Source: Deltaproteobacteria bacterium Ga0077550 (lineage in GTDB: Bacteria; Myxococcota_A; Polyangia; Nannocystales; Nannocystaceae). From it: DNA of 64,000 nucleotides. The notes under the pieces were generated by a model. The model saw only the letters and a list, made by a program, of their open reading frames with translations. It was not told where the DNA came from and ran no database searches. Within the stretch, counting starts at the first letter, position 1. The number at the start of each line of letters is the position of its first letter. The stretch is taken from positions 1-64,000 of the forward strand of contig LNFB01000329.1 of NCBI GenBank assembly GCA_001464385.1, in the 5' to 3' direction. The position numbers were made by a program, and so were the translations under genes. Positions 1-64,000 of the stretch are shown one piece after another.

Positions 1-678
1 GACAAGTGGCGCTACGACAACGGGACCATGAGCGACCTCGAGGGAATGAGCGACAGCCAACGACGTCCGATCTTGGACATGAACGGCACGGGCTTCTCGG
101 GCACCGCGGTCCTCATCGCGGACAACCTCGCGCTCACGGCGGGACACGTGTCGTCAGCGCTGGTCGTGGGCGACTCGTTGTGTCGGCGCTACGGCACGAG
201 CGGCACGGAGTGTCGCACGGTCGCGCAGACCGTCGTGTCCGGCAACGGCGGCGGTGACGACGATTGGGGCCTGGTGAAGTTCAGCACATCCTTCACTGGC
301 GGGTGGAACTACGTGCTCAGCACCGGTGACGACGACTTCATCAACGACCACACCCCGCGCGTCGCCGGCTATCCGACGTTGCGCATGAACGAGGAATCGA
401 TCTGCGGGACCTCGTCGCTGCTCGAGGGCGAGCGCAACCTGGGCGACTACCACTCGCTCCTGCAGCGCGAAGCCAGGCTCGACATCACCGCGGGGGGCGG
501 CACGTCGGGGGCCCCGTACTACTTCTTCAACGAGGGAGCGAGCGACTACCGGATCTTCGGCGTCCACTCCGGGCGTGCAACGACCACGTTGGGCAATCGC
601 TACGCCCGCGGACCGAAGGTGCCGTACTGGTACCCGATCATCGTCACGTCCGCGGCCGCCCTCGGCGTGGCCCTGTAG
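1..678 (+). CDS. Trypsin-like serine protease (5' end outside window)
   Basis: The reading frame is open from base 1, so the N-terminus lies upstream of the window. The visible part looks like a chymotrypsin-fold serine protease. The catalytic His is in TAGHVSS, an Asp candidate is in DDDWGLVKF, and the nucleophilic Ser is in GGGTSGAPYY, in the expected order. Trypsin/V8-like proteases of this size are commonly secreted in predatory Myxococcota, but the signal peptide is not visible here. The internal ATG at 28 is unlikely to be the true start because the frame runs straight through it. The substrate is unknown. Confidence 0.75.
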   Translation, partial: DKWRYDNGTMSDLEGMSDSQRRPILDMNGTGFSGTAVLIADNLALTAGHVSSALVVGDSLCRRYGTSGTECRTVAQTVVSGNGGGDDDWGLVKFSTSFTGGWNYVLSTGDDDFINDHTPRVAGYPTLRMNEESICGTSSLLEGERNLGDYHSLLQREARLDITAGGGTSGAPYYFFNEGASDYRIFGVHSGRATTTLGNRYARGPKVPYWYPIIVTSAAALGVAL

Positions 679-696
679 CTGGCGGGCGCGAGACGA

Positions 697-713
697 GCCC
701 GCCCGAGGCGGGC
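697..713. terminator. Short GC hairpin between convergent genes
   Basis: A 7-bp stem GCCCGCC/GGCGGGC with a 3-base loop lies between the protease stop and the convergent FG-GAP gene. There is no T-tract, so it is only a possible bidirectional terminator. Confidence 0.35.
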
Positions 714-726
714 CGGCGCCTCGCGC

Positions 727-1893
727 TCACTCGCAGTAGATCGGCGGGCCGGACAGCGTCACTGCCTCGTCGCGGCCATCTCCGTCGAGGTCGCCGACGG
801 CCCCGGCGTACCAGAACTGCGGGGTTTCGAGGCGCGTGACCGTCCAGGTCGACGCAGCCTCGTCGGCCTCGATCAGGCGCGCGTTCAGGCCGTCGAGGAG
901 CAACAGCTCGTCGGCCCCGTCGCCGTCGAAGTCGCCCACGACGACGTCCTCCGCAGAATCCCCCCGCGCGTCGGCGAAGGACGTCGAGGCCGCGAACACC
1001 CGGCGACCGCGCCACTCGTAGACCACGACGCCGTCGGAGCCGAGCGCGACGAGCTCGGGGTGCGCGTCCCCTGCGAGCGACGCGACCTGGACGCGCCAGA
1101 TCGAGTCGCCGACGGCGAACGACGGCGCGGGCCCGATCGCGAACCTCCCGTCGCCGGTCCCGAACAACAGCCGCAACCCGAGGGTCCGGTCGAGGGCGGC
1201 GAGATCGGCACGCGCGTCGCCGTCGAGATCCGCGGAGATCAACGTGCGCTCCCACGCGCCCTCGAGGCCGTCGATGTGAGCGACCACGCGCCCCGCGTCC
1301 CACCGCGGTCGATTCGGGTCGTCGCCCGTCCCGCGGTGGATCACGAGGTCCGCTTGCCCAGCCGTGACGACGTCGATCCGACCGTCACCGTCGAAATCGC
1401 CGGTGACGAACGACGTGGCGTCCGGGGCGAGGACGAGCTCGCCCGTCATCTCGCACCGCAGCGTGGGCGTCGGCGTGCAGACGGCGTGGACGAGCACCTG
1501 CGGCTCCGCCTCCGCACCTCCCCAGGCGAACGAGGAGCTCCAGACGAACAGATCGGCCGCGGCGCCCGGTCCGCGGCCGACCCACTGCACGTCCTGGACC
1601 TCCAAGGTGCCGTCGCCCTCCAGGATCTCCACGGCGCCGCTGGTCTGCCCGAGGACGACGAGCGCGCCTCGACGGAGCGCCAACAGCTCGTCCGTGCCGT
1701 CGCCCTCGACGTCGACCGCCATCAAGTGCGACCAATCGTATCCTCGGAGCTGACGGCGGCGCTCGGCCACCGATGACCCGTCGATCGTCAGTGAGACCAA
1801 CGTCGTGTCGGTGTCGGGTCCCCGGCACGCGCTCAGCAGGGCGAGCCCGCGAGCAGCGGTCCGGAGCCGGTGGCGTCTCGCAGCGGCGCGCAT
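727..1893 (-). CDS. FG-GAP/VCBS-repeat lipoprotein
   Basis: 388 residues. The basic N-terminus runs into a hydrophobic stretch ending LALLSAC, a plausible lipobox with Cys23, so export and lipidation are likely. The body holds repeated calcium-binding-type motifs (DVEGDGTDELL, DFDGDGRIDVV, DLDGDARADLA, DFDGDGADELL, DLDGDGRDEAV), which are the hallmark of FG-GAP/VCBS beta-propeller proteins. Such proteins are abundant on myxobacterial cell surfaces and usually have no known ligand. It is convergent with the protease gene. Confidence 0.75.
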   Translation of the reverse strand: MRAAARRHRLRTAARGLALLSACRGPDTDTTLVSLTIDGSSVAERRRQLRGYDWSHLMAVDVEGDGTDELLALRRGALVVLGQTSGAVEILEGDGTLEVQDVQWVGRGPGAAADLFVWSSSFAWGGAEAEPQVLVHAVCTPTPTLRCEMTGELVLAPDATSFVTGDFDGDGRIDVVTAGQADLVIHRGTGDDPNRPRWDAGRVVAHIDGLEGAWERTLISADLDGDARADLAALDRTLGLRLLFGTGDGRFAIGPAPSFAVGDSIWRVQVASLAGDAHPELVALGSDGVVVYEWRGRRVFAASTSFADARGDSAEDVVVGDFDGDGADELLLLDGLNARLIEADEAASTWTVTRLETPQFWYAGAVGDLDGDGRDEAVTLSGPPIYCE

Positions 1894-2015
1894 GCCCGAC
1901 GAGCGTGACAGATCCGTCCAATCGGCGCTCGCGTCGGCGGCGAATGCCTCGCTGCGTGTCTTCGACGTGACGGCAGATCACGGCCGAGCAGACCGCCGCG
2001 CCGTGGGGCCGTCGG

Positions 2016-2945
2016 TCATCCGTCGTGCGGCTCGGGCAACACGAAGGCGGCACGGGCCGCGGCCTCGGCCAGCACCTCGGGGGCAACCGCGACAGGGCGC
2101 GTGATGATCGTGGGATCGCTCATGCAGCTCGCCGATTCGTAGCTGAGCTCCGCCACCGCGAAACCGGTGGGAGGGTCGACGTACAGCGCCATGATCGTCG
2201 GGTCGCTCGCGCCCATCGTGTGCGTCGGCTCCGGGCCGCGCCATGGCATCGGGATCGACTGGAGCACCTTCACGCCGGGCACGCGCGCGATGAAGTGTCC
2301 ACCGTGATAGAGCGCCTCGACCGGTCGGCGGTGGGCATCCGCCGCGGGCTCGGGGAGCGCCGGGCCGCCGTCGATTCGCCACGGGCCTTGCACCGCCACA
2401 CGCGTCATCGGCTGCCAACTCGCGAACGCTGCGTTGATCGCCTCGATGCGCGCCGCGATGTCGCGCCGCGCGGCACGGCAAGCGGCGCCCCACACCCCCT
2501 GCGTCGCCGCTTGGATCGCCTCGCCGTCATAGACCGAATCGGAGGCGACCGGGGTACCGGCGACGTCCTGCGTCACGATCGCGAATGGTTGGTCCTCGAA
2601 GTCGGCGCCCGCAGAGATCGGGTGGCTCACGAAGGCGAAGGCCGCCCCATCGGGACGCATCGCCGGCCATCCGTGCGCCTCGACCTCGAACGCGCACGCG
2701 CTGCGGTCGTTGGGCAGGAGCCGCAGCCGCGGCGGGCCGAGGCGAGGTACGGCCGGGCGGAGCACATCCGTCGCGGGGAGCTGCGCCGCGCCGCGGATCG
2801 CCGTATCCGGCGGGAACGTCGGCGTCTCGGGCTCCGAGAACTCCTCGAGCAGGTCGGTGTCGAGGGACTCGGCCGTCGGCGGCGCCCCCGTGCATGCGGC
2901 GAGCACGATGCATGCGAGCGCGCGACGGGTCGGGAGCATCGGCAT
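2016..2945 (-). CDS. Hypothetical lipoprotein
   Basis: About 309 residues from the ATG at 2945 (a second ATG at 2939 is nearly equivalent). The frame is open further upstream, but starting here gives a clean signal peptide, LPTRRALACIVLAAC, with a lipobox Cys. The rest shows no family I recognise. It is rich in Pro and Ala, with a few Cys (for example SACAFEV and SASCMSD) that could form disulphides outside the cytoplasm. It is divergent from the beta-propeller lipoprotein gene that starts at 3049. Confidence 0.55.
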   Translation of the reverse strand: MPMLPTRRALACIVLAACTGAPPTAESLDTDLLEEFSEPETPTFPPDTAIRGAAQLPATDVLRPAVPRLGPPRLRLLPNDRSACAFEVEAHGWPAMRPDGAAFAFVSHPISAGADFEDQPFAIVTQDVAGTPVASDSVYDGEAIQAATQGVWGAACRAARRDIAARIEAINAAFASWQPMTRVAVQGPWRIDGGPALPEPAADAHRRPVEALYHGGHFIARVPGVKVLQSIPMPWRGPEPTHTMGASDPTIMALYVDPPTGFAVAELSYESASCMSDPTIITRPVAVAPEVLAEAAARAAFVLPEPHDG

Positions 2946-3048
2946 CGAAGCCCGCGACGCTCGAGCCCACCGTCGCTGTTCCCCTCGAACCGAGTGGATC
3001 CACTCTTCCTCCGCGAAGGAATCCCCCCAACGCCGCCATGCACGCTCC

Positions 3049-4410
3049 ATGGCGCTCCGAACCCGTGGACTCCCCGTCGTGATCGCAGCCGCCCTCACCT
3101 CGGGCCTCACCTCCGGCGCCTGCGGCGGCGAGGATCCGGCCCAGGCGTCGGGCAGCGACGGATCGTCCACCGACCCGACCGGCGACCCCTCCGGGAGCAG
3201 CTCGGGATCCGCCACCGCGGGCACGACCGCCACGACCGCCACGACCGCCACCTCTGCGCCGGGCGACTCGTCGAGCGAGGACGGGGGCGACGACGGACCG
3301 GGCCCCGGCAACTTCGACGTCGGCTTCATCCCCGACGTCCCCGAGGTCGCGTGTGGCGGCAAGGGTGGCAAGGGTGGCGGCGGCGGCGGCAACGTCGAGC
3401 TGGCGTACATCTGGATCGCGAACTCGGCCCAGTCGACGGTGTCGAAGATCAACACCGACACGATGGAGGAGGAGGGCCGCTACCAGGCCAAGCCGGCCGC
3501 GGGCGATCCCTCGCGCACTTCGGTCAACCTCGATGGCGACGTCGCGGTCGCCAACCGCAACGGCGGCGTCGCCAAGTTCTGGGCCAACACCGCGGATTGC
3601 GAGGAGAGCAACGGCCAACCCGGGCTGCAGACGTCCTCCGGTACCAACGACGTGCTGCCTTGGGAGGACGAGGAGTGCCGCGCCTGGTACAGCCCGTTCG
3701 CGTGCAACTCCAACCGCCCGGTCGCTTGGACCCGCGGCGAGTGGAACGAGAGCACCTGCAGCTACGAGAACGAGAAGCTATGGACCGTCTGCGACAGCGA
3801 GGTCCTGCTGCTCGACGGCGACGACGGCACGACCGAGCAGGTCATCGACGTCGGCGGCGGCACCTTCATGTACGGCGGCGCCGCGGATGCCGACGGCAAT
3901 TTCTGGGGCCTCGACTCCGGCACCGGGCGGCTCATCCGCGTCAACCACGAGGACTACACCACGCTCGCCTTCGGCCTGCCGCCGTCGGGTGCCTACGGCA
4001 TCACCGTCGACAAGGAGGGCCGCCCGTGGGTCTGCAGCAGCACGGTCGCCCGCTTCAACCTCGACACCTCCGACTGGAGCGTGAGCCCCGACAACTCCGG
4101 CGGTGGCGGCTGCATGACCGACGGTGACGCCACCATCTGGCATGGCACGGGCACCGGCATGGTCGGCTTCGACACCGAGACCCTCGACCTGCTCTACACG
4201 ATCCCCCTGCCCGAGTACGTGCATGGCATCAGCGTCGACTTCGCCGGCAAGGTCTGGGGCGTGGGCTTCGCCAGCAACAACGCCTACCGCGCCGACCCCG
4301 AGACGCTCGAGGTCACCACGTTCAACCAGCTCGTCGGCGCGTACACCTACAGCGACATGACCGGGTTCCAGCTCTCGAGCGCCGGCGGCGGTGGCGTGCC
4401 CCAGGGCTGA
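3049..4410 (+). CDS. Beta-propeller (Vgb/NHL-like) lipoprotein
   Basis: 453 residues from the ATG at 3049. The signal peptide ends TSGLTSGAC, a lipobox Cys. A low-complexity Ser/Gly/Thr linker with an Ala-Thr-Thr repeat (about 3220-3250) is followed by an Asp/Gly-rich stretch. The C-terminal 300 residues show repeated propeller-blade patterns (IWIANSAQSTVSKINTDT, GNFWGLDSGTGRLIRV, GRPWVCSSTVARFN, GKVWGVGFASNNAYR) like streptogramin lyase-type or NHL propellers. The linker type is common in Myxococcota surface lipoproteins. No catalytic assignment can be made. The longer open frame upstream is ignored because it would bury the signal peptide. Confidence 0.65.
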   Translation: MALRTRGLPVVIAAALTSGLTSGACGGEDPAQASGSDGSSTDPTGDPSGSSSGSATAGTTATTATTATSAPGDSSSEDGGDDGPGPGNFDVGFIPDVPEVACGGKGGKGGGGGGNVELAYIWIANSAQSTVSKINTDTMEEEGRYQAKPAAGDPSRTSVNLDGDVAVANRNGGVAKFWANTADCEESNGQPGLQTSSGTNDVLPWEDEECRAWYSPFACNSNRPVAWTRGEWNESTCSYENEKLWTVCDSEVLLLDGDDGTTEQVIDVGGGTFMYGGAADADGNFWGLDSGTGRLIRVNHEDYTTLAFGLPPSGAYGITVDKEGRPWVCSSTVARFNLDTSDWSVSPDNSGGGGCMTDGDATIWHGTGTGMVGFDTETLDLLYTIPLPEYVHGISVDFAGKVWGVGFASNNAYRADPETLEVTTFNQLVGAYTYSDMTGFQLSSAGGGGVPQG

Positions 4411-4423
4411 ACGGCCCCGCCCC

Positions 4424-5018
4424 TCACCGCCCGTAGAACGGCGACCATCCGAGGGAGATCATCGCCGCCCCCCGCACCCCGTCGCGTCGGATCAGCAGCG
4501 GCTGGTACCACCCGCCGTCGATGTGGAACGCGCCGGCCTCGTCGGAGATCAGTCATCTGCGGGCGGTACTCATCGACTTCCGCGTCGTACTCGTCGTCAC
4601 CGACCCGGAAGTGGCAATCGGTGCGGCGGAACATGTCCTCCTCCTGGGCGATCGCGCCTTCGACGTACGCGCCGCCGGGCGAGTACGCGTTCGCCATGTT
4701 GAGCACGGCGAAGCACTCGCCGTAGGTGCGCGTCATCCCCTGGGCGACGTCGCCCCAGTCACCGGCGAGGACGTGGGTCTCGAGCGGCGCGACCTCGCGA
4801 TGGCTCTCGCGACGCCACCGCTCGAGGTTGGCGGCGGCGAGGCGGTGGTATCGATCGGGGGAACGGGCGGCCTCGAACGCGGCGATCGTCTCGCGGAGGA
4901 TCCGACGCCGTTGCGCGGTGCCGTCGTCGCGGTAGCGGTGGGTGACGGGATCCGTGTCGGGGCGCAGGCGGCGTCCGGACACGCGACGCTCATCGCCACG
5001 GGGCGTTCCGCGAAGCAA
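4424..5018 (-). pseudogene. Frameshifted PARG-like macrodomain protein (TIGR02452 type)
   Basis: The first part carries NMANAYSPGGAYVEGAIAQE followed by EDMFRRTDCHF, the signature of microbial poly(ADP-ribose) glycohydrolase-like macrodomain proteins. After DEYRPQM (near 4550) the homologous sequence continues in another frame as ISDEAGAFHIDGGWYQPLLI and ends at a TGA at 4424-4426. One extra base (or two missing) near 4549-4556 explains the break. Without repair, the original frame runs on with composition-biased residues to 4347 and overlaps the convergent lipoprotein gene. The start lies 4 bases after the FHA-WD40 stop, so the two may be co-transcribed. It could be a real decay or an assembly error. 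Confidence 0.6.
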
Positions 5019-5022
5019 GCCG

Positions 5023-8000
5023 CTACCGACACACCGGCTTCTGCGCCCCGCCGAGGTTCACCCGCCACTCCTCGGCGGTCAGCTCGCGCCCGATCACCCC
5101 GCACGCCACCTCGACCAACCCGTCCGGGTGCAGCGGCCACACCCGCACCGCGCCGTCGTAGCTCCCGGTCACGATCGCGGATCCGTCGCTGACCACCGCG
5201 ATGCCCGACAGCAGATCGCTGTGCCCGTCGAACACCATCACGCCCGCGTTCACGTCCTCGCGCTCCACCGGCCACGCGCGCACGACCCCGAGGCTGTCGC
5301 CGCTGTACAACCACTTCCCGTCGGCGCTCCACGCCAGCTCGCCGATGCCGCGGGCGTGGCCCTCGAGCGTGATCGGATCGTCCTCGGGGTGCTTGCTCGT
5401 CAGGCGCCACAGCACGACCTTGCGGTCCCCGCCCGCGCTCGCGAGCCACTTGCCGTCCGGGCTGAACGCCAGCGCGTCGACGCTCTCGCTGTGCGCCTTC
5501 AGGCGGCGCTCCTTGACCTTCGCACCGGTCAGATCCCAGAGCACCACGCGATCATTCGCGTCGCCCGAGGCGGCCCAGCGGCCATCGGGGCTCATCGCGA
5601 CGCTGCGGATGTCCGACTCGTGGCCCTGCAGCGACAACGTGCTCTTCTCGGGCTCGGGGAGGTTCAGATCCCAGAGGTTGAGCTGGCCGATCGTGGCGGT
5701 GATCAACCACCGTGAACCCGGCCCGATCGCGACCAGCGTCACGAGATCCTCGTGGCGCAGCACGATGACGTCCTTCGCCGGATCCTCGGTCATCCGCCAC
5801 ACCCGCGCGGTCTTGTCGTTCGACACCGACACCATCACCCGACCATCGGGGCCGAACACCAGATCGTTCACCTCGGCGGTGTGGCCGGGGTAGTCCTGGT
5901 GCTCGGGCTCGGGGCCGAGGCCGTCGGCCCGCCACAGGCGCACGATGCCGTCGTCCGACGCGGTCGCGCCGTACTCCCCGTTGGGGCTGATCGCGACGGC
6001 GACCTTGCCCTTGTGCCCGCCGAGCACCGCGATCTCGCGCAGGCGCGGGCGCTCGCTCGCCTCCCACAGGCGCGCGGTGCCGTCGGCGCTGCCCGTCAGC
6101 ACGCGGGTGCCCGCGGCGTTGATCGCCACGTCGACGACCTTGCCGCCATCGGCGCGACCGATCCGCGACAGCCCGCCGGGCTCGCGCTCGGCCAGGTCCC
6201 ACACGCGCACCTGGCCGTCGGCGCCGCCCGAGGCCGCGAACGCGCCGCGGGCATCGACGCCGAGCGTCACGCGGCCCGCCGTGTGCGCGGGGATCTCGTT
6301 GCCGTCGATCGTCTTGTCGATCTTCGTCGGATCGAGCGTGCGGATCATGCCGTCGGTCGAGCCGAGCACGGCCCACGTGCCGCGGCGCGCACGATCGGGG
6401 TCGGCGGCCTTCGGCCCGCGCAGCTCGAGGGCCGTGACCTCGCCCTTGCCGGTGCCGCGACCGTCCGCGAGCGGCACGAGCTCGGGCTGCGCCACGGTCA
6501 GCTTCCACACCATCACCTTGCCGTCGGCGCCCGCGGTCATCGCGAGCCGCGAGTCGGGGGCGAAGGCGACGTGCTCGACGGCGCCCTTGTGCCCGGTGAA
6601 GTCGCGCGGCACGGACACGCGACCGCCGAGCTCCCAGAGCTTCGCGAACGTGTCGGCGCCGCCCGTGAGCACCCAGCGTCCGTCGGACGACAGCGCGACG
6701 GCGTGGATCGTGCCCATGTGACCGACGAGCTTGGTCGGCTTGCCCGCGACCACGCCGCCGGCGACGCGCCACACCAGCGCGGTGCCGTCCTGGCTGCCGG
6801 TGACGATGCGCGTGCCCGTCGCGTCGACGTCGATGGCGCTGACCGATCCGGTGTGGCCCTCGAGCAGCACCGGGGCGCCCGCGGTGGTCCGCGTCAGATC
6901 GAACAGGCGCGCGCGGCCGCTGCGACCGCCGGCGACCAGGTACCGCGCGTCGTCGGACCACGCCAGCGCCACGATGCCGCCCTCGGGCGCGGCGCGGGTC
7001 TGCGGCGTCGGAGGCGACTGCCGCAGATCCCAGAGCCAGACGTCGACGTCGTCGGTGCCGATCGCCAACGTGTTCCCGTCGGGGGCGAAGGCCATCGCCC
7101 GGATCGCGCCGACCTGGCCGCGGAGCTTCTGCGAGACCGCGAGGCCGGGCCGCTCGAGATCCCAGAGCTGCGCGAGCGACGAGTCGTCGCCGACGTCCGC
7201 GCTCGCGACCCAGCGTCCATCGGGCGACATCGTCACGAAGCTGAGGGGATCGGCGTGGCCGCGCAGCGGTCGTCCGCGCCGATCGGCCAGGGCGCGGCGC
7301 ACGAGCTGCTCGGCCGCGGTGCCGCGCACGTCGCCGTCGACGTCGCCGCTGGAGAGCACCTGCAGGGCGAGCAGCGCGGCGAGCTCGGGCTCGGTGGCGA
7401 GCAGCGCCTCGGCCTTCGCGACGACGGCGTCGTGCACGGGCCGCTCGTCCACCACCGGTGGCGTCTCGGGCGTCGGCGTGCCCTCGCCCGTGGTCGACGC
7501 GTCGGCGGGGACCTCGGGATCGACGACCGGCTCCGGCGTCGCGGGGATGAGCCGCCACGCCGCCACGCCGCCGAGGCCCAGCACCAAGCCGCCGATCGTC
7601 ACGTTGCGGGCGATCCGGAGCCGCGCCGCGCTGGCGGCGGCCTGGATGAACGCCTTGTGCTCGCGCTTGGGCACGGGCTGGCGGCCGCGCCCCTGCTCGA
7701 GCCAGCGCCGCGCGTGGGCGAGCTTCTCGCCGCGCAGCAATCGCGTGCGATCGCGGCCCGCCGCGATCCACTCGGAGGCGAGCTTGTCGAGGCGCTCCCA
7801 TTCGCGGACCCACCGCGCGTCGTCGAAGGCGCCGCCCGTCTGCATCGCGCCGGTCGTCGAGCCCGAGCCGGCGTGCGTCGGCATCGGGCCGGTCTGCGCG
7901 TGCGTCGGTCCGGTCTGCACGGGAATCGGGCCGGTCTGCGGGCGGCTCGTCGCGGGCGACGGACCCGAGGTCCCCGCCGCGGCACCGTACGCCGCGCCGC

Positions 8001-8376
8001 TCGGCGTGCTCGCGGGCGCTCCGGTCGGTGCGCCCGCCTGCGCGAACTGTCCGGTCGGCACGCTCGGCCCCGCCGTCCGCACACCCCCCTCTTCGATCAC
8101 GCGCACGGAGTAGACCGCGAACACGATCTCGTCGGCGCCGTTCACCGCGGTGGGCAGCGCGATGCGGACGCGGTTCACGTAGGTGCCGTTGGTCGATCCG
8201 AGATCCTCGACCATCACGCCGCCGGGCACCTGCGTGAAGCGGCAGTGCTGGCTCGACACGCCCTTGCCCGTCAGGCAGAGGTCGCACGTCGCCGTGCGGC
8301 CCAGCACGACCGATGGTTTGTTGAACGTCACGAGCCGGGGCGGCTGCCCCTGCTCGCTGATCGACAGGCGGATCAT
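5023..8376 (-). CDS. FHA domain-WD40 repeat membrane protein
   Basis: 1117 residues. An N-terminal FHA domain (about 20-90; GRTATCDLCL, SSQHCRFTQV, DLGSTNGTYVNR) should bind phosphothreonine. Next come a Pro/Thr-rich linker with repeated TGP motifs (about 120-180) and one probable membrane segment (IGGLVLGLGGVAAW, about 265-280). The remaining 750 residues are many WD40 blades (GHTGSVSAIDVDATGTRIVT, GHKGAVEHVAFAPDSR and others), enough for two propellers. With a Ser/Thr kinase gene divergent next door, a phospho-dependent signalling scaffold is likely. The partner is unknown. Confidence 0.85.
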   Translation of the reverse strand: MIRLSISEQGQPPRLVTFNKPSVVLGRTATCDLCLTGKGVSSQHCRFTQVPGGVMVEDLGSTNGTYVNRVRIALPTAVNGADEIVFAVYSVRVIEEGGVRTAGPSVPTGQFAQAGAPTGAPASTPSGAAYGAAAGTSGPSPATSRPQTGPIPVQTGPTHAQTGPMPTHAGSGSTTGAMQTGGAFDDARWVREWERLDKLASEWIAAGRDRTRLLRGEKLAHARRWLEQGRGRQPVPKREHKAFIQAAASAARLRIARNVTIGGLVLGLGGVAAWRLIPATPEPVVDPEVPADASTTGEGTPTPETPPVVDERPVHDAVVAKAEALLATEPELAALLALQVLSSGDVDGDVRGTAAEQLVRRALADRRGRPLRGHADPLSFVTMSPDGRWVASADVGDDSSLAQLWDLERPGLAVSQKLRGQVGAIRAMAFAPDGNTLAIGTDDVDVWLWDLRQSPPTPQTRAAPEGGIVALAWSDDARYLVAGGRSGRARLFDLTRTTAGAPVLLEGHTGSVSAIDVDATGTRIVTGSQDGTALVWRVAGGVVAGKPTKLVGHMGTIHAVALSSDGRWVLTGGADTFAKLWELGGRVSVPRDFTGHKGAVEHVAFAPDSRLAMTAGADGKVMVWKLTVAQPELVPLADGRGTGKGEVTALELRGPKAADPDRARRGTWAVLGSTDGMIRTLDPTKIDKTIDGNEIPAHTAGRVTLGVDARGAFAASGGADGQVRVWDLAEREPGGLSRIGRADGGKVVDVAINAAGTRVLTGSADGTARLWEASERPRLREIAVLGGHKGKVAVAISPNGEYGATASDDGIVRLWRADGLGPEPEHQDYPGHTAEVNDLVFGPDGRVMVSVSNDKTARVWRMTEDPAKDVIVLRHEDLVTLVAIGPGSRWLITATIGQLNLWDLNLPEPEKSTLSLQGHESDIRSVAMSPDGRWAASGDANDRVVLWDLTGAKVKERRLKAHSESVDALAFSPDGKWLASAGGDRKVVLWRLTSKHPEDDPITLEGHARGIGELAWSADGKWLYSGDSLGVVRAWPVEREDVNAGVMVFDGHSDLLSGIAVVSDGSAIVTGSYDGAVRVWPLHPDGLVEVACGVIGRELTAEEWRVNLGGAQKPVCR

Positions 8377-8514
8377 CGCGCGGACCCCCCCGTTGTAACC
8401 GGCCCGGCGCGCGCGCGGCTACAAGCTGACGCAAACCGGCGGTCCCTGGGCCGAATGGCCGCCCAAGCCCCGAAAACGCCGCGCAGCGGCCGCGTGGCCT
8501 GGTAGGTTCCCGCC

Positions 8515-9564
8515 GTGGTCGACACCCAGGCCGAGGACGACACGCCGCCACCGTCGCGGCAGGTCGCGGACACCGAACCGCGGACGCCCGCCAGCGCGGC
8601 GCCCGATCGCATCGGCCGGTACGAGGTCCTGGGGACGATCGGCCAGGGCGGCATGGGGATCGTCGTCAAGGCCCACGATCCCCAGCTCGTGCGCACCATC
8701 GCGATCAAGCTGGTGCGACCGCGCAAGGGTCGGGGCAGCGCGGGCGCGGAGGATCGGGCGCGGCTGCTCCGCGAGGCGCGGGCGCTCGCCGCCCTCTCGC
8801 ACCCCAACGTCGTGCCGGTCTACGACGTCGGCGAGCACGACGACGGCCTGTTCGTCGCGATGCAGTTCATCGAGGGCGCGAACATGCGGGTCTGGCTCGA
8901 CCGCGAGCGGCCGCCGTGGCGTCGGGTGCTCGGGGTCTTCCGCGCCGCGGGCCGCGGCCTCGCGGCGGCCCACGCCGTCGGCATGGTCCATCGCGACTTC
9001 AAGCCGGCCAACGTGCTCGTCGGCGACGACGGTCGCGTGCGCGTCGTCGACTTCGGGCTGGCGCGGGCGGGCTTCGACGTCGACGCGGGCGCCGCCGAGG
9101 GCGACACCTCCGTGCTCGGCGGCGTCACGCAATCGGGAGTGCTCGTCGGCACGCCGACGTACATGGCCCCCGAGCAATTCACCGGCGCGGTGGGTGACGC
9201 GCGGGCCGATCAGTACGCGTTCTGCGTCTCGATGTTCGAGGCGTTCTACGGCCGGCTGCCGTTCGTCGCCGACGATCTGCGCTCGCTGGTCACGCTCAAG
9301 CGCGCCGGTCGGATGGCAGAGCCCCCGGTCCCGTCGCCGATCCCCCAGGACCTCCACGCCGTGATCGTCCGCGGGCTCTCGCCGGACCCCGCGCAGCGCT
9401 TCGGCTCGATGCCCGACCTGCTCCGCGAGCTGAGACGCATCGGCGAAGCGGTCGAAGGCACCGCCACCGCGCCCGTGGGCCCGTCGCGGTTCACATGGAT
9501 GATCGTGGTCGCGATCCTGGGGCTCGCGGCCATCGCGGTCGCGATCGCGACCTGCACGGCCTAG
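8515..9564 (+). CDS. Membrane-anchored Ser/Thr protein kinase (Hanks type)
   Basis: 349 residues from a GTG start. All kinase motifs are present in order: Gly-rich loop IGQGGMGIVV, Lys in IAIKLV, catalytic HRDFKPANVLV, metal-binding DFGLAR, and APE in YMAPEQF. A single hydrophobic segment at the very C-terminus (about 324-346) anchors the cytoplasmic kinase domain, with no extracellular sensor. It is divergent from the FHA-WD40 gene, whose FHA domain is a natural phospho-target reader. Kinases of this type often regulate T6SS (PpkA-like), and T6SS genes occur in this window. That link is an inference. Confidence 0.88.
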   Translation: MVDTQAEDDTPPPSRQVADTEPRTPASAAPDRIGRYEVLGTIGQGGMGIVVKAHDPQLVRTIAIKLVRPRKGRGSAGAEDRARLLREARALAALSHPNVVPVYDVGEHDDGLFVAMQFIEGANMRVWLDRERPPWRRVLGVFRAAGRGLAAAHAVGMVHRDFKPANVLVGDDGRVRVVDFGLARAGFDVDAGAAEGDTSVLGGVTQSGVLVGTPTYMAPEQFTGAVGDARADQYAFCVSMFEAFYGRLPFVADDLRSLVTLKRAGRMAEPPVPSPIPQDLHAVIVRGLSPDPAQRFGSMPDLLRELRRIGEAVEGTATAPVGPSRFTWMIVVAILGLAAIAVAIATCTA

Positions 9565-9629
9565 GCGTCGAGGCGCCGTCCGGCCGTTGACTCGGCGCGG
9601 GCCATGGGCTAACCCCATGCGTGCCCGCC

Positions 9630-10268
9630 ATGCGCATTCCAGGCCTCCGTCGCACCGGATTCGCAGCACTTCTGTTGGCGCCACTGCTCGCGGTCTCGGC
9701 GGCCGGATGCGCGAAGCGGCTGCCCTTGACCGAGAAGGAGCTCGAGCGCGTGAAGACGGAGGCCGGCATCCAGCCGCTGCGCGTCTACGTCGGCAAGCGG
9801 GTCTGGGCGATCTCCAAGGAAGCCAACGTCAAGCAGGACTACTCGGTCCAGAAGCGCATCCAGGAGTCGTCGAGCGGCGCCGAGCTGAAGAGCCTCACCA
9901 ACCGCGACACCTCGGGGCTCATCCTCAAGATCGACGAGATCAACGGCGCGCCCGCGCTGTGGGTCACCTTCGAGCCCGAGTACGACAAGCCCGAGGACGC
10001 GATGATCTTCGTGCAGGGCAACGACGGCACCTTCCGCCTCCACTCGGTGCCGACCCGCGCCGGCTACGAGGATCCGCGGGTCTTCCGCGGCGTGAAGTGG
10101 AAGTCGCGCAAGATGAAGGCCGGCAAGATGGCGAGCCTCGCCGAGCCCAACGACGTCCTGCTGGTGAAGAAGGGCAACGGCAAGATCCTGACCGTCGAGC
10201 TGCAGGTCAAGAAGATCATCGACAACCGCACGCGGTCGAAGACGAGGCGCGCGAAGGGCATCGACTAG
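9630..10268 (+). CDS. Hypothetical lipoprotein
   Basis: 212 residues from the ATG at 9630; a GTG at 9621 would add three residues. The signal peptide LRRTGFAALLLAPLLAVS is followed by lipobox AAGC. The mature part is rich in Lys and beta-strand-like (LRVYVGKRVWAISKEA, GLILKIDEINGAPALWVTF) with no recognised domain. It lies 65 bases after the kinase gene on the same strand, so co-transcription is possible. Confidence 0.55.
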   Translation: MRIPGLRRTGFAALLLAPLLAVSAAGCAKRLPLTEKELERVKTEAGIQPLRVYVGKRVWAISKEANVKQDYSVQKRIQESSSGAELKSLTNRDTSGLILKIDEINGAPALWVTFEPEYDKPEDAMIFVQGNDGTFRLHSVPTRAGYEDPRVFRGVKWKSRKMKAGKMASLAEPNDVLLVKKGNGKILTVELQVKKIIDNRTRSKTRRAKGID

Positions 10269-10287
10269 TTCGGCCCGTCGCGGTCGC

Positions 10288-11226
10288 CTACTTCGGCGGC
10301 GCCGACTCGCGCACCGACCCGTGCTCGGCGAGCAACGGGTCCCAGATGCCCGGCTTGGTCACGAGCCCCGCCTTGCCCAGCGCCATCGGCCGCTGCACGT
10401 TGGCGTTGCGGTAGACCTTGGCGGGCTCGTCCGGCTTGGCCGGATCCCTATCCTTGATCACCACCGCCTCGTTCATCACCACGTTGCCGTCGGTGAAGTC
10501 GACCGTCCGCGTCAGCTCGAGACTCCGGATCTGCCCGTTGGGCTGGCTGACCTCGGTGCTGGCGTGCAGCGCGAACTCGGCCGCGCCGACGCAGGTGCCG
10601 TCGTCGAGGACCATGGCCCGCTCCTCGAAGTGCTCGCCGACCGCCGGGAGCAGCCGCATCATCCGATCGCACTTCTTCGGGTTCTCGGGATCGCACACGT
10701 CGCTCTCGACCACGAGGACCTTGTCGGCGCCGATCGACTCGATGCGCATGCGCGCCCGGTTGGCGTGGGCCCGCAGCGCGCCGATCGACCGCACCGCGAT
10801 CCCGCGCTTGGTCCACTCGGTGATCGCGACCGGGCCCAGGGCGTCGCCGTCGTCGAAGTAGCGCGCCTTCACCCACACGAGCTGACGCCCACCGTCGATC
10901 GGCGTGATGAGTAGATCGTCCGGGGTGAGCGCGCGCTCCGGCAGCGCGCGGCCGGTCTCGGCGGCCGCGAGGCAGGCCGAGGTCTCCGGGGGCCGCGGCG
11001 CCTCGACGAGCTTGCCGCTGCAGTCCTTGACGGGCGCGGCGACCAGGCCGGTCTTGCGGTTGTAATTGCGAAGCAGGAACTGGAACCAGATCTCGGGCGG
11101 GAGCTCGCCCTGCTGCGACTCCTCGGCCTCGTCGCCGGCCACCTCGTTGAGACAGATCGGCAGATCGGTGGAGTCCTCGCGCTTGCACGCGAACAGGGCG
11201 AGGGCGAACGGCAGCAGGCGTCTCAC
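10288..11226 (-). CDS. Hypothetical lipoprotein
   Basis: 312 residues from the GTG at 11226. The frame is open to an ATG at 11298, but that would overlap the upstream FHA gene, and the GTG gives the signal peptide RRLLPFALALFAC with a lipobox Cys. Four to six further Cys (CLNE, CSGKL, CLAAAE, CDPENPKKC, CVGAAE) suggest disulphides in the periplasm or at the surface. No domain is recognised. It is convergent with the lipoprotein gene ending at 10268 and lies directly downstream of the T6SS-type FHA gene. Confidence 0.5.
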   Translation of the reverse strand: MRRLLPFALALFACKREDSTDLPICLNEVAGDEAEESQQGELPPEIWFQFLLRNYNRKTGLVAAPVKDCSGKLVEAPRPPETSACLAAAETGRALPERALTPDDLLITPIDGGRQLVWVKARYFDDGDALGPVAITEWTKRGIAVRSIGALRAHANRARMRIESIGADKVLVVESDVCDPENPKKCDRMMRLLPAVGEHFEERAMVLDDGTCVGAAEFALHASTEVSQPNGQIRSLELTRTVDFTDGNVVMNEAVVIKDRDPAKPDEPAKVYRNANVQRPMALGKAGLVTKPGIWDPLLAEHGSVRESAPPK

Positions 11227-11257
11227 GGCGCCGGACTGTAGCACGGCCGCCCGAGCG

Positions 11258-12547
11258 CTACCGGGCCCGGCTGTCGCCGCCGACCTCGGCGTACGCACGC
11301 GCGAACTCGGGGCCGAAGATGGCCTCCGTCAGCAGGCGGTCCGACTCGAGCAGCTCGCGGTGACGCTGGGCGTACTGCTTCCACAACGCGGCGCCCCGCG
11401 TCGGCCACGGGGCGGTGACCGAGCGCTCGATCTCCCCGGGGTCGAGCCGCGCCAGCAGGCCGCGTGCCCCCTCGAGCACACCGTTGATGAGCGCGACCTG
11501 GTGGATCATCAGATCGGCGTACACGCCGACGAGCTCCTGGGTGCGGTGCGAGCCGCCGGTCCAGTCGAGCAGGTACTTCAGCACGTTCTCGGCCGTGCCC
11601 GCGGCGTGCAGCGGCGTGAATTCCTTGATGGTGCGCACGCCCATCTCGTTGCCGAACTGCTCCTGGCCCTTCTGCAGCTCGACGAAGGCCTTGGCGCTCG
11701 CGCGCAGCACATCCTCGACGCACTGCAGGAACCGGGCGGTCTCGTCCGCCGTGCGCGGCGGATCCTCGCCGAAGCGCACCGCCCGGGCGAGCTTCGCCAC
11801 CGGCCCGCTGACGTCGGGCGCCGACGCGGGCGCCCGCAACGGCGCGGTCGTACCGACCCCGGCCTCGGCGAGGAGCGCCTGGAAGTCGGGCTCGTGGGCG
11901 AGCTCCGGGAACTCGCGCTGCATGACCGTCAGCGCGAACTGACGCGTGCCCGTGTCCATGCGCGACAGCGTCTGCTGCACGGCCCCGAGCAGGCCCCGCC
12001 ACGCGCCTCGGTAGCCCTCGACGTGGGGACGCAGCCCGGCGACCGCGTCGTGGATCTCGTGCATCGGCACGTGGGCCGTGCCCGCGGACGCCATGGGGCG
12101 CGGGGCCAACGACGGGGGCCCCGCGCGGCCCGGGTCACCGCTCACGACCTGCCACGCCGCCGTCGGTGCGACCGCGCCCGGGGTGCTCCACTGCGCGTCG
12201 GGGCGCAGATCCGCCGGCGCCGGCGAGCGCGTGTTCGTCGCGGGTCCCCGCGACATCCGCAGCTCGAGCTTGCCGATCGTCACCGACAGGAGCTCACCGA
12301 TCTCGACCGGCTCGCCCGCCTGCACGCGTCGACCGTCGAGCAGCGTGCCGTTGGTCGAGCCGAGATCGAAGAACCGCGCGGACTCGTCATCGAAGCGGAT
12401 GACCGCGTGCCACCCGGAGACGAACGCGAACGGCAACGAGAGATCGTTGAGGGGGTTCCGCCCGATCCGCACCGGGGAGTTCGCGAACTTGTACTCCGAT
12501 GTAGTGCCGGTCTCGGCGTCGAACACCGTGATCGAGAGGGCCGCCAT
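11258..12547 (-). CDS. FHA protein with T6SS TagH-like C-terminal domain
   Basis: 429 residues from the ATG at 12547. The N-terminal FHA domain (about 1-100) shows RIGRNPLNDLSL, SGWHAVIRFDD and DLGSTNGTLLDGR. A Pro/Ala linker follows. The C-terminal half (about 250-425) has the pattern of T6SS-associated FHA proteins (TagH/Fha): AFVELQKGQEQFGNEMGVRT, HQVALINGVLEGARGLLARL and FGPEFARAYAEVGG. Family members post-translationally activate T6SS by binding a phosphorylated partner. It is separated from the T6SS structural genes at 57776-64000 by the whole photosynthesis cluster. Confidence 0.75.
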   Translation of the reverse strand: MAALSITVFDAETGTTSEYKFANSPVRIGRNPLNDLSLPFAFVSGWHAVIRFDDESARFFDLGSTNGTLLDGRRVQAGEPVEIGELLSVTIGKLELRMSRGPATNTRSPAPADLRPDAQWSTPGAVAPTAAWQVVSGDPGRAGPPSLAPRPMASAGTAHVPMHEIHDAVAGLRPHVEGYRGAWRGLLGAVQQTLSRMDTGTRQFALTVMQREFPELAHEPDFQALLAEAGVGTTAPLRAPASAPDVSGPVAKLARAVRFGEDPPRTADETARFLQCVEDVLRASAKAFVELQKGQEQFGNEMGVRTIKEFTPLHAAGTAENVLKYLLDWTGGSHRTQELVGVYADLMIHQVALINGVLEGARGLLARLDPGEIERSVTAPWPTRGAALWKQYAQRHRELLESDRLLTEAIFGPEFARAYAEVGGDSRAR

Positions 12548-12698
12548 TGCGCTCGCCGCGAGGGTAGCACGCGCAGCACACTTCTCGGCACCTCGCGCCC
12601 CCTGCGCCCGAACGACTCGCCGAACGTCTCGACGGGGGCCTTCGACGGGGGTGGTTTCGTGCACGCCGTGGTAGAGTCGCCGTGGAACCACGCGCGCT

Positions 12699-14489
12699 TT
12701 GTCTGGGCCGAGGACCACCGATCTCTCGAGTTCGAGCCGGACTGCGGCTCGCCGCGGCCCGCTCGCCCTCGTGCGCACGGGCGCCGAGGACGGGGCTCCG
12801 CCGGTGGCCCCGGTGCCCGACGAGCTCAGCCTGCGCGTCCTGCTCCCGCTCATCCGCTACATCCGCAATCAGTTCGGCGAGCAGGCGGCCGAGCGGCTCG
12901 CCCGCGAGGCGGGCATCGAGATCTCCGCGTTCGGGCGCGCCAACAGCTGGACGTCGCACGAGCGGTTCGAGCGGCTGCTCGCCGGGGCCCGCGCCCTGAT
13001 GTCCACCGATCAGGAGTTCATGCGCGCGTGCACGCACGACATGATGCGGGTCTACGGGCCGATGATGCTCGTGCTCCGCTGCGTGTCGCTCGGCCGCGCG
13101 TATCGGATGATGGCGGGCACTGCCCACCTCGTGACGCGCATCAGCCGGTACGACGTACCGCAGCCGACGCGCACCTCGATCCGCCTGCGCTACACCTCGT
13201 CGCGCGACGAGAGCCGACTGATGTGCCTGTCGCGACAGGCACAGCTCCGCGCCGGCCCCACGTTGTACTGGGGCATGGCGCCCGCGGCCCTCGAGGAGCA
13301 CGCGTGCATCGCCCACGGCGACGGCTCGTGCGAGTACACCCTGCGCTGGTACGAGCCGGTGCGCTATCGCGGCCCGCTGTTCGGCGCGCTCGCAGGCCTC
13401 GCGCTGGCGTTCGTGCTGCCGCCGGTGGCGTGGGCCGCATCGTGGCTGGTGTCCGCGGTGTGCGGCGGCGCGGGCCTCCTGTTCGGCCTGCTCGCCGAGC
13501 AGCGCCGCCTGGTCGCGGACCACCTCCGGTTCGCCGACGAGACCAACCGCGAGCTCGAGCACCTCGCGACCGCGCACGCCCGCGCCGTCGACGAGGTCCT
13601 CGCGCTGCACCAACGCGAGCGGCAGTGGAGCGAGCAGCGCGAGGCGGCGATCGAGGAGCGCTCCGCTCGGCTCGACGCGGTGGTCGAGCGGCTGCAGGAG
13701 CGATCCGAGCCCCGACGGGACAAGCTCCGCAACCTCTCGCACGACATCAACAACCCCCTGGCCGTGTTGATGGGCATCGCGGGCCACCTGCGGCGCCGCG
13801 CCGACGACCCGGCGGAGATCGAGGAATCGGCGCAGACCCTCGAGACCGCGGTCGCCCAGCTCTCGGGCCTCGTCCGCGAGCTGGCGTCGATCGTCTCCGA
13901 AGAACCCGCGGTCCCGTTCGAGCCGACGGCGATCGACGTCGGCGAGCTCACCGATCGCCTGCGCCGCCAGCTCCGCGCCACCGTCGTCGCCCGCGACATC
14001 CGCGTGACGGTGTTCCAGACCCGCGAGGCGCCGCGGGAGATCCGGGCGGTCGTCCCGACGCTCGAGCGCGTCGTCGACAACATCCTCACCAACGCGGCGA
14101 AGTACACCGAGCGCGGCAGCATCGTCGTCGAGGTCGGCGGCACGCCGGGCTACCTGCTCGTGAAGGTCTCGGATACCGGCCGCGGCATCGGCCCCGAGCG
14201 ACTCGAGCAGGTGATGCAGACCGGCGGCCCGGATCCCAACCCGCCCAAGGGCGGCAGCCAGGGCGCCGGGCTCGGCATCGTCGCGCGCCTGCTCGACACC
14301 CTGGGCGGACGCCTCGAGATCATGAGCGAGCCGGATCAGGGCACCACGCTGTGGGTCTACATCCCCACCGAACCGCCCGAACGCACCGACCGACCGCGCG
14401 ACCCCGAGTCGCTCGCGGGGGTGATGGAACGCATCGTGCGCGTCCGCGCGAAGCCCACGTCGGGAGGCAGCCGTGGTGGTGCCGAGTGA
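12699..14489 (+). CDS. Membrane histidine kinase with V4R/HNOBA-like sensor
   Basis: Up to 596 residues from a TTG at 12699; GTG codons at 12771 and about 12801-12810 are equally possible starts, as the recognisable part begins near LLPLIRYIRNQ. The N-terminal domain ends EHACIAHGDGSCEYTLRW, typical of small-molecule sensor domains found before cyclases and kinases. Two adjacent membrane spans (about 228-270) and a coiled coil (about 280-345) follow. The HisKA box is LRNLSHDINNPLAVLMG, and the ATPase domain has DNILTNAAKYTE and DTGRGIG. No response regulator gene is adjacent. The stop overlaps the start of the ThDP enzyme gene. Confidence 0.8.
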   Translation: MSGPRTTDLSSSSRTAARRGPLALVRTGAEDGAPPVAPVPDELSLRVLLPLIRYIRNQFGEQAAERLAREAGIEISAFGRANSWTSHERFERLLAGARALMSTDQEFMRACTHDMMRVYGPMMLVLRCVSLGRAYRMMAGTAHLVTRISRYDVPQPTRTSIRLRYTSSRDESRLMCLSRQAQLRAGPTLYWGMAPAALEEHACIAHGDGSCEYTLRWYEPVRYRGPLFGALAGLALAFVLPPVAWAASWLVSAVCGGAGLLFGLLAEQRRLVADHLRFADETNRELEHLATAHARAVDEVLALHQRERQWSEQREAAIEERSARLDAVVERLQERSEPRRDKLRNLSHDINNPLAVLMGIAGHLRRRADDPAEIEESAQTLETAVAQLSGLVRELASIVSEEPAVPFEPTAIDVGELTDRLRRQLRATVVARDIRVTVFQTREAPREIRAVVPTLERVVDNILTNAAKYTERGSIVVEVGGTPGYLLVKVSDTGRGIGPERLEQVMQTGGPDPNPPKGGSQGAGLGIVARLLDTLGGRLEIMSEPDQGTTLWVYIPTEPPERTDRPRDPESLAGVMERIVRVRAKPTSGGSRGGAE

Positions 14490-16209
14490 AGCACCGCAGG
14501 CGACGATGGCCGACGTGTTCCTGCACTACCTGCGGGCCGAGGGCGCGCGCGTCGTGTTCGGCGTGCCCGGTGGCCTGCTCCATCCGTTCTTCTCCGCGGT
14601 CGAGCGCGACCCCGCCTTTCGCCTGATCGTCGCGCGCCACGAGTGCGGCGCCGCGTTCATGGCCGACGGCTTCGCGCGCGTGGGCGGGCCGCTGGCCGTG
14701 TGCGCCGGCACCTCCGGACCGGGCGCGACCAACCTGCTCACGGGCGTCGCGGTCGCCTACTCCGACGGTGTGCCGATGCTGGTCGTGACCGGACAGGCGC
14801 CCTCGCACGCCCTGGGCAAGGGCGCCGCCCAGGAGACGCCGCCCGAGGACATCGACATCGTCGCGATGTTCAAGCCGATCACGAAGTACTCGACGATGAT
14901 CCCCGGGCCGGCTCGGCTCGCGCACCACCTGCGACGCGCGCTGCGGCTGGCGCTCACGGGACGCCCCGGGCCGGTGCACCTCAACGTCCCGGTCGACTTC
15001 TGGGATCGACCCGCGGTCGAGGACTGGTTCGAGCCCGCGACGTACCGACCCGCGTACGAGCTGTTCGATCGCCGCGCGGTGAATGCCGCGTCGCGCCGCC
15101 TGCTCGGCGCGCGCCACCCGGTGATCCTGGTCGGCTCGGGGGCCGCGACCGCGTCGGCGGCCGAGCACGTGCGATCGCTGGCCGAGCTGCTGCCCGCCCG
15201 CGTCGCGACCACGCCGCGGGCCAAGGGCGTCTTCCCCGAGGACCACCCGCTGTCGCTGGGCGTGATGGGGATCGCCGGGCACGCGGCGGCGCGCACCGTG
15301 TTGCTGTCCGACGAGGTCGACGTGCTACTGACCGTCGGCGCCTCGCTCAACGAGACGACCACGCTCAACTGGCACCCCGACTTCCGCCCCAGCGAGGCGC
15401 TGATCCAGATCGACATCTCGGCGGATCGCATCGCCCGCAACTACCCCGTCGACGTGGCGCTCGTGGGCGACGCGCAGACCATCGCGATCGAGCTCATCTA
15501 CCACATCCACCGCCTGCTCCGCGACGGCGAGGTCCCGGCGTCGCTGTGGCGCGGCGCGCCCGAGATCGACCACGGCCACGGCTTCTACGACTCGCCCGAC
15601 CTGCGGCAGTCGATGGCGCGGCCGATCACGCCGCAGCGGTGGCGGGTCGAGCTCGGCGAGCACCTGCCCCCCGACGCGATCGTGTTCTCCGACATCGGCG
15701 GGCACATGCTCTTCAACGTCCACGATCTCTGCATCCGCGACGGCCAGCAGTTCATGCTGAACCTCGGCTTCGGATCGATGGGCCACGGCACGGCGGCGCC
15801 GATGGGCGCAGCGCTGGCCGGCGACCGCCCGATCATCGCGATCATCGGCGACGCCTGCTTCGCGATGCAGGGCATGGAACTGCTGACCGCGGTCGAGTAC
15901 GACATCCCGGTCGTGTGGATCGTCGAGAACAACCAGATGCACGGCATCACCTGGTTCGGCAGCCAGCTGGTCGGCGACGGCACGCCGATGGAGGCCGTGC
16001 GCAACCGCCACCCCGTCGAGATCGCGTCGATCGCCCGCGCCATGGGGCTGCACTCGGCGGTCGTCGATGCGCCGGGACAGATCGGTCCCGCGCTGGTCGA
16101 GGCCCTCGCCAGCGGCCGCCCGGCGGTGATCGAGGTCCGGGTCGCCACCAATGTCGCGCCGCCCCTGGGCCCGCGCGCCCAGGTCATCGCCGGGTTCCGC
16201 GACCGATGA
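14473..16209 (+). CDS. Thiamine-diphosphate enzyme (acetolactate synthase-like)
   Basis: 578 residues from a GTG (ATG at 14506 is an alternative). It has the three-domain layout of ThDP-dependent decarboxylases and synthases. The catalytic Glu is near residue 57 in ARHECGAAFMADGFARV, followed by SGPGATNLLTGVAVAYSD, and the ThDP/Mg motif is GDACFAMQGMEL through VENNQ (about 457-487). Family members include acetolactate synthase, oxalyl-CoA decarboxylase and glyoxylate carboligase, and the exact substrate is not readable. It is followed by two citrate-synthase-like genes with ATGA-type overlaps, so it may supply or use an acyl intermediate in the same pathway. Confidence 0.8.
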   Translation: MVVPSEAPQATMADVFLHYLRAEGARVVFGVPGGLLHPFFSAVERDPAFRLIVARHECGAAFMADGFARVGGPLAVCAGTSGPGATNLLTGVAVAYSDGVPMLVVTGQAPSHALGKGAAQETPPEDIDIVAMFKPITKYSTMIPGPARLAHHLRRALRLALTGRPGPVHLNVPVDFWDRPAVEDWFEPATYRPAYELFDRRAVNAASRRLLGARHPVILVGSGAATASAAEHVRSLAELLPARVATTPRAKGVFPEDHPLSLGVMGIAGHAAARTVLLSDEVDVLLTVGASLNETTTLNWHPDFRPSEALIQIDISADRIARNYPVDVALVGDAQTIAIELIYHIHRLLRDGEVPASLWRGAPEIDHGHGFYDSPDLRQSMARPITPQRWRVELGEHLPPDAIVFSDIGGHMLFNVHDLCIRDGQQFMLNLGFGSMGHGTAAPMGAALAGDRPIIAIIGDACFAMQGMELLTAVEYDIPVVWIVENNQMHGITWFGSQLVGDGTPMEAVRNRHPVEIASIARAMGLHSAVVDAPGQIGPALVEALASGRPAVIEVRVATNVAPPLGPRAQVIAGFRDR

Positions 16210-16916
16210 GTCACGCTCGCCCCAGCGGGCCCGTGGAGGACGGCGCCTGGCCGACGACGCTCGAGGCCCACGTCGTCGATCCCGGGCCGCCGGTGCGGAT
16301 CCACGGCTACGACGCGCGCGAGGACCTCGCGCGGCACCACTCCCCCGCCGAGATCACGCTGCTCACGTATACCGGCGAGCTCCCCGACGCGCGGGCCGTC
16401 CGGCTCTACGAGTTCGCGGTGGCGCTGCTCGCCCCGGTCGCGATCACGGCGGCGTCGGCCCATGCCGCCGTGCTCGCCCGATTGCTGGCGGCGCCGGACG
16501 CCAACGTGGTCGCGATCGCGGCCACCCTCGCGGCCGAGCATGCCGAGCAGCTCGTCGGCGACCACGCGCGATGGCTCGCGTGGTGCGTCGAGCCGAGCGG
16601 TGACCCGCCGGGGGAGGCCGTCGCGCGACCTGACGATGACGCCGCGCGGCTGGCCCGCGCCGCGCTCGAGGGGATGGGCATCGAGTTGGGGGCGATCCTC
16701 GGCGCTCGACCGAGCACCACCGCCACGGCGCTCGCCCTGCTGCAGGCGGCGGGGATACGCGACGGCCTGCACATGATCGCGATCGTGGTGCAGGCCGGGC
16801 TGCCGTGCATCATCGCCGAGGCGCAGCGGCACACCCCGCGGCGCCTCGCCGAGTACCCCATCGCCGTTCCCGCGTTCGACTACACGGAGGACCACCCCGA
16901 GGGCAACGATGTCTGA
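16206..16916 (+). CDS. Short citrate synthase-like protein 1
   Basis: 236 residues; the ATG overlaps the upstream stop (ATGA). The N-terminus RIHGYDAREDLARHH then AEITLLTYTGELP matches the start of citrate/methylcitrate synthases. The C-terminus (IIAEAQRHTPRRLAEYPIAV) resembles the citrate synthase tail. It is far shorter than the usual 370-430 residues, nearer to citryl-CoA lyase-like proteins. It is paired with a second paralogue immediately downstream, so a heteromeric enzyme is likely. The reaction is unknown. Confidence 0.55.
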   Translation: MSHARPSGPVEDGAWPTTLEAHVVDPGPPVRIHGYDAREDLARHHSPAEITLLTYTGELPDARAVRLYEFAVALLAPVAITAASAHAAVLARLLAAPDANVVAIAATLAAEHAEQLVGDHARWLAWCVEPSGDPPGEAVARPDDDAARLARAALEGMGIELGAILGARPSTTATALALLQAAGIRDGLHMIAIVVQAGLPCIIAEAQRHTPRRLAEYPIAVPAFDYTEDHPEGNDV

Positions 16917-17706
16917 GCGCGACCCGACGCGGCTGCCGACGCGCGTCGGCCATGCAGAGCACGGCGACAACCGCTTCCGTGGCCGCAGCGTCCGCGACGA
17001 GCTCACGGGCGCCCTGCCCTATTGGAGCCTGCTCTCGGTCGCGGTGGGGCATCGCCCGCTCGCCGTGGACGAGTGCGACCTGCTCGACGCGCTGTCGGTC
17101 GCGGCGTGCGCCGCCGATCCGCGCATCTGGCCGCTCAAGGCGGTGCGCCTGGGCAGCGCCGCGGGCAGCGCGACGCTGGGCATGTGCGCCGGCCTCCTCG
17201 TCACCGACGGCGTGCACGGACCCCGCAACACCACCGACGCCGCGCAGCTGTTCGAGACCCTCCGCGCGCGCCTCGGCGACGACGACGGCGACGACGCCCT
17301 CGCCGCCGCGCTCGAGCCCGAGCTCGCGGCGCGCATCCTGCCCCTGCCCGGCTTCGGCGTCGCGGCGCGGCCCCTCGACGAGCGCGTCACCGCGTTCGAT
17401 GCCTGGTACGCCCGCGACGGCCGAGCGCTCGGCCCGACGTGGACGCTGATGCGGCGCGTCGAGGCGCTGCTCGTCGCGCGACGGCGGACACCGGTCAACA
17501 TCACCGGCGCGACCGCGGCCCTGCTGCTCGACCTCGGCTTCACGCCCGCGCAGGTGCACCTGCCGGCGCTGTTCGTCGCGATGCCCAACTTCGTGGCGAA
17601 CGCGGCGGAGGGCGCCGAGCAGGCGCCAGCGGTGCTGCGCGAGCTGCCGCGCGCGGTGGTGCGCTACGTCGGCAGGCCGCCGCGTCGCAGCCCGCGATCG
17701 AGATAG
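16909..17706 (+). CDS. Short citrate synthase-like protein 2, His-loop altered
   Basis: 265 residues, overlapping the previous gene by 8 bases. The segment DGVHGPRNTTDAAQLF aligns with the citrate synthase GPLHGGAN helix and keeps its His. The canonical PGFGH loop reads LPGFGVAARPLDER here, so the second catalytic His is replaced by Val. The C-terminus (NITGATAALLLDLGFTP) matches the NVDFYSG/LG region of the family. Loss of the His argues against ordinary citrate synthase activity. It is convergent with puhE, and the left edge of the photosynthesis cluster falls just after it. Confidence 0.55.
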   Translation: MSERDPTRLPTRVGHAEHGDNRFRGRSVRDELTGALPYWSLLSVAVGHRPLAVDECDLLDALSVAACAADPRIWPLKAVRLGSAAGSATLGMCAGLLVTDGVHGPRNTTDAAQLFETLRARLGDDDGDDALAAALEPELAARILPLPGFGVAARPLDERVTAFDAWYARDGRALGPTWTLMRRVEALLVARRRTPVNITGATAALLLDLGFTPAQVHLPALFVAMPNFVANAAEGAEQAPAVLRELPRAVVRYVGRPPRRSPRSR

Positions 17707-17719
17707 CCGCGACCCCACG

Positions 17720-18526
17720 TCACCGTACGTCGCCGCGCCGAAGCACCACGGCATCCCCCAGCTCGCGGCCGTCGGCACGGATCACCCAGCGCCACAGCAG
17801 CGCGTCCGGCAGCGGCACCGCGAGGAACACGTGCTCGAGCATCCCGAGGCCGAGCATGGTCGCGATCAGTGTGGCCTGCAGCGCGCCGAAGCGGCCGACG
17901 TCGGTCGAGAGCACGGCCCCCACGGCGGCGTACAGCGCGACCGCGCTCGCGCCGAGCGAGAGCATCATCAGGGGATTGAAGCGTCGGCGCCGGAAGTAGC
18001 TCGTCAGGTAGCGCAGGTGCGCCGGCACGAACTCCTCGGAGATGTTGCGGACCCCCGAGAAGACGTTGAGCTTCGCCGACAGCCGCATCGCCCAGAGCAC
18101 GGCGAAGACGCCCGTCGCCACCTGATTCGGCGCGCCCCAGGTCGCGGCCACCAGGGCGACCAGCGTCGCGGCCAGGGCGAGCTCGTGGTGGATGACGGTC
18201 GCCGTGGCCTCGCGGAAGCGGGCCCAGCCCGCGAGCCCGTCGCGGCACGGTTCTTTGCGCGGGCCCGACACCGCGCCGAGCAGGAACGCGGCCTCGTGCC
18301 ACCCCCACAGCGACAGCGCGGCCGCGAAGCCCACGTAGGCGCCGGCGGTGGTCGGCAGCTCGCTCGCCCGCAGCGCCGCCCAGCCGCCGAGCAGGGCGAG
18401 CGCGCTGAAGACCGCGAGGCTCGTGCGGTGGGTCCGCGTCGGCAACCACACGACGCGGAGCACGACGCCGGTGCTGAGCCACCAGGCGCCGACGACCACC
18501 AGCACCGCGAGCGCGCAGTCGTTCAT
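17720..18526 (-). CDS. puhE: PuhE, photosynthetic complex assembly protein
   Basis: 268 residues with about seven membrane spans. The conserved block AKLNVFSGVRNISEEFVP followed by HLRYLTSYFRRR is characteristic of PuhE (DUF3623), which in purple bacteria modulates reaction-centre and LH1 accumulation. It is the last gene of the bchF-to-puhE superoperon and lies directly after acsF, exactly the order seen in Proteobacteria. It ends 13 bases from the convergent citrate-synthase-like gene, marking the left edge of the cluster. Confidence 0.9.
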   Translation of the reverse strand: MNDCALAVLVVVGAWWLSTGVVLRVVWLPTRTHRTSLAVFSALALLGGWAALRASELPTTAGAYVGFAAALSLWGWHEAAFLLGAVSGPRKEPCRDGLAGWARFREATATVIHHELALAATLVALVAATWGAPNQVATGVFAVLWAMRLSAKLNVFSGVRNISEEFVPAHLRYLTSYFRRRRFNPLMMLSLGASAVALYAAVGAVLSTDVGRFGALQATLIATMLGLGMLEHVFLAVPLPDALLWRWVIRADGRELGDAVVLRRGDVR

Positions 18527-18530
18527 CGCA

Positions 18531-19628
18531 TCACCAGGTCGCCGCGACCCTCAGCTCCTCGGGGAGCGCGTGCTGCTTGGCGGGCAGGAACATCATCCGT
18601 ACGAACGTCATCCCCGCCGCGAGCTGCAGCGGGATCGCCTTGATCTTCCCCCACAGGCCGCCGCCGCGCTTGATCTCGGCGATGCGGGCGCTCTGCTTCT
18701 GCAGGCGACGCAGGCCCTCGAGGAACGCCGGGTGGTCGACATCGATCCGCACCGGGAACACCTGCTTGGCCACCTCCGCCACGATGCGGAAGACCTCCAT
18801 GCCGTAGACCTCGGGGTCGACGCCCAGCGCCTTGTGGAACTCGGGGCGCGCGTGATCGCGGACGAACATCGTCGCGTACACGGCGAGCTGGAAGAACCGC
18901 ATCCACACGCGATTCACGAACCCACCGATCATCGACGGATTGCCGCGCATCAAGAGCGCGAGCGCCTCGCCGTGGCGGTACTCGTCGTTGCACCACCGCT
19001 CGAACTTGCTGAAGATCGGGTGGAATCGGTTCTCCGGGTGCGCCTCGAGCCGCCGGAAGATGCGGATGTACCGGGCATAGCCGATCTTCTCCGACAGGTA
19101 CGTCGCGTAGAGGATGAACTTGGGGCTGAAGTACGTGTACTTCTTGGCCTTGACGAGGAAGCCCATGTCGACGTGGATGCCGAACTCCTTGAGGCACTCG
19201 TTGATGAAGCCCGCGTGGCGGGCCTCGTCGCGCGACATGTAGCCGAACAACGCCTTGAGGTCGGGGTTGACGCCCTTCTTGCGCAGCTCGGCGTACAGGA
19301 TGCACCCCGAGAACTCGGCGGTCAGCGAGCTGACCATGAAATCGAGGAGCTCCTCGCGGAGCGCCGGCTCGAGCTTGTCGAGCTCGGCGTGCCAGTCGGC
19401 GCCGCGGACGAAGTGACCGCGGTTCGTGTCGGCCTCGAACTCGGCCATCAGCGCGTCCCACTGCGGTCGGATCGCGTCGGCGGAGAGGCGATTCATCGCC
19501 TCCACGTCGGTCGTGTAGAACCGCGGGCTCAAGGTCGTCGTCTCGACCGCGATTCGCGTGGCGGCCTCCGGCTCGGCCACGAAGCGCGAGGTCGGGGCGG
19601 CAATCGTCGGGAGGGTGGTTGCGGTCAT
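18531..19628 (-). CDS. acsF: AcsF, O2-dependent Mg-protoporphyrin monomethyl ester cyclase
   Basis: 365 residues from the ATG at 19628, preceded by GGAG. It is the di-iron oxygenase that closes the isocyclic ring E of bacteriochlorophyll using O2. Ligand motifs are visible: Glu105 in LTAEFSG, DEARH at 134-138, and NDEYRHGEA at about 214-222 with Glu216 and His219. Use of AcsF implies pigment synthesis under oxic or micro-oxic conditions; the anaerobic BchE is not in the window. The start overlaps the orf96 stop by four bases and puhE follows. Confidence 0.95.
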   Translation of the reverse strand: MTATTLPTIAAPTSRFVAEPEAATRIAVETTTLSPRFYTTDVEAMNRLSADAIRPQWDALMAEFEADTNRGHFVRGADWHAELDKLEPALREELLDFMVSSLTAEFSGCILYAELRKKGVNPDLKALFGYMSRDEARHAGFINECLKEFGIHVDMGFLVKAKKYTYFSPKFILYATYLSEKIGYARYIRIFRRLEAHPENRFHPIFSKFERWCNDEYRHGEALALLMRGNPSMIGGFVNRVWMRFFQLAVYATMFVRDHARPEFHKALGVDPEVYGMEVFRIVAEVAKQVFPVRIDVDHPAFLEGLRRLQKQSARIAEIKRGGGLWGKIKAIPLQLAAGMTFVRMMFLPAKQHALPEELRVAATW

Positions 19629-19915
19629 GGGGATCTCCGGTCGGTGAAGCTGACGTCGAGGAGGTGGAAGAAGGCGAGGTCGCCGACCATGCGCGTCCAC
19701 ACCCGCGCGAGCCAGCCCGCGCGGACGACGGTGGCGCGGCGGCGCTCGACCACGACTTGCCCGAAGTCGGGGCCGATGGGGCCCCCGTGCACGAGCACGC
19801 GATCGCCGGGGCCGAGCTCGACGTCGCCGTCGAGCTCCACGTGGGCCGAGAGGTCGTCCTCGGTGTTGGAGGCGCGCACGGTGCACGCGACCTCGAAGCG
19901 TCGCGGCACGCTCAT
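19625..19915 (-). CDS. Small conserved-position protein between puhC and acsF
   Basis: 96 residues, joined to both neighbours by four-base overlaps, so translation is probably coupled. It has no signal peptide or obvious membrane span. The sequence is strand-rich (VELDGDVELGPGDRVLVHGG) with an amphipathic tail (FFHLLDVSFTD). Purple-bacterial clusters often hold a short uncharacterised gene at this spot, and its position points to complex assembly or cyclase function. No function can be assigned. Confidence 0.6.
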   Translation of the reverse strand: MSVPRRFEVACTVRASNTEDDLSAHVELDGDVELGPGDRVLVHGGPIGPDFGQVVVERRRATVVRAGWLARVWTRMVGDLAFFHLLDVSFTDRRSP

Positions 19916-20361
19916 GATGCGGTCCCCGACTCGAGCAGCCGTGCGAACGACGCGTAGTTGGTGTCCCCGAACGAGCGCAGGTCCACGGTGTGGCCGCTCT
20001 GCGGATCCTCGATGACGAGCCCGCCGTCGCCGTGGCGGATCAACCGGAAGCGGGCGTCGGGATCGATGGACTCGAGCTTGCGAGTGCGGAACAACCCGCG
20101 CATGACGCCGCGCACGAACCCGCCCTCGGCCGGGTTCACCCGCCCGACCTCGCGACCGGTGTCCGCGTCGAGGACCGCCACCGCGCCGTCCGGTCGGTCC
20201 TCGAACCGCAGGTCCCGCGACGAGACGACGGCGACCGCCTGGGCGCCGTCGGTGGCCCGCGAGTGGCGGGCCTCGGCGGCGAGGCCGAGCGTCGCGAGGA
20301 TCAGGGCCGCGGCGCCGATGAGCGCCCCTCGGGGTACGGTCTGTTCGTGGTGCATGCCCAT
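19912..20361 (-). CDS. puhC: PuhC, photosynthetic complex assembly protein
   Basis: 149 residues with one N-terminal membrane anchor (about 13-29) and a periplasmic domain. The blocks RDLRFEDRPDGAVAVLD, GFVRGVMRGLFRTRKL and VDLRSFGDTNYASFARLL are those of PuhC, which is needed for normal reaction-centre/LH1 organisation. GAGG precedes the ATG by nine bases; a second ATG lies two codons in. It is between puhB and orf96. Confidence 0.88.
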   Translation of the reverse strand: MGMHHEQTVPRGALIGAAALILATLGLAAEARHSRATDGAQAVAVVSSRDLRFEDRPDGAVAVLDADTGREVGRVNPAEGGFVRGVMRGLFRTRKLESIDPDARFRLIRHGDGGLVIEDPQSGHTVDLRSFGDTNYASFARLLESGTAS

Positions 20362-20395
20362 GGCGTGGATTCCTCGGAGGGGGGACAGGGCCGGC

Positions 20396-21088
20396 TCAGG
20401 ACTGGGGCTGCGACGCGAGCGCGACGCCGACGCGGATCCGCGGCCGGTCGTCGACGGCCTCGCGGGGCTCCACCGGCGCCGAGGCGACGGTGAGCTCGCC
20501 GTGCTCGGCGCTCCAACGCGCGACGGCCTGCTCGAGCCGCGCCGCGACCATGCGCGGCTCGGCGATCGCCCGCAGGGCCGGCGAGGCGCGCAGGAAGCGG
20601 GTCATCTGCGAGTGCGGCCACAGGTGGAAGAGCGCGACGCGATCGGGCGCCACCAACCGCAGCACGACGTCGCCGTCGCCCTCGGGCCGAACGACGAGGT
20701 CGGCCGCGGCGATGCGCGTGAACGGCAGGTTCCAGGTGATCGGCAGCGCGACGCCGATGCGCATCACCACGCGGTGCGTCGTGATCGTGTACAGGGTCGA
20801 GCGCGCGGCGAGCCAGGCGAGGAGCTGGCACAGGCCGAGGCAAGCCGAGAACACGGCGATCATCGCGAGCAGCTGCAGCGCGCCGTCCATCCACTGCCCG
20901 GTCATGACGGTGGAGATCGTGCGCGCGGCGACGAACACACCGAAGTAGGCGGCGAGCCAGCGCACCTTGAAGCCGCGGCGCGCGAGCATCCGCCACTCGG
21001 GGCGGCCCTGCCACACGATGGCCTCGCCTCGGGGAAGATCCGCGGGCAGGCCGGGGATCGGCTCGAACTCGTGCTCCACCGCGCTCAT
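20396..21088 (-). CDS. puhB: PuhB, reaction-centre assembly protein
   Basis: 230 residues from the ATG at 21088, which overlaps the puhA stop as ATGA; an upstream ATG at 21127 is rejected because it lies well inside puhA. The N-terminus EHEFEPIPGLPADLPRGE followed by IVWQGRPEW is a PuhB signature. There are three predicted membrane spans, then a PH-like domain starting STLYTITTHRVVMRIG. PuhB is a known dimeric assembly factor for the reaction centre. Confidence 0.92.
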   Translation of the reverse strand: MSAVEHEFEPIPGLPADLPRGEAIVWQGRPEWRMLARRGFKVRWLAAYFGVFVAARTISTVMTGQWMDGALQLLAMIAVFSACLGLCQLLAWLAARSTLYTITTHRVVMRIGVALPITWNLPFTRIAAADLVVRPEGDGDVVLRLVAPDRVALFHLWPHSQMTRFLRASPALRAIAEPRMVAARLEQAVARWSAEHGELTVASAPVEPREAVDDRPRIRVGVALASQPQS

Positions 21089-21888
21089 AGCACCGGCTCC
21101 CGGCGACGCGGCTCGGCGTAGAACCACCCGCCCGTGTAGAAGGCTGCCACGCGATCCTCCTCGCGCAGCGAGATCCGATCGGGGCTCTGCGTGGTCGGGA
21201 CGTGGACGAACTGATCGGCCCGGAGCGCCCGCACCGAGACGCGCTTCGCCTTGCCATCGAGGCCCAGCATCGGCAGCGGGATCAGCCGCACCTGTTTGGT
21301 GGGCGCCGCGGCGTCCCCCTCGGCGGCGGGCGCCGCCGTCAGCTCGACCTCGAGGTACCGGACCATCAGGTCGGCGCGATCGACCCAGATGTCGGAGATG
21401 ACACCGGCCACCGCACCGTCGGCGCCGACGACCTCCCAGCCCCGGGGATCGGGCCCCGCATCCACCGTGAACGCGGTCGCCACGCGCATCGGGACGATGA
21501 CCGGCCCGCCGTCCTCCTGCGACAGCTCGGGGTGTTCACTGCGCTCGGCGAACGACGCCGGGCCCACGCCCGACAGGAGCGGCTCGCCCGTGGGCTCGAT
21601 CGGATAGCCCGTCGCCTTCGACACCCGCTCCGCGAGGATCTCGCGGTTGTCGCGGATGAAATCCGGCGCCATGCGAATGCCCTCGTCGTGGGGCAGCAGG
21701 AACTCCTTGGGCGCTGGGATCCGCAGGGCGTTCTGCGGGCCCACCAGCGCCAGGTTGTCGGTCTCGAGGGGATAGCCCTCGCGACGGTCCTCGCGGCGGA
21801 GCCACACGATGAGCCCGGCGAAGAAGATCCAGAAGAAGTACAGGACGACCTGTGCGGTATCGATCGATGAGGTGAGTTCGTGGGACAT
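21085..21888 (-). CDS. puhA: PuhA, reaction-centre H subunit
   Basis: 267 residues. A single N-terminal membrane span (about 12-29, VVLYFFWIFFAGLIVWLRR) is followed by the H-subunit motifs REGYPLETD and, in the beta-rich cytoplasmic domain, VVGADGAVAGVISDIWVDRA. PuhA caps the L/M core and shapes proton entry to QB. Its presence distinguishes a purple-bacterial type II centre from that of Chloroflexota, which lacks H. It is in the superoperon between lhaA and puhB. Confidence 0.95.
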   Translation of the reverse strand: MSHELTSSIDTAQVVLYFFWIFFAGLIVWLRREDRREGYPLETDNLALVGPQNALRIPAPKEFLLPHDEGIRMAPDFIRDNREILAERVSKATGYPIEPTGEPLLSGVGPASFAERSEHPELSQEDGGPVIVPMRVATAFTVDAGPDPRGWEVVGADGAVAGVISDIWVDRADLMVRYLEVELTAAPAAEGDAAAPTKQVRLIPLPMLGLDGKAKRVSVRALRADQFVHVPTTQSPDRISLREEDRVAAFYTGGWFYAEPRRREPVL

Positions 21889-21912
21889 GGCTGCACCGGG
21901 GCGAAATGCGCG

Positions 21913-23336
21913 TCAGGTGGGGAGCTCCGCGAGGCCGAAACGGGTCGGCGCACCGCGACGATTGGCGAAACGAACCAAGGGACCAATGGCGACGAGCGTG
22001 CCGAACAGCAGCCCGATCTCGAGGGTGTAGACCAACAGGTATCCGGCCGAGGACTGATCGAGGCCGGGGCCGAGGGCGCCGCGGACGGCGAGCGCGGACA
22101 CGACGTCGCGCGTCGCACCGCCGAGCGCGATGCCAGCACCGGTGACGGTGGCCTGCACCGCCCCCCAGGCCCCGACGGCGATGCCGCTCTGGCCCGGCTC
22201 GGAGATCCCCATCGCCGCGCTGAGCGTGCCGACCGAGAACCATCCGGCGCCGAAGCCGATGACGATCGTGCCGAGCCAGAAGAGCATGCGCGAGGCGAAC
22301 GGCGCCGACAGGACGACCGACGAGAACCCGAGGATGCCGATGAGGGCGCCGTACGCCGCGAGCTGGTACGGATCGCGACCCGCCGAGAGCCACCGCGCGG
22401 CGGCGAAGAGGCCGACCAGGGTGCCGCCGGCCATCAGCGCCGTGAGCACGGTCGTGCCCGACACCGACAGCTGCAGCAGCTCGCCGCCGAACGGCTCGAG
22501 CAGGATGTCCTGCGCGCCGAAGCCCGCGCCGCCGAAGGCCACCGCGACGAGCAGACGCCCGGCGTGGCGGCGCCGGGCGAAGGCCCGGAACGTGGCGAAG
22601 AACCGCGGCGCCTCGGGGGCGTCGTCGGGATCGATGTCGCAGCGCCGCGGCTCCTGCTTCCACAGCGCCACGAAGTTGATGACGACGGTGACCACCGCCG
22701 AGCCCTGCACGATCTGGATGAGCTCGACGTAGCCGAAGGATCGGAGCAACGCCCCGAACGTCAGCGACGCCCCGACCATCCCGACGAGCAGCATCGTATA
22801 GAGCAGCGCGACCACCCGCGGTCGACTCTCCACCGGCGCGAGGTCCGTGGCGAGCGCAACCCCAGCGGTCTGCGTGGTGTGCAGCCCGACGCCGACCATC
22901 AGGAAGGCGAGCGCCGCGGCAATGTGCCCGAACACGCCCGGCTGCGAGACGCCGCGCCCCGAGAGCACCAGCAATGCGAACGGGAGAATGGCCAGCCCGC
23001 CGAACTGGATCAGCGTGCCGAGGAATGCATACGGCATCCGCCGCCAGCCCAGCGCCGAGCGATGATTGTCCGAGCGGTGGCCGACCAGCGCGCGGAACGG
23101 TGCGAAGAGGATCGGGATGGCCACCATCGCGGAGACCAGCGAGGCGCCGATCCCGAGCTCGACGATCATCACCCGATTGAGGGTCCCGTTCAGCAGGACC
23201 AGGCCCATGCCGACGGAGATCTGGAACAGCGACAGGCGCAGGAGCCTGCCGAGCGGGAGCTCGGGCGTCGCAGCGTCCGCAAATGGCAAGATGCTCGTGC
23301 CGAGCGACTTCCAGAAGCGGATGGCGAGCCCGGGTT

Positions 23337-23340
<4 letters not shown>
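21913..23340 (-). CDS. lhaA: LhaA, LH1 assembly factor (PucC family)
   Basis: 475 residues from the ATG at 23340, which overlaps the bchM stop. It is a twelve-span MFS-fold protein of the BCH1/PucC family with the motifs LNGTLNRVMIVELGI, VGHRSDNHRSALGWRRMPY and GGAGFGAQDILLEPFGGE. LhaA helps insert LH1 subunits and possibly delivers bacteriochlorophyll. Its position bchM-lhaA-puhA is conserved in Proteobacteria. The paralogue at 43049-44422 is the Bch2-like member. Confidence 0.92.
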
Positions 23341-24985
<1,645 letters not shown>

Positions 24986-27900
24986 CTAGGCGACGCGGGA
25001 TACCGCCCCTTCGAGGCGGTCTTCGAGTGCGTCGCCGGCCCGAACGAGCGCAGCGAGGGTCTCCGGGTCCGGATGCCAGTATCGGCGCTCCGAGGCCTCG
25101 AGCAGGCGATAGGCCAGCTTCACCGACGCCTTGGGATTGAGCGCCGCGAGGCGGTCGCGCATCTTGGCGTCGAGCATGTAGGTCTTGGTCAACTCGCGAT
25201 ACACCCACGGCTCGACCTGATCGGTCGTCGCCGACCAGCCGAGCGTGTTGGTGACCTGCGCCTCGATCTGGCGCACGCCCTCGGCCCCGTGGCGCAGCAT
25301 CTCCTCGCTCCACTTGGGGTTGAGCGAGCGCGTGCGGGTCTCGAGCGCGACCTGCTCGCGCAGGGTCCGGACCCGCTCGCCGGTGCCGGTCTGGTCGCCG
25401 ATGTACACCGGCAGCGCCGGGCCACCGCCGCGCTGCGAGCGGGCCGCGCGGGCGATGCCGCCGAGCGTGTCGAAGTAGTGGTCGATGGTGGTGATGCCGA
25501 GCTCGACCGACTCGAGGTTCTGATACGCGAGGTCGACCCGCGCGAGCACGGCCTTCATCAGCGTCTTCTGCGGCGCCGCTCGGCCGTTGGCGTGGTAGGC
25601 GAAGCACTTGCGCGCGGCGAAGACATCTCCGAGCTCACCCTCGTCGTTCCAGGTGCCGCCCTCGATCATCTGGTTGACGTTCGCGCCGTAGGCGTTCTCG
25701 GCGTTGCCGAACACGCGCAGCGCCGCCGTCTCGAGGTCGCAGCCGTGGGCGGCCATGTACTCGAGCGCGTGGGCTCGGACGAAGTTCTGCTCGACGGGCT
25801 CGTCGGCGCTCGCGGCCAGCAGCGCGGCCTCGGCGAGGATCTTGGTCTGCATCGGCAGCAGATCGCGGAAGATGCCCGAGAGCGTCATCATCACGTCGAC
25901 GCGCGGTCGCCCCAGCTCGGCCAGCGGGACGAGCTCGGCGCCGCAGACCTTGCCGTAGCTGTCCGTCCGCGGCCGCGCACCCATGAGCGCGAGGGCCTGG
26001 CCGATCGGTCCGCCGCCGGTCTTGAGGTTGTCCGATCCCCAGAGCACCAGCGCGATCGAGCGCGGGAACGGGTTGCCCTCGTCGAGGTGCTTGCGCAGCA
26101 GCAGCTCGGCCTGTCGCTCGCCCTCGCGCATGGCGAACGCGCTGGGGATCGAGCACGGATCGAAGCCGTGGACGTTGCGGCCGGTGGGCAGCACGTCGGG
26201 GTTGCGCAGCAGATCGCCGCCGGGCGCGGGTCGGACGAAGCGGCCGTCGAGCGCGCGCAGCAGCGCCGGCAGCTCGTGATCCTCGGCGAGGAGGCGATCG
26301 GTGCGCACCAGCGCCTCGCAGCGCGCGATGGCCGGCTTCGTCGGCTCGACCCCGCCGGCGACGAGCGCGGCCTTGGGCGCGGTGCCGGTGACGAGCGCGG
26401 CGATCGTGCGCCGCGGCAACGGGCCCTCGGGCGCGACCTCGGCGATCGCCTCGAGGTAATCGACGCGCGCCGCCGCAGGCATCGGCTCGCCGAGCACGTG
26501 CAGCCCGCAGGGGATGAGCGTCTGCTCGAGCTCCTGCAGCGCGACGTTCAGGGCCGCGAGCTCGGGCGCCTGCGGGCTCGACCACGCCGGCTCGGCGGTG
26601 GCGAGCTCGAGCTGGACCGCCTGGGACTGGATGAACGGCAGCAGGTGGAGCGCCTCGCCGTCGTTCGGCGCGAGCGAGCGCAGGCGATCGAGCGAGGCCC
26701 GCAGCCCCTGCAGATCGCGGTAGAGCCCCGAGCGCGTGACCGGGGGCGTCAGGTAGCTGACCAGCGTCGCCGCCGATCGCCGCCGCGCGATGGTCCCCTC
26801 CGACGGGTTGTTCGACGCGTAGAGGTACACGTTGGGGAGGTTGCCCAGCAGGCGATCCGGCCAGCACTGCTTCGAGAGGCCGACCTGCTTGCCGGGCATG
26901 AACTCGAGCGCGCCGTGGGTGCCGAAGTGCAGCACGACGTCGGCGCCGAAGTCCTCGCGCAGGTAGCGATAGAACGCGGTGAAGGCGTGCGTCGGCGTGA
27001 AGCTCGACTCGAACAGCAGCCGCATCGGATCGCCCTCGTAGCCGAAGGTCGGCTGGATCCCGACCATCACCTTGCCGAACTTGGCGCCGAGCACGAAGAT
27101 CGACGAGCCGGAGCTGAGCTGCTTGCCCGGGGCCGGGCCCCACTGCTTCTCGATCTCGGCGAGCCACGGCGTGCGGCGGACGTGATCGTCGGCGGAGATG
27201 CGCGCCATCACGTTCGCGTCGGTGCCGAACTGCCCCGCGTTGCCCTCGAGGACCTTCTGGCGCAGCGCCTCGACGCTCGCCGGGACCTCGACGTCGTAGC
27301 CGCCGGCCTTCATCGCCAGCAGCGTGCGGTGCAGCGACTCGAAGACCGAGAGGTAGGCGGCCGTGCCGGTGGCGCCGCCGTTGGGCGGGAAGTTGAACAG
27401 GACGATCGCGACGTTCCGCTGCGACCGCTCGGTCGCCCGCAGGTGCACGAGGCGCTCGAGGCGGCCGGTGATCCGCTCGATGCGATCGTCGATGCCGACC
27501 ATCGCGCCCTTCATGCCGCCGCGCCGGCCGCCGAACACCATCGGGGCGGTCGCGCCGTCGAGCTCGGGGATCGCGACCATCATCGTCGACTCGATCGGCG
27601 TGAGGCCGGTGGCCGAGGCCTCCCACTGCTCGATGCTCTGGAACTCGAGCGGCTGCGCGGTGACGAACGGCACGTCCAGCTTCGCGAGGGCCTCCTCGGC
27701 CGCGCGGGCGTCGTTGAACGCGGGCCCGCCGACGAGCGAGAACCCGGTCAGCGACAGCACGGCGTCGACGCGCACGCGGTGCTTGTCCATGAAGAACTTG
27801 TCGACCGCCGGGCGGTTGTCGAGGCCGCACGCGAACGCGGGGATGACCTTGAGGCCGCGGGCCTCGAGGCTCTCGATGACGCGGTCGTAGTGGCGGGTGT

Positions 27901-28681
27901 CGCCGGCGAGGACGTACGAGCGCATCACCAACAGGCCCACCGTGCCGCGGACGACCTCGGGCTCGGGCAGCTCGGCGACCGACTCGGAGATCCGCGCGGG
28001 GAGGCGCGGGTGATAGACGCCGACCTCCGGGTAGCACCGCGGCGCGCCGGGCTCGAGCGTCCCACGCAGGCCGCGACGGGGGCCGTCGGCGTACTGGTTC
28101 ACGAACAACCGGACCATGTCGGCGAGGTTGTCGGTCGAGCCCGACAGCAGATACGACATCGTCAGGAAGTACGCGCGCAGATCCTGGGCCTTGCCCGGGA
28201 TCAACGCGAACAGCTTGGGCAAGAAGCGGAGCATCGCGAGCTGGCCCGCGCCGCCCGACTTGCCCGCGCCCGAGCTCTTGCCGCGCAGCTTCTTGAGCAG
28301 CGACATGCCCTTCTTCGAGCCGTTCATCCGGAACTCGCCCATGCGGGTCAGCCGCATGACCTCGCCGGCGGACAGCGTGCAGATCATCGCGTCGCACTGC
28401 TCGTGCCGGGCCTCGAGGGCGGGGAGCACCGCGCGGATGTGCTCCTCGAGGAAGAACATGTTGGCGAGGATGATGTCGCCCTCGGCGATGTCGCGGCGGC
28501 AGCTCTCGACCGCCCGCGGGTCGCTGAACGTCGTCATCGCGTGGTGCCGGAGATCGAGCCCCGGGATCTCCGGCTGGAGACGCTCGCGCACCCGATCCAT
28601 CACCCCGCCCAGGTGATGATCCAGGGTGATGATCACCACGACGATCGGCGTGACGTCAGGCTTGGAAGTGGGCCTTTGCAT
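24986..28681 (-). CDS. bchH: BchH, Mg-chelatase large subunit
   Basis: 1231 residues, the normal size of BchH. It binds protoporphyrin IX and, with BchI and BchD, inserts Mg2+, the first committed step. Family blocks include [40 protein letters not shown] and [13 protein letters not shown]. The 5' end overlaps the bchB 3' end by 26 bases, and bchL follows after 24 bases. A long antisense open frame across this gene is a GC-codon artefact. Confidence 0.97.
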
Positions 28682-30215
28682 CGTAGAGCGTCTCCAGCGT
28701 GATGGGGGTCCGGCCGAACTCCCGAGCGAAACGCTCGGTGTTGCGTCGCGCCTTGCCGCGCACGAAAAACGGGATCTTCTTCAGCTCGCGCTCGGCCTCC
28801 TCGGTCCAGCGCGGCTCGTCGGAGGCGGCTGCGGCCGGTGCCGGGGCAGCGACCGGCGCAGCGGCGACCGGTGTCGGGGCGGCGACGGGCGCCGACGCAC
28901 CGAGGTGCGAGGGCCCGCGATCGTCGGCGAACTCGAAGTCGTCGCGGAACATCGCGAGCAGGTGCTCCTCGAGCCCCATCATGAGGGGGTGCACCCAGGT
29001 GTCGAACAGCACGTTCGCGCCCTCGAAGCCCATCTGCGGCGAGTACCGAGCGGGGTAGTCCTGCACGTGCACCGGCGCGGAGATCACCGCGCAGGGCAGT
29101 CCGAGGCGCTTGGCGATGTGGCGCTCCATCTGCGTGCCGAGCACGAGCTCGGGATGCAGCGCGGCGATGTGCTCCTCGACGGCGAGGTGATCGTCGGTGA
29201 TGAGCGCCTCGACGCCGTAGCTCGCGGCGGCCTCGCGGACCTCGCGGGCGAACTCGCGGCTGTAGGTGCCCAGGCCGATCACCTCGAAGCCGAGCTCCTC
29301 GGTGGCGATGCGCGCGGCGGCGATCGCATGGCTGGCGTCGCCGAACACGAAGACCTGTTTCCTGGTCAGGTAGGTCGAGTCGATCGAGCGCGAGTACCAG
29401 GGCAGACGACAGGTCGACTCGTCGATGACCGCAGTCGCGTCGCCGCCGGTGAGCGCTGCGACCTCGCGACAGAACGTGCGGGTGCCGTTCACGCCCAGGG
29501 GCGCCGCGAGCATCGGCTGCGCGAAGGTCTTGCCCAGCCAGCGCGCGACCGAGTCGGCGATCTCCGGGTACATCACGACGTTGAAGTCGGCGTCGCCGAG
29601 CCGAGCGAGATCGCGGGGCGATGCGCCGAGCGGCGCGACCACGGCGACGTCGACTCCGAGCCGATCGAGCAGCCGAGTCACCTCGGCGACGTCGTCGCGG
29701 TGACGGAAGCCGAGGGCCGTCGGGCCGAGCAGGTTGCACCGCGGCCGCGAGCGCTCGGTCCGCGGCTGCGCCGTGGCGGGGCAGCACGCGCGGACGATCT
29801 TGTAGAACGTGTGCGCGGCGCCCCAGTTCTCCTTGCGCTGGTACGCCGACAACTCTAGAGAGACCACGGGGATGGGCAGACCCAACGCACTCGCGATCCC
29901 ACCGGGGTCATCCTGGATCAGCTCGGCGGTGCACGACGCCCCGACCAGCAGCAGCTCCGGCCTGAAGCGCTCGTACGCCTCGCGTGCGGCGGTCTTGAAC
30001 AGCTCTGCCGTGTCGCTGCCGAGGTCGCGCGCCGCGAACGTGGTGTACGTGACCGGCGGACGCTCGCGGCGGCGCTCGATCATCGTGAACAGGAGATCGG
30101 CGTACGTGTCGCCCTGGGGCGCGTGGAGCAGGAAGTGCACGCCCTTCATCCCGGTCGCGACTCGCATCGCGCCGACATGGGGTGGCCCCTCGTAGGTCCA
30201 GACCGCGAGTTGCAT
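28656..30215 (-). CDS. bchB: BchB, DPOR subunit B
   Basis: 519 residues. It forms the catalytic heterotetramer with BchN. Asp36 (APQGDTYAD) is the unusual non-Cys ligand of the NB [4Fe-4S] cluster in this family and is conserved. Other blocks are [18 protein letters not shown] and [18 protein letters not shown] Pro/Ala linker (about 430-460) precedes the C-terminal domain [19 protein letters not shown] that closes over protochlorophyllide. It is co-transcribed with bchN upstream. Confidence 0.97.
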
Positions 30216-30219
30216 CGAA

Positions 30220-33088
<2,869 letters not shown>

Positions 33089-33128
33089 CCCCCGCACGCG
33101 GTCCCAGAACCCCACGAGGAGCAACGTC

Positions 33129-34325
33129 ATGATCCACGCGAACGAATCCTTCGACGCCGTCGTCATCGGCGGCGGCCCGTCCGGAGCCACCGCTGCCGAC
33201 GAGCTCTCCCGGGCCGGTCACAGCGTCCTCTTGCTCGACAAGGCCGGCCGGATCAAACCCTGCGGCGGTGCGATCCCCCCGCGGCTCATCGCCGACTTCG
33301 CGATCCCGCAGGACCTCCTGTGCGCACGGATCCGATCGGCGCGCATGGTCTCGCCGAGCCAGCGCGTGGTCGACATGCCCATCGACGGTGGATTCGTCGG
33401 CATGGTCGACCGCGAGGTCTTCGACGAGTTCCTCCGCACCCGCGCGACGAACCATGGGGCGTTGCGGTGCACCGGGACCTACGAGCGGATCTCCCGCGAG
33501 GAGGGTAAGCCGGGTGCCACGGTCCACTTCACCGCCGACGGCGAGGCCCGCTCCGTGCACACGAGGCTGGTCATCGGAGCCGACGGCGCGCTGTCGAAGG
33601 TCGCGCGCCAGGAGGTCAGCGAGACGCCACCGCCGTACGTGTTCGCCTACCACGAGGTGGTCGAGGCGCCCGAGGGTCCGGGCGCGGGTGTCGACTTCGA
33701 CGGCACGCGCTGCGACGTCATCTACGACGGCACCACCTCCCCGGACTTCTATGGCTGGGTGTTCCCCCACGGCAAATCGGTGAGCATCGGCTCGGGCAGC
33801 GCCGCGACTGGCTTCAAGCTCCGCGGCTCGGTCGCGGAGCTCCGCGTGCGCGCGGGCCTGCAGGGCGCAGCGACGATTCGCCGCGAGGGCGCGCCGATCC
33901 CGATGAAGCCCCTCAAGCGCTGGGACAACGGTCGTGACGTGGTGCTCGCAGGCGACGCCGCCGGCGTGGTGGCCCCCGCCTCGGGCGAAGGCATCTACTA
34001 CGCCATGGTGGGCGGACAGCTGGCCGCCGCCGCCGGCATGGAATTCCTCGCGAGCGGCAAGGCGAAGGACCTCGGACTGGCGCGCAAGCGGTTCATGAAG
34101 GCCCACGGCCGCGTGTTCTGGATCCTCGGAATCATGCAGCGCTTTTGGTACAAGAGCGACAAGCGGCGCGAGCGATTCGTCACCATGTGCCGCGATCCCG
34201 ACGTCCAGATGCTGACGTGGCAATCGTACATGCACAAGGAGTTGGTGCGCGCGCGCCCCGGGGCGCACATGCGGATCTTCTTCAAGGACATGGCGCACCT
34301 GCTCGGGCTGACGCCCGCCGCCTGA
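33129..34325 (+). CDS. bchP: BchP, geranylgeranyl reductase
   Basis: 398 residues. It is an FAD-dependent oxidoreductase with N-terminal VVIGGGPSGATAADEL (11-26) and GDAAGVVAPASGEGIYYAM near 275-295. Family motifs KPCGGAIPPRLI and FYGWVFPHGKSVSIGSG are present. It reduces the geranylgeranyl tail of bacteriochlorophyll to phytyl. The start has AGGAGCAACGTC just upstream. In many purple bacteria a Bch2 gene sits between bchG and bchP; here that paralogue is elsewhere, at 43049. Confidence 0.95.
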   Translation: MIHANESFDAVVIGGGPSGATAADELSRAGHSVLLLDKAGRIKPCGGAIPPRLIADFAIPQDLLCARIRSARMVSPSQRVVDMPIDGGFVGMVDREVFDEFLRTRATNHGALRCTGTYERISREEGKPGATVHFTADGEARSVHTRLVIGADGALSKVARQEVSETPPPYVFAYHEVVEAPEGPGAGVDFDGTRCDVIYDGTTSPDFYGWVFPHGKSVSIGSGSAATGFKLRGSVAELRVRAGLQGAATIRREGAPIPMKPLKRWDNGRDVVLAGDAAGVVAPASGEGIYYAMVGGQLAAAAGMEFLASGKAKDLGLARKRFMKAHGRVFWILGIMQRFWYKSDKRRERFVTMCRDPDVQMLTWQSYMHKELVRARPGAHMRIFFKDMAHLLGLTPAA

Positions 34326-34335
34326 GCGGGGCGAC

Positions 34336-34611
34336 GTGATCGACGTCCTGCTGACCGACGGGCGGTTCATCGACGTCGCCCTGGTGGCGATCGTCGTCGA
34401 GCTCGCGATCCTCGCGGGCCTCGCCCGCGCGGGTCGGACGCGGCTACGCCTGCGCGACGTCGCGGGTCAGATGCTCGCCGGTGGGCTCCTGCTCGCAGCC
34501 CTGAGGGTCGCGCTCGCGGGGGGCGACACGCTTTGGGTCGTCCTGCTGATGACGGCCTCGTTCCCCGCCCACCTGTTGGATCTGTCGCGTCGCGTCACCG
34601 CGGCGCGCTGA
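34336..34611 (+). CDS. Small three-span membrane protein after bchP
   Basis: 91 residues from a GTG 10 bases after the bchP stop. Three hydrophobic segments (about 12-30, 42-60, 65-82) are joined by short Arg-rich loops (RAGRTRLRLRD). No family is recognised. Its tight spacing and last place in the bchG-bchP unit suggest a role near the pigment-tailing enzymes or light-harvesting complexes, but nothing in the sequence fixes one. Confidence 0.55.
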   Translation: MIDVLLTDGRFIDVALVAIVVELAILAGLARAGRTRLRLRDVAGQMLAGGLLLAALRVALAGGDTLWVVLLMTASFPAHLLDLSRRVTAAR

Positions 34612-34632
34612 CTGTCGCGAGCCACGAAAGAA

Positions 34633-34671
34633 GGACCGGACGATCGCGGGGTTCCCCCGATCGCCCGGTCC
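34633..34671 (-). terminator. Terminator of the pufC end of block C (possibly bidirectional)
   Basis: A long interrupted hairpin has arms GGACCGG-CGATCG-GGGG and complement around a TT loop. Read on the minus strand it is followed by TTCTTTC, the expected T-rich tail, about 70 bases after the pufC stop. It lies between convergent bchP and puf transcripts and may stop both. Confidence 0.7.
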
Positions 34672-34742
34672 ATTCGCGGGTGCACAGACCCGCCGGCCGT
34701 CCGACCCCGGGGGCGTCGCCCTCGAGGCCGCGGTCGGGGACC

Positions 34743-35807
34743 CTACGGGCCGCCCGCGGCCGGACTGGCCGGGGCCGGGGCCGCCGGAGCGGTCCGCGGA
34801 GGCTGGGGCATCGCGCGGGCGAGGGGCGGGAAGTCGGGCAGCATGCTCTTGCCCATCAGGGGCTTGTACGCGCCCTGGTGGCAGGTCGCACAGTTGAGCT
34901 TGGGGCCGTCACCGTTCGGGCCGAGGCGATTGGGCGGGAACACGTCGGTCAAGGGCGCGAGCCACTCGTTGTTGAGGTGGCGCACCATTCGAATGCCGTG
35001 CCACGCCGTCGCCCGCGTCGCGGGGCTCTCGCTCCAATTCTCCCAGGCGCGCGAGTTGTGGCAATAGGTGCAGTTCACGCCCAGCGAGCGCGAGAAATGC
35101 ATCATCAGCGAGTACGTCCACTCGGTCTGCTTGATCGAGGAGTGGTTCTCCCCGGGCAGCGCGGTGTTGGTCTGCACGCGGATGCTGGTGTCCCCGAGCA
35201 GGAACTGCTCGAAGGCCGTGCGCGGCAGGGACGTGCCGTTGTCGCCATTGAACCGGTTCTGCTCGGCGTTGTAGCCCAGCGACGCCGCCAGCACGTCCTG
35301 CGGCGCCTCCTCGTGCCAGATGTACCGCGGCACGGGTTCGCCGCGGTGACAGGTCCAGCACGTGACGCCCGTCTCCTTGACGTGGCTCTTGAGGTCCTCG
35401 TTGATGTGCATCGTCATCTGCAGCATCCGCCGCGAGACGACCTTCGTGTAGAGCGCATCGGAGGCGAGGTCGCCGTCGACATGGCAATACGCGCATCCTT
35501 GCTGCGGCGAGACCCAGGCGGTGATCGAGTTCATCATCCCGACGAACTCGCCGGTGCTCAGGTGCCCGAGGACCTGCACGTTCTTGTACGCGTTCACCGA
35601 GAGGTCCCCCGACTTCGTCAGGGGGAGTGCGGGCGGGGGCACATTGCCGGCGGCCCGGTCCTCCATGCGCTCCACCGTATCGGTGACCTGCATCCCGACC
35701 CCGTCGAATCCGAGCTGGGTCGTGCGCGTGGGCTCGAACCAGAACACCACCATCAGGAGGATGAAGAACGCGACCATCCCCAGGGCTGTCTGCTTGAGAC
35801 CACTCAT
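34743..35807 (-). CDS. pufC: PufC, tetrahaem reaction-centre cytochrome c
   Basis: 354 residues. Four CXXCH haem sites sit at 105-109 (CAYCH), 150-154 (CWTCH), 246-250 (CTYCH) and 306-310 (CATCH), in the two-pair layout of the cytochrome that re-reduces the special pair. The N-terminal hydrophobic segment (about 8-24, [14 protein letters not shown]) has no lipobox Cys, so it is probably an uncleaved membrane anchor, unlike the lipidated PufC of some purple bacteria. A Pro/Ala tail ends the protein. The ATG overlaps the pufM stop. Confidence 0.95.
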
Positions 35808-37177
35808 TGCTGTCCCTCCTTGGCGTCGGCGGCCTTCGCCTCGGACTTGCTGTCGTCGAGCTTCGCGTCGTCGTCTGGTTTCGCGTCGGCAGCCGGTTTC
35901 GCGTCGGCAGCCGGTTTCGCATCGGCAGCCGGTTTCGCGTCGGCAGCCGGTTTCGCATCCTCCGCTTTCGCGTCTGCCTTACCCTCCGGCGTCTCCGCCG
36001 CATCCGCCTTCGCGTCCTCCGCCTTCGCGTCGGGCGCATTCGCGTCGGGGCCCTCGGGCGTCGCCTCGATGCCGCCCGCCACCGGGGGCGCGGCGATCTC
36101 GGTCGGCGCCGGGGTCTGCTCGACGGGGGCCACCGGCGCGGGCGCGGGCTCCACCGCCACCGGCGCGGCCGGGGTCGGCTCGGCGATCGCCGCCGGGTCC
36201 GGGGCCCGGACGGTCGGCACCCCCGAGATCAACGGATCCTCGGCGGTCTGGTACACGGCCGGGTACGACGGGGCGAAGTCGTGCTTCTGCGCCCATTGGT
36301 ACCAGTTGTCGACGGCCGTGCCGCTGAGCAGGATGCCGATGCCGCCCGTCAACGGGCACAGCACCGCGAACCACCACGCCCAGCGGTGGATGGACTCGAA
36401 CGTCGCGTTGAACCCCATCGTCCACCGCCAGAACAGCGCGCTGCGCTCGGCCGCGGTGCCGCGATCGACGACCTGACTGACCTCGCGCTCACCGCCGAGG
36501 TGACTGACCGCGAGAACCGTCGCGCCGTGCATCGCGAACAGCAGGGTCGAGCCATACAGGAAGACGATCGAGAGGCAGTGGAACGGGTTGTAGAACAGAT
36601 TGCCGTAACGGATCGAGAACGCCGCGGTCCAGTCGAGGTGCGGGAAGATGCCGAACGGCACCGCCTCGCCCCAGCTGCCCATCAGGATCGGGCGGATGAA
36701 CCCGAGCACGAGGTACAGCCAGATCGCCGAGGCGAAACCCCACGCGACGTGCGTCCCCATCCCGAGCGCCTTGGCGCGCCGAAAGGTGCGCCACCACCAG
36801 AGCAGGATCGACGCGCTCAGGAAGAACCCCGCCATCAGCCACCATCCGCCCTGGTTCAGGGCGGGGATGGACAGCCCGCCCGAGGGCGGTGGGGGCTCGA
36901 GCGCGAGCCAGGGCAACTGGCGGACGAACTCGGTCGGACTCCAGTCGACCGAGGCCAACATGTTGAGTCCGATGATCTCGAACGCGATGACGAAGCAGAT
37001 CGCCGAGGCCAAGCCGAGCGTGCCGAGGTAGATCGGGCCCAGCTGGGCGTTGCCGAACCAACCGACGAGTCGGGACAACCGCGCGCCGCGGGTACGCCCC
37101 TCGGCGTTCGGGATCGGCATCGACGGATTCGGCGGAGCCGCGACTTGAATCCGGGTGAAGATGTTCGTGTGCTGCAT
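35804..37177 (-). CDS. pufM: PufM, reaction-centre M subunit with long C-terminal tail
   Basis: 457 residues against about 310-330 usual. The core (1 to about 322) is normal with five membrane spans. Ligands can be read: His180 (PHLDW), His200 (YNPFH, special pair), His217, Glu232 and His264 (iron site), and Trp250 at the QA site. After [12 protein letters not shown] comes an extra tail of about 130 residues: first Pro/Ala/Val-rich, then Ala/Asp/Lys repeats of the ADAKPA type encoded by 18-bp DNA repeats. GGAG precedes the start. The tail would lie on the periplasmic side. It is the middle gene of pufLMC. Confidence 0.95.
35877..35948. repeat. Four 18-bp tandem repeats in the pufM tail
   Basis: Four consecutive copies of an 18-bp unit (GGTTTCGCGTCGGCAGCC on the plus strand, one copy with a G-to-A change), plus a partial fifth, encode the repeated ADAKPA residues. 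Copy number could vary by slippage. Confidence 0.85.
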
Positions 37178-37192
37178 GGGAATCTCTCCGGA

Positions 37193-38017
37193 TTAGGACC
37201 AGATCGGGAGGTTGAGCCACCAGCCCCACCACTCCGGCCACCCCTTGGTCCAGTAGGGGCCGCTGATGATGATGCAGACGGCGCTGAAGAACCCTGCGCT
37301 GAGGGCGAGCAACAGTCCGAGGCGGTGGATGCCCAGGGCGCCGATCGAATACCCGATGTGATCGCGGAAGAACGTGTCCTCGTACTCCGCGCCCTTCACG
37401 GTCTCGCCCTTCTGGGGGTTGGTCGCCGAGAGGATCAGACCTCCATGCAGCGCCAACGCCAGCGTCGTCGTGAAGAAGAACGACACGGCGATCATGTGGG
37501 CCGGGTTGTAGTGGAAGTGCAGGTATTGGTACCCGACGTTCGACACCCAATCGAGGTGACTGAAGATGCCATACGGGAACGCGTGGCCCCACGCCCCGAG
37601 CATCACCGGGCGTATGACCACCAGCGTGAAGTAGGCGAAGACGGCGACCCCGTAGGCGAACGCGATGTGATAGCCCATGCCCAGCTTCCGGGCGATCTCG
37701 GCCTGGCGCAGGGCCCAGGAGAAGAACGCGCCCAGGGCACAGACCGTCACCAGCTGCCAGATACCCCCCTCGCGCAACGGCGCGAAGCCGAGGCCATATT
37801 CGATGGGCGGCGGGGCGATGTTGATCAACCACGGGTTCCACGTCGGGCCGAGCGCCGCCCCCCAGAGGAGCAGCGCGGTGCCGACCACGGCGAAGAAGAT
37901 GGTCGTCACCCCGAAGAAGCCCACATAGAAGGGGCCGAACCAGAAGTCGAAGAGATCACCCCCGACGAGGGTGCCTCCACGGACGCGATATCGTCGCTCG
38001 AAGCTCAGCAGGGCCAT
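37193..38017 (-). CDS. pufL: PufL, reaction-centre L subunit
   Basis: 274 residues, normal length. Ligands line up one residue beyond Rhodobacter numbering: His154 (accessory bacteriochlorophyll region), His169 and His174 (special-pair region, FHYNPAHM), and His191 and His231 (non-haem iron). The QB proton path residues Glu213, Asp214 and Ser224 ([12 protein letters not shown]) are kept, so a quinone-reducing type II centre is expected to work. GGAG lies upstream of the ATG. Unusually, the gene follows bchO rather than pufA. Confidence 0.97.
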
Positions 38018-38036
38018 GGGATCGTCTCCAGTTGCG

Positions 38037-38957
38037 TCATTGGGCTTCGCGTCGTTGGTGCGGGCCCCGATCCAGGTGATCGAGGATCAGGGCCGAGATG
38101 TGATCGGGTCGCTCCTCGTGGAGGAGGTGACCCGCGCCGTCGACGACGGCGAGCGTGGCGTTACGGAGTCGGCGCGCGGCGTCCTGCACCTGGGGCATCG
38201 GCACCGCGAGGTCGTTGCGCCCGGCGAGCAGGAGGAACGGGACATCGAGCGCGGGCAGCTCGTCGTAGAGCGCGTCGATGTCCCAGCGCGCCATCATCGT
38301 GAGGACGCCCGTGACGTGCTCGGGTCGCTCGACGAGACGGCGGTACGATTCGACGCCGACCGCGTCGAGGACCGAGCCTGTGCCGCGCAGGATCCGATCG
38401 ATGCGATCCGAGGTCGCGAAGCACGAGGCGAGGAAGGCTGCCGATGACGATCGGCCGAGCAGCGCCGCTGCGGGGCGCAGCACCGCCGCCGCCAGGCCGC
38501 GGAAGGGCACCAACGCGGGGGCGAGGCCGACCACGAGCGACGGCGCGACGACCCCGTCGAGGGCGAGGCGCGTGGCGACTGCGGCACCGGCCGAGTGCCC
38601 CACCACGAGCCGCGGACGGAGCTCGAGGACCTCGAGGAGCTCGCGGAGGGCCTCCGCGACGTTCGGCAGCGTTGGATCGAACGCAGAGCCGAAGCTCGAG
38701 CCCGCGTGCCCCGGCAGGTCGGGCGCGATCACGGTGAACGACGCGGCGAGCCGCTGCATCAGCGGCCGACAGGAGTGGCTCGAGGCGCCCGCGCCGTGCA
38801 GCAGCAGCGCCACCGGGCCGCTACCCATCTCGAGCAGGTGCCATCGATGCTCCCGGATCGCGACCACGCGACAGCGCGGGGTGTCGCCGGTCGATGCCGA
38901 CGCCCGCGGGCCGGGGCGCGCATCGGGGCGCGTCGCCTGGGCGGCGGCTACCGACAT
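38037..38957 (-). CDS. bchO: BchO, alpha/beta hydrolase of the bchIDO unit
   Basis: 306 residues from the ATG at 38957, overlapping the bchD 3' end by 10 bases. It has the alpha/beta hydrolase fold: oxyanion region [16 protein letters not shown], nucleophile elbow [11 protein letters not shown], acid in [10 protein letters not shown] and His in [12 protein letters not shown]. BchO always accompanies the Mg-chelatase genes bchI and bchD in purple bacteria; its exact role is unsettled. It is followed by pufL after 19 bases. Confidence 0.92.
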
Positions 38958-40837
38958 GGCGCGGCCTCCTGGGCGAGGGATCGGATCTCGCGCGAGACCC
39001 CGGCGGTGTCGAGGTACGGCAGCGCGAGATAGCGGGCGTTCATCTCGCTCGCGAGCGCGCGGACGCGGGGCGTCGCGCGCGGCGAGGTGTCGAGCACCAG
39101 CGCGGGCACGCCGGTCTGGCGCAGCCGTCGGGAGCACGCCATCGCGTCCTCGGTCGCGGCGTCGCCGGTGCGACCGTCGAGGGCCACGTTGCCGCGCCCG
39201 TCGGTCATCATCACGACCAGCGGCGTGCGACCACGCTTGCGGGAGTCGGCCGCCAACGCGGTCGCGGCGTCGATGCCCGCGGCCAGGGGCGTGGTGCCGC
39301 CGCCTGCGAGATCCGCGAGGCGACGTCGCACGCGGGCGAGCGAGCGCGTCGGCGGCAACACGACGTCGGCATGCGTGCCGCGGAAGGCGATGAGCGCGAC
39401 GTGATCGCGTCGCACGTAGCAGTCGGTCAGGAGGTGCTCGACCGCGCCCTTGGCCTCGGCGAGGCGCTGCAGCGCGGCGGACCCCGAGGCGTCGACGGCG
39501 AAGATGACGCAGGTCTCGGTGCGCTGTCGGAATTGCTTGACGCGGAAGTCCTCGCGGCGGACCTCGACGCGGGGCCGCGCGAGGGACTCTGCGTGCGTGG
39601 TGCGCCCCCGCAGGCGCTGCCAGGGCGCGGCGGCGCGCAGCGTGTCGAGCACGGCGATGCGCGCCCCCTGACGCAGGGGCGCCGCCCGACTGCCCGCCGG
39701 TCGACCGCCCTGGGTCGAGGCGCGCGACGCCCCGGCCTGGCCCGTGCTCGGCGTCGCGGCCTGTCGGGCCCCCGCGAGCTTCATCAGCTCGAGCAGGCCC
39801 TCGGGGACGCCGCTCTTCGCGGCCTCGAGCACGATGTCCTCGAGCGCAGCCGGGTTCGGCACGTCGTCGGTCCGCGCGTCGTCGTGCTCGGGCGGGGACG
39901 CCTCGGGCGGCGCGGCGGCCTGCTCGGGTTGGGCGTCGTCGGGCCGATCGTCGGGCCGATCGTCGGGCCGATCGTCGGGGTCGGACGGTGCGTCGGACGG
40001 TGCGTCGGACGGGGGCTCTGCCTCCGTGGGGGCCTCGAGGCGAGTCGCGCGGCGACCGAGGACCAGGCGCGCGGCGACATCGAGATCGGCGGTCTCGACC
40101 GACGCACGTCCGGCCAGCGCGGCATGGACCGTCGCGGCACGGGCCGCCAGCAGCACCGCGCGCAGCGACGGGATCCCGAGGGCGAGCGCGGCGCGACACA
40201 GCGCGTCGATCGCCGCGGGCGCGAGCTCGACGGTCGCGAGTCGAGCGCGGACCTCGTCGAGCGAGCCCACGTCTTCGATCGACTCCGGCACCGCGCGGGG
40301 ATCGAAGGCGTCGAGATCGAACCCGAACGCGAGGCGATCCAAGAGGCACGGTGCGACCTGCTCGTCCTCGATACCTTCGTCGAGCACGACCAACGAGAGC
40401 GCGCACGGGACGACGGCCGTCATGCCATCGCGTTCGAGGGCGAGCTGCCCGCGATCGAGGACCGCGCACAGGTGCGCGGCGACGCGGGACTCCATGCGCT
40501 CGGCCATGGGGAGGATCGCCAGGCCGCCGTGGGCACCGGCGAGGAGGCCCTGCTCCCACACGACCCTGCCGCGGTGAAGCGTCGCCGCCAGCGAGATGCC
40601 GCCCAGGAGCCGATCGTCGGTGACGTGCAGTGGGATCCGCGTCGACGGGGTCGCCGCCGGGAGCAGGCCTCGGATCCACGCGCAGACGCGATCGCGGGCG
40701 GGCCCGGAGCGCGCGCGCAGGTGGATGCCGCCGAGCCCGAAGGGATCGACCGCGAGCATCCGGGCCGCCACGACGACGTCCGCCCACGGTCGGAGCCGTG
40801 GGGATGCGGCCGCGTCGGTCGACGGCACGTCGCTCAT
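38948..40837 (-). CDS. bchD: BchD, Mg-chelatase subunit D
   Basis: 629 residues from the ATG at 40837, which overlaps the bchI stop. An N-terminal AAA+-like part lacks a good P-loop, as is usual for BchD. A central acidic/Pro linker has DDRP repeats (12-bp DNA repeats at 39937-39972). The C-terminal integrin-I/VWA domain holds the MIDAS motif DASGSAA and TDGRGN. It couples BchI ATPase to Mg insertion by BchH. Confidence 0.95.
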   Translation of the reverse strand: MSDVPSTDAAASPRLRPWADVVVAARMLAVDPFGLGGIHLRARSGPARDRVCAWIRGLLPAATPSTRIPLHVTDDRLLGGISLAATLHRGRVVWEQGLLAGAHGGLAILPMAERMESRVAAHLCAVLDRGQLALERDGMTAVVPCALSLVVLDEGIEDEQVAPCLLDRLAFGFDLDAFDPRAVPESIEDVGSLDEVRARLATVELAPAAIDALCRAALALGIPSLRAVLLAARAATVHAALAGRASVETADLDVAARLVLGRRATRLEAPTEAEPPSDAPSDAPSDPDDRPDDRPDDRPDDAQPEQAAAPPEASPPEHDDARTDDVPNPAALEDIVLEAAKSGVPEGLLELMKLAGARQAATPSTGQAGASRASTQGGRPAGSRAAPLRQGARIAVLDTLRAAAPWQRLRGRTTHAESLARPRVEVRREDFRVKQFRQRTETCVIFAVDASGSAALQRLAEAKGAVEHLLTDCYVRRDHVALIAFRGTHADVVLPPTRSLARVRRRLADLAGGGTTPLAAGIDAATALAADSRKRGRTPLVVMMTDGRGNVALDGRTGDAATEDAMACSRRLRQTGVPALVLDTSPRATPRVRALASEMNARYLALPYLDTAGVSREIRSLAQEAAPCR

Positions 40838-41856
40838 GCGGAGAAGACCTCCTCGAGGGCCCGATCGACGCGCACCGTCGAACCGACCTCGTCCAGCGGA
40901 TCTCGGCGCAAGCGGTGGCGCAGGGCGAGCGCCGCCACCTGCTTGAGGTGGAGCTCGCCGGTCTCCGTGGCGCCGTCGAGGCTCGCGGCCGCCCGCGCCG
41001 CGCGGATGAGCGTGAGTTCGCCGCGCAGGCCGTCGGTCCCCAGGGCTGCGCACAGCGACGCGGCCCGCTCGATGACGCGATCGGACACCGCGATCTCGCG
41101 CAGGCGGACGCGCGCGTCGGCGAGGCGACGGCTGGTCGCGGCCTCGCTCGCGGCGTACTCCGCCAAGAAGCGCTGCGGATCGTGGTCGAACGCCATCCTG
41201 CGCTTCACGACCTCGACGCGGGACGCGATGTCCGTCGGCGTCGAGATCTCGAGCGCGAGCCCGAACCGATCGAGGAGCTGCGGGCGCAGCTCGCCCTCCT
41301 CCGGGTTCCCGCTGCCGATCAGCACGAAGCGCGCCGGGTGGCGCACGCTCACGCCCTCGCGCTCGACGACGTTCTCGCCCGAGGCCGCGACGTCGAGCAG
41401 CAGGTCGACGAGGTGGTCCGGCAGGAGGTTGACCTCGTCGATGTAGAGGAAGCCGCGGTTCGCCCGCGCGAGCAGGCCGGGTGAGAACACCCGCTCGCCG
41501 CGGGAGAGCGCGGCCTCGAGGTCGAGCGCGCCGACGACCCGATCCTCGGTGGCGCCGAGGGGGAGATCGACGACCGGGACGGGGATCTGCTGCGTGCGGA
41601 ACTCGGCGCCCTGGCGGCGCGGGCACTCCGGCACGCAGCGGCTGGCGTCGTCGCTCGGATCGCAGTTGTACGCGCAGCCGCACACCGCGTTCATCGGCGG
41701 CAGGAGGGACGCGAGGGCGCGGACGGCCGTGGACTTGCCGGTGCCACGGTCGCCGAGCACCAGCACCCCACCCAGGGTCGGATCGATCGCGACGAGCTGC
41801 AGGGCGAGCCTCAGCTCGTCCTGCGCGACGATGGCGGTGAAGGGAAATGCGGCCAT
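40834..41856 (-). CDS. bchI: BchI, Mg-chelatase ATPase subunit
   Basis: 340 residues. It is an AAA+ ATPase with Walker A GDRGTGKST (35-43) and Walker B FLYIDEVNLL (136-145). The Cys-containing insert VCGCAYNCDPSDDASRCVP is the one that gives thioredoxin sensitivity in relatives. It forms the ring complex with BchD. It lies 19 bases downstream of an unknown membrane-protein gene and overlaps bchD. Confidence 0.97.
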   Translation of the reverse strand: MAAFPFTAIVAQDELRLALQLVAIDPTLGGVLVLGDRGTGKSTAVRALASLLPPMNAVCGCAYNCDPSDDASRCVPECPRRQGAEFRTQQIPVPVVDLPLGATEDRVVGALDLEAALSRGERVFSPGLLARANRGFLYIDEVNLLPDHLVDLLLDVAASGENVVEREGVSVRHPARFVLIGSGNPEEGELRPQLLDRFGLALEISTPTDIASRVEVVKRRMAFDHDPQRFLAEYAASEAATSRRLADARVRLREIAVSDRVIERAASLCAALGTDGLRGELTLIRAARAAASLDGATETGELHLKQVAALALRHRLRRDPLDEVGSTVRVDRALEEVFSA

Positions 41857-41875
41857 GGTTGTCGTCCTCGTGCGG

Positions 41876-43045
41876 TCAGGCGACCGCGAGCTCCGAGTGC
41901 ATGGGGTCGGAGTCGGCCGCGGTGCCGACGCGACGGCGGCGGGCCGCTCGCCACAGCGCCCACGTGCCGAGCGCGAGCCCGCCGAAGAAGATCGCGAACG
42001 TCGTGGGCTCGAGCAGGAGCCACGGCTGGCGCATCACACCCCACTTGCCGAGGATCTCGACCGGGGTCCACACGACGATCATCGCCCCGACCGCGTAGCG
42101 GATCGCGGGGCCCCAGCCCGACTGCTGGTGGAGCCTCCAGATGCAGTAGAGCGATCCGGCCATCGCCGAGAAAAGGATCGACTTGGTCGCGATCGAGTAG
42201 ACCCCCGCGAGCTGCTCGTCGTAGGTCCACAGCAGCAGCAGATAGAAGAACCACACCGTGGTGACGTACTGGAAGGCGCTGCGGGGGCCGTAGTTGTCGA
42301 TCCGACCGTGGACGATCGGTCCGCGCATGGTCGGCACGCGCTCGCGCCACCACAGGAACACCGGACAGCGCGACGACTCGAGGAACAGCAGGTAGGCGAG
42401 GATGAGGACCAGTCCGCCCCAGCTGTGCTTGAGCAGCACGTACTCGCCGTAGGTCGCGACGAGCTGCCCGTCGAGGACCGCGACGGTCTTGCCGATGCCC
42501 ATCGAACGGGACGCCAGGGTGAGCCCGTACTCGATCGCGCCGGTCCAGATCAGGTTGCCGCCGAAGATCCCGAGGATCGACTGCGCCGCGTCGTTCTGGA
42601 TCCGCGACGTCGCCCAGATGAGGACCAGGCCGAGCGCGGTCAGGCCGAGGGCCGCCCAGACCAGGAAGCGCGTCACCGGCAGGGTGCGCACCTCGAGGGT
42701 GCCGGCCTGCGCCTCGATCAGACCCGCCTCGAACACCCGTCGATCCGCGGGGTCGCGGGTGCGGGCGACCGCCGCCTCGAGTTCCTCGACGAGCGAGAGA
42801 TCGCTGAAGAGCCGCGCGGGCACGCCGGCGGCGAGATCGGGATCGGCCACGGCCTGCTCGCCAGCATTGATCGCGACCATGAACAGGTGCGCCGACCCGA
42901 GCATCAGCAGCACGAAGAGGCTGGTGAGCAGGGTCCGCAACCAACGGTTGTGCCGCCACCCGTCCGCACGCACGCGCGCACCACGGCCGCTCGGGGCTGC
43001 CGGAGCGGTCGTGTGGGCCATCGCGGTGCTGCGCTGCGTGAACAT
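41876..43045 (-). CDS. Unknown multi-span membrane protein in a pigment operon
   Basis: 389 residues (ATG at 43021 would shorten it by eight). The first membrane span (about 37-57) is followed by a charged loop of about 70 residues outside the membrane. Then come about five to six further spans. The most distinctive block is RIDNYGPRSAFQYVTTVWFF then YLLLLWTYDEQLAGVYS. There are no haem, iron-sulphur or di-iron motifs. I do not recognise the family. It sits between the Bch2-like transporter (3 bases) and bchI (19 bases), so it is almost certainly co-expressed with Mg-chelatase and reaction-centre genes under the PpsR-type promoter at 44444-44487. Confidence 0.75.
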   Translation of the reverse strand: MFTQRSTAMAHTTAPAAPSGRGARVRADGWRHNRWLRTLLTSLFVLLMLGSAHLFMVAINAGEQAVADPDLAAGVPARLFSDLSLVEELEAAVARTRDPADRRVFEAGLIEAQAGTLEVRTLPVTRFLVWAALGLTALGLVLIWATSRIQNDAAQSILGIFGGNLIWTGAIEYGLTLASRSMGIGKTVAVLDGQLVATYGEYVLLKHSWGGLVLILAYLLFLESSRCPVFLWWRERVPTMRGPIVHGRIDNYGPRSAFQYVTTVWFFYLLLLWTYDEQLAGVYSIATKSILFSAMAGSLYCIWRLHQQSGWGPAIRYAVGAMIVVWTPVEILGKWGVMRQPWLLLEPTTFAIFFGGLALGTWALWRAARRRRVGTAADSDPMHSELAVA

Positions 43046-43048
43046 GCG

Positions 43049-44422
43049 TCAGACCGGATCCACCAGGTACGTGGGCCGTGGTGTGGAGGGAAGCGCGGCG
43101 GCCCGAACGCCGTGCTCGGGGAGCGTGGTGCGTAGCGCGAGCCGTGCGGCGACGACGAAGCCGAGCGCCTCGAGGCCGAACACGAAGGCGTAGGACAGGC
43201 CCGAGGACTGCCCCGCGATCCCTTGGGCGGCGTCGACGAGCACGGTCCCGAGGAAGCCGCCGGCGCCGAAGGCGATCGCCTGCGCCGCGCCCCACAGGCC
43301 CATGCGCATGCCCTCGCGTCCGCTGCGACCGTGGGTGGACAGCGTCATCATCGCGGCGATCGCCGCGATCGAGAAGGCGCCGTTGGCCACACCGAGGAGG
43401 AACACGTTCTGGCTGAGGGGCCACCACGCAGCGCCGGTGAGGCCGGCGAACACGAGCCCCGACATCGTGAGCGCGGACGCCAGGCAGCCGCCGACGACCC
43501 ACCCCTTCAAGGATGCGATGCCACGGCCCTTGAACGCGGAGGTGACGACCGCGACCAGGAGCATGCCGACGAACACACCGCCGTGCTGCGAGCCCGCGAG
43601 CTTCGTCGAGGCGCCGGGTGACCAGCCGAAGACGAGCCCGGCGAACGGCTCGAGGATCAGATCCTGCGCGCTGTAGGCGAGCATCGACACCAACACGAAG
43701 GCGGTGAAGCGACGGGCGTCGGGCTCGGACCACACCTGGGCGAGCGCGCGGCGGAACGCCCCCGCCTCGGACCGTGGGGCCTGCGGCGCGGCGACGCGGT
43801 GGACGATGCGGGCCTCGACGCCGCGCATGGCGACGAACGCGACGACCACCGCGATCGCACAGACGCCTGCGGTGACGCTGATCAGGCGACCGTACGAGAA
43901 GGGATCGAGCAGGCCGCCCGCGACCCCGGCCGTGATCGCGAACCCGGCGATCATCATCATCCACACGACGGTCGTCGCGGCCGCGCGACGCGGGGCGGCG
44001 ACGCCCTTGGCGAGCAGCACGAGCAACGATGTGCCGCAGGCGCTCACGCCCCCGCCGATCGCCGCGTACGAGAGCACCGCGAGGGCGAGGCCCAGCGTCG
44101 GCTGGGCCGGCATGAGGGCGATCGCGCTGGCGGCCCCGAGGCCACCGAGCGCCAGCACCACCATCCCGAAGAGGATCCACGGCGTGCGCCGTCCGCCGAC
44201 GTCGGTGCCGTGCCCCATGCGCGGTCGCAGCAGCTGCATCGCGTGGTGCAGCGTCACCAGCGCGCCGGGCACCGTCGCGGCCAGGGCGAGCTCGACCACC
44301 ATGAGGCGGTTGAACGTCGAGGTCGTGAGCACGACGACCGCCCCGAGCGCGGCCTGGACGGCGCCGAGTCGGACGATGTCGAGCCATCCGAAGGTGTTGT
44401 CGCCGGGTGTCGCGCCGCGCAC
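43049..44422 (-). CDS. Bch2-like PucC-family membrane transporter
   Basis: 457 residues from a GTG preceded by GGAGAGG. It has the MFS fold with twelve spans of the BCH1/PucC family: STFNRLMVVELALAATVPGA, MGHGTDVGGRRTPWILFG and AYSAQDLILEPFAGLVFGWS. Purple bacteria carry such a gene between bchG and bchP (Bch2/ORF428). Here it heads the operon running to pufC. It may move or hand over bacteriochlorophyll during assembly of light-harvesting complexes. It is distinct from lhaA in this cluster. Confidence 0.85.
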   Translation of the reverse strand: MRGATPGDNTFGWLDIVRLGAVQAALGAVVVLTTSTFNRLMVVELALAATVPGALVTLHHAMQLLRPRMGHGTDVGGRRTPWILFGMVVLALGGLGAASAIALMPAQPTLGLALAVLSYAAIGGGVSACGTSLLVLLAKGVAAPRRAAATTVVWMMMIAGFAITAGVAGGLLDPFSYGRLISVTAGVCAIAVVVAFVAMRGVEARIVHRVAAPQAPRSEAGAFRRALAQVWSEPDARRFTAFVLVSMLAYSAQDLILEPFAGLVFGWSPGASTKLAGSQHGGVFVGMLLVAVVTSAFKGRGIASLKGWVVGGCLASALTMSGLVFAGLTGAAWWPLSQNVFLLGVANGAFSIAAIAAMMTLSTHGRSGREGMRMGLWGAAQAIAFGAGGFLGTVLVDAAQGIAGQSSGLSYAFVFGLEALGFVVAARLALRTTLPEHGVRAAALPSTPRPTYLVDPV

Positions 44423-44443
44423 TGCCCTCTCCGATCGTCAGAG

Positions 44444-44461
44444 TGTGTGTTATGCTTGACG
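44444..44461. promoter_or_regulatory. Imperfect PpsR box, tandem partner
   Basis: TGTGTGTTATGCTTGACG fits TGT-N12-ACA with one mismatch in the last base. It is exactly 8 bases from the perfect box at 44470-44487, the spacing at which PpsR/CrtJ tetramers bind cooperatively in purple bacteria. Confidence 0.6.
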
Positions 44462-44469
44462 CCACAGAG

Positions 44470-44487
44470 TGTCAAGCACATTTGACA
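44470..44487. promoter_or_regulatory. PpsR/CrtJ box between the Bch2-like gene and the hydrolase gene
   Basis: TGTCAAGCACATTTGACA is a perfect TGT-N12-ACA palindrome. On the minus strand its TTGACA can serve as -35, with a weak -10 near 44447-44453, for the operon that includes bchID and pufLMC. On the plus strand it faces the hydrolase gene. Confidence 0.85.
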
Positions 44488-44507
44488 TACCCTCCGAGGC
44501 CCCGACC

Positions 44508-45491
44508 GTGACGTGGCCGACCGTCGCGCCGACGGGGCGAACCCGGGGTAGCCTCGCCGGCTTGGTCACTTCGGCGTCCGCGACACCCCCTCCCCTGCCG
44601 CTGCCGGTGCCTGGCGTGGCGACTTCGCTGCACGATCGACGCGCAGGGGATCTGGAGCTCTACGCGGCGGACCGCGCAGGCTCGGCCACCGGCGCGCCGG
44701 TCTTGCTCGTGCACAGCATCAACGCCGCAGCTTCCGCGTTCGAGGTGCGACCGCTGTTCGAGCGCCTCGCCCCGAGCCGTCCGACCTACGCGATCGATCT
44801 CCCGGGGTTCGGCCGATCCGACCGCAGCGATCGCCCCTACTCGCCGCGGCTCATGACCGATGCGATCCATGCCGCGGTCGAGACGATCCGCGGGCGGCAC
44901 GGGGGCGCGCCGATCGACGGTATGGCCCTGTCGCTGTCCTGCGAGTGCCTCGCGCGCGCCGCCATCGAGGCCCCCGACGCCTTCCGCACCCTCGCCCTGG
45001 TGAGCCCGACGGGCCTGGGCAAGCGCCGCTTCGACGGGCCGCCCGGCGGCAACCGGGGGATGGCGTGGGTCCGCGCGATCCTGCGGCAGCGCTGGATCGG
45101 CGCGCCCCTCTTCCGGCTGCTGACACGGCCGAAGGTGATCCGGTACTTCCTCGCGCGCACCTACGGCCGCCCCGAGGTCGACCCCGAGCTCTGGGCCTAC
45201 GCCATTCTCACTGCGGGGCAGCCGGGGGCCGAGCACGCGCCGCTGTGGTTCCTCTCCGGTCACCTCTTCAGCACCGACGCGACCCAGCTCTACGCGGCCC
45301 TGCCCGGTCGCGTGTGGCTGAGCCATGGCGTGCGCGGCGACTTCGTCGACTACGGGGGCGCCGACGCGATCCTCGAGCGCGCGCCGGGGTGGTCGCGGAC
45401 CATCTTCCAGACCGGCGCGATGCCCCACTACGAGCTGCCCGACGCGTTCGCCAGCGCCTACCTCGACGTCCTCGCCGCGGCTCCCGCCTAA
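44508..45491 (+). CDS. Alpha/beta hydrolase, first gene of block D
   Basis: About 327 residues from the GTG at 44508; the frame is open from 44469, but that would place the start inside the PpsR box. Later GTG/TTG starts are possible, since the fold begins near ELYAADRAG. Visible are the oxyanion strand LLVHSINAAASAFEVRPLF and YAIDLPGFGRSDRSDRPYS. The elbow is GMALSLSCECLA, where Ser-Leu-Ser-Cys replaces the usual G-x-S-x-G. A late His is in GAMPHYELP. It is not BchO, which is at 38037. Its PpsR-controlled place before crtE suggests a pigment-related esterase, but the substrate is unknown. Confidence 0.7.
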   Translation: MTWPTVAPTGRTRGSLAGLVTSASATPPPLPLPVPGVATSLHDRRAGDLELYAADRAGSATGAPVLLVHSINAAASAFEVRPLFERLAPSRPTYAIDLPGFGRSDRSDRPYSPRLMTDAIHAAVETIRGRHGGAPIDGMALSLSCECLARAAIEAPDAFRTLALVSPTGLGKRRFDGPPGGNRGMAWVRAILRQRWIGAPLFRLLTRPKVIRYFLARTYGRPEVDPELWAYAILTAGQPGAEHAPLWFLSGHLFSTDATQLYAALPGRVWLSHGVRGDFVDYGGADAILERAPGWSRTIFQTGAMPHYELPDAFASAYLDVLAAAPA

Positions 45492-45496
45492 AGCGC

Positions 45497-45514
45497 TGTC
45501 AATTTTACTTGACA
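45497..45514. promoter_or_regulatory. PpsR/CrtJ box upstream of crtE
   Basis: TGTCAATTTTACTTGACA is a perfect TGT-N12-ACA palindrome located 39 bases before the crtE ATG. A second half-site TGT at 45523 sits 8 bases on, but its right half is TGG. The box marks an internal promoter separating crtEF from the hydrolase gene. Confidence 0.85.
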
Positions 45515-45552
45515 CCATGGTGTGTCCACCATCAGGATGGACCATCGTGGCC

Positions 45553-46410
45553 ATGGCGAACCTCGAAACCACCCTCGCGCGTGGACTCGGCGAGCTGGAG
45601 CGCGACGCGCCCCCCAGACTCGCGGCCGCCCTGCGGCACGCCGTCTTCCCCGGCGGGGCCCGCATCCGGCCCCGGCTGTGCCAGGCGGTGGCCGCGGCCG
45701 CCGAGAACGACGACCCGGCCCTGGTGGACGCCACCGCCTGCGCCCTCGAGTTCCTCCACTGCGCCTCCCTCGTCCACGACGATCTGCCCTGCTTCGACGA
45801 CGCGCCGACGCGGCGCGGACGGCCCTCCGTGCACCACGTCTTCGGGGCCCCGCTGGCGGTCCTCGTCGGTGATGCCCTCATCGTCGGCGCGTTCGAGTCC
45901 GTGGCCCGGGCCTGCGTCTCCTCCCCCGCACGCCTGCCCCAGCTCATCCTGCTCCTGACGCGGGCCGCCGGCGCGCCCGCGGGTCTGGTCGCGGGCCAGG
46001 CGTGGGAGAGCGAGCCGAAGGTGCCCCTGGAGCGCTACCACCGGGCAAAGACGAGCTCGATGTTCGTCGCCAGCGCGATGGCGGGCGCGGCCGCAGCCGG
46101 CCGCGATCCCGAGCCCTGGCGCGCGATGGGCGAGCTGCTCGGCGAGGCCTACCAGGTCGCCGATGACCTGCTCGATGCCCACGCGATCGACGACGTCGCG
46201 GGCAAGCCGACCCGGCAGGACCGGCGCCTCGATCGTCCCAGCGCCGTCGCCGAATACGGCACGCAGGGCGCGGTCGCCAAGCTGCGCGCCCTGGTCGCCC
46301 GCGCCGCGGCTGCGGTGCCGCCCTGCGCGGGCGCCGAGATGCTCCGCGGGCTCGTGGTCGAGATGGCCGAGCGCCTGGTGCCGGCCGCCCTCCGACGAAC
46401 CGCCGCATGA
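45553..46410 (+). CDS. crtE: CrtE, geranylgeranyl diphosphate synthase
   Basis: 285 residues from the ATG at 45553 (an in-frame GTG at 45547 is possible). The first Asp-rich motif is HDDLPCFDDAPTRRGRPS (75-92), the second is YQVADDLLDAH. The block HAVFPGGARIRPRL is standard for trans-prenyl synthases. It makes GGPP both for carotenoids and for the bacteriochlorophyll tail used by BchG. It is followed by crtF with an ATGA overlap. Confidence 0.95.
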   Translation: MANLETTLARGLGELERDAPPRLAAALRHAVFPGGARIRPRLCQAVAAAAENDDPALVDATACALEFLHCASLVHDDLPCFDDAPTRRGRPSVHHVFGAPLAVLVGDALIVGAFESVARACVSSPARLPQLILLLTRAAGAPAGLVAGQAWESEPKVPLERYHRAKTSSMFVASAMAGAAAAGRDPEPWRAMGELLGEAYQVADDLLDAHAIDDVAGKPTRQDRRLDRPSAVAEYGTQGAVAKLRALVARAAAAVPPCAGAEMLRGLVVEMAERLVPAALRRTAA

Positions 46411-47555
46411 CGCTCGCCGGGGTGAGGGCAGCGCTGCGGCTGCTCGTCGACGGGATCACCGGGGCGTGGCTCGCCGCGCGGAACCGGATGTTGTGCAGTC
46501 CGGCGTTCCAGCGCTGGGCCGAGGGCTCGTGGCTCGCGCGCCCCATCGCGCGGAGCCGGGCGTCAGCGCTCTTCGATCTCAGCGCGGGCTTCGTGTACTC
46601 GCAGGTCCTGTACGCGACCGCGCGGCTCGGCCTGCTCGAGATCCTGCAGGCGGGTCCGAGATCGGCCGCCGAGCTCGCCCTGCTGCTCGACCTGTCGCGC
46701 GACGCGACCCAGCGCCTGCTCGACGCGTCGGCCTCGCTGGGGCTGGTCCAGGCCCGCGGCGACGCGTACTGGCTCGGCATCCACGGCTGCTCGTTCGTCG
46801 GCAACCCCGCGGTCGCCCGCCTCGTCGAGCACAACGCGATGTTCTACCGCGACCTCGCCGACCCGGTCGCGCTGCTGCGGGGCGACGTCGGCGACGCCGA
46901 GGTCCACCGCTTCTGGACGTACACCCAGGGGGTCGCGGCGCCGGCTTCGGCGCGGGGTGTCGGCGCGTACACGGAGCTGATGGCGGCCTCGATCCCGCTG
47001 CTGGTCGAGGACATCCTCGAGGCGTACCCCGTGGCGGAGCATCGGCGCCTGCTCGACGTCGGCGGGGGTGAAGGGGCGTTCCTCGAGGCCGCCGCCAACC
47101 ACGCCCCCGAGCTCGCGCTGATGCTCTTCGATCTCCCGGGGGTCGCGACGCGGGCCTCCGTTCGGCTCGACCGAGCGGGGTTGTCGCCACGGGTCCAGGT
47201 CGTGCCCGGGGACTGGCGGCGAGATCCCCTGCCCGAGGGGGCCGATCTCGTCTCCCTGGTCCGCGTGCTGCACGACCACGACGACGCCGAGGCGCTCGAG
47301 CTGCTCCGTGCGGTGCGGCGGATCCTGCCGACCGGCGGGGTCCTGCTGATCGCCGAGCCCATGCGTGGCACGAGCGGCGGCGAGCGCATGGGCGACGCCT
47401 ACTTCGGCTTCTACCTGCTCGCGATGGGCCAGGGCCGGGTCCGCTCCCCCGCGGAGGTCACGGCCCTCCTCGTCCAGGCGGGCTTCGGCCCCGGTCGTCT
47501 GCGAAGCACTCGGCGGCCCATGATTTCTCGGCTGATTTCGGCGCGCGCGATCTGA
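46407..47555 (+). CDS. crtF: CrtF, hydroxyneurosporene-type O-methyltransferase
   Basis: 382 residues. It is a SAM-dependent methyltransferase with an N-terminal dimerisation helix-turn-helix (ATARLGLLEIL, then SRDATQRLLDASASLGLV) and SAM motif LLDVGGGEGAFLEAAA. LVRVLHDHDDAEALELL and GVLLIAEPM are typical of CrtF/OMT proteins. It methylates the 1-hydroxy group of acyclic carotenoids of the spheroidene/spirilloxanthin pathways. The order crtE-crtF-bchC-X-Y-Z is as in Rhodobacter. Confidence 0.9.
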   Translation: MTLAGVRAALRLLVDGITGAWLAARNRMLCSPAFQRWAEGSWLARPIARSRASALFDLSAGFVYSQVLYATARLGLLEILQAGPRSAAELALLLDLSRDATQRLLDASASLGLVQARGDAYWLGIHGCSFVGNPAVARLVEHNAMFYRDLADPVALLRGDVGDAEVHRFWTYTQGVAAPASARGVGAYTELMAASIPLLVEDILEAYPVAEHRRLLDVGGGEGAFLEAAANHAPELALMLFDLPGVATRASVRLDRAGLSPRVQVVPGDWRRDPLPEGADLVSLVRVLHDHDDAEALELLRAVRRILPTGGVLLIAEPMRGTSGGERMGDAYFGFYLLAMGQGRVRSPAEVTALLVQAGFGPGRLRSTRRPMISRLISARAI

Positions 47556-47556
47556 G

Positions 47557-47574
47557 TGTCATTTCTAGTTGACA
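47557..47574. promoter_or_regulatory. PpsR/CrtJ box 1 at bchC
   Basis: TGTCATTTCTAGTTGACA is a perfect TGT-N12-ACA site. Its right arm provides the TTGACA -35 hexamer (47569-47574) of the bchC promoter. It begins two bases after the crtF stop. Confidence 0.85.
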
Positions 47575-47596
47575 CAATTAAGTGTCTCGGTACTCT
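47569..47596 (+). promoter_or_regulatory. Probable sigma-70 promoter of bchC
   Basis: TTGACA at 47569-47574 and TACTCT at 47591-47596 are separated by 16 bases. Box 1 covers the -35 and box 2 covers the -10, so PpsR binding would block polymerase. The predicted start of transcription falls near 47603, about where the chosen GTG start codon lies. Confidence 0.6.
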
Positions 47597-47600
47597 GACA
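47583..47600. promoter_or_regulatory. PpsR/CrtJ box 2 at bchC
   Basis: TGTCTCGGTACTCTGACA is a perfect TGT-N12-ACA site, 8 bases after box 1. Two boxes with 8-base spacing are the arrangement known from the Rhodobacter bchC promoter. Confidence 0.85.
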
Positions 47601-47603
47601 CAC

Positions 47604-48548
47604 GTGTCGACCACCCTCGCCGTCGTGATGACCCGCCCGGAGCACGTCGAGCTCCGGCGGATCGAGTTCGCGACCGCCCTCGCCCCGGCGGAGGTCCTCG
47701 TCGAGGTCGAGTGGACCGGCATCAGCACCGGCACCGAGTGCCTCCTGTTCAGCGGTCGGATGCCGCCCTTCCCAGGGATGGGCTACCCCCTCGTGCCGGG
47801 CTACGAGACCGTCGGACGGATCCTCGAGGCCGGCCCCGAGGCGACCGTCGCGGTGGGCCAGCGGGTGTTCGTGCCCGGCTCGAACTGCTTCGGCGACGTC
47901 CGCGGGCTGTTCGGCGGCGCCGCCTCGCACCTGCGGGTCCCCTCGGGCCGCGTGACGCCGCTCGCCGACGACCTCGGCGAGCGGGGCATCCTGCTCGCCC
48001 TCGCCGCCACGGCCCAGCACGCGCTGGTCGGCGGCGACGGACGACCGCCCGACCTCATCATCGGTCATGGCGTCCTCGGGCGCCTGCTCGCGCGCCTGGC
48101 GGTGGCCTCCGGGGCGACGCCGACCGTCTGGGAGAAGAACCCGCGGCGCGCCCACGGTGCGGTCGGCTACCGCGTGCTCGCCCCCGACGACGATCCTCGC
48201 CGGGACTACCGCAGCATCTACGACGCGAGCGGTGACGCCTCGCTCGTCGACCCGCTGCTGAAGCGACTCGCCCGCGGCGGCGAGATCGTGCTCGCGGGCT
48301 TCTACGCCGACCGGATCGCCTTCGACTTCCCCTTGGCGTTCCTCAAAGAGGCGAGGTTCCGCGTCGCGGCCGAGTGGGCCGCCGAGGATCTCGTCGCCGT
48401 CGCCGAGCTGGCCGCCTCCGGTCGCCTCGATCTCGACGGCCTCATCACCCACCGACGGACATTCGAGCAGGTCCACGACGCCTACGTGACGGCATTCGGC
48501 GATCCCGACTGCCTGAAGATGCTCGTGGATTGGAGACGGTGCACATGA
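47604..48548 (+). CDS. bchC: BchC, bacteriochlorophyllide C3-1 dehydrogenase
   Basis: 314 residues from the GTG at 47604. The open frame extends to 47556, but that start would lie inside the crtF stop and both PpsR boxes; ATG at 47628 is a shorter option. It belongs to the medium-chain dehydrogenase fold, with VEWTGISTGTECLLFSGRMP, VPGYETVGRILEAG and LIIGHGVLGRLLARLA (nucleotide-binding loop). It oxidises the 3-hydroxyethyl to the 3-acetyl group. The stop overlaps the bchX start (ATGA). Confidence 0.93.
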   Translation: MSTTLAVVMTRPEHVELRRIEFATALAPAEVLVEVEWTGISTGTECLLFSGRMPPFPGMGYPLVPGYETVGRILEAGPEATVAVGQRVFVPGSNCFGDVRGLFGGAASHLRVPSGRVTPLADDLGERGILLALAATAQHALVGGDGRPPDLIIGHGVLGRLLARLAVASGATPTVWEKNPRRAHGAVGYRVLAPDDDPRRDYRSIYDASGDASLVDPLLKRLARGGEIVLAGFYADRIAFDFPLAFLKEARFRVAAEWAAEDLVAVAELAASGRLDLDGLITHRRTFEQVHDAYVTAFGDPDCLKMLVDWRRCT

Positions 48549-49513
48549 CGGCCATCGCAGATACGACGCTGAACGAGCTCGAGAACCTCATCCCGACGGT
48601 CGTCACGAAGACGACGCAGATCATCGCGATCTACGGCAAGGGCGGCATCGGCAAGAGCTTCACCCTCGCCAACCTGTCGTACATGATGGCGGCGAAGGGC
48701 AAGAAGGTCCTGCTCATCGGCTGCGACCCGAAGAGCGACACGACCTCGCTGCTGTTCGGCGGCCGCGCCTGCCCGACCATCATCGAGACCTCGTCCCGCA
48801 AGAAGCTCGCCGGCGACAACGTCACCATCGGCGACGTGTGCTTCAAGCGCGACGGCGTGTTCGCGATGGAGCTCGGCGGTCCCGAGGTCGGTCGCGGCTG
48901 CGGCGGACGCGGCATCATCCACGGCTTCGAGACCCTCGAGAAGCTCGGCTTCAACGAGTGGGGCTTCGACTACGTGCTCCTCGACTTCCTCGGCGACGTG
49001 GTGTGCGGCGGCTTCGGCCTGCCGATCGCGCGCGACATGTGCCAGAAGGTGATCGTCGTCGCGTCCAACGATCTGCAGTCGCTGTACGTCGCCAACAACG
49101 TCTGCTCGGCGGCGCAGTACTTCCGCAAGCTCGGCGGCCACGTCGGCGTGGCCGGCATCGTCATCAACAAGGACGACCACACCGGTGAGGCCCGCGCCTT
49201 CGCCGAGAAGGTCGGCATCCCGGTGCTCGCCGCGATCCCAGCCGACGACGACATCCGCCGCAAGAGCGCCAAGTACGAGATCATCGGGCGGCCCGAGAGC
49301 CCCTGGGGTCCGCTGTTCGAGGAGCTCGCCGAGAACGTCGCGACGGCGCCGCCGCTGGCCCCGACGCCGCTCGACCAGGACGGCCTCCTCGCGCTGTTCT
49401 CCAGCGACGCGGTGGGACGCGACGTCGTCCTCGAGCCTGCGACCCTCGAGGACTTCGGCGCGCAGCACATCCGCAAGCGCACGCTCGAGGTCATCTACGA
49501 CCGGTCCGTCTAG
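48545..49513 (+). CDS. bchX: BchX, COR iron protein
   Basis: 322 residues. It is the NifH-like ATPase of chlorophyllide a oxidoreductase. The P-loop GKGGIGKS is at 31-38, and the Fe4S4 ligands are Cys119 (GRGCGGRG) and Cys154 (DVVCGGFG). The DPKSDTTSLLFGGRACPTII block separates BchX from BchL. It feeds electrons to BchYZ, which reduce the C7=C8 bond so that bacteriochlorin rather than chlorin pigment is made. Confidence 0.97.
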   Translation: MTAIADTTLNELENLIPTVVTKTTQIIAIYGKGGIGKSFTLANLSYMMAAKGKKVLLIGCDPKSDTTSLLFGGRACPTIIETSSRKKLAGDNVTIGDVCFKRDGVFAMELGGPEVGRGCGGRGIIHGFETLEKLGFNEWGFDYVLLDFLGDVVCGGFGLPIARDMCQKVIVVASNDLQSLYVANNVCSAAQYFRKLGGHVGVAGIVINKDDHTGEARAFAEKVGIPVLAAIPADDDIRRKSAKYEIIGRPESPWGPLFEELAENVATAPPLAPTPLDQDGLLALFSSDAVGRDVVLEPATLEDFGAQHIRKRTLEVIYDRSV

Positions 49514-49524
49514 AGGGGAACCCG

Positions 49525-51045
49525 ATGGACCAACCGATCGATGCACCGACCGCCGACACGGTCTCCCCGACGGCCGAGGCGGCCGCGAGCTGCTCGGGCG
49601 GCAAGGTCAAGCTCCGCGTCGCCGCGGCCGCGGCGGGCCAGGGTGAGCTGCTCGATCGCTACGCGGCTGACTACCCCGTCGGTCCCCACGATCAGCCGCA
49701 GAGCATGTGCCCGGCGTTCGGCTCGCTGCGCGTCGGCCTGCGCATGCGCCGGACCGCGACGCTGCTGTGCGGCTCGGCCTGCTGCGTCTACGGGCTGACG
49801 TTCACCTCGCACTTCTACGGCGCGCGCCGGAGCGTCGGCTACGTGCCGTTCGATTCCGAGTCCCTGGTCACCGGCAAGCTGTTCGAGGACCTCCGCGACG
49901 CCGTGCACGCCGTGGCCAAGCCCGAGGACTACGACGCGGTCGTGGTCATCAACCTCTGCGTGCCGACGGCGTCGGGCGTACCGCTGCGCCTCCTGCCGCG
50001 GACGATCGACGGCGTGCGCATCATCGGCATCGACGTGCCGGGGTTCGGCGTGCCGACCCACGCCGAGGCGAAGGACATCCTCGCCGGTGCGATGCTGGCC
50101 CACGCCCGCGGCGAGGTCGAACAGGGCCCCGTCGCGGCGCCGCGTCAGGGTCGAGCCAGCAACCCGACCGTGACGCTGCTCGGCGAGATGTTCCCCGTCG
50201 ATCCGGTCACCATCGGCAGGCTGCTCGAGCCCCTGGGCCTGGCCGCTGGCCCGGTGGTCCCCACCCGCGAGTGGCGCGAGCTGTACGCCGCGCTCGATTG
50301 CGCCGCGGTCGCGGCGATCCACCCGTTCTACACCGCGTCGATCCGCGAGTTCGACCTCGCCGGCCGCCGCACGATCGGCTCCGCCCCCGTCGGTCGCGAC
50401 GGCACCGCGGCCTGGCTCGACGCGATCGGCTCGGCGTGCGGGGTCACGGGCGATCGCATCGCGGCCGCCAAGGACGCCGCGGTGTCGGCCATCGACGCCG
50501 CCCTCGCCGGCGCGCCGATCCGCGGACGCATCAACGTCTCGGGATACGAGGGCTCCGAGCTGCTCGTCGCCCGCTTGCTCATCGAGAGCGGCGCCGAGGT
50601 GAAGTACGTCGGCACCGCGTGCCCGGCGACGCCGTGGTCCGAGCCCGATCGCCAGTGGCTCGACGCCCACGGCGTGCGCGTGCAGTACCGGGCCTCGCTC
50701 GAGCAGGACCTCGCCGCGATGCGCGAGCACGGTCCCGACCTCGTCATCGGCACGACGCCGGTCGTGCAGGTCGCGAAGGAGCAGGGCACGCCCGCGCTCT
50801 ACTTCACCAACCTGATCTCCGCCCGCCCGCTCATGGGCGCCGCGGGGGCCGGATCGCTGGCGCAGGTCGTGAACACCGCGATGGCGAACCGCACGCGCAT
50901 GGCGACGATGCGCACGTTCTTCGCCGGCGTCGGCCAGGGCCACGCCGCGGGTGTCTGGGAAGACGTCCCGCGCGATCGCCCCGAGTTCCGCCGCGCGCAG
51001 GCGAAGGCCAAGCCCAAGGACGACGGGGGGGCGATCGGATGCTAG
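49525..51045 (+). CDS. bchY: BchY, COR subunit Y
   Basis: 506 residues. Motifs with cluster Cys are [40 protein letters not shown] and [17 protein letters not shown]. The N-terminal 25 residues are Ala/Thr-rich and variable. It forms the catalytic component of chlorophyllide a oxidoreductase with BchZ. GAGGGGAACCCG precedes the ATG. It overlaps bchZ. Confidence 0.97.
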
Positions 51046-52529
51046 TGCTCGATCACGATCGCGCCGGCGGCTACTGGGGCGCCGTGTACGTGTTCGCCGC
51101 GGTGAAGGGCCTGCAGGTCATCATCGACGGCCCGGTCGGCTGCGAGAACCTGCCGGTCACGTCGGTCCTCCACTACACCGACGGGCTCCCACCGCACGAG
51201 CTGCCGATCGTCGTCACCGGCCTCTCCGAGGAGGAGCTCGGCAAGCACGGCACCGAGAACGCGATGAAGCGGGCCCACGGCACGCTCGATCCGAGCCTCC
51301 CCAGCGTCGTCGTGACCGGCTCGATCGCCGAGATGATCGGCGGCGGCGTGACGCCCGAGGGCACCGGCATCCAGCGCTTCTTGCCGCGCACCATCGACGA
51401 GGATCAGTGGCAGAGCGCCGACCGGGCGATGCTCTGGCTCTTCCAGCAGTTCGGGCCGAAGAAGCGGGCCAAGCCCAAGAAGGCAGGCGCGCGCGATCCG
51501 GGCCGCAAGCCGCGCGTGAACATCATCGGGCCGAGCTACGGCTACTTCAACACCTGGTCGGATCTCGCGGAGATCCGGCGGCTGCTCGAGGGCATCGGCG
51601 CCGAGGTCAACCTGACCTTCCCGTTGGGCACCCACCTCGCGGACGTGCCGAAGCTGGTCGACGCCGACGTCAACGTGGTGATGTACCGCGAGTTCGGGCG
51701 GCTCCTCTGCGAGGAGCTCGAGGTGCCGTACCTGCAGGCGCCCATCGGACTCGACACGACCACGCGGTTCCTACGGACGCTCGGCGAGATGCTCGGATTG
51801 GACGTCGAGCCGTTCATCGAGCGCGAGAAGCACACGACGCTGAAGCCCATGTGGGATCTCTGGCGGAGCGTGACCCAGGACTTCTTCGGGACCGCGAGCT
51901 TCGGCATCGTCGCGAACGACACCTACGCCCGCGGGATCCAGGCGTACCTCGAGACCGAGCTCGGCCTGCCGTGCAACTTCGCGATCGCACGCAAGCCGGG
52001 TCAGAAGACCGACAACGCGGCGGTCCGTGAGGCCGTCACGCAGCGGACGCCGCTGGTCCTGTTCGGCTCGTACAACGAGCGGATGTACATGGCCGAGGCC
52101 CCGCGTCCGGGCATCTACATCCCCGCGTCCTTCCCCGGCACGGCGATCCGTCGCTACCCCGGCACGCCCTTCATGGGCTATGGCGGCGCCACTTACCTGC
52201 TGCAGGAGGTGTGCAATGCGCTGTTCGATGCACTGTTCGCGATCCTCCCCCTCGGCAAGCAGCTCGACGCCGTCGAACCGACGCCGGCGCGCGTGCACGA
52301 GGAGCTGCTCTGGGACGAAGCTGCCCAGCAGGCCATCGACGACGCGCTCTCCTCGACCCCGATCCTGACGCGGATCTCGGCGGCGAAGGAGCTGCGCGAC
52401 GCGGCCGAGCGGGCGGCACGGCGGGCTGGCGCATCCCGGGTCGCCCGGGAGCACGTCGCCCCAATCGATCTCCGAGTGGGCGCAAGCCCGAAGAATGACA
52501 CTCATGCGGGTCGGAGCCGCGTCGACTGA
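51039..52529 (+). CDS. bchZ: BchZ, COR subunit Z
   Basis: 496 residues from the ATG at 51039. Motifs are [40 protein letters not shown] and [20 protein letters not shown]. BchZ is the nitrogenase-like partner of BchY and holds the chlorophyllide site. The C-terminal 60 residues are Ala/Arg-rich and variable. In purple bacteria the puf promoter lies inside the end of bchZ; no PpsR box is seen there in this window. Confidence 0.96.
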
Positions 52530-52554
52530 AAGGAACAATCGGAGGTCACACGCA

Positions 52555-52770
52555 ATGGCGAACGAAGAACTATTCTCCCCTTCTGGGCTGACCGACAGGC
52601 AAGCCCAGGAGTTTCACAAATTCTTCATGACGGGGTTCACGGTCTTCACCTTGATCGCCGTCGTGGCTCACATCCTGGTCTGGATGTGGCGACCGTGGGT
52701 GCCGGGCAAGAACGGATACACGACGTTGCTCGACATCTCCCAGACCATCTCGCAAACGTTCCTGACGTAG
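52555..52770 (+). CDS. pufB: PufB, LH1 beta polypeptide
   Basis: 71 residues from the ATG at 52555, preceded by GGAGG. It has one membrane span. His39 (VVAHILVW) is the bacteriochlorophyll ligand, His21 (QEFHKFF) is the conserved upstream His, and the motif WMWRPWVPG follows. An extra 20 residues (to SQTFLT) extend past the usual end of beta subunits. The local bases are less GC-rich than in the flanking bch genes. pufA follows after nine bases. Confidence 0.95.
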
Positions 52771-52779
52771 GAGGACGAC

Positions 52780-52953
52780 ATGCACCGCATCTGGCTATTG
52801 TTCGATCCCCGCCAAGCACTCATCGGCCTGTCGGTGTTCCTGTTCGGGCTGGCGATCGTGATCCACCTGGTGCTGCTCAGCACCCCGCGGTTCAACTGGC
52901 TCGAGGGCGCCAAGGCCGGCGCCACCAAGGTCGAGAACTCCGCCCTGCCATAG
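52780..52953 (+). CDS. pufA: PufA, LH1 alpha polypeptide
   Basis: 57 residues: MHRIWLLFDPRQALIGLSVF then LFGLAIVIHL and so on. His29 (VIHLVLL) is the bacteriochlorophyll ligand, and the aromatic after it (FNWL, Trp40) matches LH1 alpha. GGAGGACGAC directly before the ATG is a near-ideal ribosome site. It is not followed by pufL, as would be usual, but by a hairpin and a cytochrome gene. Confidence 0.95.
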   Translation: MHRIWLLFDPRQALIGLSVFLFGLAIVIHLVLLSTPRFNWLEGAKAGATKVENSALP

Positions 52954-52984
52954 GCTTGGGCGATGTAGGCAAGAGTACGACAAC

Positions 52985-53022
52985 AAGCACCCCTTTGCGC
53001 TCTCGCTTGCAAAGGGGTGCTT
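52985..53022 (+). promoter_or_regulatory. Strong hairpin after pufA (mRNA stabiliser or attenuator)
   Basis: A perfect 14-bp inverted repeat, AAGCACCCCTTTGC and its complement, has a 10-base loop and lies 31 bases after the pufA stop. A pyrimidine-rich tail follows (TTCTCCCTTC). Purple bacteria have a stem-loop here that protects pufBA mRNA and raises the LH1:RC ratio. It could equally terminate most transcripts. Confidence 0.8.
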
Positions 53023-53060
53023 CTCCCTTCAAGAGTATCCCCGCAGAGGTAGCCACACCC

Positions 53061-53426
53061 ATGAAGAAGGCGTTTTTCTCGCTGTTCGCTGTTCTCCCCT
53101 TCCTTGGTGCGTGTGACGACGCCAAGGCCCCTGCGGGCAACCCCGAGGTCGTCGCCGAGGCGCAGAAGGTCTGGGACACCAAGTGTTCGACCTGCCACGG
53201 CAAGGACGGCAAGGGTGACGGCGAGGCCGGCAAGGTCCTCCAGCCGCCACCGCGCAACTTCCAGAACAGCAGCTGGCAGGCCGACGACGCCCGGATCCGC
53301 AAGGTGATCGTCGAGGGCGGCGCAGCCGTCGGCCTCAGCGCCAACATGGCGCCGAACCCGGAGCTGAAGGACAAGCCCGAGGTCGTCGAGGAGCTCCTCA
53401 AGAAGGTGAAGAGCTTCAAGCCCTGA
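53061..53426 (+). CDS. Monohaem cytochrome c lipoprotein
   Basis: 121 residues. The signal peptide KKAFFSLFAVLPFLGAC has lipobox Cys18, so the mature protein is probably tethered to a membrane. There is a single haem site CSTCH (42-46), and a likely axial Met is in SANMAPNPEL. It is a class I cytochrome c of about 100 residues. Lying after pufBA and the hairpin, it is a candidate electron carrier between the bc1 or alternative complex and PufC. That role is inferred from position only. Confidence 0.85.
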   Translation: MKKAFFSLFAVLPFLGACDDAKAPAGNPEVVAEAQKVWDTKCSTCHGKDGKGDGEAGKVLQPPPRNFQNSSWQADDARIRKVIVEGGAAVGLSANMAPNPELKDKPEVVEELLKKVKSFKP

Positions 53427-53442
53427 GGTCGTCGGGGCGACG

Positions 53443-53460
53443 CCGAGCGCTGGCGCTCGG
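53443..53460. terminator. Hairpin between cytochrome c and ppsR (convergent)
   Basis: CCGAGCG-CTGG-CGCTCGG, extended by weaker pairing on both sides, lies 17 bases after the cytochrome stop and 48 bases beyond the ppsR stop. There is no T-tract. Confidence 0.5.
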
Positions 53461-53507
53461 TGACGCCTCGCGCGCCGCGTCCAGTGCCTCGCGCACCGCC
53501 GCGGCGA

Positions 53508-54938
53508 TCAGGGATCCCACTCGCCGCTGTTGGCCTTGAGGGGAAACTCCTCGAGGCCATAGCGGCGCATCTTCGTGTAGAGGCTCTGGCGGCTGAGTCC
53601 GAGGAGCTGTGCCGCCACCGCTCGGTTGTTGCCGCTCACGTCGAGGGCCGCCTCGATGCAGAGCCGCTCGATCATGTCGGCGGACTCCTGGACGATCTCC
53701 CGCAGCGATGTCCGACCGACGAGGGCCTGGAGCTGCTCGGGCGAGCGCGACTGGAACGAGCCGCGCCGGCCGCCGACCGTCTCGACCGTCGGCCGAATCG
53801 TGAATCCGAAGCACCGCGAATCACCGTCGGGCGTCGCGACCGCGGTGACCGTGGCCCCACGCTCGGCGCCGAAATCGCTGCGGATCACCGTCGAAAAATT
53901 GCGCACGACGCCGTGGGCGCGGAGGTTCGAGGCGATGATGTTGAGGTCGACGCCGGCGCGGCCGAGCCACGACTCGAGCGAGGTGCCGACGACCTGCGCC
54001 TCGGAGGCGCGCTCGATCATCTCGCAGAAGCTCGCGTTGGTGCTGAGGATCCGCAGCTCGTCGTCGGTGACGACGAAGCCGTCGGGCATCGCCTGGATGA
54101 CCCGGAGCAGGCGCTCCTGACCCGCGACGTCCTCGGTCGCGGCGGCGCCTGCGGTCTTCGGCCAGAACCGGAACAGGTAGACCGAACGCCCGGCCTGTCG
54201 GAACACGGTGAGCTGGGCGGTTGCGTCGATCCCCGCTTCGCCCGCGGTGCGGACGCCCACCTCGACGTTCTTGCCGGCCTCGACCGACGCGATCAACGTT
54301 GCGAGCGCTTCGTGGCTCGTCGGCGCGATCAGGTCGCGCAGGGCCTTGCCCTGCACCGCCTCGTGCGGCTTGGCGAGCAGCTTGAGCGCCGCCGGATTCA
54401 CGTCGGTGACCACGTGCCGCGGCCCGTTCGCGAGCAGCACGCCCTCCGTCGAGACGTGGAACAGGACCCGGTACTGCGCCTCCGATTGGCGGACGCGCTG
54501 GAACTCCATCTCCATCGCGAGCTGAGCGTTGACGAGGTTCTGCTGGACCGCCGCGACCGAGCGCATGTCGAGCCCGAACGCGATCACGTGGTCGCCGTCG
54601 ACGAGGGTGCCGGTGAACCGGAACGGGACCTCGCCCATCCCCTCGATCCGCATGTTCATCTCGCGGGACCGCGAGGTCTGCCCCCGGCGCGCCTCGGCGA
54701 GCAGATGCTCGGCCTTGCCGTGGCACTCCGTCGTCAGGTGGTCGATCCAACGCTCGCCCACGAGCTTCCGGAACCCGGGGTGGTTGTCGAACTCCGCACC
54801 GGCGTTGATCTCGACGATGGTGCCCTCGGCGTCGAGGACCAGGGCCAGATCGCACAGCGACGCGATGACCCGCGCCGTCAGCGGGTTGGCTTCCGGATCG
54901 AGGACCGGATGGGCAGCGTTGGGGCGTGGAACGAGCAT
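53508..54938 (-). CDS. ppsR: PpsR/CrtJ, photosynthesis repressor
   Basis: 476 residues from the ATG at 54938; a longer start at 55073 would overlap ppaA by 86 bases and give an untypical length. The order is an N-terminal PAS-like domain, a glutamine-type linker helix, two PAS domains, and a Fis-type helix-turn-helix (NRAVAAQLLGLSRQSLYTKM). Cys427 (IERLCIEAAL) corresponds to the redox-active Cys of CrtJ/PpsR. It binds TGT-N12-ACA boxes under oxic conditions, and five perfect ones occur in this window. It lies downstream of ppaA. Confidence 0.93.
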   Translation of the reverse strand: MLVPRPNAAHPVLDPEANPLTARVIASLCDLALVLDAEGTIVEINAGAEFDNHPGFRKLVGERWIDHLTTECHGKAEHLLAEARRGQTSRSREMNMRIEGMGEVPFRFTGTLVDGDHVIAFGLDMRSVAAVQQNLVNAQLAMEMEFQRVRQSEAQYRVLFHVSTEGVLLANGPRHVVTDVNPAALKLLAKPHEAVQGKALRDLIAPTSHEALATLIASVEAGKNVEVGVRTAGEAGIDATAQLTVFRQAGRSVYLFRFWPKTAGAAATEDVAGQERLLRVIQAMPDGFVVTDDELRILSTNASFCEMIERASEAQVVGTSLESWLGRAGVDLNIIASNLRAHGVVRNFSTVIRSDFGAERGATVTAVATPDGDSRCFGFTIRPTVETVGGRRGSFQSRSPEQLQALVGRTSLREIVQESADMIERLCIEAALDVSGNNRAVAAQLLGLSRQSLYTKMRRYGLEEFPLKANSGEWDP

Positions 54939-54987
54939 GGACAGTCTCGACGGAAGAGCGGCACTGGGCGGGCGAGCGACACCGAAC

Positions 54988-55755
54988 TCAGAGGGCGACG
55001 CTGGCGTGACGGTCGAGCCAGTCGAGCGCCTCACGCGCGTCCGAACAGTAGTGAGCTCCGACTTCTCTAGCATAGCCGCCGAGGTCGACGCCGCCCCCGA
55101 GCATGACCGTTACGTCACGGTTGAGAGACGCGGCCCGCACGCGCGTCACGATTCGGGCCAGGGGCTCGACCGTGGAATCCGAGCTCACCGAGATCCCCAC
55201 CATCACGACCACCTCGCTGGCCACGGTCGCGATGAGCTCGGCCTCGTCGAACACCGGGCGGACGTCGGCGTCCCAGCCCGCGTGGGCGAGCAGGTCCCCC
55301 AGCACGTGGATCGCGAGGGTGTGCTGCTCACCGGGCGCAGCGAGCAGCACCACCAGCCCGCGCGACGAGACGCGCGGCTTGAGGCGATAGCGCAGGACGC
55401 TGACGACCCGGTGCAGCGTGGCGAGCCCGATCGTCACCTCCGCGAAGGTTCGCTGGTCCTCGAGCCACTGATCTCCGAGCATGCGCGCGGCACCCCCGAC
55501 GAAGTCGAGCAGGGCGGCATCGTAGGATTCGCCGCCGAGCAGTCGCGCTTCGACGACCTCCACCGCGGCGGCGGTGTCCATCGCCACGGCGACGTCGACG
55601 AGGCGAGCGATTGCCTCCTGCGTCGGCGGCTCGGCGGGCGCTGCCGCAGGCTCGGTGCCGCACTCGTCGAGTTTGTGCGCGAGCAGCAGCCGCGGGATGA
55701 TGTCGTTGGCGACCATCCGCGCGAGCAGCCGCGGGTCCATCGCCGTGGTCGACAC
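54988..55755 (-). CDS. ppaA: PpaA/AerR, cobalamin-binding antirepressor
   Basis: 255 residues from the GTG at 55755, chosen because GAGGAG lies six bases before it; an ATG at 55740 and a longer ATG start at 55851 are possible. An N-terminal helical part (PRLLARMVANDIIPRLLLAH) precedes a B12-binding SCHIC domain with APGEQHTLAIHVLGDLLAHA and VMVGISVSSDS. AerR/PpaA proteins respond to light through cobalamin and relieve PpsR repression. The gene leads into ppsR after 49 bases. Confidence 0.88.
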   Translation of the reverse strand: MSTTAMDPRLLARMVANDIIPRLLLAHKLDECGTEPAAAPAEPPTQEAIARLVDVAVAMDTAAAVEVVEARLLGGESYDAALLDFVGGAARMLGDQWLEDQRTFAEVTIGLATLHRVVSVLRYRLKPRVSSRGLVVLLAAPGEQHTLAIHVLGDLLAHAGWDADVRPVFDEAELIATVASEVVVMVGISVSSDSTVEPLARIVTRVRAASLNRDVTVMLGGGVDLGGYAREVGAHYCSDAREALDWLDRHASVAL

Positions 55756-56271
55756 GGAAGACTCCTCGACTTGGGTTGGCAGGCGCCGCGAGGCGACGAA
55801 CGATGGTTCGCCGGTCCCGTTCACTTGGAAGTCCGTCGCACGCTTTTCCACGGCAGCCTCCTCTCCAAGGTACCTGCTCGCGGCGCGGGCGCGACCGGAA
55901 TTCGTCCGCTTCGGGGCCGGAATTCGTCGTCATCGTCCGCGGATCGGACGGTGCGTGTCGGCGAACACGGGGTTGGCAATCCAGGCCCACGACTGCCGAT
56001 CGCGGCCGTGGAGACGAGGACACCATCGCGCGTCTCGGGTTGGTCCAAGGTTGGACGATGGTGCCGACCCGAACGGCGTGCGCCTGCGCCACGCGAGCCC
56101 GTCGACGGGATCGCAGGGCGGGGACGAAACGACGTTCCGAGCGCTCCGCTCCGCTCCGCGGATCGATCCGCACCGCCGCGGCCCGCTGCCGCACGGTTCG
56201 TCACGCGCGTGTCGAATCTCGGCCGATGGGCCGCCTCCTCGGCCTGGACAGCCGCAGTTCGGCCGTCGACA
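55756..56271. other. Intergenic region between ppaA and crtD, with direct repeat
   Basis: About 515 bases with no convincing gene, although the crtD frame stays open through it. It contains two exact copies of CCGGAATTCGTC at 55895-55906 and 55917-55928 (22-base period, two helix turns) and a palindrome GTCCAAGGTTGGAC at 56043-56056. No TGT-N12-ACA box is seen. It probably holds the divergent promoters of ppaA-ppsR and crtD. Confidence 0.55.
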
Positions 56272-57768
56272 GTGGACACGACGGTGGAGACGGCGAGATC
56301 GTTCGACGCGGTGGTGGTAGGCGCCGGCCTCGGGGGCCTCGCCGCCGCGCTCGCGCTCGCCGGCGATGGCCGGCGGGTCGCCCTCGTCGAGGCGCACCCG
56401 GAGGTCGGCGGGAAGATCGCGGTGGCTCGGCTCGCGGGCCGCGAGATCGACTGCGGACCGAGCGTGCTGAGCATGCGACCGGTCTTCGAGGAGCTGTTCT
56501 CGACCGCAGGCCTCCGCCTCGACGAGCACGTCGAGCTGCAGCCGCTCGAGCTCCTCGCCCGGCACACGTGGCCCGGCGGTGCTCGGCTCGATCTGTTCGC
56601 CGACGAGCAGCGCAGCACCGAGGCGATCGCCGCGTTCGCCGGGCGCGGCGCCGTCGAGGGGTTCCGCCGGTTCCTGCGCTACGCCGCGCAGCTGCTCGAG
56701 CGCCTGGAGGCGCCGTTCCTGCGCCATGACAACGACGGCCTCGCGCGCTTGATGACGCGCGTCGGCCCGCGTGGGCTGGTCGGGCTCGCCCGCGTCGACT
56801 TCGGTCGCACGATGTGGCGGGCGCTCGGCGACTTCTTCCGCGACCCGCGACTGCGGCAGCTGTTCGCCCGCTACGCGACCTACTACGGCAGCTCGCCGTT
56901 CGCCGCACCGGCCACGCTCAACCTGATCGCGGCGGTCGAGCAGCGCGGGGTGTGGACGGTCCGCGGCGGGATGATCGCGCTGGCGCGGGCGATCGCGGCC
57001 GCCTTCACGGATGCCGGCGGCGTGGTGCTCACCGGCCACCGTGTTGCGGCGCTCGAGTCGGACGGGCACCGCGTCAGCGCGGTCCGGCTCGCCGATGGAA
57101 CGCGGCTCGGTGCACGGCACGTGGTGTTCAACGGCGATCCGAGCCGCATCGCCGACGGGCACCTCGGCGCGGCGATCCGGGGCGCCGTGCAACCCCAACA
57201 CGAGCCTGCGTCGTCGTCGGCGATGACGTGGTCCATGCTCGCGCGCCCCGAGGGACTCGAGCTCGCGCGCCACACCGTGTGCTTCGGCGACGACGCCGAG
57301 GAGTTCGACGCGCTGTTCGATCGCCGCGAGCTCCCTCGCCGCCCCACCGTGCACCTGTGCGCGCCCGATCGCGGGACGGCGCGCCCGTCGGACGTCGAGC
57401 CCGTGTTCTGCCTCGTCAACGCGCCCGCGGGCCTGCCCAGCGACGACACGCTGCAGTCCGTCGCCCGCGCCGCGATGGAGGCCACGCTCGGCGCCTGCGG
57501 ACTGCGACTCACCGCACTCGGGCCGACGATCGCAGCCACGCCGACGGACTTCGCGGAGCGATTCCCCGGCACGCAGGGGGCGCTCTGGGGCCCCGCGACG
57601 CACGGCTCGACGGCGGCGTTCCGCCGGCAGAGCTGCCGGACGGCGGTGCCGAACCTGTGGCTCGTGGGCGGCGCGACGCACCCCGGCGCCGGCCTGCCGA
57701 TGGTCACGCTCGGGGGTCTGTGGGCGGCGCGGCAGATCGGCGCCGCCCTGGGATCGCCGCGATCGTAG
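56272..57768 (+). CDS. crtD: CrtD-type carotenoid 3,4-desaturase
   Basis: 498 residues from the GTG at 56272. It belongs to the CrtI/CrtD flavin-dependent phytoene-desaturase family: FAD motif VVVGAGLGGLAAALALA (14-30), substrate-side PSVLSMRPVFEELF, and C-terminal LWLVGGATHPGAGLPMVTLG. The PGAGLPMV ending and YYGSSPFAAPATLN fit CrtD (methoxy/hydroxyneurosporene desaturase), consistent with crtF in the cluster. A CrtI assignment cannot be fully excluded. It is convergent with the T6SS genes, and the right edge of the cluster is here. Confidence 0.85.
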   Translation: MDTTVETARSFDAVVVGAGLGGLAAALALAGDGRRVALVEAHPEVGGKIAVARLAGREIDCGPSVLSMRPVFEELFSTAGLRLDEHVELQPLELLARHTWPGGARLDLFADEQRSTEAIAAFAGRGAVEGFRRFLRYAAQLLERLEAPFLRHDNDGLARLMTRVGPRGLVGLARVDFGRTMWRALGDFFRDPRLRQLFARYATYYGSSPFAAPATLNLIAAVEQRGVWTVRGGMIALARAIAAAFTDAGGVVLTGHRVAALESDGHRVSAVRLADGTRLGARHVVFNGDPSRIADGHLGAAIRGAVQPQHEPASSSAMTWSMLARPEGLELARHTVCFGDDAEEFDALFDRRELPRRPTVHLCAPDRGTARPSDVEPVFCLVNAPAGLPSDDTLQSVARAAMEATLGACGLRLTALGPTIAATPTDFAERFPGTQGALWGPATHGSTAAFRRQSCRTAVPNLWLVGGATHPGAGLPMVTLGGLWAARQIGAALGSPRS

Positions 57769-57775
57769 CCCCCGA

Positions 57776-60406
57776 TCAGCTGTCGGAGTAGTCGAACCGC
57801 CAGGCGCTCTCGCCCCCGAACGTCGCCCCGTAGCCGATGCTCAGCTTCGCCGGTACGCCACCATCGGAGGCCATCCGCTCGAGCAGGTTGCGCGCGAGGT
57901 TCGGCATCAAGGACCCGCGCAGCGCGTGGTCGAGGGCGCGCGCGCCGGTCTCCGACTCGGTGCAGCGGCTGACCATCTCGGCGACGAGGGAATCCTGGAA
58001 CGTGACCTGCGTACCGTGGGCGAGCTTGATCCGCTTGCCGAGCGACGCCAGCTTGAGCTTCGCGATCTCGGCGAGGATGTCCGGATCCATCGGGCGGTAC
58101 GGGACCATGGTCATGCGGGCGAGCAGCGCCGGCTTGAAGTGCTTGGACACGATCGGGCGGATCGCGGTCGCGACCTCCTCGGCGGTCGGCTTGGCGCCGC
58201 CCTCGTGCAGCTTCATGATCGCGTCCGTCGCCAGGTTGCTGGTCAGGATCACGACCGTGTTGCGGAAGTTGACGACCCTGCCCTCGCCGTCCGACAGCAT
58301 GCCCTTGTCGAACACCTGGTAGAACAGGTTCATGACCTCGAGGTCGGCCTTCTCGCACTCGTCGAGCAGCACCACGCTGTACGGTTTCTGCCGCACGGCT
58401 TCGGTGAGCATGCCGCCCTCGCCGTAGCCGACGTAGCCCGGCGGCGAGCCGATGAGTCGGCTGACGGTGTGCTTCTCCTGGAACTCCGACATGTTGATGG
58501 TCGTCATCGACCGCTCGCCGCCGTAGAGCAGGTCGGCCAGCGCGAGCGCGGTCTCGGTCTTGCCCACGCCCGACGGCCCGACGAACAGCATCACCGCGAT
58601 CGGCGTCTCGGGGTTGCGCACCCCGGCCTGCGACATGCGGATGGCCTCGGCGACCGCACGGGTCGCGTGGTTCTGGCCCTTGATGCGGGCCTCGAGGTTC
58701 TCCTCGAGCGCGAGCACCGTCTCGATCGAGCTCGACTTCATCTTGCCCACGGGGATGCCGGTCCAGTCGGCGACGACCTGACCGATCGAGTCGCGGTCGA
58801 CCTCGGCGTGCACGAGCGGCACCTCGCCGGCCACGGTCGCCAGCGCCGCGCGGGCGGCCTCGACGGCGGCGAGTCGCTCGGGCTTGTTCTCCGGATCCGC
58901 GGCCCGAAGCGCGTCGAGGGCCTCGCGGAGCTTGCCCAGCGCCTCCTTCTCGGCGGCGAGCTTGGCCTCGAGCGCGGCCATCTCGACGCCGATCCCCTCG
59001 ATGCGCGTCTGCAGCTCGGCCTGCCGGCCCTCGTCCTTCGCCGCACCGTCTTCGATGTCGCGCAGCCGCGCGTCACGCTCGCGCTCGACGCTCGCGAGCT
59101 CGCTGCGCAGCACCGCGATCTGCGACGGCGGAGCGTCCTGCTCGATGCGCACGCGCGCAGCCGCGGTGTCGAGCAAGTCGACGGCCTTGTCCGGCAGCTG
59201 CCGCCCCGTGATGTAGCGATCCGACAGCTCGACGGCCGCGATGATCGCGTCGTCGCGGACGATCACGTTGTGCGCGTTCTCGTAGGTGTGCCGCAGCCCC
59301 CGGAGCATCAGCACGGCGTCGGCCACCGACGGCTGATCGACCTTGACCGGCTGGAAGCGGCGCTCGAGCGCGGCGTCCTTCTCGAAGTACTTCTTGTACT
59401 CGGACCACGTCGTCGCGGCGATCGTCCGCATCTCGCCGCGGGCGAGCGCGGGCTTCAGCAGGTTGGACACCTCGCCGGCGTCGGCCCCCGAGCCGATGAG
59501 CGTGTGGGCTTCGTCGATGAACACGATGATCGGCGTGGGCGAGCCCTTGACCTCGGCGATCACCTTCTTCAAGCGGTTCTCGAGCTCGCCGCGCACGCCG
59601 GCGCCGGCCTTCAGCAGGCCCATGTCGAGGCCGAGCAGCTCGACCTGCTGCAGCTCGAGCGGGACCTCCTTGGCGACGATCGCCCGGGCCAGGCCCTCGA
59701 CCAGCGCGGTCTTGCCGACGCCCGGCTCGCCGACGATGATCGGGTTGTTCTTGCGGCGTCGCGCCAGGATGTCGATGACCTGGCGGATTTCGGCGTCGCG
59801 GCCGAAGATCGGGTCGATCTCGCCCTTCCTGGCCTTCTCGGTGAACGAGATCGTGAACTTGTCGAGGGCCTCGCGGCCCGCGGCCGAGGGCGCGCGCGGG
59901 GTGCCGTCGCCGGTGCCGGCCTGCGGGACCTCCATCGCCTCGCGCGTGCCCGCGATGACCTCGGCGAAGCTCTTCTTCAGCTCGTCCTGATCGATCGACT
60001 CGAGCTCCTCGAACGAGTCGGCGCTGTAGCGGCCGGCGCGGCCGAGGTACTCGAGCAGGAGATCGCCCGAGCGCAGCTGCACCGAGCCGCGCTCGAGGGA
60101 CGCCGTGACCCAGGCGTTCTCGAACCATGTGAAGAGGTTCTCGGCGAACACCGGGCGCCCCGCGTTGCCGCTGCGCATCTTCTGCAACGAGCGCTCGATC
60201 GCCGCCGAGATGCGCAGGCGATCCTTGCGGAAGAACTGCAGGATCGCCGCGACGTCGCCGTCCTCGATCTGCAGCAGGCCGTGCAGGAGGTGCTCCGGCG
60301 TGATCTCGTAGTAGCGACCGGCGGCCGCCCGTTCGACCACGCCCTCGAGGGCGCGGGTGCAGGTGGGATTGAGGCGACGGACGAGGGCTCTGGGATCGAC
60401 GCGCAT
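57776..60406 (-). CDS. clpV: ClpV/TssH, T6SS sheath-disassembly ATPase
   Basis: 876 residues with Clp N-domain repeats, two AAA+ modules and a middle coiled coil. The first Walker A is VGEPGVGKT (225-233), the second FVGPSGVGKTE (about 620), and the Walker B/sensor is VVLLDECEKAD. The N-terminus LNPTCTRALEGVVERAAAGR then YYEITPEHLLHGLL is typical of ClpV rather than ClpB. It recycles contracted TssBC sheaths. It lies nine bases after tssG. Confidence 0.95.
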   Translation of the reverse strand: MRVDPRALVRRLNPTCTRALEGVVERAAAGRYYEITPEHLLHGLLQIEDGDVAAILQFFRKDRLRISAAIERSLQKMRSGNAGRPVFAENLFTWFENAWVTASLERGSVQLRSGDLLLEYLGRAGRYSADSFEELESIDQDELKKSFAEVIAGTREAMEVPQAGTGDGTPRAPSAAGREALDKFTISFTEKARKGEIDPIFGRDAEIRQVIDILARRRKNNPIIVGEPGVGKTALVEGLARAIVAKEVPLELQQVELLGLDMGLLKAGAGVRGELENRLKKVIAEVKGSPTPIIVFIDEAHTLIGSGADAGEVSNLLKPALARGEMRTIAATTWSEYKKYFEKDAALERRFQPVKVDQPSVADAVLMLRGLRHTYENAHNVIVRDDAIIAAVELSDRYITGRQLPDKAVDLLDTAAARVRIEQDAPPSQIAVLRSELASVERERDARLRDIEDGAAKDEGRQAELQTRIEGIGVEMAALEAKLAAEKEALGKLREALDALRAADPENKPERLAAVEAARAALATVAGEVPLVHAEVDRDSIGQVVADWTGIPVGKMKSSSIETVLALEENLEARIKGQNHATRAVAEAIRMSQAGVRNPETPIAVMLFVGPSGVGKTETALALADLLYGGERSMTTINMSEFQEKHTVSRLIGSPPGYVGYGEGGMLTEAVRQKPYSVVLLDECEKADLEVMNLFYQVFDKGMLSDGEGRVVNFRNTVVILTSNLATDAIMKLHEGGAKPTAEEVATAIRPIVSKHFKPALLARMTMVPYRPMDPDILAEIAKLKLASLGKRIKLAHGTQVTFQDSLVAEMVSRCTESETGARALDHALRGSLMPNLARNLLERMASDGGVPAKLSIGYGATFGGESAWRFDYSDS

Positions 60407-60415
60407 GGCGAACCT

Positions 60416-61552
60416 CTACAGTGGGGTGAATGAGTCGTCGGAGGACGGATCGCCCGCAGGCGCGGACGTGGACTCGACGGGGACCTTGAGGTGGGTGGCC
60501 TTGCCCGAGCCGGCGCGCGACGACAGCCAGGTGTCGACGCCGACGCGCTGGCCCGCAGCGCGGCCGAGGAAGAACGGCGGGCGGGCGTGGGCGTCGAGCA
60601 CGAGGTCGAGCTCGAAGTCGATCGGCTCGGGCGACATCAGCTCGAGCAGCTCGCGGACGACCGGGTACATGTCGCCGTCGGCGAGGAAGCGGCGGAAGTT
60701 CTCGTGCAGCGGGCCGATGCGGATCACGGCCTTGCCGGCGCGGTGGAAGCACTGCACGCCGAGCACCGAGCTCTGGCCGAGGATGCTGTTCGACTTGGCG
60801 AGCAGCGTGCGCTGCGTCGGATCGAGCGGGACCCAGCCGCCGGCGAACTGCACCATGCGCACGCGCGCCTCGCCGAGCGCCTCGGCGCAGAGGTCCTGCA
60901 GCGCGGTCTCGATGACGCGGGCCGATCGCACGCGTGACGCGAGCAAGGGCGCGAGCCGGGCGAGCCGCCACGCGGGGATGTACTTGGTGCGGCGGCCCGC
61001 CCACTCGTCGAGCCCGGCGAGCGCGAGGATGCGGCGCGTCCACGGGTCGGTGCAGTCCTGCGAGAACTCGCGGGCGATGTCGTACTTGACCCCGATGCGG
61101 AAGACGAAGCTGACGAGGCGATGGTGGAAGATGTCGAGGAAGCCGCGCCGCATCTGCCCGGCGTCCTGCGACTGCTCGATCTCCTCGGACATGAACAGCG
61201 GCAGCGGGGACGCCGAGCCGGTGAGGCCGAGGAACGACGTGGTCACCTCGTAGCGGTAGCGGCGACGCTCGAGCGCCTGGCTCTGCGGCCGCGGGACCTC
61301 GACGAACTCGACTTTGGTGACGTCGCCGGCCGAGAACGCCAGCGACGAGTCGTGGCGGAAGCGGATCGACTCGCGTGTCGGTGGGCCGTCGCCGCCGACG
61401 CGCGTGGCCTCGGGCGTCAGCCGCTCGAGCATGCCGACGGTGACGTAGAAGTCCCAGCGCGTCGCGTGCCCGATCACGTCCGCGTGCAGCGCGGCCGACT
61501 CGGGGGCGACGCCGGCTACAGGATCGTTTGCTGTCCGCTGCGGGCTGGCCAC
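60416..61552 (-). CDS. tssG: TssG, T6SS baseplate protein
   Basis: 378 residues from the GTG at 61552, overlapping the tssF end by 37 bases; the frame is open further upstream inside tssF but is not used. Typical TssG blocks are ESIRFRHDSSLAFSAGDVTK, VTTSFLGLTGSASPLPLFM, FLDIFHHRLVSFVFRIGVKY and QRTLLAKSNSILGQSSVLG. It forms the baseplate wedge with TssE, TssF and TssK. Confidence 0.92.
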   Translation of the reverse strand: MASPQRTANDPVAGVAPESAALHADVIGHATRWDFYVTVGMLERLTPEATRVGGDGPPTRESIRFRHDSSLAFSAGDVTKVEFVEVPRPQSQALERRRYRYEVTTSFLGLTGSASPLPLFMSEEIEQSQDAGQMRRGFLDIFHHRLVSFVFRIGVKYDIAREFSQDCTDPWTRRILALAGLDEWAGRRTKYIPAWRLARLAPLLASRVRSARVIETALQDLCAEALGEARVRMVQFAGGWVPLDPTQRTLLAKSNSILGQSSVLGVQCFHRAGKAVIRIGPLHENFRRFLADGDMYPVVRELLELMSPEPIDFELDLVLDAHARPPFFLGRAAGQRVGVDTWLSSRAGSGKATHLKVPVESTSAPAGDPSSDDSFTPL

Positions 61553-63255
61553 CGGAAGGTCACCTTGGACGGGTGCAGCACCAGCTGCAGCTCGGTGAGG
61601 GAATTGAGCGCGACGTGCCCGGCGAAGAGCTCGTCGAGCACGCAGCCGAACAGGAACGCCTCGCCGACGTTGCCCAGGCGCGCCTCGTCGACCTCGACGT
61701 CGATGCGGGCGCCGCGGACCGGCGCGCCCTCGAGCAGGCGGGTCATCGGCGTGGCGGTGACCTTGCGCAGCGACTCGACGCGCAGCTCGTTGGCGCGGCC
61801 GGCCGTGTCGCTGACGAGGCGCTGGAAGTTGTACAGCGCCATGGTCGCGCGCAGCACCGCGACGTCGGCGAGGGAGGATCGCGACAGGCCGAGGTGCGAG
61901 AGCAGCCGCCAGTGCAGCTCGTCGCCGAGCACCGGCCGCGTCGGCACGGTCACCGGGGTGATGTTGCGCAGCGGGGCCGGCGACGACACGCCGCGGGGCG
62001 TCACCGAGATCTCGCCGATCTGCAGCTCGGCGGGCAGCTTGCGGTTGGTGGCGACGATGTCGATCGACAGCACCTCCTCGACGTCCGACGGCGCGACGCC
62101 GCGGGGCGTGACGATCGACAGGTAGAGATCCATCGCGTCGTCGATCGGCGAGCTCGCCGGGCGCAGCGTGTAGTACGCCGCGTTCTTGCCCTCGGTCGCG
62201 TGGGAGTACGCGACGAACGGGGCGTACAACTTGCGCTGGGTCTGGCCCTGGCGCACGCCGACGACCTCTTGGACGGCGAAGATCTCCATGTGCGCGGGCT
62301 TGATGCCCGAGGCGCGCAGCAGGTGCTCGCTGAGCGCCGGGTCGCGCTTGATCGGGTCCGCCGACACGTCGAAGAGGTTCACCACCGGGGTGCAGAACAG
62401 CCGGAAGTTCTCGGCGGAGATGCGGGCCGGCAGCGCGGGCGGGCGCTCGAACGCCAGCGCGATCTCGAAGGTGTCCTCGGTGAACGTGAAGCGATCGAGG
62501 TGCAGGATGTCGATGAACAGGAACTTCGACGGCTGCGTGAAGTACTCCTGCAGGCAACGGTGCCCCTCGGGCGCGAACGCGGGCCACGGCAGCAGGGCCT
62601 CGTCCTCGGTGAAGCCGACGACGCCGATCGCCTCGGGCCCGAGCGGCGCCTGCGTGGTGCTGCCGCAGCGCACCGCGACGTTGCGGCAGTAGCGACGCAG
62701 CCAGAGGTACAGCATCGACGTCAGCGGCAGCTCGCCGTGGAGGAACAGGCGGATGCCCTCTTTGCGGCCGATGACGAGGCGACCGGCCTCGGTGGTGGTG
62801 AAGCGCAGGCGCAGGACGGGGCGGTGCGCGGCGGTCTCGTCGAGCACCGCGTCGTGGAGCTCGAGCGGGAGCAGATCGACGTCGGCGGTCGTGCGGAACT
62901 CGCAGGTCGTGCCGTGCAGGGGCTTGGCCGCGACCCGGGTGCCGCGCGGCACGTTCGCCACCGCCCGCAGCGCCCGGATCGCCGGCGTGTACTGGACGAT
63001 GCTCGTCGCCGGCACGGGGCGCAGGTAGTGCGGCAACAGCAGCTGCGCGAGCCCGTGGACGATCGGCGGGACGCCGTCGTCGATGCGCTCGCGGATCCTC
63101 GCCGACAGGAACGAGAACCCCTCGAGCAGGCGCTCGACGTCCGGATCGCTGCCCTTCTCGGCGAGCAACCCCGCGGTGGTCGGATGGACCAGCGCGAACT
63201 CGCGGCCCATCTCGCGGAGGTACGCCAGCTCGCTCTCGTAGTACTTCGCACCCAA
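61516..63255 (-). CDS. tssF: TssF, T6SS baseplate protein
   Basis: 579 residues. The N-terminus KYYESELAYLREMGREFA then DPDVERLLEGFSFLSARIRE is the TssF (VasA/ImpG) signature. Later blocks are LLPHYLRPVPATSIVQY and FLFGCVLDELFAGHVALNSL. It partners with TssG and lies between tssE and tssG on one transcript. Confidence 0.95.
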   Translation of the reverse strand: MGAKYYESELAYLREMGREFALVHPTTAGLLAEKGSDPDVERLLEGFSFLSARIRERIDDGVPPIVHGLAQLLLPHYLRPVPATSIVQYTPAIRALRAVANVPRGTRVAAKPLHGTTCEFRTTADVDLLPLELHDAVLDETAAHRPVLRLRFTTTEAGRLVIGRKEGIRLFLHGELPLTSMLYLWLRRYCRNVAVRCGSTTQAPLGPEAIGVVGFTEDEALLPWPAFAPEGHRCLQEYFTQPSKFLFIDILHLDRFTFTEDTFEIALAFERPPALPARISAENFRLFCTPVVNLFDVSADPIKRDPALSEHLLRASGIKPAHMEIFAVQEVVGVRQGQTQRKLYAPFVAYSHATEGKNAAYYTLRPASSPIDDAMDLYLSIVTPRGVAPSDVEEVLSIDIVATNRKLPAELQIGEISVTPRGVSSPAPLRNITPVTVPTRPVLGDELHWRLLSHLGLSRSSLADVAVLRATMALYNFQRLVSDTAGRANELRVESLRKVTATPMTRLLEGAPVRGARIDVEVDEARLGNVGEAFLFGCVLDELFAGHVALNSLTELQLVLHPSKVTFRWPARSGQQTIL

Positions 63256-63296
63256 GGCCCCGCGAGTCTACGCGCAGGGCCGGCCCGCTGTCAGCG

Positions 63297-63683
63297 TCAC
63301 TCCACGTGGACGCGACCGGACGAGTTCACCTCGGTGCGGACCCGGACCATGCCCTGGTGGCGGTCCCCCGCGAGCCGGGCCGCGATCTCGAACACGAGCT
63401 TCAGCGGATCGTCGCTCGGGATCAGCCGGACCCGCACCTGCTTGAGCCGCGGCTCGTACTCGCCGACGGTCGCGCGGATGCTCTTCTCCATCATCTGCGC
63501 CGCGTTCGGGAAGTTGTGCACGAGGTCGGCCAGATCGATGATCCCGAAGCCGCTCGCGGAGGTCGAGTCGCCGACGCGCGTGTTGAGGATGGCGCGCAGG
63601 TTCTCGAGGATCGACTGGACCTCGTCGGGCGGACGCAGAGGGTCGGACGATGTCAGCCGCGAGAGGAGTCCGCGTACTGCCAT
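63297..63683 (-). CDS. tssE: TssE, gp25-like T6SS baseplate protein
   Basis: 128 residues with the GPW/gp25 fold signature: SILENLRAILNTRVGDSTSA, the conserved acidic patch region, then ASGFGIIDLADL and the T4 gp25-like tail KLVFEIAARL. It starts sheath polymerisation at the baseplate. It is 41 bases upstream of tssF and 38 bases downstream of hcp. Confidence 0.92.
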   Translation of the reverse strand: MAVRGLLSRLTSSDPLRPPDEVQSILENLRAILNTRVGDSTSASGFGIIDLADLVHNFPNAAQMMEKSIRATVGEYEPRLKQVRVRLIPSDDPLKLVFEIAARLAGDRHQGMVRVRTEVNSSGRVHVE

Positions 63684-63721
63684 GGCCCGACCCTTTCAGA
63701 AGACCCGGCGGATGCCCAGGG

Positions 63722-64000
63722 CTACTGGTTCTCGCGCCAGTTGTCGTGGTGGCTGACGCCGCCGTTCGTGTACGTCCACGTGATGTTGTGGAAGACGAAC
63801 GCGACCTCCTCCATGGGGGGGGCCAGCGCGGAGGCGGGGTCGAGCGTGTCCGGCGACGTCCGCTTGATCCCCGCGATTCGGCCCTCACCGAACTCGACGG
63901 TGAAGAACTGCTCCGTGGTGCCGTCGCCGGTGGGGTTCGGCCGGAAGAACTTGAACGCGCCCTCGATCACCTCGTTGTTGCACAGCGCCTTGGCGAGCAG
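63722..64000 (-). CDS. hcp: Hcp/TssD, T6SS tube protein (5' end outside window)
   Basis: 93 residues of the C-terminal part; the frame is open to the window edge, where it reads LLAKALCNNEVIEGAFKFFR. The motif HNITWTYTNGGVSHHDNWRE is the Hcp C-terminal signature. Hcp hexamers form the inner tube and are secreted. The internal GTG at 63970 is not the start. Confidence 0.88.
   Translation of the reverse strand: MLAKALCNNEVIEGAFKFFRPNPTGDGTTEQFFTVEFGEGRIAGIKRTSPDTLDPASALAPPMEEVAFVFHNITWTYTNGGVSHHDNWRENQ

Follow-up and report, generated by a model that had tools for sequence, protein, structure and literature searches.

The locus and its gene content

The window, i.e. the whole stretch of 64,000 nucleotides from Deltaproteobacteria bacterium Ga0077550 that was analysed, carries a photosynthesis cluster (PGC) in which the minus-strand genes follow each other in the order lhaA, X, bchI, bchD, bchO, pufL, pufM and pufC (Table 1). 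X is the name used here for the membrane protein encoded by the 389-codon minus-strand frame of the ORF list, as read from its translation. It is separated from lhaA by 3 bp and from bchI by 19 bp. An earlier sequence-only reading of this DNA had placed a frame of exactly this extent between a Bch2-like transporter and bchI, tightly spaced to both, and all of this is borne out, the upstream gene being of the PUCC/LhaA family. The frame is not a chance one, because full-length homologues with 60-67% identity are encoded in eight other Myxococcota genomes. Both neighbours are likewise retained: lhaA orthologues in five genomes of the window's class are 63-70% identical, and the bchI genes adjoining X in relatives 66-73%.

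Table 1. Position of X, its neighbours and the upstream palindrome in the window
Feature	Position	Strand	Description
X	41876..43045	-	1170-bp ORF, 389 aa, ~8-span membrane protein; no Pfam/NCBIfam/PDB match
X soluble loop after span 1	42668..42871	-	residues ~59-126, ~65 residues; predicted periplasmic
lhaA-like PUCC-family MFS gene	43049..44422	-	Pfam PF03209 E 9.6e-81; directly upstream of X
bchI, Mg-chelatase AAA subunit	40834..41856	-	directly downstream of X
bchD	38948..40963 (approximate; listed ORF begins upstream in frame)	-	AAA_lid_2 + VWA
bchO-like alpha/beta hydrolase	38037..38849 (approximate start)	-	C-terminal part of listed 916-aa frame
pufL, reaction-centre L subunit	37193..38017	-	PF00124 E 1.6e-95
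pufM, reaction-centre M subunit	35804..37177	-	PF00124 E 6.8e-103
pufC, reaction-centre cytochrome	34743..35807	-	PF02276 E 1e-123
PpsR/CrtJ-like palindrome TGTCAAGCACATTTGACA	44470..44487		upstream of lhaA-X-bchI-bchD; between lhaA and divergent hydrolase gene

The PpsR-type promoter proposed earlier upstream of these genes is present as a motif: the strict pattern TGTCA-N8-TGACA, to which TGTCAAGCACATTTGACA at 44470 belongs, occurs four times in the window, and the loose form, TGT-N12-ACA, is seen 11 times against an expectation of about three. A loose PpsR-like site, TGTAAAGACCGGTTGACA, also lies 91 bp before X in the related genome G554 (locus L005). The other strict palindromes of the window, at 32062, 45497 and 47557, are near further photosynthesis genes.

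Several other features of the surroundings are recorded here in their own right. The pufM product (457 aa) ends in a C-terminal tail of about 130 residues, rich in Ala, Lys, Asp and Pro and with repeated 'PAADAK' units (35804-36200, minus strand); the Photo_RC match stops at residue 301, placing the tail beyond the reaction-centre domain. A second alpha/beta hydrolase gene (44469-45491, plus strand) is divergent from lhaA, matches the BchO model weakly and below its cut-off (E 4.5e-4), and is kept beside lhaA in phototrophic relatives at 53-59% identity. Near the photosynthesis cluster there is also a gene (11258-12853, minus strand) for an FHA-domain protein with a type VI secretion FHA C-terminal domain.

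Features of the X protein

Hydrophobicity, the positive-inside charge pattern and AF2 secondary structure together favour about eight helices for X rather than the six to seven assigned from sequence alone, and suggest a predicted topology of eight spans with both the N- and C-termini inside. The large soluble loop reported earlier after span 1 is confirmed, its helices being modelled at pLDDT 72-92, and a large basic cytoplasmic loop at residues 225-255 is rich in invariant positions. Residues invariant in all 11 aligned sequences comprise H53 and M56 in span 1, followed by WTG-x2-E172, R180, E201-Y202, Y268 and Y275-D276, and then by W311-G-x3-R316, W326-T-P-x-E330 and W342. Many of them would fall on the periplasmic half in this topology, an arrangement that would suit an aromatic and acidic ligand pocket.

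The two AF2 models of the whole protein, built from six close sequences, are poor (pLDDT 53 and 56), and a Foldseek comparison of them with the PDB returned nothing below E 0.3; the bacteriorhodopsin-like helix bundles that came up (TM ~0.3) were given no weight.

Sequence relationships and phyletic distribution

Searches with X against Pfam, NCBIfam and the PDB sequences, both as a single sequence and as a profile, returned no match, in agreement with the earlier observation that it resembles no known photosynthesis gene. In particular, it does not belong to the PucC/LhaA/Bch2 group of BCD transporters (MFS), PF03209 matching the neighbouring protein and not X. Like X, PuhE and the LhaA-type proteins are integral to the membrane and encoded in the photosynthesis cluster, but X matches neither, and PuhE (DUF3623) and PUCC-family proteins are encoded separately in the window. 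A GTDB contig scan recovered five relatives with 60-66% identity, all from Myxococcota; no relatives were detected in a scan of viral_contigs, nor in 11 alphaproteobacterial plasmid records with pufL. Two lesser matches were set aside: that in G452 (E 0.009) is a false positive, antisense to the gene of an OmpA-like repeat protein, and that in G367 (E 5e-7) is a short fragment with stops and was left out as a full member. The latter (L009:1501-1650) adjoins a gene for an iron/B12-type binding protein of the Peripla_BP_2 family and is apparently a decayed relative.

Within the window's class (318 genomes) X is present in all six genomes with LhaA (G000, G213, G492, G543, G554 and G589) and in one of the 312 without it, namely G528 (Fisher 5e-12, a statistic that ignores shared ancestry). 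All six were directly seen to carry reaction-centre or bch genes, and in each of them X lies immediately upstream of bchI. Its earlier placement in a photosynthesis operon holds for the window, and the position next to a pigment gene is conserved. The gene lhaA adjoins X as well in four of the six (G000, G213, G492, G589); in G554 (L005) transhydrogenase-like genes separate lhaA from an X-bchI-bchD unit, and in G543 lhaA has a different location, X still adjoining bchI. Across the phylum, two of a set of 379 Myxococcota genomes have full-length X, and these two also carry reaction-centre genes; three phototrophs in the set, from other classes, lack it.

X occurs outside PGCs in three genomes (loci L003, L004 and L006). 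In the first, the phototroph G380, whose assembly lacks bchI, it is flanked by a hybrid histidine kinase gene on one side and a nifH-D-K-E-N-B-nifV-like cluster on the other (L003:6580-19557). The other two, L004 and L006 (G528, 90% complete), come from apparently non-phototrophic genomes without a match to Photo_RC, CobN/BchH or BchY; by genome, the X carriers that lack these markers are G381 and G383/G528. These absences are called on draft genomes. The two apparently non-phototrophic Myxococcota, the copy beside nif and the Prevotella homologue from haem-uptake-type loci described below refute the notion of X as a gene that co-occurs only with PGCs. Thus, in the window's class X shows a strong association with phototrophy without being exclusive to it. 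The homologues in non-phototrophs are rare within the searched set and lack an established function, rather than being widespread with an unrelated, established one, the outcome that the sequence-only reading had named as speaking against it. When a tree is rooted on Prevotella, an outgroup with a long branch and differing composition, all seven copies from phototrophs group in a single clade (95/98) and the two from non-phototrophs fall outside it, a topology that fits a putative single recruitment in phototrophs.

The G380 genome, a MAG, thus combines photosynthesis and nitrogen-fixation genes, the nif identities being read from translations. It also encodes (C451; L036:2148-6440) a CobN-like protein of 1430 aa, with what looks like a signal segment and with a C-terminal membrane helix, in a layout resembling HmuS and adjoining genes for a TonB receptor, a CobO-like protein and an ABC permease. 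This protein was set aside: it sits among B12-type transport genes and is unlinked to X.

TspO in the equivalent gene slot

In G187 and G212, phototrophs of another class that lack X, the gene between lhaA and bchI encodes TspO (PF03073, E ~1e-37), and the G187 protein matches solved TspO structures, including 8e7x and 4uc1, among the PDB sequences. A PF03073 search of the draft assemblies found no TspO in G000 (the window genome), G379 or G380, and G382 has one marginal match outside the PGC. In the Roseobacter litoralis PGC, TspO lies near bchI without adjoining it. In the paper describing the Myxococcota photosynthesis clusters (PMC10576062), genes without an assignment are shown in grey, and the text does not name tspO.

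TspO/CrtK (TspO_MBR, PF03073) resembles X in occupying the same slot, in being a multi-span protein of photosynthesis clusters and in its richness in Trp. It differs in having five spans in about 160 aa, as against about eight in 389 aa with an extra soluble loop in X; and X homologues, unlike TspO, occur in haem-uptake-type loci. A divergent TspO is ruled out by an hhalign comparison of X with two myxococcal TspO proteins (probability 0.1), and X gives no Pfam match to the TspO_MBR profile. Because the slot is shared and profile similarity is absent, X is a non-homologous membrane protein that fills the position of TspO between lhaA and bchI, as seen from a comparison of one X clade with two genomes that have TspO there. 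The exchange was probably a single evolutionary event. In Rhodobacter, porphyrin is a ligand of TspO, which also influences porphyrin intermediates and the expression of photosynthesis genes (reviewed in PMC4926414).

Homologues in iron and haem contexts

A protein search of plasmid records, through which alone the Bacteroidota side of the family is seen, recovered a distant relative of 296 aa from Prevotella (29% identity, pairwise E 2e-28), present as two copies, 77% identical, in one record that has no CobN. Both copies (L010:5809-6699 and L013:8232-9104) are full-length and share the eight-span plan and the invariant residues of X; they differ from it in being without the soluble loop and in following genes for a TonB receptor and HmuY, whereas X precedes bchI. 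The paralogous loci (L010:2047-6699 and L013:4196-10566) each comprise DUF4903, the TonB receptor, the HmuY-type haem-binding lipoprotein (PF14064, E 2e-34) and the X homologue, and are distinct from hmuYRSTUV; at the second a gene for a PepSY_TM protein comes next.

This haem-uptake context raised the possibility that X is HmuT, which is also a multi-span inner-membrane protein from haem loci (the Bacteroidota hmuYRSTUV operons). Direct comparison with HmuT from two hmu operons, those of Prevotella nigrescens and Bacteroides finegoldii, showed no similarity and ruled this out, and the Prevotella loci, unlike HmuT operons, are without hmuS, hmuT, hmuU and hmuV.

In the non-phototroph G528 (L006) a Fur-like box matching at 15 of 19 positions, GGTAATGATTTGCATTATC, lies 13 bp before the likely start codon of X. 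It outscores every other site in the 21-kb locus, and not one of 3000 random sequences matched in composition reached its score; a strong box occurs in this one genome only, L004 having a weaker site (12/19) at the same place. The G528 box and the context of the Prevotella loci suggest a role for the wider family in iron or haem handling.

Proposed role and alternative explanations

On this evidence the reading that we favour, tentatively and with a little under even confidence, is that X belongs to an unnamed inner-membrane family of iron and haem contexts that was recruited to the bchID operon, where it binds porphyrin in the slot of TspO. Standing in that slot beside bacteriochlorophyll genes, X probably handles or senses porphyrin. 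The non-photosynthetic members lie in iron and haem contexts, and X would have been recruited once into the bchID operon of phototrophic Polyangia-type Myxococcota, where the slot is elsewhere filled by TspO. The invariant residues, the slot and the gene contexts together lead to the proposal that X would bind protoporphyrin IX or its Mg or haem derivatives, and move, buffer or sense porphyrin at the haem/bacteriochlorophyll branch point. The ligand site may be the conserved His/Glu/Trp/Tyr-rich pocket, predicted to face the periplasm. By analogy with TspO, X might thereby limit photosensitising intermediates, feed back on pigment gene expression, or both; for such TspO-like binding and feedback the argument is the slot exchange only. 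The earlier suggestion of a pigment-linked candidate factor thus stands in part: pigment or porphyrin handling is the best fit, given TspO in the slot of relatives, while confinement to photosynthesis falls away.

A broader version, in which X founds a porphyrin-handling inner-membrane family spanning Bacteroidota haem uptake, iron-regulated loci of non-phototrophic Myxococcota and bacteriochlorophyll synthesis, and displaced TspO non-homologously at the Mg-chelatase branch point, is conceivable and rather unlikely.

One alternative is that X is a partner in iron or haem uptake, working for example with a ferric reductase of the PepSY type or with a haem/iron permease of the inner membrane, and that in phototrophs it supplies iron or haem, the bchI linkage reflecting the balance of haem and bacteriochlorophyll instead of porphyrin sensing. 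The TonB receptor, HmuY and PepSY_TM genes of the Prevotella loci, the Fur-like box in G528 and the decayed G367 fragment beside the Peripla_BP_2 protein would all be in keeping with it; we nevertheless regard it as unlikely in view of the strict linkage of X to bchI and the PpsR-like sites seen in phototrophs, the occupation of the slot by TspO in relatives, and the lack of a second invariant His for bis-His haem in the 11 sequences. That X anchors or assembles the BchI-BchD(-BchH) Mg-chelatase at the membrane, bringing the enzyme to where its product is used, would account for its position immediately before bchI-bchD at short spacing in all six class phototrophs and for the many invariant residues of the basic cytoplasmic loop. 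This is quite unlikely: some genomes encode X homologues but neither BchH/CobN nor PufLM, the Prevotella record has no CobN, and many invariant residues lie within the membrane or towards the periplasm.

The earlier wording also embraced a factor for reaction-centre or light-harvesting assembly or for membrane remodelling, to which the co-transcribed layout of X with lhaA and pufLMC in the window would correspond; the genomes G554 and G543, which keep X at bchI with lhaA elsewhere, and the non-phototroph homologues make this improbable. Equally improbable is that X has some unrelated housekeeping role and came into the operon by chance as a passenger, since the three copies outside PGCs are set against adjacency to bchI in six of six phototrophs across three families and absence from 311 of the 312 class genomes without LhaA.

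Implications

As a porphyrin-handling protein in the slot of TspO, X would extend the photosynthesis clusters of Myxococcota by a gene that has gone unrecognised so far. The job of TspO in phototrophs is still debated, and if X takes its place beside the Mg-chelatase, it would offer an independent handle on that job: traits common to X and TspO, e.g. the ligand, an effect on the porphyrin pool or feedback, would be likely to represent the real function. If the proposal is true, a membrane component of haem-uptake-type loci would also gain a name.
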